The notes under the pieces are model-generated. The model did not search any database and had not been told where the DNA came from. It saw nothing but the letters and a program-made list of their open reading frames with translations. This document shows positions 1-38,694 of a DNA stretch of 38,694 bases, piece by piece (position 1 is the first letter of the stretch; each line of letters opens with the position of its first letter). A program made the translations under genes and the position numbers. Source of the stretch: Bacteroidota bacterium (GTDB lineage: Bacteria; Bacteroidota; Bacteroidia; UKL13-3); assembly GCA_947453415.1 (NCBI GenBank), contig CANGGG010000027.1, positions 1 through 38,694 of the forward strand. Reading direction: 5' to 3'.

Positions 1-3000
1 AGCATTGTTTTTATCATCTGTTAAATCTATTTCATTTGGATTAAATGTTGAAGATGGAAAAACAAAATGTTCATTTTGTTTCATTGAAAACAAAAAAGTC
101 CAACCTATATCACTATTAAATTCTTTATTTATAATAGGTAAATTTTGTCTTGCCCTCTCTACAGCTTCAAAAAACGAAACAACATTATCCTGTAAATTTC
201 CATCTGAATCACGATAAATAGCTAAATGGTGGTTGTTTCCAGTACTAATAAAATCAACAGGTACTTTATTTCCATTTATATCTAAAATATCTTTACCTAA
301 ATTGTCTTTTTTAGTATGTAGCGAGGTTGCACTTTTAACACCACTAATTGAAACCCTTTTTAAAGCAATTCCCTTCGATTTATTTTGCCAAATAGGATTT
401 TTATCCAAATTAGAAAAAGCCTCTTTAGCATTGCCATTAAACTCATTTAGCCTATTTTGTAATATGCTCCTAATTGCAACATCTATTACTTTATCAACTT
501 TTAAATCAGGTGTAATTTCTTTCCTTATGGTAAAATCATTTTCAAACCAAACTAATTTAACTTTTTCAGGTACTTTAATGGTTTTGTTTACATCTAAATA
601 AATTGGATTTTTTTCCAAAGAATTTTTACCAGTAAATGCTTTTTTTGCATCATTATCAAATTCTTTTAAACGATTTAATAACGCTTCTCTAATTTTGATT
701 TTAGATACTAGCAAAATAGTTTCTAAGGTAAACTTAGCGCTTACTTTTTCCTCTTTAGTTTCATAACGATTTATTTTACTATAAACTGTTTCTTTGTGCA
801 ATTGTCCTCTTGGTGTTAATTCAATTACACTTTTTAAACCATTAGTTGTTTTAATAGTATTTTTATTTTTTGTAACAACTTTATTTTTGGCTTTGTTAGA
901 TACCAATATGTTTTCTAAATGTTCTTTTGCCTCTGTTCTAAAACTCTGAATTGGTAATTTGAATTTTCGTTTTTTATTGCCATCATCATCAATTGATATA
1001 TAAGTTTCTTTTTGCTCTATAGCATATATTTCTTTACCCAACTTATCTTCTTTTCTACGTGCATTTAAATTATTCAGATATTGAATATGGCTATGTTTTG
1101 TGAATGCTATTGTTAATGCGTCCATTGCGTGATGTCTGTGGTCATTTCTTTTTGACCAATCAACTATCCTTTCTTTTTTGCTACCATCTTTTTTAGATAT
1201 GGTTTCTGTTAAACCTAATTTCTTATATTTATCAAAGTTTAATTCTTGCATTATATTTACTAAATCCCAATCTTCTCTCAGTCTATCAGTAACACTACCT
1301 GATGTTGAAATAACTGTTTTGCTTATAGTAAGCAACATTTGTTTAGCTTTTTTAGCTATATATTGAGTATCTCTTAAATCTCTTTCTATAAATCCTTTAC
1401 CAAGTTCTATTTCCCTCAACAAAAGTTTTTTATATTTTGCTTTGTTAATTCCTTCTTCAGAATTCTTTTGATTAATTTGAAATAGCATTTCTACTCTTGC
1501 TAGGTAATCAGACATATTATTTTTTCCAAAATAATCTTCCATAAAATCTATTGCGCATCTATCCCTTTTCTCTAAATTTTCCTGTCTTAAACAAAGAGTT
1601 TTATTAGAAAAACTATCATCAAATAATTTTGCTTTAGGAATAATATGTTCAATATCAAATTCCTTTGTAAATAATTTTTCTCTTGATACGTAGGTATTAG
1701 AATATATTGTTTTATATCCATTATTTTTTAATTCTTGATAAAGTTTATATCTTATTATATCATTTCTAGTAGGATTTAAAATTCCATCTTCATTAATTAA
1801 AATTTTTCTTATATTTTCGTGATTATCTTTCGCCTTATTTATTTGAGAAGTCATTTCCTCACGCTCCTTATTATTCTTTTTTAGTTCACGTGCTAACTCT
1901 ATTCTTATTTCATCTGGCTTACCTAATTGTGGGTCATTTATTATTGAATTTACCACATTTACCATTTGATTTAATATTTTTTCCACTACTGGATTTCTCA
2001 AACTGTTTTTAGCAAGAATTTCAAGTTTATCATTTAAAATTCTACTATCATTTTCTTCTTTCGTCAAATATGAAGAATGATTATACTTTGCCATTTCACA
2101 TGCTTCACTGTAATTACTTTCTTTAATAAATGGAAATATTTTACGAATTGCCTTCGCACTCAAGCTCCCATAATCTTGGGAGAAACTAATATTTGCTAAT
2201 ATTTTAGCAAATTCTAGTTTGAAACCAAATTTTAAAAAAAGTAATGTATATAATTTTTCATTGCCAGAATTTGAGTTGTCCTCTTCATATGAATGCAATA
2301 AATGCCATAATTGATAACTTAATTGTTTTTCAAATGATTTACCCTCTAATTCGCTATCAAATGTTAAAATTTCAATATTTATATTTTGAGATTCAAAAAA
2401 GATTTTGATTATCGAAATAATTTCGATAGGACTTTTATTTAACCAATCTATTTCTTCATGACCTTCCAATTCCATCATTTTAAAATAAGATTCAAATAGG
2501 GCAAAATTTGTTCTATTACCTTCAAGTATTTTATAATTTAAATCCCATTCATTAGTTTTATAACCAAGTATTTTTAATACATCATTTTTAGATAAATTGC
2601 CTTTGATATTTAAATGATTAAATAACTCATTTTTAGCTTCTAAATCAAAACTACTTTCTTCATTTGTTTCTTTATTCTTAGCTAATAAATGACCTAAATT
2701 TTGCCAAATTTTAAATTCCTGAAATAATGGAGATGATTTAGGAGCAACCTTATAACCAATGGTTCTTTTTATTAGTTTACCATTTTCTATACTTTCAATT
2801 TCCTTACACTCTAATTCACAGTTAGCAACTAATCCTTTTTGAGATTTAAGTTTACGTTGATAAAAAATAATTACATCACGTATTTCTACTTTTAATTCTT
2901 TTGTAAGTTCGCTATAAAACTGTGCTTGAGTTTCCCAAATAGTTTCAAATTCGTCAAGATAATCTTGACGATAAAATACTTGGTTTTTAGTTTTTGAATG

Positions 3001-3951
3001 GGAGTTCTTTCTTAAAGATTTATATAAATATTGACCAATAGTCTCTTTATTGAAATACAATTCTTTACTTCTATCACTTATTGCACCTAAATAACCACTT
3101 GAATTATTTATATTGTTATTAATTTCAGTTATAACATAAGCTAACTGTTCTTTTGACAATTCTTGATTAAAAGCAATGCTACGCCATTCACTGGCGACTA
3201 ATTTTTTTTCTTCTCTAGTCCCTTTTATTTCTGCAATATTAAACTTAAAAGTGGTCCAAAATATAGCAGCAGTAGCCCTTTGTCCTTTACCATCAATTAA
3301 CTTTCTAAAATCATCGGTTAATATTTCTTCATGATACTGTTTTTGAAAGTTCCAAATAATATCTAATTCATTTTTTAAATCAGAGCGGTAAAAATCAGGC
3401 AGGAATTTTTTTCCTTCTTGCAATAAACTAAAACATAATTGTCCTGGTGTTATATTTTCATCATAAAGTTTTTTGGCAATAGCCATTCCATCAATTATTG
3501 AGCCCTCATCTTCATTTTTTGCTTTTCTACTACTTTTATAACCTCGTTTCTTATTTATCATTAATAAAATACGTGCAAAATCTTCCTTATTTATTTTTTC
3601 AGTTGCCGCTTTAGATCTTAATTTATAAGTAGAATGAGTACTTTGTTTTTCAATTTCTGCTAGAGGAACACCTGGATTTATAATATTTGACTTTAAAAGT
3701 ATTTCAATTAAGTTTTCTCTTCTTAATTTAAATCTTTGCAAATTTCTCCTTGCACCTCTTTTAAGAGTTCTATCTTCATTTACTGAAATTGGCTTTCCTT
3801 TTTCAAAATTAGTTTGTTCATCAGTTGAGAGAGGATTTACTCTAACTCCCACTCTTTCAATAGAGGATTTTTCTTCTGAGTTTTCAGCTTCTTTAACAAA
3901 AGCCCAACCAATTGATGTTGTTCCTAAATCTAAACCAAGTATTTTTTTCAT
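1..3951 (-). CDS. cas9: Type II (II-C-like) CRISPR effector nuclease Cas9, C-terminus cut by window edge
   Basis: RNA-guided DNA endonuclease. The frame opens at an ATG (3951-3949) and stays open for 1317 codons to position 1, so the C-terminus is missing. RuvC-I is at the N-terminus (GLDLGTTSIGW, D8). An Arg-rich bridge helix follows at about residues 61-80 (RTLKRGARRNLQRF). RuvC-II is IRIELAREL with E685. The HNH domain is DIEHIIPKA with H769, and N792 sits 23 residues later as in SpCas9 H840/N863. RuvC-III is DHRHHAMDAL with H941 and D944. All catalytic residues are therefore intact and the nuclease is probably active. The large size fits Bacteroidota II-C proteins. The C-terminal part holds a repeated segment of about 33 residues (1086-1120 and 1160-1190). 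A predicted tracrRNA lies directly upstream on the other strand. Subtype is inferred from sequence character; cas1/cas2 are not visible. Confidence 0.97.
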   Translation of the reverse strand, partial: MKKILGLDLGTTSIGWAFVKEAENSEEKSSIERVGVRVNPLSTDEQTNFEKGKPISVNEDRTLKRGARRNLQRFKLRRENLIEILLKSNIINPGVPLAEIEKQSTHSTYKLRSKAATEKINKEDFARILLMINKKRGYKSSRKAKNEDEGSIIDGMAIAKKLYDENITPGQLCFSLLQEGKKFLPDFYRSDLKNELDIIWNFQKQYHEEILTDDFRKLIDGKGQRATAAIFWTTFKFNIAEIKGTREEKKLVASEWRSIAFNQELSKEQLAYVITEINNNINNSSGYLGAISDRSKELYFNKETIGQYLYKSLRKNSHSKTKNQVFYRQDYLDEFETIWETQAQFYSELTKELKVEIRDVIIFYQRKLKSQKGLVANCELECKEIESIENGKLIKRTIGYKVAPKSSPLFQEFKIWQNLGHLLAKNKETNEESSFDLEAKNELFNHLNIKGNLSKNDVLKILGYKTNEWDLNYKILEGNRTNFALFESYFKMMELEGHEEIDWLNKSPIEIISIIKIFFESQNINIEILTFDSELEGKSFEKQLSYQLWHLLHSYEEDNSNSGNEKLYTLLFLKFGFKLEFAKILANISFSQDYGSLSAKAIRKIFPFIKESNYSEACEMAKYNHSSYLTKEENDSRILNDKLEILAKNSLRNPVVEKILNQMVNVVNSIINDPQLGKPDEIRIELARELKKNNKEREEMTSQINKAKDNHENIRKILINEDGILNPTRNDIIRYKLYQELKNNGYKTIYSNTYVSREKLFTKEFDIEHIIPKAKLFDDSFSNKTLCLRQENLEKRDRCAIDFMEDYFGKNNMSDYLARVEMLFQINQKNSEEGINKAKYKKLLLREIELGKGFIERDLRDTQYIAKKAKQMLLTISKTVISTSGSVTDRLREDWDLVNIMQELNFDKYKKLGLTETISKKDGSKKERIVDWSKRNDHRHHAMDALTIAFTKHSHIQYLNNLNARRKEDKLGKEIYAIEQKETYISIDDDGNKKRKFKLPIQSFRTEAKEHLENILVSNKAKNKVVTKNKNTIKTTNGLKSVIELTPRGQLHKETVYSKINRYETKEEKVSAKFTLETILLVSKIKIREALLNRLKEFDNDAKKAFTGKNSLEKNPIYLDVNKTIKVPEKVKLVWFENDFTIRKEITPDLKVDKVIDVAIRSILQNRLNEFNGNAKEAFSNLDKNPIWQNKSKGIALKRVSISGVKSATSLHTKKDNLGKDILDINGNKVPVDFISTGNNHHLAIYRDSDGNLQDNVVSFFEAVERARQNLPIINKEFNSDIGWTFLFSMKQNEHFVFPSSTFNPNEIDLTDDKNNA

Positions 3952-3969
3952 TTTTATAAATTTTTATTC

Positions 3970-3999
3970 TTGTAATTATAATTTTATTATTTACTATTG
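3970..3999 (+). promoter_or_regulatory. Predicted tracrRNA promoter (Bacteroidota -33/-7 type)
   Basis: TTG at 3970-3972 and TACTATTG at 3992-3999 are separated by 19 nt. This matches the Bacteroidota layout of a -33 TTG and a -7 TAnnTTTG box, with one mismatch (A for T) in the -7 box. Transcription would start near 4004-4006, at the head of the predicted anti-repeat. Inference from motif and spacing only. Confidence 0.5.
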
Positions 4000-4003
4000 C
4001 ACT

Positions 4004-4088
4004 ACAATAATTGAAGCAAATCACAATAAGGATTATTCCGTTGTGAAAACATTAAGTTGCCCTCGACTTTAAACGGGGGCTTTTTTTT
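4004..4088 (+). ncRNA. Predicted tracrRNA for Cas9
   Basis: About 85 nt, divergent from cas9. The 5' part, up to 4026, is the likely anti-repeat (contains TTGAAGCAAATCACAA). CACAA (4022-4026) can pair with TTGTG (4041-4045) around an inner GGA/TCC stem (4030-4032 with 4037-4039, loop TTAT). A short linker (AAAACATTAAGTT) leads to a rho-independent terminator: GCCCTCG (4059-4065) pairs with CGGGGGC (4074-4080), one T-G wobble, followed by eight T's. Position beside cas9, structure and terminator agree with II-C tracrRNAs. The matching CRISPR repeat should contain TTGTGATTTGCTTCAA. No array is in the window, so the pairing cannot be confirmed here. Confidence 0.8.
4059..4088 (+). terminator. 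Rho-independent terminator of the tracrRNA
   Basis: Seven-base-pair stem GCCCTCG/CGGGGGC with loop ACTTTAAA, followed by T8 at 4081-4088. It is the only G+C-rich hairpin in this otherwise AT-rich spacer. Confidence 0.85.
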
Positions 4089-4176
4089 GTTCAAATTTAT
4101 CTTAATAATTATTAATAGCAATTATTAAATTTTATAATAATTGGTATTCTATTATTTTTTTATTTCTCTTCTTAAA

Positions 4177-5106
4177 TTATTTTTCCAATTGAGTATTAGC
4201 CATTTTATTGTTGGCGTCTAGCTGGCTAACAAAGTTTTTTAAATGTGCTAAAAACTCTTCAGAACCTAATATTTTTATCTCGTCAAGTAAGCCCAATACA
4301 AAGCGGGTGATGGGTTTCGGGTCGTTTACTTCTAATATTAATCGATAGGTTTTATTCTTATGATCAAGTTTAATAAATGGAACAACCATGGGGTAATCTT
4401 CTTTCAAAATCACATAAGCCCTCAGGTTTAACATTAAATCCACTTTTATTTTTTTGTTGTCAATATTGGCAAAGCCAAAGGCATCAGGTTTTTCAAAATG
4501 ATGAAATCCTGCATATTCAAAACTCTTATCGGTAACTAATACCGCACTCATTCTTTCAACCGAAAAAAACTTGTTTTGTTGGCTTGCTATTTCATACGCA
4601 CAAAGCATTTGGTAATTATTGGTAAACTGAATGGGTTCAATGATTCTATTACTTATGTTATTGGAATTAGCAGAAAAATATTTTTGCAAAACCACCTGTT
4701 TTTGTTGCTGAATGGCATCATTGATCTGTGCTACCATTTTACCATTATTTGCATTTATCATATGTTTCATCTCCATATCTAATTCTGATTTTACAAATAG
4801 CTTTTTGATAATCCCCTCTTTTAAAACACTGCTTTTAGCACTGCTTAACAACAACTCTTTTATTAGCTGAGCTTCTTCCATGGTAAAGTATTCATTGGCA
4901 CCTTCGTCATCATGTTTAATATAATATTTATTGTTTTTGTCTTTGTGTACATCAAAGCCAATTTCATTAATCAAATCAATGTATCTATAAACTGTACGTT
5001 CAGTCAAATCAATCATTAAAGCAATGTTTCTTGCAGATTTTGCAGGGGCTTTCTTTAACAAAGCAATAAGTTTGAATACCCTTAATATTTTATGTTGATT
5101 GAGCAT
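4177..5106 (-). CDS. HTH and WYL-domain transcriptional regulator
   Basis: 309-residue regulator. An N-terminal winged helix-turn-helix of DeoR/YafY type covers about residues 5-60 (ARNIALMIDLTERTVYRYI). A WYL-like ligand-sensing domain lies in the second half (around EPIQFTNNYQMLCAYE and FFSVERMSAV), where the eponymous W-Y-L is replaced by YQML, so it is a divergent member. The C-terminal part (RLILEVNDPKPITRFVLGLLDEIKILG) fits the WCX extension. I chose the ATG at 5106; a TTG at 5127 in the same frame adds seven residues with no support. It lies upstream of cas9 in the same direction, with the tracrRNA between on the other strand. WYL proteins are known regulators of some CRISPR-Cas loci, so a regulatory role here is plausible but unproven. 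Confidence 0.9.
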   Translation of the reverse strand: MLNQHKILRVFKLIALLKKAPAKSARNIALMIDLTERTVYRYIDLINEIGFDVHKDKNNKYYIKHDDEGANEYFTMEEAQLIKELLLSSAKSSVLKEGIIKKLFVKSELDMEMKHMINANNGKMVAQINDAIQQQKQVVLQKYFSANSNNISNRIIEPIQFTNNYQMLCAYEIASQQNKFFSVERMSAVLVTDKSFEYAGFHHFEKPDAFGFANIDNKKIKVDLMLNLRAYVILKEDYPMVVPFIKLDHKNKTYRLILEVNDPKPITRFVLGLLDEIKILGSEEFLAHLKNFVSQLDANNKMANTQLEK

Positions 5107-5296
5107 AATTAAAAAATAATTCGACAAATAAGGACAATAAAAATAGAAGCACCAAAGGATTGACCTTAGTTGACAATAAATAATATTCTCTTTGCATACT
5201 AATAAAAATGTGGAGTTCGGAACCTACTCTAAAAACTGGGCGTAATCTGAAAATTAAATGAGTAATGTAAATAAAAATAAATAATTTTTTAAAAAT

Positions 5297-5629
5297 ATGA
5301 AAAAACTACTAAGCATACTAGCCATTTCAATATTGATTTTTGGTTGTAAAAAATTACCTGATAAATATAAATATGAAGTTACTGGCTCATCAGGAGATTA
5401 TAGCATAACAATTCAAAATTCAGATAACAATATACAACAATGGAGTAATGTTGGTAATGGTTGGTGGTACACATGGGAACAAACAGGTACTAGGTTTTTA
5501 TACTTATCAGCTCAAAACAATCAATCAAGTGGAAACGTAACAGTTAAAATTTATAAAAATAATAGTGTAATAGCTCAAAATACAAGTTATGGAGGTTATT
5601 CAATAGCAACAGTTAGCGGAACTTATTAA
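5297..5629 (+). CDS. Small predicted lipoprotein
   Basis: 110 residues. Signal peptide MKKLLSILAISILIFGC with lipobox Cys17, followed by KK. The mature part is about 90 residues, rich in polar, aromatic and beta-forming residues (YSITIQNSDNNIQQW, WWYTWEQ, VTVKIYKNNSVI), suggesting a small beta-sandwich. The strand pattern loosely recalls the soluble domain of MmpS-type accessory proteins, but I do not assign a function. It is followed after 21 nt by another exported-protein gene, so the two may be co-transcribed. Confidence 0.8.
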   Translation: MKKLLSILAISILIFGCKKLPDKYKYEVTGSSGDYSITIQNSDNNIQQWSNVGNGWWYTWEQTGTRFLYLSAQNNQSSGNVTVKIYKNNSVIAQNTSYGGYSIATVSGTY

Positions 5630-5650
5630 AAAAAACAACAAACAACAAAA

Positions 5651-6126
5651 ATGAAAAACTTACTAATCACTTCAATTTTAATTTTTACTTTCTTCTTTTC
5701 CTTTGGTCAAACCAAAAAAAATATTTGGTTACAGATTTAGGTTATAATTTAAATTATTATCTAAAGTACAACAATGAAACAATTCAAATTCAATTAATGT
5801 TCAACACAGAAAATTGTATTTTTTTTAAAATCAAAGACGTACTTTATAAAATAGAAAGAACTAAAATAAATTTTACAGTTAGTTCAAATACTATCAACAA
5901 TTTGCCTTTTTTTTCAAATAGTGATTTATTATTAAAATTCAGTAATCAATCTCAATTAGCTTTAATTCTTCAAATACTTGCTCCTGGTTTATTATTTACA
6001 AAAACAGATCTTGGTATTTATGGTGCATTAGCTGTAAGTTTATTTGCTACTATTATTCATGTCAATGCTTTCAGTAATATAAAATCAATTGCATTAATAG
6101 ATAGTGCGATTGAATATCCTTATTGA
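5651..6126 (+). pseudogene. Exported hypothetical protein, frameshifted at an A8 run
   Basis: An ATG at 5651 opens a typical signal peptide (MKNLLITSILIFTFFFSFGQ) but the frame stops at 5738-5740. A long open frame in another phase (VTDLGYNLNYYLKY...) continues without interruption to a stop at 6124-6126. The two join if one A is added to the eight-A run at 5714-5721, giving a protein of about 158 residues. Near its C-terminus is a hydrophobic stretch (LGIYGALAVSLFATIIHV) that could be a membrane segment. The break could be a sequencing error, a real mutation, or slippage on the A-run. Function unknown. Confidence 0.65.
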
Positions 6127-6302
6127 TTATTAATCTGAAGCCAAGCCATTACACTACTATCCGTTGTCTGAAGCCAAGCTATAGCTGAGGGACTACGGTT
6201 TTAAAATGAGATAAGAGTCTTCAGACTCGTTTCCGATAGCCACTAAATTAATAATTACATTTCTTCGCTAACTACAAGGATTTTACTAAAAATAGCAAGC
6301 AT

Positions 6303-6333
6303 AAAAAAAGCCTGCTATTGCTAGCAGGCTTTT
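6303..6333 (-). terminator. Terminator of the thrS-infC-rpmI-rplT operon
   Basis: Hairpin AGCCTGCTA/TAGCAGGCT with A/T tracts on both sides, about 30 bases after the rplT stop. The flanking T-runs on each strand could make it bidirectional. Confidence 0.85.
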
Positions 6334-6364
6334 AATCGAAAATTGTACGGTGTTGTTTAAAAAT

Positions 6365-6709
6365 TTATTTTACTTTTTCAACAATAGCTTTGAAAGCATC
6401 AGGATTGTTCATTGCTAAGTCAGCTAAAACCTTACGGTTTAAAGCTAAGCCGCTTTTAGCAGCTAAACCTATGAACTGACTGTAACTTAAACCATACTGT
6501 CTAACACCTGCATTTATACGCACTATCCAAAGTGCACGGAAATTACGTTTTTTGGTTTTTCTATCGCGGTAAGCATAGTTTAGACCTTTGTCTATCGTAT
6601 GTTTTGCAACGGTTAATACATTTTTTCTTGCTCCCCAATAGCCTTTGGCCATTTTTAGAAGTTTTTTTCTGCGCCTTCTTGAGGCTACTGAATTTACTGA
6701 TCTAGGCAT
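6365..6709 (-). CDS. rplT: Ribosomal protein L20
   Basis: 114 residues, the usual L20 length. It begins [20 protein letters not shown] and contains the family block [16 protein letters not shown]20 binds 23S rRNA early in assembly of the large subunit. It is the last gene of thrS-infC-rpmI-rplT. An unusually long 210-base gap separates it from rpmI and contains several hairpins, a possible site for translational feedback (L20 is an autoregulator in other bacteria). A strong terminator follows. Confidence 0.98.
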
Positions 6710-6739
6710 AATTTTAATTTAGTTTTTTGAACCTAAGCG

Positions 6740-6759
6740 ATCACTTCGGTTATTGTGAT
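6740..6759 (-). promoter_or_regulatory. Hairpin in the leader of rplT
   Basis: ATCAC (6740-6744) and GTGAT (6755-6759) form a stem with a 10-nt loop, 31 bases upstream of the rplT start. A second perfect hairpin GGAGT-TTTT-ACTCC (minus strand) lies at 6871-6884. They may be part of an L20 control region; no direct evidence. Confidence 0.3.
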
Positions 6760-6822
6760 TCTTTTGGGCTTTTGTTCGGGTTTATACTTATTTGAAACCG
6801 AGTTTGGAAAAATAAATGCTTG

Positions 6823-6838
6823 TCCCGATAAATCGGGA
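6823..6838. repeat. Dispersed palindrome TCCCGATAAATCGGGA, copy 1
   Basis: A perfect-arm 16-bp palindromic element (TCCCGAT/ATCGGGA), identical to 31006-31021. Decayed relatives lie at 27474-27489, 29977-29992 and 36576-36591. Here it sits inside the rpmI-rplT spacer. Confidence 0.75.
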
Positions 6839-6919
6839 GTTGTACTGTTTCATTGCTAAATTGCTGAATTAGGAGTAAAAACTCCATCAACTAATTAACT
6901 AAAAACTAAGTACTACAAA

Positions 6920-7120
6920 CTATTTACCTATTCCTAATAAATTTTTGATCAACCCCATATCTGGTTCGCTGATGTAACCACCTTTGGTTAAGTTACGTTT
7001 ACGTTTGGTTGACATTTTTGTTAAAATGTGACTCTTGTAAGCAGAGCCTCTTTTAATTTTTCCACTAGGAGTCACTTTAAAGCGCTTCTTAGCAGAGCTG
7101 TTTGTTTTTACTTTTGGCAT
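6920..7120 (-). CDS. rpmI: Ribosomal protein L35
   Basis: 66 residues, basic, with the L35 signature start [20 protein letters not shown] and the block [11 protein letters not shown] component of the large ribosomal subunit. It lies 44 bases after infC in the conserved operon order, which supports the call. Confidence 0.97.
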
Positions 7121-7164
7121 TTTAATCTCCGATTCTTTTTATACTATACAACTTTTCGATTTTC

Positions 7165-7743
7165 TTATTTCTTAGGCTTCGGACTCATTATTAAAGTCAT
7201 TTTTTTGCCTTCTAATTTTGGCAACATATCAACTTTGCCTAATTCAGCTAATTTTTGTGCAAACTGCAATAACAAAACTTCGCCACGTTCTTTGTAAACA
7301 ATTGACCTACCTTTAAAAAACACATAAGCTTTTACCTTATGACCTTCTTTTAAAAATTCTTCTCCATGTTTTAATTTAAAATCAAAATCATGGTCATCCG
7401 TATTTGGTCCAAAACGAATTTCTTTGATATCCTGCTTGATTTGATTTGATTTTGCTTCTTTCGCTTTTTTCCTGCGTTCAAACAAAAACTTTTTGTAATC
7501 AATTACTTTACAAACAGGTGGTTCAGCATTTGGTGAAATTTCTACCAAATCTAATTCTTGTTCATCGGCTATTTCTAAAGCGCGCTGAATTGAAAATACA
7601 CCTGGCTCAATACCTTCTGCAATCAGTCGTACTTCTTTTGCACGAATTTGCATATTGATGTTAAACTCTCCTTCTCCCGGTTTCATCGGAAGTCTTCTTC
7701 CTCCAGGTACGTAACCTGATTTCTTTTTAGGTGGTAATGCCAA
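7165..7743 (-). CDS. infC: Translation initiation factor IF-3 (TTG start)
   Basis: 192 residues with both IF-3 domains: an N-terminal part ([49 protein letters not shown]) and a C-terminal part ([28 protein letters not shown]). IF-3 binds the 30S subunit and rejects non-canonical start codons. The start that gives the expected MALPPKK opening is TTG at 7743-7741, six bases after the thrS stop; no ATG is nearby. A weak start is typical of infC, where IF-3 represses its own message by codon discrimination (AUU in E. coli), so self-regulation is likely by analogy. Confidence 0.97.
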
Positions 7744-7749
7744 TCTTAA

Positions 7750-9681
7750 TTATATTTTTACTGTTAGTTGTTCTTTTAAATAAATGATAAAATCTTCCAA
7801 TTTCATTTTACCCAAATCTTCTCCCCCATGCTTACGCACTGATAAGCTGTCTTCGGCCATTTCTTGTTCGCCTATAACTAGCATATAAGGAGTTTTTTTG
7901 GTTTCAGCATCACGAATTTTCTTGCCTATTTTTTCGTTTCTGTCGTCAAATGAGCCGCGAATATCATGTTTTTTTAGCAATTCCAAAACTTTTTGTGAAT
8001 AGTCGTGATATTTTTCACTAATTGGCAGCAAAGCAAAAGGCTCCGGAGTTAACCACAATGGGAAATTTCCAGCACAATGTTCAATTAACACAGCCACAAA
8101 TCTTTCCAATGAACCAAAAGGAGCTCTGTGAATCATTACAGGGCGGTGTTTTAAATTATCGCTTCCGGTATATTCTAATTCAAAACGTTCAGGTAAATTA
8201 TAATCTACTTGAATGGTTCCCAATTGCCATTTTCTACCAATTGCATCGCGTACCATGAAATCTAATTTTGGTCCGTAAAATGCGGCTTCACCTAATTCTA
8301 TAACTGTATTTAATCCTTTTTCTGCTGCCGATTCAATGATAGCGCTTTCTGCCAATGCCCAATTTTCGTCAGAACCAATGTACTTGGTTTTATTTTCAGG
8401 ATCGCGCAAAGAAATTTGTGCGGTAAATTCTTTAAAATCTAATGCTTTAAATACATAAAGCACCAAATCAATCACCTTACAAAACTCTTCTTTTACTTGA
8501 TCAGGACGGCAAAATAAATGTGCATCATCTTGAGTAAAGCCACGCACACGGGTCAAACCATGTAATTCGCCTGCTTGTTCATAACGGTAAACTGTTCCAA
8601 ATTCAGCATAACGCACCGGTAAATCTTTGTAAGATTTTGGCGATGCTTTATAAATTTCGCAATGATGCGGGCAATTCATTGGTTTTAAGAAAAACTCCTC
8701 CCCTTCTCTTGGCGTTTTTATTGGCTGAAAAGCATCGGCACCATATTTTTCATAATGACCTGATGTTACATATAAATTTTTATGGCCAATATGTGGAGTT
8801 ACCACTGGTAAATAACCAGCTTCTAATTGTGCTTTTTGTAAAAACTGAACCAAACGCTCGCGCAACATGGCTCCTTTTGGCAACCATAATGGCAAACCCA
8901 TTCCCACTTTTTCAGAAAAAGTAAATAATTCTAATTCTTTTCCTAATTTTCTATGGTCACGTTTTTTTGCTTCTTCCAGCATCAATAAATGTGCATCCAA
9001 TTCTGCTTTTTTAGGGAAAGTAATTCCATAAATACGCGTTAATTGTTTGTTTTTTTCATTGCCTCTCCAATAAGCCCCAGCCACTGAAGTTAGCTTTAAA
9101 GCTTTAATAAATCCAGTGTTTGGAATATGCGGTCCACGACATAAATCGGTAAAATTTCCTTGCGTATAAAAAGTAATGGTTCCGTCAGCCAAATCTTGCA
9201 ATAATTCTAGCTTATACTCATCACCTTTTTCTGTAAAATAAGCAATGGCATCGGCTTTATTTACTTCCTTGCGGTCATAAGCATTGCTTAACCTTGCTAA
9301 CTCAGTCATTTTATCTTCCACCTTTTTTAAATCATCGGTTGAAAACGGCAGACCGTTAAAATCTACATCGTAATAAAATCCGCTTTCTAAAGCAGGACCA
9401 ATTCCAAATTTAACTCCAGGATACAAAGCTTCTAAAGCCTCGGCCATTAAATGAGCCGATGAATGCCACATGGTTTGTTTGCCTTCTAAATCGTTCCAGG
9501 TTAATAACGTTAATGAAGCATCTTCATTGATTGCTCTATTTGCATCTACAGTTACGCCATTTACTTTGGCAGCTAACACATTTCTAGCCAATCCTTCACT
9601 AATTGATTTGGCTACATCTAAGGCGGTTGAACCCCGTTCATACGTACGAACGGAACCGTCAGGTAAAATTATATTTATCAT
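7750..9681 (-). CDS. thrS: Threonyl-tRNA synthetase
   Basis: 643 residues, normal for ThrRS. The order is an N-terminal TGS domain ([20 protein letters not shown]), an editing domain with [11 protein letters not shown], then a class II catalytic core with [10 protein letters not shown] (zinc Cys), motif 2 around [18 protein letters not shown] and motif 3 at [12 protein letters not shown]. The C-terminal anticodon-binding domain is present ([21 protein letters not shown]). It charges tRNA-Thr. I chose the ATG at 9681 (MINII); an in-frame TTG four codons upstream is less likely. First gene of the operon with infC, rpmI and rplT. Confidence 0.98.
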
Positions 9682-9758
9682 AAGGGTTGGCAAGGTAAGT
9701 TTTTAAGGTTACTTATAAAAGTGATTATTTAAGATTGATGAAAATTGGTTGTTTTTTT

Positions 9759-9856
9759 CTTGAGAAATGGGAGTTGATAGATGAGAAATGAGAGTTGGGA
9801 TAAGGGAGTTGAGAGACGTGAGTTGGGAATTGGGAATTGGGAAATGAGAGTTGGGA
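9759..9856 (-). repeat. Heptamer minisatellite, locus A
   Basis: Fourteen consecutive 7-bp units in perfect phase; read on the minus strand they are variants of TCTCATC, TCCCAAC, TCTCAAC and TCCCAAT. The same family forms the larger array at 29647-29877 on the plus strand and a short one at 9973-10000. Occupies the intergenic gap upstream of thrS. Confidence 0.85.
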
Positions 9857-9866
9857 ATATACAATT

Positions 9867-9961
9867 TGTCATCCTGAGCGGAGTCGAAGGAGGCAATGGG
9901 CAATGAGCAAAATTTCACTCAATCGTCATACTGGAAACATCTCCTTGCCATATAAACAATA
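9867..9961 (-). repeat. TCATCCTGAG module plus degenerate dispersed element
   Basis: 9869-9890 carries TCATCCTGAGCGGAGTCGAAGG, of a kind common between genes in Bacteroidota. The next stretch, read on the minus strand, contains TGTTTATA, CAGTATGACGATTGA and TTTTGCTCATTGCC, matching parts of the element copy at 29888-29995. The central hairpin of that element is missing here. The gap 9682-10095 holds no gene that I can support. Confidence 0.6.
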
Positions 9962-9972
9962 TTGAATTTGGA

Positions 9973-10000
9973 AATGGGAGATGAGAGTTGGGAAATGGAA
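9973..10000 (-). repeat. Short heptamer repeat block
   Basis: Four further 7-bp units (AATGGGA, GATGAGA, GTTGGGA, AATGGAA on the plus strand), same family and orientation as 9759-9856 but separated from it by the dispersed element. Confidence 0.65.
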
Positions 10001-10083
10001 TTTATTTAGTTCAATTTTTTATTGCACTCATAAATTGTTTCTTTCTCCAATATTTTTCATATAAAATTAATCCTGAAATCAGT

Positions 10084-10091
10084 TAATATTG
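10084..10091 (+). promoter_or_regulatory. Possible -7 box TAATATTG
   Basis: TAATATTG ends four bases before the ATG of the RmlD-like gene. It matches TAnnTTTG except for one base. Similar TAnnATTG boxes lie before the acyl-CoA dehydrogenase, recG and tracrRNA. No -33 TTG at the expected distance, so weak support. The transcript would be nearly leaderless. Confidence 0.25.
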
Positions 10092-10095
10092 TAGC

Positions 10096-11010
10096 ATGAA
10101 AATATTAATTACTGGAAGTAACGGATTGCTTGGACAAAAGTTAATTGATTTATATAAAAATAGTAGCGAGCATTCACTCATTGCAACTGCAAGAGGTGAA
10201 AACAGGTATGCTGATAAAAATGGTTATATTTATGAAAGTTTAGACATTACCAACGAACAAGAAGTAAATAATATTATTGCAAAGCACCAACCTGAAGTGG
10301 TAATAAATACTGCTGCCATGACCAATGTAGATATTTGTGAAACGGAACGAGAAGCTTGTGATCATTTAAATATCAATGCAGTAAAATATTTAGTAAATGC
10401 ATGTAATAAAAACAATGCGCACATAGTTCACATTTCTACAGATTTTATTTTTGATGGAACTCACGGACCATTAACCGAAACCGAAAAACCAAACCCAATT
10501 AGTTATTATGGATTATCGAAACTAAAAGGTGAAGAAGAAGTCATCAATTATGCAAAAAGTTGGAGCATTTTACGCACCGTTTTAGTTTACGGAATAGTTA
10601 GCGATATGAGCCGAAGTAATATTGTACTTTGGGCAAAAGGCGCGTTGGAAAGTGGCAAAATTATCAACGTAGTTTCCGACCAATTTAGAACACCAACTTT
10701 AGCTGAAGATTTGGCAATGGGTTGTAAACTAGCAGCCGATAAAAAAGCACAAGGAATTTATAACATTAGTGGCAAAGATTTTTTAAGTGTTTTTGATTTG
10801 GTGTACAGGGTTGCTGATTTTTGGAAACTCGACAAATCATTGTTGAATATTTCTACCAGCGAAGGAATCAAACAACCAGCCAAACGCCCTCCTATTACAG
10901 GTTTTATTTTAGATAAAGCTGTAAAGGAATTAGGCTACAATCCACATTCATTTGAAGAAGGATTGGCATTATTAAACGAACAATTAAATACCTATAACAT
11001 TAATCAATAA
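10096..11010 (+). CDS. RmlD-like NAD(P)-dependent sugar-nucleotide reductase (dTDP-4-dehydrorhamnose reductase family)
   Basis: 304 residues, an extended short-chain dehydrogenase. The Rossmann motif TGSNGLLG is at residues 6-13, NTAAMTNVDICE follows in the RmlD-typical place, then STDFIFDG and the catalytic YYGLSKLKGE with the YxxxK pair. RmlD reduces dTDP-4-dehydro-L-rhamnose in the last step of dTDP-rhamnose synthesis. No other rml genes are adjacent, so the exact substrate is uncertain. The next gene starts four bases after its stop. Confidence 0.85.
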   Translation: MKILITGSNGLLGQKLIDLYKNSSEHSLIATARGENRYADKNGYIYESLDITNEQEVNNIIAKHQPEVVINTAAMTNVDICETEREACDHLNINAVKYLVNACNKNNAHIVHISTDFIFDGTHGPLTETEKPNPISYYGLSKLKGEEEVINYAKSWSILRTVLVYGIVSDMSRSNIVLWAKGALESGKIINVVSDQFRTPTLAEDLAMGCKLAADKKAQGIYNISGKDFLSVFDLVYRVADFWKLDKSLLNISTSEGIKQPAKRPPITGFILDKAVKELGYNPHSFEEGLALLNEQLNTYNINQ

Positions 11011-11014
11011 AACC

Positions 11015-11215
11015 ATGTTAAACTTATTCATTATATTACAAGCTACAGCTATAAAATTAGCTTCAGAACCACAACAGGCAAGCTTTTGGGAATGGTTTTT
11101 TTGGGAAACAATTGGAGCCATTTTCATATTTCTAATGCTATATATTTTCTTTATTCGTAATCCGAAAATAAATCCTCCACGCCAACGCAGAAGAGATGAA
11201 GACTTTAAAGATTAG
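11015..11215 (+). CDS. Small single-pass membrane protein
   Basis: 66 residues. A polar N-terminal part with SFWEWFFWETIG leads into one hydrophobic helix (AIFIFLMLYIFFI) and a short, charged C-terminus (NPPRQRRRDEDFKD). Function unknown. It starts four bases after the preceding reductase and its last 20 bases overlap the start of the next gene, so the three are probably co-transcribed and translationally coupled. Confidence 0.75.
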   Translation: MLNLFIILQATAIKLASEPQQASFWEWFFWETIGAIFIFLMLYIFFIRNPKINPPRQRRRDEDFKD

Positions 11216-12092
11216 GTTAGAAAAGTTTATCAAAAAGTATTTTTACTTTTCGCCAAGTGAGCAAAAAGGAATCATGCTGTTAACACTCATTTTAGTCCTA
11301 GTTATTTTCACGCCATTTATTTACCGATTAGTAAAACCAAATGCTGAATTAGTCATCAATATTCAACAATTTACAGCGCTTGATTCATTGGATAAAAGTA
11401 CATCCAAATCTGAAGATTTTACTAATCAAGATCCATTTGAATTTAATCCAAATTCTGCAAGTTCAGAAGAGTTAAAACAGCTAGGATTTACTGATAAAAA
11501 CATTGCAACGCTTCAAAATTATTTAAGCAAAGGTGGCAAAATAAAATCGGCAGATGGTTTGAAAAAAATTTATGGAATTGATGAAAAATTAGTAACTAAA
11601 TTAACACCTTTTTTATTGTTTGAAAAACAACAAGAAAATTCAAATTCTAAACATATAATTGATACTTTAAATTACACAAAAAAAGAAAAAATCCAAGTGC
11701 TGGAAATCAATACAGCTGATTCTTTTTCATTGGTAAAATTATATAGAATTGGACCAAAATTAGCAGCTAAAATAATAGCTTACAGAGAAAAATTAGGCGG
11801 TTTTTTGAACCTCCATCAATTAACAGAAATTTATGGTTTTGATGAAGATATTTTATACGATTTACAAAATAAAATAGCTGTTGATGCGAGCAAAGCCAAA
11901 AGAATTAATTTAAATACAATTACCGAAGAAGAGCTAAAAAATCATCCTTATTTTAAATATAAGCTAGCCCGTGTAATTACCAATTACCGCAATCAACATG
12001 GCAAATACAACAGTTATAATGATTTATTGAAAATAAAAATAATCAATGACTCAATTTTAGATAGAATTAAAATATATGGAATAGTGGAATAA
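11196..12092 (+). CDS. Membrane-anchored helix-hairpin-helix (ComEA-like) protein
   Basis: 298 residues. A basic N-terminus is followed by one transmembrane helix at about residues 25-43 (GIMLLTLILVLVIFTPFIY). Three helix-hairpin-helix units follow, around FNPNSASSEELKQLGF, INTADSFSLVKLYRIGPKLA and INLNTITEEELKNHPYF. The second carries the classic RIGPKLAAKIIAYRE hairpin. Such units bind DNA backbone non-specifically; ComEA proteins do so in DNA uptake. No other competence gene is adjacent, so the role in this cell is open. The start overlaps the preceding gene by 20 bases. Confidence 0.85.
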   Translation: MKTLKIRLEKFIKKYFYFSPSEQKGIMLLTLILVLVIFTPFIYRLVKPNAELVINIQQFTALDSLDKSTSKSEDFTNQDPFEFNPNSASSEELKQLGFTDKNIATLQNYLSKGGKIKSADGLKKIYGIDEKLVTKLTPFLLFEKQQENSNSKHIIDTLNYTKKEKIQVLEINTADSFSLVKLYRIGPKLAAKIIAYREKLGGFLNLHQLTEIYGFDEDILYDLQNKIAVDASKAKRINLNTITEEELKNHPYFKYKLARVITNYRNQHGKYNSYNDLLKIKIINDSILDRIKIYGIVE

Positions 12093-12175
12093 TCTGTTAA
12101 ATTAGTAAAGAAAAATTAGGTTTCTGATTAGATAAATTCATTTATTATTGCCAAAACTAAAAACCAAAAATTAGC

Positions 12176-13321
12176 ATGTTAAATTTTGAACCTACAGAAA
12201 ATCAAATCATGGTTGCGCAAATGGCACGTGACTTTGCAGAAAAACATATTCGCCCATATGTAATGGAATGGGATGAAGCCCAAATTTTTCCAGTAGAAAC
12301 CATGAAAGAAATGGGTAAATTAGGTTTGCTAGGTGTGTTGGTTCCTGAAGAATATGGCGGAGCTGGTTTAGGTTATTTTGAATACATTACTGCAATTATT
12401 GAAATTACTAAAGTTTGTAGTTCCGTTGGGTTAAGTATGGCTGCTCATAATAGTTTGTGTACTGGTCATATTTTACAATTTGGAAACGAAAGTCAAAAGA
12501 AAAATTGGTTACCCAAATTAGCAACTGGCGAATGGATTGGAGCTTGGGGATTAACAGAAGCAAATACAGGAAGTGATGCCATGCGCATGCAATGTGTGGC
12601 TAAACAAGATGGGGATTATTGGGTAATTAATGGGTCAAAAAATTGGATTACTCATGGTATTTCTGGCGATGTGGCTGTGGTATTAGTTAGAACAGGCGAA
12701 TTACTTGATTCAAATGGTATTACTGCATTTGTAGTAGAACGTGGCACTCCAGGTTTTAAAGGAGGAAAAAAAGAAAATAAATTAGGCATGCGCGCAAGCG
12801 AAACTGCTGAAATGATTTTTGAGGATTGCAGAGTTCATAAAGATAATATTTTAGGAAAAGTGGGTGAAGGATTTAAACAAGCCATGAAAATTCTTGATGG
12901 TGGAAGAATTTCTATTGCATCACTTTCAATTGGAATAGCAAAAGGTAGTTACGAAGCTGCTTTAAAATATTCCAAAGAACGTCATCAATTTGGGCAACCA
13001 ATTTCTCAATTCCAAGCCATTGCTTTTAAATTAGCTGATATGGCAGTAAAAATTGAGGCATCAGAATTGTTAACTTACCAATCGGCTGATTTAAAAATGC
13101 GTCATTTACCAATGACAAAAGAAAGTGCCATGGCAAAATATTACGCATCGGAAGTATGTGTATGGGCTGCTACTGAAGCTTTACAAATATTTGGTGGTTA
13201 CGGCTACACAAAAGATTTTCCAATTGAAAAATTCTACCGCGATTCAAAACTTTGTACCATAGGTGAAGGCACAAGCGAAATTCAAAAACTTGTCATTGCG
13301 AGAAGTATTTTAAGAGATTAA
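12176..13321 (+). CDS. Acyl-CoA dehydrogenase (short-chain type)
   Basis: 381 residues, normal for the family. FAD-dependent first step of fatty-acid beta-oxidation: it makes the trans-2-enoyl-CoA and passes electrons to electron-transfer flavoprotein. Signature 1 is WGLTEANTGSDAMRM, the middle domain has INGSKNWITHG, and the C-terminal signature is QIFGGYGYTKDFPIEKFYRD. The catalytic base is the first Glu of GEGTSEIQ (E364), as in butyryl-CoA dehydrogenases. Chain-length preference cannot be read for certain. It has its own terminator, so it is probably monocistronic. Confidence 0.96.
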   Translation: MLNFEPTENQIMVAQMARDFAEKHIRPYVMEWDEAQIFPVETMKEMGKLGLLGVLVPEEYGGAGLGYFEYITAIIEITKVCSSVGLSMAAHNSLCTGHILQFGNESQKKNWLPKLATGEWIGAWGLTEANTGSDAMRMQCVAKQDGDYWVINGSKNWITHGISGDVAVVLVRTGELLDSNGITAFVVERGTPGFKGGKKENKLGMRASETAEMIFEDCRVHKDNILGKVGEGFKQAMKILDGGRISIASLSIGIAKGSYEAALKYSKERHQFGQPISQFQAIAFKLADMAVKIEASELLTYQSADLKMRHLPMTKESAMAKYYASEVCVWAATEALQIFGGYGYTKDFPIEKFYRDSKLCTIGEGTSEIQKLVIARSILRD

Positions 13322-13342
13322 AATTAAACTTCGATAAAGTTG

Positions 13343-13379
13343 AAAAGCCCATTGAAATAAATATTCAATGGGCTTTTTT
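13343..13379 (+). terminator. Terminator after acyl-CoA dehydrogenase
   Basis: Stem AAAGCCCATTGAA / TTCAATGGGCTTT followed by T's. A-run/T-run symmetry means it can also serve recO, which converges from the other side and ends at 13405. Confidence 0.9.
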
Positions 13380-13404
13380 ATGAATTGGAATTTGATACCA
13401 ATAA

Positions 13405-14133
13405 TTATGATAACACTTCCAATAAAACTTTGTTTGATTTCAATTCATTGAATCCTTCTACATGAATTTTAAAATACAACATGGCATGTTCAAGTAATTC
13501 ATGACGTTGGTTTTTATTGATTTCTATTTGACTAAATGAATCTAAATTTACCTTACATAATTCAAACCAATAAGATGACAAATTAGATTCTACCACTTTT
13601 ATATCACCAAATAAACTTGGTTTAAAAACACCTTCTTCCAAATCGAAACTATTATTAGTTTCACTGTAATTTAGTTTAGGATTAAAGCCCAAATATTGAC
13701 TTAATTGTAACATAAAATAAAGCGGAAAATTGGCTAAACTTTGATGTGTTAAATCTAAATATTGAATAATGGTAAACAAAAAATCAAACAAGTTTTTATC
13801 TGCTTGATTTTCGGCTTGAATGGTTTTATTTAATACTTCACCCATAAAAATGCCAATGCTACTTTTTAATAAATCGTAATGAATAATATTTAAAATAGGC
13901 TGGCATTTTAATTCTTTGATGCGTTGTAGGTTCTTATTTAATTGATGATAAACATCTAATTCCAATAAATTTAAAGGCATTAAATGGGAAGGTTTAATGG
14001 CTCCTTTTTTGTTTTTTACCCCATTAATTAAATACGATTGCAAGCCATATTGTTCAGTAAAACATTTTAAAATTACACTGTTTTCACTGTAATCAATGGT
14101 TTTTATAACAATGGCTTTGGTTTTGGTTAGCAT
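13405..14133 (-). CDS. recO: DNA repair protein RecO
   Basis: 242 residues. The N-terminal OB-fold opens MLTKTKAIVIKTIDYSENS, then LKCFTEQYGLQSYLINGVKNKKG, both typical of RecO. RecO helps load RecA onto SSB-coated DNA with RecR in the RecFOR pathway. The C-terminal helical domain lacks the zinc-binding Cys cluster seen in some RecO proteins, as is common in this phylum. Converges with the acyl-CoA dehydrogenase gene at a shared terminator. Confidence 0.93.
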   Translation of the reverse strand: MLTKTKAIVIKTIDYSENSVILKCFTEQYGLQSYLINGVKNKKGAIKPSHLMPLNLLELDVYHQLNKNLQRIKELKCQPILNIIHYDLLKSSIGIFMGEVLNKTIQAENQADKNLFDFLFTIIQYLDLTHQSLANFPLYFMLQLSQYLGFNPKLNYSETNNSFDLEEGVFKPSLFGDIKVVESNLSSYWFELCKVNLDSFSQIEINKNQRHELLEHAMLYFKIHVEGFNELKSNKVLLEVLS

Positions 14134-14182
14134 GCTTGCGCAATGTTAAGTATAAAATTACTTTTAAAAATTTCCAATTGAT

Positions 14183-14866
14183 TTATTTCCTTAACCATGT
14201 TTCACTATCAGAAAAATAAAATCCTAAAATGCCATTTTCATAATTATAATAAACACCTTTAAAATAAATATCGGCTCTATATTCTGAGGCAGCACTACTA
14301 TCTGATACATGATAAACATTTTTATAAACTTTTTTGTTTAAAGTAATTGAATCAAAAAATTTATAACTGTCTTTATGAAAACCACTAAAAGGTGGTAAAT
14401 CAACATAATTATTTTTAATAACAATGGAAGCGAAATCTCTAAATCTCCAGTTCTTATTTTCAATAAAACTGTCAATGTTTGTTATATCATAATTATTTCT
14501 AATTAACGAAATTTCGAAAGGAAATTCAACAGCTTCAAATCTATTATATTCATATAAAGTATTGGCTCAATAAATGCATCTATCTCCATCAAAACACCTG
14601 TATTGTATTGGTTTGAGTCCAGAAAATGATTTACTAGCGTAAATAATAGTATCACCAATTCTTTTGAGTGTAATTATTTTGTTTCTATTGCTAAAAAATT
14701 TAATTTCATTTGATTCTTGAGGATGATTTAAATAATATAAAGATTCATTTAAAGGTATGTTTCCTAAGTTTGAATTTGGAATTGGGCGAGATTCATCACA
14801 AGGTTTTATGCAAGCATTTATTCCCAAAAAAGTAAAAATAAGAAGTATGATATTAGAGCGTTTCAT
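14183..14866 (-). pseudogene. Lipoprotein gene interrupted by an in-frame TGA
   Basis: An ATG at 14866 opens a lipoprotein signal (MKRSNIILLIFTFLGINAC, lipobox Cys19) and 99 residues up to TGA at 14569-14567. The same frame then continues for 127 more codons (ANTLYEYNRFEAVEFPF... ending FSDSETWLRK) to a TAA at 14185-14183. There is no frameshift; one TGA separates two halves that read as one protein of about 227 residues. Product unknown. It may be a nonsense mutation or a base error. The cardiolipin synthase-like gene is divergent from it. Confidence 0.65.
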
Positions 14867-14947
14867 GTATTATGTGCTAGTATAAAAATCAAATATAAAC
14901 TTTTAAATAATTGCTTTGCAACAAATTTATTTATATTCACAAGCAAT

Positions 14948-16129
14948 ATGTGGCGAAGAAGTTTAGGCATTTACCCTTTTAGGTATAATAACCAATTGGA
15001 ATTACTCCAAAGTGGCAATTCTTTTTTTGAAAAATTGTCGGAACTAATCAAAAATGCTACTACAGAAATTCACTTTCAATTATACATTTTTGAACCTGAT
15101 AAAACAGGAAAAATCATTCAAGATTTACTGATAGAAGCAGCAAAAAGAGGTGTGAAAATATATGTAGTTTTAGACGCTTATGGCAGCAAAAACTTGAACG
15201 AAACTTGGCAGAAAAACTTCGAAAATGCTGGAATTGAAATTTACTTTTATTCACCCATAAAATTTGGAAATTACCTTCACATGGGCATGCGTTTACACCA
15301 TAAAATAATTTGTGTAGACGGGCAATTTGCTTTAGTTGGTGGTATAAATATTTCGAATAATTACAGTGCTTATTCCTTACAAACTCCTTGGCTCGATTTT
15401 GCATTATTATCACAAGGAAAAGTAGTAGAAGATTTATTGCAAATTTGCAAACAGACTTTAAAAAAAGTAAGTAAACATTCAAAGTTCAAAAAAAAACAAG
15501 AACTACAAAAAGAACATAAACCAATTATAACAAGGGTTTTACAAAATAATTGGGTGCAGGCCAAATTTGGAATTACACACCAATACAAACAAAAAATAAG
15601 AAAATCAGAACATGAAATTATTCTTTTTGCCAGTTATTTTATTCCCTCATTGGCATTAAAAAGATTGTTAAAAAAAGCTGCCAAACGTGGTGTAAATGTT
15701 CATGTGGTTTTAAGTTCAATTTCGGATGTAGGTTTAGTAAAAAATGCCACGGAATATTTTTATGCTGATATGTTAAAAGCAGGCATCAAATTATATGAAT
15801 GGAAACAAAGTGTGTTGCATGCTAAAGTTGCTTTAATCGATTCCGATTGGTTAAGCGTAGGATCTTATAATTTGAATTACTTAAGCGATTTTGGGAGTAT
15901 TGAATGTAATTTAGAAGTGTTAGACGAAGTGTTTTGTTCGTTAACAAACAATAAATTAAAAGTATTAATGGAGGAAGGTTGCGAAAGTATTTCAATTGAA
16001 GAATTTGAAAATCGTTCCAATATATTTTCAAAAATATACCAAGCAATTTGTTACGGATTAGTGCGTTTATTACTCAAATTTATGTTTTTATTGCAAAGTA
16101 GAAATGTAAAGAAAAAGCGATATTATTAA
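14948..16129 (+). CDS. Cardiolipin synthase-like phospholipase D family protein
   Basis: 393 residues with two PLD catalytic motifs: HHKIICVDG (H117, K119, D124) followed by GGINISNNYS, and HAKVALIDS (H291, K293, D298) followed by GSYNLNYLS. Two HxKxxxxD motifs form one active site that transfers phosphatidyl groups via a phosphohistidine; in cardiolipin synthases the products are cardiolipin and glycerol. No N-terminal membrane helices are seen, unlike classic Cls, but it is similar in length to ClsB-type enzymes; a hydrophobic segment lies near the C-terminus (ICYGLVRLLLKFMFLLQ). Phospholipid substrate is inferred from family. Confidence 0.87.
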   Translation: MWRRSLGIYPFRYNNQLELLQSGNSFFEKLSELIKNATTEIHFQLYIFEPDKTGKIIQDLLIEAAKRGVKIYVVLDAYGSKNLNETWQKNFENAGIEIYFYSPIKFGNYLHMGMRLHHKIICVDGQFALVGGINISNNYSAYSLQTPWLDFALLSQGKVVEDLLQICKQTLKKVSKHSKFKKKQELQKEHKPIITRVLQNNWVQAKFGITHQYKQKIRKSEHEIILFASYFIPSLALKRLLKKAAKRGVNVHVVLSSISDVGLVKNATEYFYADMLKAGIKLYEWKQSVLHAKVALIDSDWLSVGSYNLNYLSDFGSIECNLEVLDEVFCSLTNNKLKVLMEEGCESISIEEFENRSNIFSKIYQAICYGLVRLLLKFMFLLQSRNVKKKRYY

Positions 16130-16181
16130 ATTGAATTTACTTGAATCAATAAAGAACTATAAAATCTGCCGCTAATTTCAT

Positions 16182-16189
16182 TATTATTG
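16182..16189 (+). promoter_or_regulatory. Possible -7 box TATTATTG before recG
   Basis: TATTATTG lies 11 bases before the recG ATG. The flanking TTCATTATTATTGCCAA resembles the sequence before the acyl-CoA dehydrogenase (TATTATTGCCAA at 12143-12154). No -33 TTG at the usual spacing. Confidence 0.25.
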
Positions 16190-16200
16190 CCAATATAAAA

Positions 16201-18306
16201 ATGCAAGGCAGTACATTTCTAAATACCAAAATTGAATATTTAAAAGGCGTTGGTCCAGCCAAAGCTGAATTGCTGCAAAAAGAATTTGCCATTTTTACCT
16301 TTAACGATTTATTATTTTATTTCCCTTACAGGCATATTGATAGAAGTAAAATGTATCAAATTAGCCAAATAGATGATACCATTCAATACATTCAATTAAA
16401 GGGAACAATTAGTAATTTAAAAACAATAGGAACTGGAGCCGGAGCCAGACTTACCGCTACTTTAAGTGATGGAACAGGCACACTAGAATTGCTTTGGTTT
16501 CAAGGCCAAAAATGGATTAGAGAAAGTATATTAGCAGGAAAACCCTATGTGGTTTTTGGAAAACTATCAGAGTTTAACAGAACTTTTAGCATGGTTCATC
16601 CAAGTTTAGAAGATCCAGCGCAGGTAAATGAAAAGTTGTACATGAAAATGATGCCGCTTTACAATGCCAGTGAAAAAGCAAAAAAAAGAGGTTTGGATGC
16701 CCGTGCAATCATGAAGTATACCAATACTTTGCTAACGGATTCTCGGTTCGATATTGGTGAAAATTTACCAGATTATTTAATAAAAAAATATCAGTTAATG
16801 CCTCGCAAGCAGGCAATGATTCAAATACATTTTCCAAGCAGTTTTGCTCAATTAAGTGAGGCAACCAAACGATTAAAGTTTGAAGAATTATTTTTTAATC
16901 AATTAAGAATTTTGCGTTATAAACTTAAACGACATACCGTTTATAATGGAATAAAAATTACAAAAATTGGCGATATTTTTAATAATTTCTATAACAGCAA
17001 TTTGCCCTTTGAATTAACCAATGCACAAAAACGAGTATTGAAAGAAATACGTGTAGACATGGGCAGCGGCAAGCAAATGAATCGTTTGATTCAAGGCGAT
17101 GTTGGTAGCGGAAAAACGGTTGTAGCTTTAATGAGTATGTTAATGGCAATTGATAACGGTTACCAAGCTGCCATGATGGCGCCAACGGAAATATTAGCAA
17201 ACCAACATTATGCAACCATAAAAAGTTTATTGGGTGGCATGAATATTCGTGTAGCTTTACTAACAGGTTCGGTTACTAAAAAAAACAGGAAACCTATTTT
17301 TGAAGATTTAAAAAATGGAGAAATTCAAATATTAATTGGCACACATGCATTGATTGAAGATACCGTTGAGTTTAATAAATTAGGCATAGCCATTATTGAT
17401 GAGCAGCATAAATTTGGCGTAGAACAAAGATCTAAGCTTTGGACAAAAAACGAGCAGCCTCCACATATTTTAGTAATGACCGCAACGCCCATTCCACGTA
17501 CATTAGCCATGACTTTGTATGGCGATTTAGATACCAGTTTAATTGATGAATTACCTGCAGGAAGAAAACCAATTTCTACCATTCATAAATATGACAATAA
17601 CCGATTAGAAGTTTATGGTTTTATCAAAAATGAAATTGCCAAAGGCCGACAAATTTATATTGTATATCCGTTAATTGAAGAAAGTGAAAAGCTAGATTAT
17701 AAAAATTTGGCGGAGGGTTATGAAAGTATTTGCAGGGAATTTCCTTTACCCACATATGCGGTAAGTATGGTTCATGGTAAAATGAAACCTGCAGAAAAAG
17801 ATTTTGAAATGGCCAGGTTTGTGAGAGGCGAAACCAGTATTATGGTAGCAACTACAGTAATAGAAGTTGGCGTAAATGTGGCCAATGCAAGTGTAATGGT
17901 AATTGAGAGCGCTCAAAAATTTGGGCTTTCACAACTACACCAATTAAGAGGACGAGTGGGCCGTGGTGCTGATCAAAGTTATTGCATTTTAATGACAGAT
18001 TTTAAAATTAGTCAGGATGGAAAACTACGCATGAAAACCATGGTAGAAACCAACGATGGATTTAAAATTAGTGAAGTAGATTTACAATTACGCGGCCCAG
18101 GCGATATGGAAGGAACCATGCAAAGTGGTGTGCTTGACTTGAGAATTGCAAGTATTACCGAAGACAAAGAATTACTGGAAACTGTTAGAAAAGAAGCACA
18201 AAAAATATTAGAAAACGACAATGAATTACTCAAACCCGAACATGTTTTACTGAATCAATATTTAATGTTGTACAGAAAAACCAATAAATGGGGAGCTATT
18301 AGTTAA
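16201..18306 (+). CDS. recG: ATP-dependent DNA helicase RecG
   Basis: 701 residues, normal for RecG. The N-terminal wedge domain opens with IEYLKGVGPAKAELLQKE and an OB-fold with TISNLKTIGTGAGARLTATLSDGTG. Helicase motifs: Walker A GDVGSGKT (299-306), DEQH at 400-403 (IIDEQHKFGVEQRS), MTATPIPRTLAM, and QLRGRVGRG. RecG reverses stalled forks and migrates Holliday junctions. Preceded by a possible -7 box; followed convergently by the heptose kinase gene after 9 bases with no clear terminator. Confidence 0.97.
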   Translation: MQGSTFLNTKIEYLKGVGPAKAELLQKEFAIFTFNDLLFYFPYRHIDRSKMYQISQIDDTIQYIQLKGTISNLKTIGTGAGARLTATLSDGTGTLELLWFQGQKWIRESILAGKPYVVFGKLSEFNRTFSMVHPSLEDPAQVNEKLYMKMMPLYNASEKAKKRGLDARAIMKYTNTLLTDSRFDIGENLPDYLIKKYQLMPRKQAMIQIHFPSSFAQLSEATKRLKFEELFFNQLRILRYKLKRHTVYNGIKITKIGDIFNNFYNSNLPFELTNAQKRVLKEIRVDMGSGKQMNRLIQGDVGSGKTVVALMSMLMAIDNGYQAAMMAPTEILANQHYATIKSLLGGMNIRVALLTGSVTKKNRKPIFEDLKNGEIQILIGTHALIEDTVEFNKLGIAIIDEQHKFGVEQRSKLWTKNEQPPHILVMTATPIPRTLAMTLYGDLDTSLIDELPAGRKPISTIHKYDNNRLEVYGFIKNEIAKGRQIYIVYPLIEESEKLDYKNLAEGYESICREFPLPTYAVSMVHGKMKPAEKDFEMARFVRGETSIMVATTVIEVGVNVANASVMVIESAQKFGLSQLHQLRGRVGRGADQSYCILMTDFKISQDGKLRMKTMVETNDGFKISEVDLQLRGPGDMEGTMQSGVLDLRIASITEDKELLETVRKEAQKILENDNELLKPEHVLLNQYLMLYRKTNKWGAIS

Positions 18307-18315
18307 TTGAAAAAA

Positions 18316-19305
18316 CTATAAACTGATTCCAATTTCGTTTAATTCTTCAGCTAATTTGATGCGATTAATAGGAATAACTCCCACTTCCTCGCAAACTAAT
18401 CCGCCTGCTAAATTTGAAATGGTGGCTACTTGATTGATTGGAATATTTAATGCTAAACATAAAGAAGCAACACTTATAACAGTGTCGCCAGCTCCGCTAA
18501 CATCCGCAATTTTACGAATATGAGCAGGAATATAGGTAAAGTCTGTTCCGTTGGTAATCATTACACCGTTTTCGCTTAAAGTTACAAACAAGTATTTGAT
18601 ATTCATTTTAGCAATTAAATTATTGCAAATTTGTTCAAATTCTTCTTTGTTTTGTAATGAAAAATCGTGTTTAGTACCCTCACGTAATTCTTTTAAATTG
18701 GGTTTAAATAAAGTAACATTTTTATAAAAACTGAAATTTCTTTTTTTAGGATCAACCACTGTGGGAATGCCTAATTCATTAGCAGCTTTCGTTATTTCAT
18801 CTATTAGTTTTTCGGTAATAATACCTTTATCGTAATCTTCAAAAATTACAATTTTTGCCCTAGGCAATAACTCTTTTATTTTATCAATTAACAAAGAAGT
18901 TTGTGCGTGATTTAAATTTGCAGCATCTTCATTGTCAATCCTAATCATTTGATGATTTTGACTGATAACCCTGGTTTTTGTAGTAGTAATTCTATCGTTA
19001 CTTTTTACAATACCACTTGCGTCAATATTGTTTTCATTTAATAAATTAAGTAAATCATTTCCTTCCAAATCGTTTCCAATTACAGAACAAAGAATTGGTT
19101 TAGCACCTAAAGCCACCAAGTTTAAAGCTACATTGGCAGCGCCACCCAACCTGTTTTCTTTTTTATTAACAGCCACAATTGGCACAGGTGCTTCAGGCGA
19201 AATTCTTTCCACATTTCCAAACAGATACGCATCAATCATTACATCGCCAATGACTAAAACTGGTATGTTTTCAAACTGATTAATTAAATTATTTTGAGTA
19301 TTCAT
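18316..19305 (-). CDS. D-glycero-beta-D-manno-heptose-7-phosphate kinase
   Basis: 329 residues, PfkB-type sugar kinase. It matches the kinase half of HldE/RfaE (VLVIGDVMIDAYLFGNVERI, SPEAPVPIVAV, NRLGGAANVALNL) and ends with the catalytic ADVSGAGDT motif (Asp274). It adds the 1-phosphate to heptose-7-phosphate in the ADP-heptose pathway for LPS core. The adenylyltransferase half of fused HldE is absent here, so this is the separate kinase form (RfaE1/HldA). Neighbours lptE and lpxB in this window also serve LPS. Confidence 0.9.
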   Translation of the reverse strand: MNTQNNLINQFENIPVLVIGDVMIDAYLFGNVERISPEAPVPIVAVNKKENRLGGAANVALNLVALGAKPILCSVIGNDLEGNDLLNLLNENNIDASGIVKSNDRITTTKTRVISQNHQMIRIDNEDAANLNHAQTSLLIDKIKELLPRAKIVIFEDYDKGIITEKLIDEITKAANELGIPTVVDPKKRNFSFYKNVTLFKPNLKELREGTKHDFSLQNKEEFEQICNNLIAKMNIKYLFVTLSENGVMITNGTDFTYIPAHIRKIADVSGAGDTVISVASLCLALNIPINQVATISNLAGGLVCEEVGVIPINRIKLAEELNEIGISL

Positions 19306-19323
19306 TGGGTTAAAAATAAGATA

Positions 19324-20517
19324 TTATTTTAGATTTTGTAAAACTTCTTTTATTCTTCTAATTGCTTCTACTAATTTATCGTCACTTGTAGCATAGCTAA
19401 ATCTTACACAATCGGGAGCGCCAAAACTGTCGCCACCAACAATACTTACATTGGCATTATGTAAAATATACATGCATAAATCTTCACAATTATGAATGGT
19501 AGTAGTTCCATCACTTTTACCAAAATAACTGCTCACATCGGGAAAAACATAAAAGGCACCTTCAGGAATATTTAATTTAAAACCATCTATTTCTTTCATT
19601 AATCCCAATACTAAATCTCTTCTTCTTTGAAATGCTTTTCTCATTTCAAAAGTTGGAGTTAAGTTGCTTTGCAAAGCTGCCAATGCTGCACGTTGTGCAA
19701 TGGAATTAGCACCACTTGTAAATTGTCCTTGAAGTTTTTCGCATGCTTGCGCAATTTCTTTGGGAGCACCAATATAACCAAGTCTCCAACCTGTCATAGC
19801 AAAGCCTTTACTAAGGCCATTTATGGTAATCACTCTGTCTTTTATAAAATCAAATTGGCCAATACTTTCATGCTTACCAATAAAATTAATATGCTCATAA
19901 ATTTCGTCAGAAACTATATAAATATCGGGATATTTTTCAAACATTTTTGCAATGGCAAACAATTCCTCTTTACTAAAAACAGAACCTGTGGGATTACAAG
20001 GCGAAGAAAAAATAAATACTTTAGTTTTTGGAGTAATGGCAGCTTCAATTTGTGCAGCCGTTGCTTTATAATCTTGCGTTACATTACTATAAACATAAAC
20101 GGGAACACCTTCACTTATTTTTACCATTTCGGAATAGCTTACCCAAAAAGGAGTTGGAATAATTACTTCATCACCTGGATTTAAAAGACTTAGCAGTACA
20201 TTTATAATTGCTTGTTTAGCACCAGTAGAAACCACAATTTGATCAGCGGGATAAAACAAACCATTTTCATTTTTAAATTTCTCGCTGATTGCTTGACGCA
20301 AATCCAAGTATCCAACTACTGGAGTATAAAATGTATAACCGTCATCTATGGCTTTTTTTGCAGCATCTTTTATATGTTGAGGAGTTTGAAAATCGGGCTC
20401 ACCTAAACTTAAATTAATTACATCTTTACCTTGCGCTTGTAGCTCGCGACTTAACTTAGACATACGTAAAGTGTTTGACTCTACAATAGTGTTTAATCTA
20501 TTTGCTAGTTTTATCAT
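19324..20517 (-). CDS. Aspartate aminotransferase family (class I PLP aminotransferase)
   Basis: 397 residues. Family blocks: INLSLGEPDFQTPQHI, VSTGAKQAI, FSSPCNPTGSVFSKEEL, SDEIYEHI and the PLP-lysine segment NGLSKGFAMTGWRLGY with Lys237. The C-terminal VRFSYATSDDKLVEAIRRI fits the aspartate/aromatic aminotransferase Ib group. It moves the amino group from aspartate to 2-oxoglutarate, though substrate range can vary. I use the ATG at 20517 (MIKLANRLN); a longer upstream frame adds 23 unsupported residues. It ends 18 bases from the kinase start, same strand, so likely co-transcribed. Confidence 0.93.
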   Translation of the reverse strand: MIKLANRLNTIVESNTLRMSKLSRELQAQGKDVINLSLGEPDFQTPQHIKDAAKKAIDDGYTFYTPVVGYLDLRQAISEKFKNENGLFYPADQIVVSTGAKQAIINVLLSLLNPGDEVIIPTPFWVSYSEMVKISEGVPVYVYSNVTQDYKATAAQIEAAITPKTKVFIFSSPCNPTGSVFSKEELFAIAKMFEKYPDIYIVSDEIYEHINFIGKHESIGQFDFIKDRVITINGLSKGFAMTGWRLGYIGAPKEIAQACEKLQGQFTSGANSIAQRAALAALQSNLTPTFEMRKAFQRRRDLVLGLMKEIDGFKLNIPEGAFYVFPDVSSYFGKSDGTTTIHNCEDLCMYILHNANVSIVGGDSFGAPDCVRFSYATSDDKLVEAIRRIKEVLQNLK

Positions 20518-20677
20518 AGTAATTTGGATAACAAAGGGGCGAAAATAACTTTTTATTGATAGGTTGTTTCTGATAAAAATAAGCAAACTTTGTTGGTTGT
20601 ATCTTTTTTGGGAATTTCGGAATTATTGATTTTTAATGAATCATAATAATTGAATGATGAATTTCCATAAAGATTTT

Positions 20678-20685
20678 TAGCTTTG
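20678..20685 (+). promoter_or_regulatory. Possible -7 box TAGCTTTG before lptE
   Basis: TAGCTTTG matches the Bacteroidota TAnnTTTG consensus fully and ends four bases before the ATG. The nearest upstream TTG (20650-20652) gives a 25-nt spacer, longer than the usual 19-21, so support is partial. Confidence 0.35.
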
Positions 20686-20689
20686 CAAC

Positions 20690-21193
20690 ATGAAAAAATT
20701 AGTAGTAATTTCTGTTTTATGTTTAAATATTTTGCTGAGTGCTTGTGGAGTTTATAGCCATACAGGAGCTAGTGTTCCACCCGATGCAAGAACAGTATCG
20801 GTAGCATATATTACCAATGTGGCCAGTATTGTAAATCCATTATTAAGTCAAAATATATCAGAAAAATTAAAGCAAAAGTTTGTTAATGAAACGCCCTTAA
20901 AGTTAATTACAACTGATGCAGATCTATCATTTACAGGAAAAATATTAAGTTACGAATTAAAACCAGCTGCAATTCAAGGGGATCAAACCAATGCTTTAAA
21001 TAGGTTAACCATTACAATGGAAATAGTTTTTGAAAATAAAAAAGCAACAGATAAAAATTTCACCAAAACATTTTCAAACAATATTGATTTTAATGCCTCA
21101 GATAATTTTCAAGCTCGTGAAGCCGAATTGTCTGGTAAAGTGGTTGATATGTTAGTTCAAGATATATTCAATGCAGCTTTTATTAATTGGTAA
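20690..21193 (+). CDS. LptE-like LPS assembly lipoprotein
   Basis: 167 residues. Signal peptide with lipobox Cys19 (LLSACGVY). The mature part runs GASVPPDARTVSVAYITN, LSQNISEKLKQKFVNETPLKL, then DADLSFTGKILSYELKP, a pattern seen in Bacteroidota LptE-family proteins. LptE plugs the LptD outer-membrane translocon and helps place LPS. Its position before the acidic TPR protein and secG is a gene order known for the phylum, which supports the call. Substrate evidence is by family only. Confidence 0.85.
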   Translation: MKKLVVISVLCLNILLSACGVYSHTGASVPPDARTVSVAYITNVASIVNPLLSQNISEKLKQKFVNETPLKLITTDADLSFTGKILSYELKPAAIQGDQTNALNRLTITMEIVFENKKATDKNFTKTFSNNIDFNASDNFQAREAELSGKVVDMLVQDIFNAAFINW

Positions 21194-21283
21194 ATTTTAA
21201 AGTAATGAATTAAAAATCAGCAACAATATTTTTTATTAAAAAAAATACTATTTTGCTACGGTTAAAAATTGAAAGTATAATTA

Positions 21284-23152
21284 GTGAACAAAGCCGAATT
21301 TACCGATTTGATTATTAATCCAGCAAAACTGGGTAATGAACATATTGACACGTTAAAAAAAATCGTGGCTGATTATCCATATTTTAGTACTGCTCAAATT
21401 TTATTGGCTAAAGCACTTTTAAACACCCATCATTACGAATACGAAAAACAGTTAAAAACAACTGCACTTTCCGTTGCGAATAGAGAAGTTTTAAATCATT
21501 TTATAAATAATATATCAGAAGACACTGACGATACTGACAATATTGAAGAAGAAAATTCAATGATTCAAGTTGAAGATGAGATAAAAGTTGAAGAAGTTTC
21601 TTTATTAGATTTTGATTCAGAAAAATTAGAGCAGGATGCTTTACTCATTGAAGCACAAAATATTCTTTCAAATAATGAAATTCCTTCATTAGAAATTTCC
21701 ATAGAAACTGAAAATTTACCAGATAATAATACTGAATTAGAAGCAGAAAATATTGAAAGTGAAAGCAATCATTTTGAATATACAGCACCCGTTTTAGAAA
21801 ACATTGTGCATGAAATTACTGAAATTGAAACTGTAAATATAGAAGAAACATTTAATAATGATATTGAAGGCAATGCTCAAATAGATTTAAATTTAGCTGA
21901 AACATTTCTTCCTGATTTTGATGAAACCAGTTTATTTGCCGATGATCAACATATAGAAACTATTACTAAATCGGTTTTACCAAATAGTACGAATATTTCT
22001 GCTCCTGAAATGGAAGTGGAAAATACTGAAAACATGGAAGAACCAGCACCATTTATTGAAGATATAACCATTGAAGAGGGTTTTGCAACAGATAATATGG
22101 GGCTTGATTTAACTAATTCAGAAATTACAATTGAAAGCAATCCTATTTTACTTGAAAATATTTTAGCCATTGAATTAGAAAACATAAATACACCAATGGT
22201 AGCAGTGGTTAATACTAATTTTGAAACAATTGAAGAATTAGTTTTAGCCACAGATAAGGCCAATGCCGAAGCAACTATTGAAGCATCAAATTTGAACTTT
22301 TTTGAATGGCTTAAAATAAACAAAAAAGAATCGGTGGTTGAAAATACTGAAATAGCTCAACCACAAGAGGTAACCTATTATGAAGACGCTGATTTTGTAG
22401 CTAAAATTAAGCAAATTATAAAATTAAAATCGGAGAACGATTTAAATAAAAATATTATTACTGGAATTGAAACAGCACATGATCATGCTATTCCTATTGA
22501 ACAAGAAAACAATATTTCTGATTCAATAGTAGAAAATTACTCCGCTGAAGTGGCATCAATATTACCAGATTTTGAAGCTTTAAAGGCAATTGAGGTGGAG
22601 GAAGAAAAACCGTATATTATCTATGATAAAAAAGAAGGTTTAATACCAAATTATGAAACTCCTGTTTTTGATCCTTTGTTTAATAGCCATTTTGAAACCA
22701 AACCTACCATAGCGGATTCTGATGAAAGTGAAATAGAAGTAGATTTTAATAATTATACAATAGATAATAATTTATTTGAAAATTCGTTTTCATCGGTTTA
22801 TATTCCTTTACCTGCTAAGGAAATAGAATCACTTCCAACAAATGAAACAATAAATGTTAAAAGTGATACCTCAAAAAATGAAATTGATAACATATTAGAT
22901 AAATTTATGCGAGAAAATCCAAGTATTTCTCGACCAAAAACTGAGTTTTTTAATCCAGTAACTGTTGCAAAAAACAGTGCAGAGGAAAAAGATGAAATTG
23001 TAAGTGAAACATTAGCAAGGATTTATTTAAAACAAGGATTGATAAAAAAATCAATTTTAACTTATGAAAAATTATGTTTGATATATCCACATAAAAATGC
23101 TTATTTCGCAGCCCTAATAAATAAAATAAAAACCGAACACAACATTAACTAA
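21284..23152 (+). CDS. Acidic TPR-containing hypothetical protein (GTG start)
   Basis: 622 residues starting at GTG (NKAEFTDLIINPAKLGNEHI). The N-terminal about 75 residues are globular (TLKKIVADYPYFSTAQILLAKALL). A long, low-complexity middle is very rich in Glu, Asp, Asn, Ile and Thr and is probably disordered. The C-terminal end has one TPR-like unit (SETLARIYLKQGLIKKSIL, TYEKLCLIYPHKNAYF). No signal peptide or membrane helix is evident. It lies between lptE and secG with four bases to secG, a recurring arrangement, but no function is known to me. Confidence 0.85.
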   Translation: MNKAEFTDLIINPAKLGNEHIDTLKKIVADYPYFSTAQILLAKALLNTHHYEYEKQLKTTALSVANREVLNHFINNISEDTDDTDNIEEENSMIQVEDEIKVEEVSLLDFDSEKLEQDALLIEAQNILSNNEIPSLEISIETENLPDNNTELEAENIESESNHFEYTAPVLENIVHEITEIETVNIEETFNNDIEGNAQIDLNLAETFLPDFDETSLFADDQHIETITKSVLPNSTNISAPEMEVENTENMEEPAPFIEDITIEEGFATDNMGLDLTNSEITIESNPILLENILAIELENINTPMVAVVNTNFETIEELVLATDKANAEATIEASNLNFFEWLKINKKESVVENTEIAQPQEVTYYEDADFVAKIKQIIKLKSENDLNKNIITGIETAHDHAIPIEQENNISDSIVENYSAEVASILPDFEALKAIEVEEEKPYIIYDKKEGLIPNYETPVFDPLFNSHFETKPTIADSDESEIEVDFNNYTIDNNLFENSFSSVYIPLPAKEIESLPTNETINVKSDTSKNEIDNILDKFMRENPSISRPKTEFFNPVTVAKNSAEEKDEIVSETLARIYLKQGLIKKSILTYEKLCLIYPHKNAYFAALINKIKTEHNIN

Positions 23153-23156
23153 AACT

Positions 23157-23507
23157 ATGATATTTTTTCTAATCCTAATCATTATCGTTTGCGTACTACT
23201 TACTTTAGTAGTTTTAATTCAAAATCCTAAAGGTGGCGGAATTGCTGCTAATTTTTCAGCTCCAAACCAAATTATGGGAGCTAATAGAAGTACGGATGTG
23301 GTAGAAAAAGCTACTTGGATATTAGCCATTGCGTTAATAGTTTTAAGTTTAGCTTCCAACTTTGCTCGTCCAAGTGGTGAACAAGAAGTTACTGGAACTG
23401 AAAGTAGAATAAAAGATAATATAGAAGGAACTACAGCAATGCCTGCAACTCCTCCTCCTGCATCGGCTGCTACAGTAACTGATTCAAATGGAAATGTAAA
23501 ACCATAA
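23157..23507 (+). CDS. secG: Preprotein translocase subunit SecG
   Basis: 116 residues. Two transmembrane helices (FFLILIIIVCVLLTLVVLI and WILAIALIVLSLAS) flank the typical loop QNPKGGGIAANFSAPNQIMG with a conserved VLIQNPKGGG. SecG assists SecYE and SecA in export. The C-terminal tail (about 40 residues, Pro/Ala/Thr-rich) is long but common in this phylum. It starts four bases after the preceding gene and ends before a clear terminator. Confidence 0.95.
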   Translation: MIFFLILIIIVCVLLTLVVLIQNPKGGGIAANFSAPNQIMGANRSTDVVEKATWILAIALIVLSLASNFARPSGEQEVTGTESRIKDNIEGTTAMPATPPPASAATVTDSNGNVKP

Positions 23508-23526
23508 TTTTAAAAAATAATATTTT

Positions 23527-23562
23527 AAAACCTGTTTCAATTTGATTGAAACAGGTTTTTTT
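23527..23562 (+). terminator. Terminator after secG
   Basis: Stem AAAACCTGTTTCAA / TTGAAACAGGTTTT with a short TTTGA loop and a T-run, 20 bases after the secG stop. Confidence 0.92.
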
Positions 23563-23611
23563 ATGTAAAAATTTTTGACCTTAATCATTTATATATTTAC
23601 ATAGTAAAAAG

Positions 23612-23619
23612 TACATTTG
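23612..23619 (+). promoter_or_regulatory. Likely -7 box TACATTTG before gcvP
   Basis: TACATTTG is a full match to TAnnTTTG, 26 bases before the gcvP ATG and just after the secG terminator. No TTG at the -33 position. Confidence 0.4.
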
Positions 23620-23645
23620 ACAAAAAAATTTTAAAAAACATTCAC

Positions 23646-26507
23646 ATGCAAATAAAAACAAACCATAAAGACGAATTTGTTTATCGCCATAATTCGCCAA
23701 TGAGAAAAGACACTGCAGCCATGCTTAAAACCATAGGTGTTAGTTCAATTGATCAATTAATAGACGAAACAATTCCGGCACATATTCGCTTAAAAGAACG
23801 TATGAAATTGCCAGCGGCATTAACAGAAATGGAATTGTTAAGCATGTTAAAAGGAATTTCTGAAAACAATAAAATTTATAAAAACTTTATTGGTCAGGGT
23901 TATTATGGAACTCATACACCTAATGTGGTTTTACGTAATATTTTCGAAAATCCAAATTGGTACACTGCCTATACTCCTTACCAACCAGAAATAGCCCAAG
24001 GTAGATTAGAAGCATTGTTAAATTACCAAACAATGATCATTGACCTAACTGGCATGGAAATAGCAAATGCCAGTTTATTAGATGAAGCAACTGCAGCTGC
24101 CGAGGCCATGAACTTAATGCATGCTGAATGTAAAAATGAAACTGCAAATAAATTTTTTGTTTCTGAACTTTGCTTCAAACAAACCATTGACGTATTAATT
24201 ACAAGAGCAGAACCTACAGGAATAGAAATAGTAATTGGTAACCACGAAACTGCTCAGTTAGACAATAATTATTTTGGTGCAATGATTCAATATCCTGCTT
24301 CAAATGGTGAAATATTTGACTACAGTAAATTCATGGCAAAAGCCAAAGAAAATAACATTTTAGTGGCCGTTGCTGCCGATATTCTAAGCTTAACTTTATT
24401 AACGCCTCCAGGCGAATGGGGTGCCGATGTTGTGGTTGGATCTTCTCAACGTTTTGGAGTTCCAATGGGTTACGGTGGACCACATGCTGGTTTCTTTGCC
24501 ACTAAAGATGCATACAAACGTCAGATGCCAGGTAGGTTAATTGGTATTTCTATTGATAGCCAAGGAAATTCTGCATTGCGCATGGCATTGCAAACACGTG
24601 AGCAACATATAAAACGTGAAAAAGCAACTTCAAATATTTGTACTGCACAAGTATTATTGTCGATTATGGCAAGTATGTATGGCGTTTATCATGGTCCTGA
24701 TGGCTTAAAAAATATAGCAGGAAGAGTACATGGATTAACCAAAACGTTGGCAAATGCCTTAAACGAAAATGGTCATGCTGTAGTAAATAAAAATTATTTC
24801 GATACCATTACTGTTGCCGTTGGCAATGCTAACGCTGCAATAGCTACTTGTGTAAATGCTGAAATCAATATTAATAAAATTAACGATCAACACATTTCAA
24901 TTTCAATAGATGAAACGCATACTTTAGAAGGAATTACTGAATTATTAAATTGCCTAACTGGCAAAAATATTTCATTGAATCATTCATCATTTAACTTTGA
25001 TTCATCGTTTGCTCGTACATCTGATTTTATGACACATCCTGTGTTTAATTCACACCACAGCGAGCATGAAATGTTACGTTATATTAAATTATTAGAATCA
25101 AAAGATTTATCGCTTTGCGAAAGCATGATAGCTTTAGGAAGTTGCACCATGAAATTAAATGCAACAGCCGAAATGATTCCGGTAACTTATCCTGGATTCA
25201 GTGTTTTACATCCATTTATTCCTAGAAACCAAGCAGCTGGTTATACTCAAATATTTAATGAATTATCGGAATATTTGAAACAAGTAACTGGTTTTGCTGG
25301 TATTTCATTACAACCAAATGCTGGCGCACAAGGCGAGTATGCGGGCTTAATGACCATAAGAGAATATTTTAAAGCAAAAGGTGAATCGCATAGAAATATT
25401 GCTTTGATTCCATCATCGGCACATGGAACAAATCCTGCAAGTGCAATTATGGCTGGTATGAAAGTTATTGTAACCAAAACTTTAGAAAACGGTTATATCG
25501 ACATTGAAGATATTAGGGCAAAAGCCATTGAACACAAAGATAATTTAGCTTGTTTAATGGTTACTTATCCTTCTACTTATGGTGTTTTTGAAGAAGGTAT
25601 CATTGATATTTGTGGTATTATTCATGAAAATGGCGGACAAGTTTATATGGATGGGGCTAACATGAATGCGCAAGTTGGATTAACAAGTCCGGCAACTATT
25701 GGTGCAGATGTTTGTCATTTAAATTTACATAAAACTTTCTGTATTCCACATGGTGGCGGTGGACCAGGAATGGGACCAATTGGTGTGGGCGCTCATTTAG
25801 TTCCTTTTTTACCAGGACATGCAGTAGTAGATATGGATGGTGGAAACCAATCAATGCACGCAGTAAGTGCAGCACCTTGGGGTAGCGCTTCTATTCTATT
25901 AATATCATATGCATACATTAGAATGATGGGAACTGAGGGTTTAGAAAATGCAACTAAATATGCTATTTTAAATGCTAATTACATCAAAGCACGTTTAGAA
26001 AAACATTACCAAATTCTATATGTAGGTTCAAAAGGAAGATGTGCACACGAAATGATTTTAGATACTCGCGTGTTCAAACAAGCTTCAGGAGTAGAAGTTG
26101 GCGACATAGCAAAACGTTTAATGGATTATGGTTTTCATGCGCCTACTATTTCATTTCCAGTTGCTGGAACTGTAATGATAGAGCCTACTGAAAGCGAAGC
26201 TAAACATGAATTAGATCGTTTTTGTGATGCCATGATTTCAATAAGAAATGAAGTAACTGCTATTGAAAATGGCACTTCCGATAAGTTAGATAATATGCTT
26301 AAAAATGCACCTCACACTGCTAGCATGGTTACCAGCGATGAATGGAAACATGCATACAGCCGTCAGCAAGCTGCATACCCTTTACCATATGTAAGAGCCG
26401 CTAAATTTTGGCCAAGCGTAGGTAGAATTAATGATACTTATGGTGATAGAAATTTAATTTGTGCTTGTATTCCTACTGAAGCTTATGCAGAACAAGCAAG
26501 TAACTAA
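23646..26507 (+). CDS. gcvP: Glycine dehydrogenase (decarboxylating), P-protein
   Basis: 953 residues, a full-length fused P-protein. The N-terminal half has [19 protein letters not shown] and [19 protein letters not shown]. The C-terminal half has [21 protein letters not shown]... and the PLP-binding [20 protein letters not shown] with Lys696. It decarboxylates glycine and loads the aminomethyl group on GcvH lipoate. gcvT and gcvH are not in the window. It is monocistronic: preceded by the secG terminator, followed by its own. Confidence 0.98.
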
Positions 26508-26538
26508 TTAGCTGCTGGCTTCTGGCCGCTAGCAAATA

Positions 26539-26577
26539 AAAAATCCCATTAACGAAATGTTATTGGGATTTTTTTTT
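26539..26577 (+). terminator. Terminator after gcvP
   Basis: AAATCCCA pairs with TGGGATTT, with an inner TAAC/GTTA extension, followed by eight or more T's. About 30 bases after the gcvP stop. Confidence 0.88.
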
Positions 26578-26581
26578 GTAT

Positions 26582-26666
26582 TTTCTCCATGTTATTTATT
26601 AGGAAAGAAAACTGTGTCAGTTTACTAACTGATGCTTGCAACATGACGTTTGTTGGAGCTTGCCTA
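26582..26666 (+). repeat. Dispersed hairpin element, copy 1
   Basis: Begins TTTCTCCATGTTATTTAT and contains ACTGTGTCAGTTTACTAACT followed by GATGCTTGCAACATGACG. The TCAGTT/AACTGA arms form a stem with a 4-nt loop. Near-identical copies are at 27381-27490 and 29888-29995. It fills the gap before the toxin-antitoxin pair. Confidence 0.85.
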
Positions 26667-26747
26667 TGGTCGGTATTTTTGTTACAAAGCTAGTAAACTT
26701 GGTTTAACTTCTTTAAAAATTTATCTGTTTTTTTTTATTAAAACAAG

Positions 26748-26755
26748 TATATTTG
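26748..26755 (+). promoter_or_regulatory. Likely -7 box TATATTTG for the toxin-antitoxin operon
   Basis: TATATTTG is a full match to TAnnTTTG, 14 bases before the antitoxin ATG. No TTG is at the expected -33 position. Confidence 0.4.
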
Positions 26756-26769
26756 AATGACTAAATAAA

Positions 26770-27030
26770 ATGGAAACAATTATTCTTCAAACTGAAAACA
26801 ACCAAACAACTAAAGAATTATTAGACTTAATTAAAAATATGAAGTCGGTAAAATTTATTGCTGTTGAAAACGATATTTATAAAATAATTGAATCTGATTT
26901 AGCAATGCCAGGCAGAGCAATGAATGAAGAAGAATTGGAAAATATTGCTATCGTTATGGAAAACGAAACTGACTTTAAAAAGTCAGATGCTGTATTTGAT
27001 GAAATCATAAATTCCATAAAGAAAAAATGA
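26770..27030 (+). CDS. Probable antitoxin of a type II toxin-antitoxin pair
   Basis: 86 residues, acidic. It overlaps the following RelE/ParE-like gene by four bases (ATGA), as antitoxin-toxin pairs often do. The N-terminal half (METIILQTENNQTTKELLD and MKSVKFIAVEN) could be a small beta-alpha dimerisation fold; the C-terminal half is helical and highly charged (AMNEEELENIAIVMENETDF) and probably wraps the toxin. Known antitoxin families are too diverse to place it by eye; call rests mainly on context. Confidence 0.75.
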   Translation: METIILQTENNQTTKELLDLIKNMKSVKFIAVENDIYKIIESDLAMPGRAMNEEELENIAIVMENETDFKKSDAVFDEIINSIKKK

Positions 27031-27311
27031 TTTACCAATCAAAATTTGCGGAAAAAAGTATCAGAAAAATAGCCACTTACATAACAAATCAAGGTAATCC
27101 GAATAATGCAATAAATTATATTCTGAGATTACAAGAGTTTATAAACTCAATACCTATTTATCCTGAAAAAATTGGTTTATGTAATCAAAAATCATTTTCT
27201 AGTAGAAATTTTCATTGTGCCATTTTTGACAAAACATACATTGTAGTTTTTAAAATTAAATTGAATGATATTTATATTTATAATGTCATTCATGGTTCAA
27301 GAATGAAATAA
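27027..27311 (+). CDS. RelE/ParE-family toxin
   Basis: 94 residues, basic. Opens MIYQSKFAEKSIRKIATYIT, typical of the family's first strand and two helices, and closes with strands around YIVVFKIKLNDIYIYNVIHG and the terminal SRMK, resembling the ParE/RelE HGSR tail. Members either cleave mRNA on the ribosome (RelE) or poison gyrase (ParE); which applies cannot be decided. Translationally coupled to the upstream antitoxin. Confidence 0.85.
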   Translation: MIYQSKFAEKSIRKIATYITNQGNPNNAINYILRLQEFINSIPIYPEKIGLCNQKSFSSRNFHCAIFDKTYIVVFKIKLNDIYIYNVIHGSRMK

Positions 27312-27338
27312 ATAATAAGCATTTTCTTATCAATTTAA

Positions 27339-27367
27339 CGCTTGGTCAAAAGACACAACTTTAGGCA
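27339..27367 (+). repeat. Dispersed module CGCTTGGTCAAAAGACACA, copy 1
   Basis: ACGCTTGGTCAAAAGACACA followed by ACTTTAGGCA matches 31068-31096 with two mismatches. It lies directly before dispersed hairpin element copy 2. Confidence 0.7.
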
Positions 27368-27380
27368 ATTGCTAATTTCA

Positions 27381-27490
27381 TTTTCTCCATGTTATTTATA
27401 AGGAAGGAAGACTGTGTCAGTTTGCCAACTGATGCTTGTAGCATGACATTCTTGGAGAATTTTGACAATTGCCTCCGGATGCATCGGGAC
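27381..27490 (+). repeat. Dispersed hairpin element, copy 2
   Basis: Begins TTTTCTCCATGTTATTTATA, then GACTGTGTCAGTTTGCCAAC and TGATGCTTGTAGCATGACA. The stem TCAGTT/AACTGA is conserved while the loop differs (TGCC). Ends in a decayed CCGGATGCATCGGGA palindrome at 27474-27489. Located between the toxin gene and the fmt 3' end. Confidence 0.85.
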
Positions 27491-27501
27491 AACATTCAAC
27501 A

Positions 27502-28407
27502 TCAAATCTTGTGTCCTCTTAAAAACTCCTCCACTCCTATTCGTTTTTTTCCTTCTAGTTGAATTTGCAGTAAATGAACATAACCATTTTGGCAAGCTAC
27601 TTTTAAAAATGTTTTGTTATCGCTTATCATTTTACCAATTGGCTCATCATGGTTTAATAGCTCCACATTTGCCTCAAATACTTTTAATATTTTACCATCA
27701 AAATGAGTAAATGCAGCCGGATAAGGACTCAATCCTCTGATTAAATTATAAATATTTTTAGCGCTATTATCCCAATTAATCAAACAGGTTTCCTTAAATA
27801 TTTTAGGAGCCATTTTGTTGTTATCATTACCTTGTGGCTTGCCTTTGGTGTTTCCATTTTTTATTAATTCCAACGATTTCAAAACCGTTTCAGCACCAAT
27901 ATTCATGAGCAAATCGTGCAATTCACCAGCATTTATAGTTGGTGTAATTTCCATTTCTTGAGTGAGCAAAACATCGCCAGTATCTATTTCATGTTTCAGA
28001 AAAAAAGTACTCACCCCAGTTTTGGTTTCTCCATTGATGATTGCCCAATTAATTGGCGCAGCACCTCTATAATCTGGCAACAATGAAGCATGTAAATTCA
28101 ATGTTCCAAATTGGGGCATTTCCCAAACAATTTGTGGCAACATTCTAAAAGCTATGACCACTTGTAATTCGGCATTTAAAGCTTGTAATTCTGCTATAAA
28201 TTCAGGATCTTTTAACTTAATAGGTTGTAATACTTTGATGTTATTTTCAACAGCATATTTTTTTACTGCACTTTGTTGCAATTGCATTCCACGGCCAGCT
28301 TGTTTGTCGGGCATGGTAACCACTGCCACCACTTCATGTCCAGCTTTTACGATGGCATCCAACGATGGGACAGAAAAATCAGGTGTTCCTAAAAATATTA
28401 TTCTCAT
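27502..28407 (-). CDS. fmt: Methionyl-tRNA formyltransferase
   Basis: 301 residues. N-terminal formyltransferase domain opens MRIIFLGTPDFSVPSL and has the catalytic triad N104, H106 (NLHASLLPDYRGAAPINWAI) and D142 (IDTGDVL). The spacing equals E. coli N106/H108/D144. The C-terminal tRNA-binding domain is present (GLSPYPAAFTHFDGKILKV). It formylates initiator Met-tRNA. Its ATG overlaps the lpxB stop (TAATG), so the two are translationally coupled. Confidence 0.97.
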   Translation of the reverse strand: MRIIFLGTPDFSVPSLDAIVKAGHEVVAVVTMPDKQAGRGMQLQQSAVKKYAVENNIKVLQPIKLKDPEFIAELQALNAELQVVIAFRMLPQIVWEMPQFGTLNLHASLLPDYRGAAPINWAIINGETKTGVSTFFLKHEIDTGDVLLTQEMEITPTINAGELHDLLMNIGAETVLKSLELIKNGNTKGKPQGNDNNKMAPKIFKETCLINWDNSAKNIYNLIRGLSPYPAAFTHFDGKILKVFEANVELLNHDEPIGKMISDNKTFLKVACQNGYVHLLQIQLEGKKRIGVEEFLRGHKI

Positions 28408-29516
28408 TATTTTTTGACTAAATCAATAATTATTTGCGCAGCATTATTACTAGCTCCTTGCTTGTTTAAAATGGCTTGTAAGTTTTTATATTCTTCCATT
28501 AAATTGGCGTTTTTATTGCCGTTTGGCAATATGGCTTCAAACTCCTGTTTTAAGTTTGCTAAGGTGTAATCATGTTGAATTAATTCTTTCAATAACTCCT
28601 TATCCAAATTAATATTTACCAATGAAACATACTTTATTTTTACAAATTGCTTGGCTAAAAAATATGAAATAGTACTGCCCACATAAGCACAAACTTGCGG
28701 TACATTGAATAAGGCGGTTTCTAAAGTTGCGGTTCCACTACAAACAATGGCAGCCTTTGCCAAATGCAATACTTCGTATGTTTTATTGTAAATAATTTTA
28801 GTATTAGTTCCAATAAATGTTTGGTAAAAATCAGGTTTGATACTTGGTGCGGCACAAATTACAAACTCGTATTGAGGATATGCTTGCGCTAGCTTCATCA
28901 TATTAGGAAGCATGGTTTTTATTTCTTGTTTCCTGCTTCCTGGCAATAAAGCAATGATGTCTTTTTTTGAATCAATGTGGTTTGCTTCGCAAAATGTAGC
29001 ATCGGGTTTAAATGCATTTACCTCGTCTAATAAAGGATTGCCAACATAAGAAGCTTTTACTTTCCACTTTTTAAAATATTCTACTTCAAACGGAAAAATA
29101 AGCAATAACTCATCTACATATTTTTCTAGTTTCTTAGCTCTTTTTTCATTCCAAGCCCAAACCTTTGGAGCAATATAATACACTACTTTATAACCTTTTT
29201 GCTTAGCAAACTGAGCTATTCTCAAATTAAATCCAGCATAATCAATGAGTATGACTACATCGGGTTGGTAGGCATCAATTTGTTTTTTGCAAACAGCAAT
29301 AAAACCTAAAATTGTTCTTATTTTAAGTAGCACTTCCACAAAACCCATGATAGCAGTTTGCCTAAAATGCATCAATAAACCTTTGGCTTGCGCATGCATT
29401 AAATCGCCACCCCAAAACTGAAATTCAGCTTGCTCATCCTTTTGTTGAATGGCTTTCATTAAATTGGCACCGTGCAAATCGCCACTTGCTTCTCCGGCAA
29501 TAATAAAATATTTCAT
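28407..29516 (-). CDS. lpxB: Lipid-A-disaccharide synthase
   Basis: 369 residues. Opens MKYFIIAGEASGDLHGANLM, the LpxB signature, with FWGGDLMHAQ, MGFVEVL, IDYAGFNLRIA, YYIAPKVWAWNEKR and ALLPGSRKQEI in the expected order. It joins UDP-diacylglucosamine and lipid X during lipid A synthesis on the inner face of the inner membrane. Its stop overlaps the fmt ATG. The 535 bases upstream are repeats. Confidence 0.97.
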   Translation of the reverse strand: MKYFIIAGEASGDLHGANLMKAIQQKDEQAEFQFWGGDLMHAQAKGLLMHFRQTAIMGFVEVLLKIRTILGFIAVCKKQIDAYQPDVVILIDYAGFNLRIAQFAKQKGYKVVYYIAPKVWAWNEKRAKKLEKYVDELLLIFPFEVEYFKKWKVKASYVGNPLLDEVNAFKPDATFCEANHIDSKKDIIALLPGSRKQEIKTMLPNMMKLAQAYPQYEFVICAAPSIKPDFYQTFIGTNTKIIYNKTYEVLHLAKAAIVCSGTATLETALFNVPQVCAYVGSTISYFLAKQFVKIKYVSLVNINLDKELLKELIQHDYTLANLKQEFEAILPNGNKNANLMEEYKNLQAILNKQGASNNAAQIIIDLVKK

Positions 29517-29604
29517 TGGTGCGAAAGTAATGTAGAATTGTTAAATTGTTATATTGTTGATTGGTTAATAAGTTGATTTGGATTTGTGTTTTGGGAAAAT
29601 TCGT

Positions 29605-29643
29605 TTTGCCCACTGCCTCCCTCGGCAAGCTCAGGATGACAAC
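29605..29643 (+). repeat. TCATCCTGAG-family intergenic module
   Basis: Read on the minus strand, GTCATCCTGAGCTTGCCGAG followed by GGAGGCAGTGGG. It is a variant of the copy at 9869-9890. In both places the heptamer array begins within a few bases on the TCATCC side. Confidence 0.7.
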
Positions 29644-29646
29644 ATT

Positions 29647-29877
29647 TCCCAACTCTCATCTCTCATCTCTCATCTCTCATCTCTCATCTCTCATCTCCCA
29701 TCTCTCATCTCCCATCTCTCAACTCTCATCTCCCATCTCTCAACTCTCATCTCCCATCTCTCAACTCTCATCTCTCATCTCTCAACTCTCATCTCTCATC
29801 TCTCATCTCCCATCTCTCATTTCTCAACCCTCATCTCCCATTTATCATCTCCCAGTGCTAATTTCTCACTTCATAAT
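29647..29877 (+). repeat. Heptamer minisatellite, locus B (33 units)
   Basis: Units of seven bases, consensus TCTCATC with TCCCATC and TCTCAAC variants, keep perfect phase for 25 units (29647-29821) and then decay over about 8 more. Because 7 is not a multiple of 3, every 21 bases the reading phase repeats, so two long frames stay open; these are not genes. The same units occur at 9759-9856 and 9973-10000 on the other strand. Confidence 0.92.
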
Positions 29878-29887
29878 TAAAACTTAT

Positions 29888-29995
29888 ATCCATGTTGTTT
29901 ATAAGGAAAGAAGACTGTGTCAGTTTACCAACTGATGCTTGCAGCATGACGATTGATGGAGGTTTTGCTCATTGCCTCTCGATATATCGGGAGAT
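29888..29995 (+). repeat. Dispersed hairpin element, copy 3
   Basis: Contains TCCATGTTGTTTATAAGGAA, then GACTGTGTCAGTTTACCAAC and TGATGCTTGCAGCATGACGA, then TTTTGCTCATTGCC and a TCTCGATATATCGGGA palindrome (29977-29992). It directly follows the heptamer array. Confidence 0.88.
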
Positions 29996-30051
29996 TTAAG
30001 GAATTGAACTACCAATATAAAGTATATAGTATATGTATAATAAGAAGTGAG

Positions 30052-30867
30052 TTACTTTAATTTTTGTATTTGTTTGTTATTTATTAATGATTTCATTTGG
30101 GTAATAGCTATAATATTTAGTTGTTGTAAGCGTTGTGATTGCATAATTCCTTGGTGAATAAGTACCGCATTTATGCTTTCCATATTTGATAACACAACTA
30201 ATTGTTCAATACTTGCAGTATCTCTAATGTTGCCTTCTGCTTTCGGATTTGCTTCTCTCCATTCTTTAGCTGTAATTCCAAACAATGCCATATTAAGCAT
30301 ATCCGCCTCATTGGCATACAGAAAGTTTATTTTTTCTTTTGAAAGTGATGCTGGAATTAAATTTTCTTTGATCGCATCAGTGTGAATTTGGTAATTTACT
30401 TTGGTTAAAGTACGTTGTAAATTCCATTCTAATTTAAATCGGTTGCTTTCATCAGCCTTAAGGCGTTGAAATTCCCTTACCAATAAAAGTTGAAATTTGG
30501 GGCTTATCCACATGCCAAAATGAAAGGCAATATCTTTGTTAGCATACGTTCCGCCATATCTTCCTGCCGTTGCTATCAATCCTATAGCACCTGTTTGTTC
30601 AATCCATTGCTTTACGGAAAGCACAAAATTATTACTTCCTGCCTTATTTTTAATTGTACCGAATTCGGTATAATTAAAAGCTGGATTATATAAGTTTTCC
30701 CATTCGCCTAAATATTCAATGGTGCTTTTTAAACTTAACCATTTAATAATAATTGCTTCTTGCATTTGGCTTTTTGCCATATCAGTAAGTGAAATAAAAT
30801 CATCAATTTTATTTGAAATGATACTTATTTCTTTCCCATCAATATTTATTATTTTACTTTTTTTCAT
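30052..30867 (-). CDS. KilA-N domain protein
   Basis: 271 residues. The N-terminal region fits a KilA-N DNA-binding fold: FISLTDMAKSQMQEAIIIKW, LYNPAFNYTEFGTIKNKAG, VLSVKQWIEQTGAIGLIATA and YANKDIAFHFGMWISPKFQL. The C-terminal region is helical (ANEADMLNMALFGITAKEW). KilA-N proteins are found in phages and mobile islands; role here unknown. No other phage genes are nearby. It is an isolated gene flanked by repeat-rich spacers. Confidence 0.88.
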   Translation of the reverse strand: MKKSKIINIDGKEISIISNKIDDFISLTDMAKSQMQEAIIIKWLSLKSTIEYLGEWENLYNPAFNYTEFGTIKNKAGSNNFVLSVKQWIEQTGAIGLIATAGRYGGTYANKDIAFHFGMWISPKFQLLLVREFQRLKADESNRFKLEWNLQRTLTKVNYQIHTDAIKENLIPASLSKEKINFLYANEADMLNMALFGITAKEWREANPKAEGNIRDTASIEQLVVLSNMESINAVLIHQGIMQSQRLQQLNIIAITQMKSLINNKQIQKLK

Positions 30868-31005
30868 CTATTTAAACTCCAAATTCTACTGCTCCAAACT
30901 AAAATTTTGGAATCTTATTCACTCTATTCAAATTTAGGGTTTATATTTATAACTAAAAATTATTTTTATTTTAGATTAGCTTTAATTGTTAGATGTTGGA
31001 TGTTA

Positions 31006-31021
31006 TCCCGATAAATCGGGA
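31006..31021. repeat. Dispersed palindrome TCCCGATAAATCGGGA, copy 2
   Basis: Identical 16-mer to 6823-6838. It lies in the 401-base gap upstream of the KilA-N gene (30868-31268), which otherwise holds a repeat module, a terminator and a gene remnant. Confidence 0.75.
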
Positions 31022-31024
31022 GCA

Positions 31025-31096
31025 TATTTGCCTATGGTTGGTGTTTTCACCGACCAATAAAGTAACAACGCTTGGTCAAAAGACACAGCCTTAGGC
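31025..31096 (+). repeat. Dispersed module with GGTTGGTG/CACCGACC hairpin and CGCTTGGTCAAAAGACACA, copy 2
   Basis: TTTGCCTATGGTTGGTGTTT is shared in part with 26661-26680. GGTTGGTG and CACCGACC form an 8-bp stem with one wobble. CGCTTGGTCAAAAGACACAG at 31069 onward matches 27340-27367. Confidence 0.65.
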
Positions 31097-31160
31097 AAGC
31101 TGACGTTTGATGAAGGTTTTTATTAATTGTTATAGGCAATAGAACGGGGGTAAAAACAAT

Positions 31161-31185
31161 AAAAGCTGCCCAATGAGCAGCTTTT
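31161..31185 (-). terminator. Terminator AAAGCTGC/GCAGCTTT after the T9SS tail remnant
   Basis: AAAGCTGC-CCAATGA-GCAGCTTTT hairpin. It is part of a 48-base stretch (31161-31208) identical to 36641-36688, which follows the intact T9SS gene. Confidence 0.85.
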
Positions 31186-31209
31186 ATTTGTTAACTTAGT
31201 TAGGTGTTA

Positions 31210-31275
31210 TTATTTTACAATAGCTACCTTTTTGGTTAAAATTAATTGGTTAAAGTAAGTGTATAAACTTAGAAG
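31210..31275 (-). pseudogene. Remnant of a T9SS sorting-domain gene (last about 21 codons)
   Basis: In the minus frame before the shared terminator, a short frame ends FNQLILTKKVAIVK-stop (stop at 31212-31210), resembling the end of a T9SS type A sorting domain. Upstream the frame is closed at 31278-31276. The 48 bases following the stop region are identical to those following the intact T9SS gene at 36691, so this is likely the leftover 3' end of a deleted paralogue. Confidence 0.5.
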
Positions 31276-32270
31276 TTAAAACGCATGCCTAAGCTTATGT
31301 TAAGCAAACGATCATCAGTGAATGCAATATTAGTTACTTCACTTATATATTCTCCATCTTGAGTAATTGAATTTGATAAATTAAGATTAGCATACACCCT
31401 ACCAACGAGTGATATTCCACCAAAAAGTTGGTAATCTGCAGCTGCTCCAACACGCAAACCAAAAGAACTACCTCCGGTAAATGACGTTTTGTTCGTAGCG
31501 TTTTTCTCACTGCTTAAAAATATCATTGATGAATAGTTAAGACCACCAGAGCCTCTAATTTTAAATCGTGGGCTAAATTTCTTTTCTTTAAAAACACCTA
31601 TTGAAAACGTAGATTGGTTAAACTCCTTATCATTTAATTTATTTGGTTTACTACTAATAGCATAATCAAATGATAGCTTTTCTGGATCTGCATAAGTTTC
31701 AAAAGATGCATAATAATGTATTCCATCAATATTTTTTGCATAATCAACTTGAGCCCCAAAAAATGTAGCTGGTAAACCCCCAAAAAATTCCATTCCAAAT
31801 GATGTTCCTTTGATTTCAGATACAATAGAATTTGTGTATTCTACCCTTTTTACCGGCAAAGCAGTATATTGAAGTACAGATTTTGGTAAAGAATCTATTT
31901 GGTAAAATTTAGTATATGTGGCTGGGAAACCTGAAATGGTAATTTTAATTTCAGTTAATTGAGAGTTTTCAATGGTTGAAACCCTTGAAAATATTGGATC
32001 TACAACGTAGTCACATTTATAGGTAGTTAAAAATAACTCCATTGCATTGTTTTTAAGTTCGCTAAGTGGTAATTTTAAATCAGCGGTATAGGTTACAGAT
32101 TGCTTTACAGATTCCACTTTTAAGTCGGCAATAATTGGCTTAATCACCATGCCAAAAGTTGGCGCGCTAATTTCAGGATCATGTGCTTTGGTGTCTTTTT
32201 TAATTTCTCTTTGAATAGAACAAGAAGCAAGTGACATTACTCCTGCTAAAATGATAATGATTTTTTTCAT
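31269..32270 (-). CDS. Outer-membrane beta-barrel-like lipoprotein
   Basis: 333 residues. Lipoprotein signal with lipobox Cys17 (GVMSLASC). The N-terminal third is a soluble-looking domain (PTFGMVIKPIIADLKVESVK). The rest shows alternating strands and Gly-rich turns (GSSFGLRVGAAADYQLFGGISLVGRVY) and ends in LLNISLGMRFNF, an aromatic C-terminus typical of outer-membrane barrels. Function unknown. Its upstream spacer is nearly the same as the one before the next gene. Confidence 0.8.
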   Translation of the reverse strand: MKKIIIILAGVMSLASCSIQREIKKDTKAHDPEISAPTFGMVIKPIIADLKVESVKQSVTYTADLKLPLSELKNNAMELFLTTYKCDYVVDPIFSRVSTIENSQLTEIKITISGFPATYTKFYQIDSLPKSVLQYTALPVKRVEYTNSIVSEIKGTSFGMEFFGGLPATFFGAQVDYAKNIDGIHYYASFETYADPEKLSFDYAISSKPNKLNDKEFNQSTFSIGVFKEKKFSPRFKIRGSGGLNYSSMIFLSSEKNATNKTSFTGGSSFGLRVGAAADYQLFGGISLVGRVYANLNLSNSITQDGEYISEVTNIAFTDDRLLNISLGMRFNF

Positions 32271-32339
32271 AATTTGTTTTTTGGGTTAATTGTTTGTTTT
32301 GATTTTTACTTGTTTAGTTTATAAATAAAATAAGATAGT
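32268..32339 (-). repeat. Duplicated intergenic spacer, copy 1
   Basis: On the plus strand, CATAATTTGTTTTTTGGGTT followed by AATTGTTTGTTTTGATTTTT, and the next 30 bases, match 33849-33920 with few differences. Each copy joins the start of one lipoprotein gene to the end of a DUF1566-type gene. Confidence 0.85.
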
Positions 32340-33851
32340 TTAGAATTTTCTGATGGCACGAACCCTGTATTCTGCAATTTTAGAAGAAAAATATGCTAAT
32401 CCATCAATAAAATCTATTTCGTATGCTTGTGTATTTGAATACTCTGAGGAATTCCAATAATCTGCGGCTGCAAATGTAGTTCCAGTTGCAACTCTATTAT
32501 TGTATAATTGTCGTAACTCAGAAGCAGATGGTAAAAACCAATCTGAATAGCCACCTCCATTATAACTTTTTGCCAATCCTGCTGCATGAGTATTTGATGA
32601 GCCTTGAACACTTATGATTAATGCCGTATTTGCACTTCCAGTACCAATTGCAGTAGCTATTGCATTAGTAGTTACATCTGTTCCATTATTCCAACTAATT
32701 CCAGTAGTTGTAGATTGGTCAGCTAGCGCACAAATTAAACCATGTTGCACATTTGGATCATAGCCCACATCAGTACTTTGCAAAATATAAAATACCTTCC
32801 CACCTTGAAAAGCATCACCAATTTGTACATTAGTTTGGGCATTATTAGTTGTAAAATTAACTTCATTGCCATAGGCTGTTCCTGCACTGTTAGTGGCGAA
32901 TGCACGAACGTAATATTTAGTCGCGCTTGTTAGGCCAGTTAATGAACTTGTAAAACTCCCCGTTCCATTTCCATCTGTTGTTTTATTATTTGAAATGGTT
33001 GGATTTGAGCTGGTACTCCAGCAAACACCTCTTGCAGTTATTGCTGCACCACCATCACTGGTAATATTACCTCCGCTAGCGCTCGAAGTAGCGCTTACAG
33101 ACGAAATAGCAGATGTAGTTAATATCGGAAAACCTGCTGCGAGTGTGTTAAAATAAAAGGATAAACCATAAGCTGTCCCAGAAGCATTAGTGGCATAAGC
33201 ACGCACGTAATACTTAAGCCCAGAAGTAAGACCTGTTAAATTACTTGTAAAACTCCCTGTACCACTTCCATCTGTTGTTTTATTACTTGAAATAGTAGGA
33301 TTTGGTTCAGTACTCCAACAAACACCGCGCGCAGTTATTGGAGAACCGCCATCATTTGTTATGTTTCCTCCACTTACAGCACTAGTTGCAGTTATTTCGG
33401 ATACATCTGCAGTTGTTAGTTTTAAAATATCTTTTGTTGTGAATGCTACTGTTTTTCCGTAACCGGTGCCTTCATCATTAGTAGCATAAGCACGTACATA
33501 ATATTTGGTATTGCTTGTTAATCCCTCAATTTTACTGCTAAATTGACCAATATCAATAATACCATCAGTTGTTTTATTATCATCTATTGTAGGGTTATCA
33601 TTGATACCCCAGCAAACTCCACTTTTGGTTATAGTAGTTCCACCATTGCTCGTAATATCGCCTGCAACAGTTGCTGTCGTTTCTGTAAAATCTAACAATT
33701 CAGTTGTTATTGATGGAATACTGAAAGGAGAAGAAGATGTATTTTTCTTACAACTTTGAATAAACAGCAAGGATACGATTGCTATTATAATAGTTGACCC
33801 AATCCATATTTTGTTTATTAATCCTACTAAAATCGTGTTAATTTTTTTCAT
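32340..33851 (-). CDS. Surface lipoprotein with three GVCW repeats and DUF1566-like domain
   Basis: 503 residues. Signal anchor with lipobox Cys34 (SLLFIQSCKK). Three repeats of about 95 residues, FN3-like, each with GGxITxxGVCW, PTI and YYVRAYATN. The C-terminal DUF1566/Lcl-like domain has GGKVFYILQ, HGLICALADQ, NGGGYSDWFLPSASEL and ends YRVRAIRKF. Probably displayed on the outer membrane. Paralogue of the next gene, which has six repeats. Confidence 0.9.
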   Translation of the reverse strand: MKKINTILVGLINKIWIGSTIIIAIVSLLFIQSCKKNTSSSPFSIPSITTELLDFTETTATVAGDITSNGGTTITKSGVCWGINDNPTIDDNKTTDGIIDIGQFSSKIEGLTSNTKYYVRAYATNDEGTGYGKTVAFTTKDILKLTTADVSEITATSAVSGGNITNDGGSPITARGVCWSTEPNPTISSNKTTDGSGTGSFTSNLTGLTSGLKYYVRAYATNASGTAYGLSFYFNTLAAGFPILTTSAISSVSATSSASGGNITSDGGAAITARGVCWSTSSNPTISNNKTTDGNGTGSFTSSLTGLTSATKYYVRAFATNSAGTAYGNEVNFTTNNAQTNVQIGDAFQGGKVFYILQSTDVGYDPNVQHGLICALADQSTTTGISWNNGTDVTTNAIATAIGTGSANTALIISVQGSSNTHAAGLAKSYNGGGYSDWFLPSASELRQLYNNRVATGTTFAAADYWNSSEYSNTQAYEIDFIDGLAYFSSKIAEYRVRAIRKF

Positions 33852-33920
33852 AATTTGTTTTTTGGGTTAATTGTTTGTTTTGATTTTTACTTGTTTAATT
33901 TATAAATAAAATAGGAAAAT
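33849..33920 (-). repeat. Duplicated intergenic spacer, copy 2
   Basis: Matches 32268-32339 (see that entry). The match continues into the 3' ends of both DUF1566-type genes (ATGGCACGAACCCTGTA on the plus strand). Confidence 0.85.
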
Positions 33921-36293
33921 TTAAAATTTTCTAATGGCACGAACCCTGTATAAACTTGTTTTGGTTAATCCTGTGGATGTTCCGAGACTTCCATTGCTAA
34001 AATCCAAAGCCCTTGCATTTGTGCTTGACACCTCTGAGGAACTCCAATATGGAACAGTTGAAAATGTTGTAACAGTTGCAACTCTATTTAAGTATAACTG
34101 GTTTAACTCATTTAAAGATGGTAAAAACCAATCTGTATAGCCGCCTCCGTTATGTGCCCTTGCTAAGCCTGCAGCATAAGAGGTTCCAGTACCTTGATTA
34201 AGTGTAATATTGATTGAGTTTATGTCTCCATATCCAATAGTGGTTACGGTATTATTAATTAACACAGAGGATACACTCCAACGTATTCCAGTCGTGGTTG
34301 TTTGATCAGCTGTCGCACAAATCAAACCGTGCTGCACATTGGCGTCATAGCCATAATCAGATGCTTGCAAAATATAGAATACCTTTCCGCCTTGAAATGC
34401 ATCACCAATTATTACATTAGTAGTAAAAGTAACTTCATTGCCATAGGCTGTTCCAACAGAATTTGTGGCATAAGCTCGAACGTAATACTTGGTACCTCGG
34501 GCTAGTGGAGAAAAAAGTGTTGAAAATGAGCCAGTACCACTCCCAACAGAAGTACTATTTAATGTGTATACAGGATTTGGGCTAGTACTCCAACAAATAC
34601 CTTTAATAGTTACTGCTGAACCGCCATCACTGGTAACATTGCCTCCACAACCTGCTGATGTCGTTGTTATATTTGTAACTGCATTTGTAGTTAGTATGGG
34701 TAAATCTGCGCCAGTAGTGCTGAATTGCACTGCAATACCATAACCAGTTCCAACTGAGTTGGTGGCATAAGCACGAACATAATAGGTGGCACCAGCTGTA
34801 AGGCCAGTTAATGAACTTGTAAAATTCCCTGTTCCAGTTCCATCTGATGTTTTAGTATTTGAAATGGTAGGATTTGGAGTGGTACTCCAACAAACACCTT
34901 TAGCTGTTATAGTTGAACCACCAGTACTTGAAATAGTGCCACCACTACTCGCAGTGAATTTTGTGATATTGGAAATGGATTGTGTAGTTAAAACAGGAAC
35001 ACTTGCAGCACCCGTGGCGAATTGTTCTGAATTGCCATAAACAGTTCCAACAGAATTGGTGGCATAAGCACGAACATAATAGGTAACACCAGCTGTAAGG
35101 CCTGTTAAATTACTTGTAAAACTCCCTGTTCCAGTTCCATCTGTTGTTTTAGAATTTGAAATGGTAGGATTTGTACTTGTACTCCAACAAACACCACGTG
35201 TAGTTACTGCTGCGCCTCCATCACTCGTAATATTACCACCACTTGTTGCTGATGTTTGTGTTATGTTAGAAATGACAGACGTTGATGATAATGTGGGTAA
35301 ATTTGGAGGTAGTGTTTTAAATATAATTTCATTGCCATAACTAGTTCCAACCTTATTGCTGGCATATGCACGAACATAATAGGTAACATCAATCGTAAGG
35401 CCTGATAAATTACTTATAAAACTCCCCGTTCCACTACCATTTGTTGTTATAGAATTTAAAATAGTAGGATTTGAACTTGTGCTCCAGCAAATACCACGCG
35501 CTGTTACCGTTGCACCTCCATCACTAGAAATAGTACCTCCACTTATAGCCGCTGTTTGTGATATGCTAGACATAGCAGATGTAGTTATAATAGGTTTAGT
35601 TGCCGATGTGGTGGTAAATGAAATGGTATTTCCATAGCTTGTTCCTGAAGAATTGGTTGCATAGGCGCGAGCATAATATAATACGTTTTCTGTTAAGTTT
35701 ATAATTTTACTTGAGAATATTCCACTGCCAACGCTATCGCTTGTTTTGTTATTGCTAATGGTTGGATCAATGCTTGTGTTCCAGCAAACACCACGCGCAG
35801 TTATTTCAGAACCGCCATCATTTGTTATGTTCCCTCCACTTACAGCACTAGCTGCAGTTAATTCAGATACATCGGCAGTTGTTAATTGTGCTAAACCTTT
35901 TGTTGTAAATGATATTGTTTTTCCATAACCAGTACCTTCAATATTAGTAGCATAAGCACGAACATAATATTTGGTATTGCTTGTTAATGTATTAATTTCA
36001 CTACTAAATTGACCAATATCAAGAATACCATCAGTTGTAATATTATCATCTATTGTAGGGTTATCATTACTACCCCAGCAAACTCCACTTTTGGTTACTG
36101 GAGTGCCACCGTTGCTAGTAATATCGCCTGAAACAGTTGCTGTCGTTTCTGTGAAAGTTAATAATTCATTTGTAATTGATGGAACACTCCATGGAGAAGC
36201 AATTGAATTTTTCTTACAACTTTGAATGAATAGCAACGACATGATTGCTATTATAATTGATGACCCAATCCAAATTTTTCTTTTAGTTATCAT
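33921..36293 (-). CDS. Surface lipoprotein with six GVCW repeats and DUF1566-like domain
   Basis: 790 residues. Lipobox Cys26 (IMSLLFIQSCKK). Six FN3-like repeats of about 95-100 residues, each with a GVCW or GICW motif (one GVCWNTS), PTI and YYVRAYATN or close variants. A DUF1566/Lcl-like C-terminal domain (GGKVFYILQASDYG, HGLICATADQ, NGGGYTDWFLPSLNEL, YRVRAIRKF) follows. Larger paralogue of the preceding gene; the difference is three extra repeats. Repeat number may vary by recombination between similar 285-base units. Ligand unknown. Confidence 0.9.
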   Translation of the reverse strand: MITKRKIWIGSSIIIAIMSLLFIQSCKKNSIASPWSVPSITNELLTFTETTATVSGDITSNGGTPVTKSGVCWGSNDNPTIDDNITTDGILDIGQFSSEINTLTSNTKYYVRAYATNIEGTGYGKTISFTTKGLAQLTTADVSELTAASAVSGGNITNDGGSEITARGVCWNTSIDPTISNNKTSDSVGSGIFSSKIINLTENVLYYARAYATNSSGTSYGNTISFTTTSATKPIITTSAMSSISQTAAISGGTISSDGGATVTARGICWSTSSNPTILNSITTNGSGTGSFISNLSGLTIDVTYYVRAYASNKVGTSYGNEIIFKTLPPNLPTLSSTSVISNITQTSATSGGNITSDGGAAVTTRGVCWSTSTNPTISNSKTTDGTGTGSFTSNLTGLTAGVTYYVRAYATNSVGTVYGNSEQFATGAASVPVLTTQSISNITKFTASSGGTISSTGGSTITAKGVCWSTTPNPTISNTKTSDGTGTGNFTSSLTGLTAGATYYVRAYATNSVGTGYGIAVQFSTTGADLPILTTNAVTNITTTSAGCGGNVTSDGGSAVTIKGICWSTSPNPVYTLNSTSVGSGTGSFSTLFSPLARGTKYYVRAYATNSVGTAYGNEVTFTTNVIIGDAFQGGKVFYILQASDYGYDANVQHGLICATADQTTTTGIRWSVSSVLINNTVTTIGYGDINSINITLNQGTGTSYAAGLARAHNGGGYTDWFLPSLNELNQLYLNRVATVTTFSTVPYWSSSEVSSTNARALDFSNGSLGTSTGLTKTSLYRVRAIRKF

Positions 36294-36640
36294 AGTTAGT
36301 TTTTTTATTATGTATCTATTTTGTTTATTTATCCTACTCTTACGGCTTTTCGGATTTCGCCCCCAAATGAAACTTTTTGGGAAAGTTGTTTTTTTAAATG
36401 TATTCTGAATGAATATTTATTATTTAGCAAATAAAAACAATGAAACTGAAATGGGGCTGCAGTGGACTGATTTTGAAATTATAATTTCATTAATCTTGCT
36501 ACTCAAAATTCAGTTTACTAATTCATGCGTTTGGTGTTTCCAATAATCTTTTTTAAGTTAAATTTTCTTTTGCCTCCAAAATATATCGGGAGTTCAAATA
36601 CTAATTATTAAAAACAAGCAGCATAGACAAACTAAACAAA
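36294..36640. other. Gene-free spacer
   Basis: No gene is supported on either strand. It has a CCCAAATGAAACTTTTTGGG hairpin-like stretch at about 36362-36381 and a half-decayed ATATATCGGGA palindrome remnant near 36576-36591 preceded by GCCTCC. The promoter of the six-repeat gene is probably here but I see no clear box. Confidence 0.6.
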
Positions 36641-36665
36641 AAAAGCTGCCCAATGAGCAGCTTTT
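36641..36665 (-). terminator. Terminator after the T9SS cargo gene
   Basis: AAAGCTGC-CCAATGA-GCAGCTTTT hairpin, 26 bases after the stop codon, within the 48-base stretch identical to 31161-31208. Confidence 0.9.
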
Positions 36666-36690
36666 ATTTGTTAACTTAGTTAGGTGTTTT

Positions 36691-38694
36691 TTATTCTTTC
36701 ACAAATTTAATTCTGCTTGTTTCACCCTCTTTTTGAATGCTTAAAATGTATGCACCGGTTTTAAGTTCATTCACTAAAACAGTATGTTCGTTAGAAACAT
36801 TTGTTACCGTTTCTTCCAACATTTTTCTTCCAAGCATATCGGTAATAATGATGTGCGCACCTTTCAGTTTTTGATTGGTGCTAATGATTAATTCATTGTT
36901 GGCAGGGTTAGGATAAACAGAAATATTATTTGAATTATTTATTTCGTTTATAATAGTTACTCCATCTTGTTTTATATTCAAAAATTTATTGATAGTACCT
37001 GCTGTTATAATTACATCTGCACTTCTTGCTCCACCGGTATTTGCTTGAATATTTAAGCTTAATATTTGATTTCCTGTTCCACTAATAGGTGTTAGCGTAA
37101 ACCAACTTGCAGGACTAGTTATCACCCAACTTCTATTACTTTGTAATTGAATGATTGTACTCGCTTGATTTAAATTAACCTTCACAGAATCTTTATCTAA
37201 CGATAATTGATCTGCAATTACTGGAGTACTATCTTGTGAAATATTAATGGTTTGAACTAAATTACCAGCAGTAAAAGTTATGCTAGCATATCTTGAAGTT
37301 GATGCTGTATTTGCTGTTACCGTTGCTGTTAAATTATCATTTCCATTGCCTGAATTTTTGCTTAAAGTTAACCATGTTTGATTTGAACTTACATTCCAAT
37401 TGGTGTTACTAAATAATGTTAATAGTTTATTTCCAACAATGTTTGTAAAATTCAAACTTGTAGGTGTAACATTTAAAGTAAAATTACTTATAGTTATATT
37501 TAAATAAATAGTATCTCCTTTACAGCCACTAGCATTTGTTTCTAAAACTTTAACTATTCCATTTCCCGGTGAATTATTCCATAAAATGGAAATTGAATTT
37601 GAGGACCCCCCACTTATAATACTTCCACTATTTACTATCCACATGTAATTTGAACCATTTGTATTTGTAACAGAATAATTTTGGGTAGTGTTTGGAAGCA
37701 CATTATTGATTCCATTTATAATGCTAGTACTTGGTATTGGATTTACAGTTACTGTTGTATTGGATGATGTAGATGAACAAGCAGCAGCATTTGATACAAT
37801 AACTGCATAATTTCCTGAATTTGTTGCTGTATAATTTGCAGCTGTTGAAGTACTAATATTTGTGCCATTTAATGTCCATTGGTAAGTTAATCCGGTTCCT
37901 GTATTTGCATTTAAAACCACACTACCTCCTTGGCAAAATGTTGTTGTGGTTGCAGGGGTAATTGATGCAGTTGGAATTGCATTGACTGTTACTGTTGTAT
38001 TTGCTGATGTGGCTGAACAAGCAGCAGCACTTGATACAATAACTGCATAATTTCCTGAAGTTGTTGCTGTATATGAAGCGGCTGTTGAACTGCTAATATT
38101 TGTTCCATTTAATGTCCATTGGTAGCTTAAACCAGTTCCTGTATTTGCATTTAAAACTACATTGCCTCCTTGGCAAAATGTTGTTGCTGTTGCAGGGGTT
38201 ATGATTGCCGTTGGAATTGGATTGACAGTTACTGTTGTATTGGATGATGTAGCTGAACAAGCAGCAGCATTTGATACAATAACTGCATAATTTCCTGAAT
38301 TTGTTACTGTATATGAAGCAGCTGTTGAACCGCTAAGATTTGTTCCATTTAATGTCCATTGGTAAGTTAAACCGGTTCCTGTATTTGCATTTAAAACTAC
38401 ATTAGCTCCTTGGCAAAATGTAGTTGTTGTTGCAGGTGTAATTATTGCTGTTGGAATTGCATTTACTGTTACTGTTGTGGCAGTTGATGTCACTGAACAA
38501 GCAGCAGCACTTGACACGATAACTGCATAATTTCCTGAAGTTGTTGCTGTATAAGAAGCTGCCGTTGATCCACTAATGTTTGTTCCATTTAAAGTCCATT
38601 GATAAGTTAATCCGGTTCCTGTATTTGCATTTAAAACCACATTGCCTCCTTGGCAAAATGTTGTTGCTGTTGCAGGGGTAATTGTTGCTGTTGG
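36691..38694 (-). CDS. T9SS cargo protein with Ig-like repeats, BACON-like domains and type A sorting domain; N-terminus cut by window edge
   Basis: 667 codons visible; the frame stays open through 38694, so the N-terminus lies to the right. From the edge: at least four near-identical 80-residue Ig-like repeats (TTFCQGGNVVLNANTGTGL, YQWTLNGTNI, SGNYAVIVS), then a region SNYMWIVNSGSIISGG, then two BACON-like units (TNWNVSSNQTWLTL and RSWVITSPASWFTL), and a C-terminal T9SS type A sorting domain (ISVYPNPANNELIIST, ITDMLGRKM, LKTGAYILSI, ending RIKFVKE). It would be exported through Sec, then by T9SS to the surface. Repeats may bind glycans or proteins. Confidence 0.93.
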   Translation of the reverse strand, partial: PTATITPATATTFCQGGNVVLNANTGTGLTYQWTLNGTNISGSTAASYTATTSGNYAVIVSSAAACSVTSTATTVTVNAIPTAIITPATTTTFCQGANVVLNANTGTGLTYQWTLNGTNLSGSTAASYTVTNSGNYAVIVSNAAACSATSSNTTVTVNPIPTAIITPATATTFCQGGNVVLNANTGTGLSYQWTLNGTNISSSTAASYTATTSGNYAVIVSSAAACSATSANTTVTVNAIPTASITPATTTTFCQGGSVVLNANTGTGLTYQWTLNGTNISTSTAANYTATNSGNYAVIVSNAAACSSTSSNTTVTVNPIPSTSIINGINNVLPNTTQNYSVTNTNGSNYMWIVNSGSIISGGSSNSISILWNNSPGNGIVKVLETNASGCKGDTIYLNITISNFTLNVTPTSLNFTNIVGNKLLTLFSNTNWNVSSNQTWLTLSKNSGNGNDNLTATVTANTASTSRYASITFTAGNLVQTINISQDSTPVIADQLSLDKDSVKVNLNQASTIIQLQSNRSWVITSPASWFTLTPISGTGNQILSLNIQANTGGARSADVIITAGTINKFLNIKQDGVTIINEINNSNNISVYPNPANNELIISTNQKLKGAHIIITDMLGRKMLEETVTNVSNEHTVLVNELKTGAYILSIQKEGETSRIKFVKE
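37731..38690 (-). repeat. Four tandem 240-bp coding repeats
   Basis: Repeat boundaries marked by TTGG(A/T)ATTG at 37731, 37971, 38211 and 38451, exactly 240 bases (80 codons) apart. They code for the Ig-like units of the T9SS cargo protein. The array probably continues past the window edge. Confidence 0.93.

Follow-up and report, generated by a model that had tools for sequence, protein, structure and literature searches.

The cas9 locus and its neighbourhood

The window, i.e. the whole stretch of 38,694 nt analysed here, is one contig (C27) of a Bacteroidota genome assembled in 107 contigs. It opens with cas9 on the reverse strand (1-3951), of which 1,317 codons are present and the 3′ end lies beyond the contig start. 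The gene was recognized by TIGR01865 (481.8 bits), by the Pfam domains RuvC_III and HNH_4, and by PADLOC as Cas9, and its product showed 68% identity to the closest relatives of its family; the open frames of the closest relatives comprise ~1,400 codons. Divergently from cas9, and ~50 bp upstream of its start codon, the forward strand carries a predicted tracrRNA gene of ~85 nt (4004-4088), its 5′ end being placed from promoter spacing and its 3′ end from the terminator; the same placement was observed in relatives. Farther on, a regulator with an HTH_11 domain (Pfam) and a WYL domain (PADLOC, 64.4 bits) is encoded on the reverse strand (4177-5127) and converges on the tracrRNA gene. PADLOC counts WYL proteins as CRISPR-associated. 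Among the loci compared, a WYL gene beside the tracrRNA was found only in one genome of the same genus (G040, locus L134), and the regulator is probably chromosomal context lying outside the CRISPR system.

No CRISPR array was found inside the window. At the end of another contig (C16), however, an array of 10 copies of the 47-nt repeat GTTGTGATTTGCTTTCAATTATTGTTCTTTTGAATATTGTAAATACT adjoins cas1 (TIGR03639, 279 bits; PADLOC Cas1_II) and cas2 (TIGR01573, 64 bits; PADLOC Cas2_II). The last T of the repeat precedes each spacer, the spacers are 29-31 nt long, and behind the array, along the same strand, come a G+C hairpin and its T-run, then cas1 and cas2. No further repeat copies, cas1 matches or cas2 matches were found in the genome, and the window carries its sole cas9. 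Since there is a single cas9, a single cas1, a single cas2 and a single set of repeats, both exclusion and pairing indicate that the array and the tracrRNA are cognate.

By its gene content (cas9, cas1 and cas2, without cas4), the locus would belong to type II-C. For cas4 (TIGR00372) no match was found in the genome, while control genomes gave matches; for csn2 (TIGR01866) there was no match in the genome, none in the control genomes either, and the gap after cas9 is unread. In the usual, though not defining, II-C order, transcription of the array runs counter to that of the cas operon (PMC3936727). This order, cas9-cas1-cas2-array with the repeats on the opposite strand, appeared in 53 loci, bearing in mind that the strand calls of the arrays in L050, L059, L062 and L098 are unreliable because of a GTTGTG-like sequence at both repeat ends. 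The C16 repeats, in contrast, share their strand with cas1 and cas2 and lie upstream of cas1, departing from the usual opposite-strand arrangement. The layout across the two contigs is a predicted one, as the contig end truncates cas9 and the junction falls between contigs. In members of the window's family (L020, L128, L129, L130, L138 and L139), the array lies behind cas9 and shares the strand of the cas genes.

Pairing between the anti-repeat and the CRISPR repeat

The anti-repeat was located at 4004-4027 of the forward strand, where it forms 24 bp with positions 1-25 of the C16 repeat, leaving one bulged T in the repeat, with a duplex energy of −28.7 kcal/mol. Among the 19,336 sites of 24 nt on both strands of the window, 4004-4027 was the best one (−28.2), and the next unrelated site reached −19.0. 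Both the stretch ATTGAAGCAAATCACAA and ACAATAATTGAAGCAAATCACAA, in the anti-repeat region, end at position 4026. An initial annotation, prepared from the letters of the window, had placed an anti-repeat at about 4004-4026 and proposed searching the full genome for an array whose repeat pairs with it, and such an array is indeed the one on C16. It had also predicted the repeat piece TTGTGATTTGCTTCAA, which was correct in all but one base, the real repeat TTGTGATTTGCTTTCAA having one extra T. This one-base bulge can be regarded as a recurring feature rather than a flaw, because the anti-repeat was one T shorter than the repeat in ~30 of 57 loci. In these 57 loci, whose arrays were readable, the repeat varied at position 8 (T, A or G) and at position 11 (G or C), and the anti-repeat followed these changes in 55.

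Conservation of the tracrRNA among Bacteroidota

Species genomes were scanned with a Cas9 alignment, which resulted in 80 named loci across Bacteroidota, in genera including Flavobacterium, Chryseobacterium, Pedobacter, Capnocytophaga, Algoriphagus and Prevotella. Nearly all of them presented the core AAGCAA(A/T)TCACAATAAGGATTATTCCGTTGTGAAAACATT near the cas9 start and on the strand opposite to cas9, and ~90 loci were found with this core so oriented. A covariance model (R1) built from the sequences of 74 relatives, with the window excluded, matched 4006-4096 with 90.6 bits and an E-value of 2.1e−18, while the second-best match within the window had an E-value of 1.6. The covariance search suggested in the initial annotation had this single hit in the whole genome, and strand, adjacency to cas9, pairing with the repeat and the covariance match all agree with its claim of a tracrRNA divergent from cas9. 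In an order-wide search, every strong match to the tracrRNA adjoined a cas9 match. Moreover, the fold of the 86-nt RNA was more stable than expected (z = −3.8), none of 200 shuffled sequences being equally stable.

Position, pairing, covariation, promoter and terminator, all read from sequence, say that the RNA is a type II tracrRNA. That it would instead be mainly a small regulatory RNA could be suspected from its sRNA-like build and from chance-level matches to sRNAs in Rfam, yet the pairing with the repeats of its own genome, the covariation with the repeats of relatives and the place beside cas9 leave this reading with hardly any probability. The tracrRNA is thus real but ordinary, given that near-identical RNAs adjoin cas9 throughout Bacteroidota. 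An Rfam search returned no family above threshold for it; the tracrRNA family RF02348, which is of the same functional class, scored 21.9 bits against a gathering score of 70, a chance-level match that leaves the Bacteroidota core outside the reach of that model. The covariance model and the set of 90 loci cover a tracrRNA class that Rfam left unmatched here. Furthermore, the exact string of the core was absent from the published papers searched.

Nexus, outer stem and terminator

Downstream of the anti-repeat, a nexus hairpin GGA-UUAU-UCC was found at 4030-4039 (forward strand); in 3 of the 74 sequences, both sides of an A-U pair had changed to give G-C. In the minimum free energy fold, this hairpin is enclosed by an extended stem UCACAAU/GUUGUGA (4021-4046, forward strand), the 5′ arm of which belongs to the anti-repeat. 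This stem contains CACAA (4022-4026) and TTGTG (4041-4045), with GGATTATTCC standing between them, and the linker AAAACATT separates TTGTG from the G+C stem of the terminator. The terminator consists of a stem-loop GCCCTCG...CGGGGGC (4059-4080, forward strand), with a stem of 7 bp including 6 G-C pairs, and a T8 run (4081-4088, forward strand). On 1.5 kb, 2 intrinsic terminators were found versus 0.7 expected, and this one has the stronger G+C stem. The G+C-rich terminator with T8 was among the named elements of 3970-4088, all of which were recovered in place or within a few bases.

A CACAA/TTGTG hairpin had also been proposed, and here the outcome was mixed: both arms are present and the free RNA folds in this way, but the stem is incompatible with the full repeat duplex and shows no two-sided compensatory change. 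CACAA is needed for pairing with the crRNA as well, so the stem is possible only in the free tracrRNA. When the RNA was folded together with the repeat, the CACAA/TTGTG stem was displaced, and the GGA/UCC nexus and the terminator were kept. One reading, compatible with the RNA being a tracrRNA, takes the stem as a functional switch, keeping the anti-repeat masked before a crRNA is at hand. The energy of the free fold (−22.2 kcal/mol), the loss of this pairing in the cofold and the near invariance of CACAA and TTGTG among the 74 relatives speak for such a switch. Two-sided change, however, was seen in 0 of the 7 pairs of the outer stem, where the 5′ side showed only G-U or U-G changes, and mismatches occurred in two sequences at an inner pair and in eight at the outermost pair. 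In addition, two Cas9-linked tracrRNAs of another Cas9 lineage (L153 and L155) keep the anti-repeat and have a different hairpin in place of TTGTG, and the conservation of CACAA is accounted for by repeat pairing alone. A switch is therefore unlikely, and the CACAA/TTGTG stem may at most be a fold of the free RNA, unsupported as a conserved functional structure.

Putative promoters of the tracrRNA and of the repeats

Upstream of the anti-repeat, the TTG, the 19-nt spacer and the box TACTATTG described in the initial annotation are present in the sequence. They correspond to a putative −33 box (3970-3972, forward strand), shared at the equal position by a relative of the same genus, and to a putative −7 box (3992-3999, forward strand), one base off the motif TAnnTTTG and identical in the same-genus locus L134. 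The strict TAnnTTTG appeared upstream of 62 of 90 tracrRNAs, with its end 9-27 nt ahead of CACAA, whereas it was seen 5.6 times in shuffled sequences and 3 times on the reverse strand. A generic sigma-70 scan gave 9 matches versus 9.2 in shuffles; a promoter of the sigma-70 type was accordingly set aside as not exceeding the shuffles, the Bacteroidota consensus being preferred. From the motif and its conservation, we infer that the tracrRNA has its own promoter. The position of the promoter box implies a start at or just inside the anti-repeat, so little trimming of the 5′ end would be needed.

The same motif was found within the repeats: 43 of 54 distinct repeats contained TAnnTTTG with at most one mismatch, versus 6.6 in shuffles, at 17-23 nt past a TTG at repeat positions 2-4. 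The C16 repeat presents TTCTTTTG at a spacing of 20 from TTG, with one mismatch to TAnnTTTG. Another candidate for the −7 box of the repeat, GAATATTG, was dropped in favour of TTCTTTTG, whose position at TTG+20 is conserved in relatives. The motif test favours the view that crRNAs probably start from promoters within each repeat, and agrees with the repeat-encoded promoters reported in F. columnare (PMC8092290) and F. psychrophilum (PMC10309648). Since the promoters of the tracrRNAs sit directly next to the anti-repeat, and the repeats have promoters of their own, these data suggest that both guide RNAs start close to their mature 5′ ends.

In the intergenic region between cas9 and the tracrRNA of other loci (L058, L060, L065, L068, L069, L075, L080, L093, L098 and L121), a palindrome, ACGG-N4-CCGT, closely precedes the tracrRNA promoter; its longer form TTACGG-N4-CCGTAA was present in 13 loci when mismatches were allowed. 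The strict palindrome appeared 10 times within 150 nt of a tracrRNA versus 8 times in 1.4 Mb elsewhere (~74-fold enriched). It is a possible operator of an unspecified regulator; ACGG-N4-CCGT was absent from the window.

Proposed mode of action

According to the model proposed here, the Bacteroidota-type promoter TTG-N19-TACTATTG would start an RNA at ~4004-4006, within the first bases of the anti-repeat, and crRNAs would start at promoters borne by the repeats. The anti-repeat would then pair with the 5′ part of every repeat (24 bp, one bulge), as sequence and covariation indicate. Behind it would come the nexus and the linker AAAACATT, and the G+C stem with T8 would terminate transcription. 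The CACAA/TTGTG stem, if formed, would belong to the free RNA and open on pairing with the crRNA. By homology, Cas9 would bind the tracrRNA:crRNA duplex and cut matching DNA. We infer that the tracrRNA is transcribed, processed and bound by Cas9 in this way.

Whether the tracrRNA could be a relic of a decayed locus, neither expressed nor used, was also considered. Degenerate copies are known in relatives, such as the second copy in L109 and a degenerate match in L157, and the genomes of the matches in L152 and L156 gave no cas9 match; moreover, cas9 is truncated at the contig boundary and the spacers lack a phage match. In the phage records, spacer targets amounted only to chance-level matches of 21-24 nt, so that activity in immunity is no more than presumed. 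Against a relic, all parts are intact (promoter boxes, a 24-bp anti-repeat matching its own array, nexus and terminator), the cas9 frame is open to the contig end, and cas1 and cas2 are intact, which makes decay very improbable. The segment 4004-4088 of the forward strand almost certainly encodes the tracrRNA of this Bacteroidota bacterium's CRISPR-Cas9 locus, which is type II-C-like, complete and probably functional. A prediction made from sequence alone was borne out almost fully, even as to the repeat letters of the array on C16. The result is a complete dual-RNA description (repeat, tracrRNA and promoters) for a Bacteroidota Cas9.

Comparison with known systems

The closest studied example, the tracrRNA of Fp2Cas9 from F. 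psychrophilum (PMC10309648, PMC12609912), is likewise encoded next to cas9, and its Bacteroidota II-C locus also contains cas1, cas2 and an array of repeats bearing TTG. This RNA has a short essential core as here, the comparison resting on the published descriptions. It functions as an RNA of 99 nt, of which nt 25-64 are the essential part (PMC12609912), and its promoter was left unresolved by the authors, whereas the tracrRNA of the window measures ~85 nt and has a visible promoter. By analogy, this essential part is consistent with a core and a dispensable 3′ hairpin in the tracrRNA of the window. In Riemerella anatipestifer CRISPR1 (PMC5006608), a putative tracrRNA anti-repeat TGAAAGCAATTCACAA lies upstream of cas9 and the repeat is 47 nt long, like in the window's system, but the published account is limited to a 16-nt anti-repeat and does not give the whole RNA, and its authors saw no promoter within the repeat. 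In Flavobacterium columnare (PMC8092290), a TTG in the repeat lies 33 bp upstream of each spacer, as in the repeat of the window's system, and crRNAs are transcribed from within the array, which is likewise predicted here; that locus has a putative type II-C tracrRNA, and parDE genes between cas9 and the array.

Proposed exchange of the 3′ hairpin

On the tree of 80 Cas9 proteins, the classes of the tracrRNA 3′ hairpin changed at least 29 times, the minimum possible being 4 and the shuffled mean 42.7. It is tentatively proposed, with somewhat less than even confidence, that Bacteroidota II-C tracrRNAs are modular, with a near-fixed anti-repeat/nexus core and a 3′ hairpin that is swapped time and again, apparently together with the replacement of cas9 at a fixed chromosomal site, so that old tails or entire tracrRNA fossils are left downstream.

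Several arrangements of duplicated parts were also observed. A second tail lies behind the first in L018 and L019, a second AAAACATT plus tail was found in L068 and L119, and a whole degenerate second tracrRNA lies directly behind the first in L109. Sequences resembling a tracrRNA, with no cas9 frame in the surrounding 3 kb, appeared in L152, L156 and L157; for two of these genomes, the initial search for cas9 had been negative. In addition, the same-genus locus L134 (G040) resembles 3881-5204 of the window in site, promoter, core and WYL gene, while its cas9 belongs to a different lineage (the best matched part has 35% identity) and the 3′ hairpin of its tracrRNA differs. This likeness suggests that cas9 and parts of the tracrRNA were replaced at a fixed site.

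Other features of the window

Elsewhere in the window, the reverse strand of 33921-38694 presents long frames with near-identical internal repeats, e.g. NTGTGLTYQWTLNGTNISGSTAASYTAT, which look like surface or secreted proteins from their sequence. Finally, overlapping frames rich in SLISHLSS were found on the forward strand at 29561-29935, and these point to short DNA units repeated in tandem in an intergenic stretch.

Follow-up and report, generated by a model that had tools for sequence, protein, structure and literature searches.

The window, by which we mean the whole stretch of 38,694 nucleotides that was analysed, contains a long array of 7-bp units in an intergenic region, upstream of lpxB and downstream of a gene with a KilA-N domain, both on the minus strand (Table 1). 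TRF reported a period of 7 with 28.4 copies, 0% indels and a score of 293 at 29653-29851. Scoring of the 30 core units likewise showed a constant register in unbroken tandem phase, which confirmed what the initial annotation had said about the phase. Its count of 33 units holds for the full block, the extent of which was taken from the left-hand element to the right flank. Within the core, TCTCATC accounts for 14 of the 30 units, and TCCCATC and TCTCAAC for five each. The variants were said to be patterned, and indeed TCTCAAC-TCTCATC-TCCCATC recurs as a 21-bp super-unit. The centre of the array is homogeneous and its edges are degenerate. The smaller copy in opposite orientation that had also been noticed proved to comprise two arrays.

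Table 1. Position of the heptamer arrays, the associated element and the adjacent genes in the window.
Feature	Position	Strand	Remarks
Second array, TCYCAWY family	9759..9856	-	14 units
Dispersed-element core GCTCAGGATGACA	9867..9879	-	11 bp from second array, co-oriented
Third short array, TCYCAWY family	9966..10000	-	5 units; shares its intergenic region with second array
lpxB, lipid-A-disaccharide synthase	28407..29516	-	PF02684; start 130 bp from window array
Left-hand partner	29606..29641	+	two GCCYAYT-type units, then dispersed element ending GCTCAGGATGACA
Full block	29642..29873	+	232 bp = 33 units + 1 bp, degenerate edge units included
Core heptamer array	29647..29856	+	30 in-phase units, consensus TCYCAWY, 27/30 units match
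KilA-N domain gene	30052..30867	-	PF04383; stop 174 bp past 29877

The 2.89-Mb genome of the window (G000) was searched with TCTCATCTCTCATC, allowing at most 2 mismatches. This gave 96 matches against 5 for the reversed pattern, which indicates that the array family is not due to chance. The TCYCAWY family comprises 21 loci on 17 contigs, on both strands, and is therefore not limited to the two loci noticed at first. The arrays lie mostly between genes and overlap real-looking ORFs in a few loci only. With a slightly looser pattern of four consecutive units and at most 1 mismatch, the family was detected in nine of the 10 genomes of the genus, G003 being the exception. Four exact consecutive units were present in 8/10 genomes of the genus, in 12/64 of the family and in 7/296 of a phylum sample of which G000 is part. 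The near relatives are metagenome-assembled Bacteroidetes, some of which bear the label Chitinophaga pinensis. The reversed control pattern matched repeatedly in some genomes of the class (e.g. G183, G215 and G231), which implies that other heptamer families of opposite letter order occur there. In a viral collection, four exact units were found in 73 stretches; 55 of these had exactly four units, 45 were built of a single word and one contained the partner element. The collection gives no sign of a phage as the vehicle, and this candidate was abandoned.

At the site of the window array the sister genome G007, whose LpxB is 99% identical, has a block of 99 bp (14 units + 1 bp). The window block is longer by exactly 19 units (133 bp), and seven units at the right edge are common to both. 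Array length is thus not identical in close relatives (33 versus 14 units). Different words occupy this site in other genomes. After a left flank AAAATTCGTTTT matching that of the window, G009 has 14 repeats of GCCCATT, which stop a few bases short of the contig end, and G001 has 15 of GCCTATT; the LpxB of either genome is about 80% identical. Both arrays (L022 in G009 and L023 in G001) are perfect, lie upstream of lpxB and are orthologous to the left edge of the window array. G005 has TTGCTTA and TTGCTCA units at this site, and in G008 no such array was found there. At the second site (window 9759), ATGGACG, ATAGACG and ATTGGCA units start from the same boundary in G007 and ATAGACG units are present in G004; in G005 and G008 the dispersed element is present there in another version, and G003 lacks any repeat. 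The array L006 differs from that of G007 by two 7-bp insertions and one 3-bp deletion, and at L011 G008 lacks the entire repeat-rich block, about 300 bp long. The indels of 3 bp at L006 and of 22 bp at L001 are not multiples of the unit and speak against change by whole units alone. Two homologous arrays of 32 units, L014 on contig C97 and L016 on contig C102 of G000, have flanks that are 92% identical (291/315) and contain the same unit types in a different order. This pair may represent two strains in the assembly, or a duplication; the reordering reflects rapid internal rearrangement and was counted in favour of change in place.

Slippage and unequal exchange leave characteristic traces in minisatellites: differences of whole units, edges that are degenerate around a homogeneous centre, and super-units. 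From the presence of all of these we infer that one of the two processes acts here. The family is dispersed and mostly intergenic, differs by whole units at a given site and shows different words at the same site in related species. We consider it probable, as the best reading, that the arrays form a family of degenerate heptanucleotide minisatellites which expand at their sites and have been dispersed in part together with a REP-like element. The arrays would lengthen and shorten where they stand, either through slippage during replication or through unequal exchange; the step would be a whole unit or a small group of units (14-, 21- and 42-bp super-units). Point-mutated units could then take over the array, so that the word changes over time. 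In part, new sites could be seeded by the short REP-like element, which often accompanies an array and which a Y1 (RAYT-type) transposase might mobilize. The remaining sites would be seeded by routes other than the partner element, as co-spread fits about half of the arrays. The array DNA itself is probably a tolerated spacer for which no function need be assumed. The initial annotation had suggested active spread or expansion by a mechanism that it could not name. The mechanism can be named and is of a known kind. The 21 loci in the genome support a dispersed family, and the unit numbers that differ between near relatives support expansion in place. Active spread is less sure: the presence or absence of arrays differs between relatives, and no transfer event was caught. 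Loss of mismatch repair was rejected as the cause, as each of the 10 genomes of the genus has MutS-type genes, with one match in G005 and two in each of the others. Loops of 7 nt formed by slippage are generally regarded as exceeding the size that MutS repair can handle.

The left edge of the partner of the window array coincides with the place where relatives carry GCCCATT or GCCTATT arrays. The short element, ending GCTCASSATGACA, occurs in 28 copies in G000 and in none in G001, G003 and G009. Eleven of the 28 copies lie at most 150 bp from a TCYCAWY array; all 11 are co-oriented with it, and in nine of these pairs the array is found on the 3' side of the element. The probability of this proximity by chance was 2e-10 against non-coding DNA, a rough value that assumes 10.6% of the genome to be non-coding. 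Besides, four copies flank a Y1-transposase (RAYT-type) gene at L087:468-2476 (G000:C16), one of them inverted and on the opposite side from the other three. These associations would be expected if the arrays were passengers or parts of a mobile REP-like composite (TTGCYYA units, element and TCYCAWY units) moved by the Y1 transposase, with slippage editing the copies afterwards. We regard such a composite as possible but doubtful. An element is present within 150 bp of 12 of the 23 array blocks, but 11 blocks are without one, and none of the 17 other Y1-gene loci (of 18 fetched) has the element. G001 and G009 contain arrays although they lack the element, and G003 has Y1 transposases and no arrays; the transposase is therefore neither necessary nor sufficient. 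The fold of the element is weak (best z -1.29), and the label 'REP-like' is itself an inference.

The position of the arrays relative to stop codons was scored in seven sampled genomes. In 18 of the 20 array-stop-codon pairs separated by at most 60 nt the purine-rich strand was sense, and after orthologous sites (e.g. L006/L105/L115) had been merged by hand the proportion was about 16/18 (p 0.001). This agrees with the account by Rehm et al. (2015, PMC4692102) of the GGGNATC-type repeats of Xanthomonas and Nostoc, which lie shortly after stop codons with the G-rich strand as the sense strand. The arrays might thus be functional, the purine-rich RNA strand acting in 3' ends after the stops, with termination, RNA stability, and protein or G-quadruplex binding as proposed roles, and with the TC-CA frame under selection. 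However, the 18/20 count left out ORFs that run through arrays, and 15 of 16 such rows are oppositely oriented; addition of four excluded opposite-orientation ORFs lowered the bias to 16/22 (p 0.05). Moreover, purine-sense units such as GATGAGA contain TGA, which could alone produce the bias, so that the orientation may only mean that the arrays still stop translation. Four C-tracts fit for a quadruplex were found in 5/55 arrays only, and the G-quadruplex was rejected as the basis. In the purine strand of the window array, 147 of the 210 bases fold to 0 kcal/mol. Finally, G007 retains lpxB with 14 degenerate units. A function of the arrays is on balance unlikely.

The unit itself is restricted. 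Positions were counted in fixed phase in 94 units from the three longest arrays, two of which are homologous, because a count over 418 units was partly circular, its arrays having been picked by consensus. Positions 1, 2, 4 and 5 were identical in 93, 93, 94 and 94 of the 94 units. Position 3 was T or C (54/40), position 6 was T, A, C or G (53/28/12/1) and position 7 was C, T or A (49/31/14). That only three of the seven positions vary would fit selection on the frame of a functional array. Variation at the same three positions at several loci is not what one would predict from neutral slippage and random mutation, and this counts against the minisatellite explanation that we prefer.

A tendency to 7-bp periodicity is not confined to this word. 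In an unselected sample of G000, 20 stretches plus the window (438,694 bases, of which 46,486 non-coding), the self-match of non-coding DNA at lag 7 was 0.338 versus 0.325 at lag 6 and 0.317 at lag 8, with further peaks at lags 14 and 21. Coding DNA of the same sample showed no lag-7 excess. The coding mask counted the window array as an ORF in this lag-rate analysis, and the array was masked for the count of exact runs. Nine exact lag-7 runs were found in 44 kb of non-coding DNA of G000 against 0.2 in shuffles, and five in 27 kb of G002. In G003, where neither a TCYCAWY array nor a lag-7 peak was detected, the number was zero in a non-coding sample of 12.6 kb, which is small and makes this weak evidence against the nine in 44 kb; G003 was therefore rejected as a clean heptamer-free control. 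Among non-coding arrays the TRF period was a multiple of 7 in 22/43 cases in G000, 15/23 in G002 and 2/6 in G003; for coding arrays of G000 it was 12/72, the window array being one of these 12. The sample and the window contain nine distinct heptamer words in tandems of nearly three units or more. Together with the general periodicity this implies that TCYCAWY is one word among many. A lineage-specific process that remakes 7-bp tandems whatever the word, in which the TC-CA frame is kept, three positions are free and words can be replaced at one site, could be envisaged, but we think it improbable. If it existed, the machinery rather than the sequence would set the length of the unit, for example through the footprint of the polymerase or a step of strand exchange. 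The flanks of the arrays L004, L007, L009 and L013 are dense with other short repeats in the same intergenic regions (TTCATAC/TTCATCA units, GGGTTAGCGGGTTACGAG-type repeats and CTTCTGGCAACTAGC-type 14-mers), most of which have periods of 7 or near 7.

The constant 7-bp register, the restricted set of words and the different words at one site could also suggest that a dedicated enzyme, telomerase-like or a defence reverse transcriptase, writes the heptamers from an RNA template. A linked enzyme or RNA, which the initial annotation had thought worth looking for, did not emerge. No match to reverse transcriptase (PF00078) was obtained in G000 and the domain was matched in only two of the 10 genus genomes; Rfam gave no match in the window. 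An all-against-all comparison of ORFs at most 3 kb from arrays yielded three cross-locus pairs only, one of which is the homologous C97/C102 pair, and no recurrent family. What comes closest to a vehicle is the dispersed element with its copies around one Y1-transposase gene. Writing by such an enzyme is very improbable and was rejected, no such gene being matched in the genome. Least credible of all, and likewise rejected, is a coding origin, with ORF 29561-29935 or 29578-29880 as a repeat protein: a 124-aa open frame does cross the window array, but it starts at TTG, TCYCAWY units are stop-free on that strand so that any such array stays open, and the 133-bp difference to G007, which is not a multiple of 3, breaks the frame.

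Heptamer excess has been published for Xanthomonas, Nostoc, Calothrix, Beggiatoaceae and some Bacteroidetes (PMC4692102, PMC4679880). The GGGNATC-type repeats of Xanthomonas and Nostoc, in the account of Rehm et al. (2015; PMC4692102), resemble the present family in their 7-bp unit with degenerate positions, in their dispersed and mostly intergenic location, and in a unit number that varies at the same site between relatives. Unlike these repeats, TCYCAWY arrays have mostly broken G-tracts (TCTCATC), few are quadruplex-capable, and the host belongs to the Bacteroidota. The TAACTGA repeats of Beggiatoaceae, Cyanobacteria and some Bacteroidetes (MacGregor 2015, PMC4679880) are, as described there, also dispersed intergenic heptamers; close strains differ mostly by indels in 7-nt steps, relatives have repeat-free regions, and in some Bacteroidetes long arrays are mixed with other heptamers. 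The word is different, however: the unit here is TCYCAWY, and the family does not match TAACTGA. In addition, the Beggiatoa copies are reported mostly just upstream of start codons, whereas TCYCAWY arrays are degenerate and often near stop codons. The long simple sequence repeats of Mrazek et al. (2007), compared by description only, share the 7-bp excess, for which polymerase slippage was proposed; the TCYCAWY family goes unmentioned in the descriptions of that work given in PMC4692102 and PMC4679880. Copy-number variation and named repeat classes at one site are also described for the degenerate heptanucleotide repeats of the Nostoc tRNA-Leu intron (Costa et al. 2002, via PMC3488679), but these lie within a structured intron hairpin and the TCYCAWY arrays are intergenic, with no fold. 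The partner element is reminiscent of REP elements with their RAYT (TnpA_REP) transposases, as it is short and dispersed and its copies enclose a Y1-transposase gene in inverted arrangement; REP-associated transposase subclasses occur in Bacteroidetes (PMC6006769). In contrast to the REP/RAYT system as presented there, the partner element is weakly palindromic and arrays occur without it. In the open-licence literature searched, no description of the TCYCAWY family or of its lineage was found. The kind to which it belongs, the heptamer repeats of Xanthomonas, Nostoc and Beggiatoaceae, was already known.

In many bacteria, heptamers have been described as the most frequent type of long simple repeat, and their length is without an established explanation. 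The genus offers a good natural system for the question why the unit is seven, with near relatives that have different words at the same sites and with G003 apparently free of arrays. The arrays also break draft assemblies, and they could serve as strain markers. The window contains two further tandem repeats, each within a long minus-strand ORF: one of 300 bp (2.7 copies) at 34738-35543 and one of 240 bp (4.0 copies) at 37731-38694, which continues up to the window end. Both may represent repeated domains of surface proteins.
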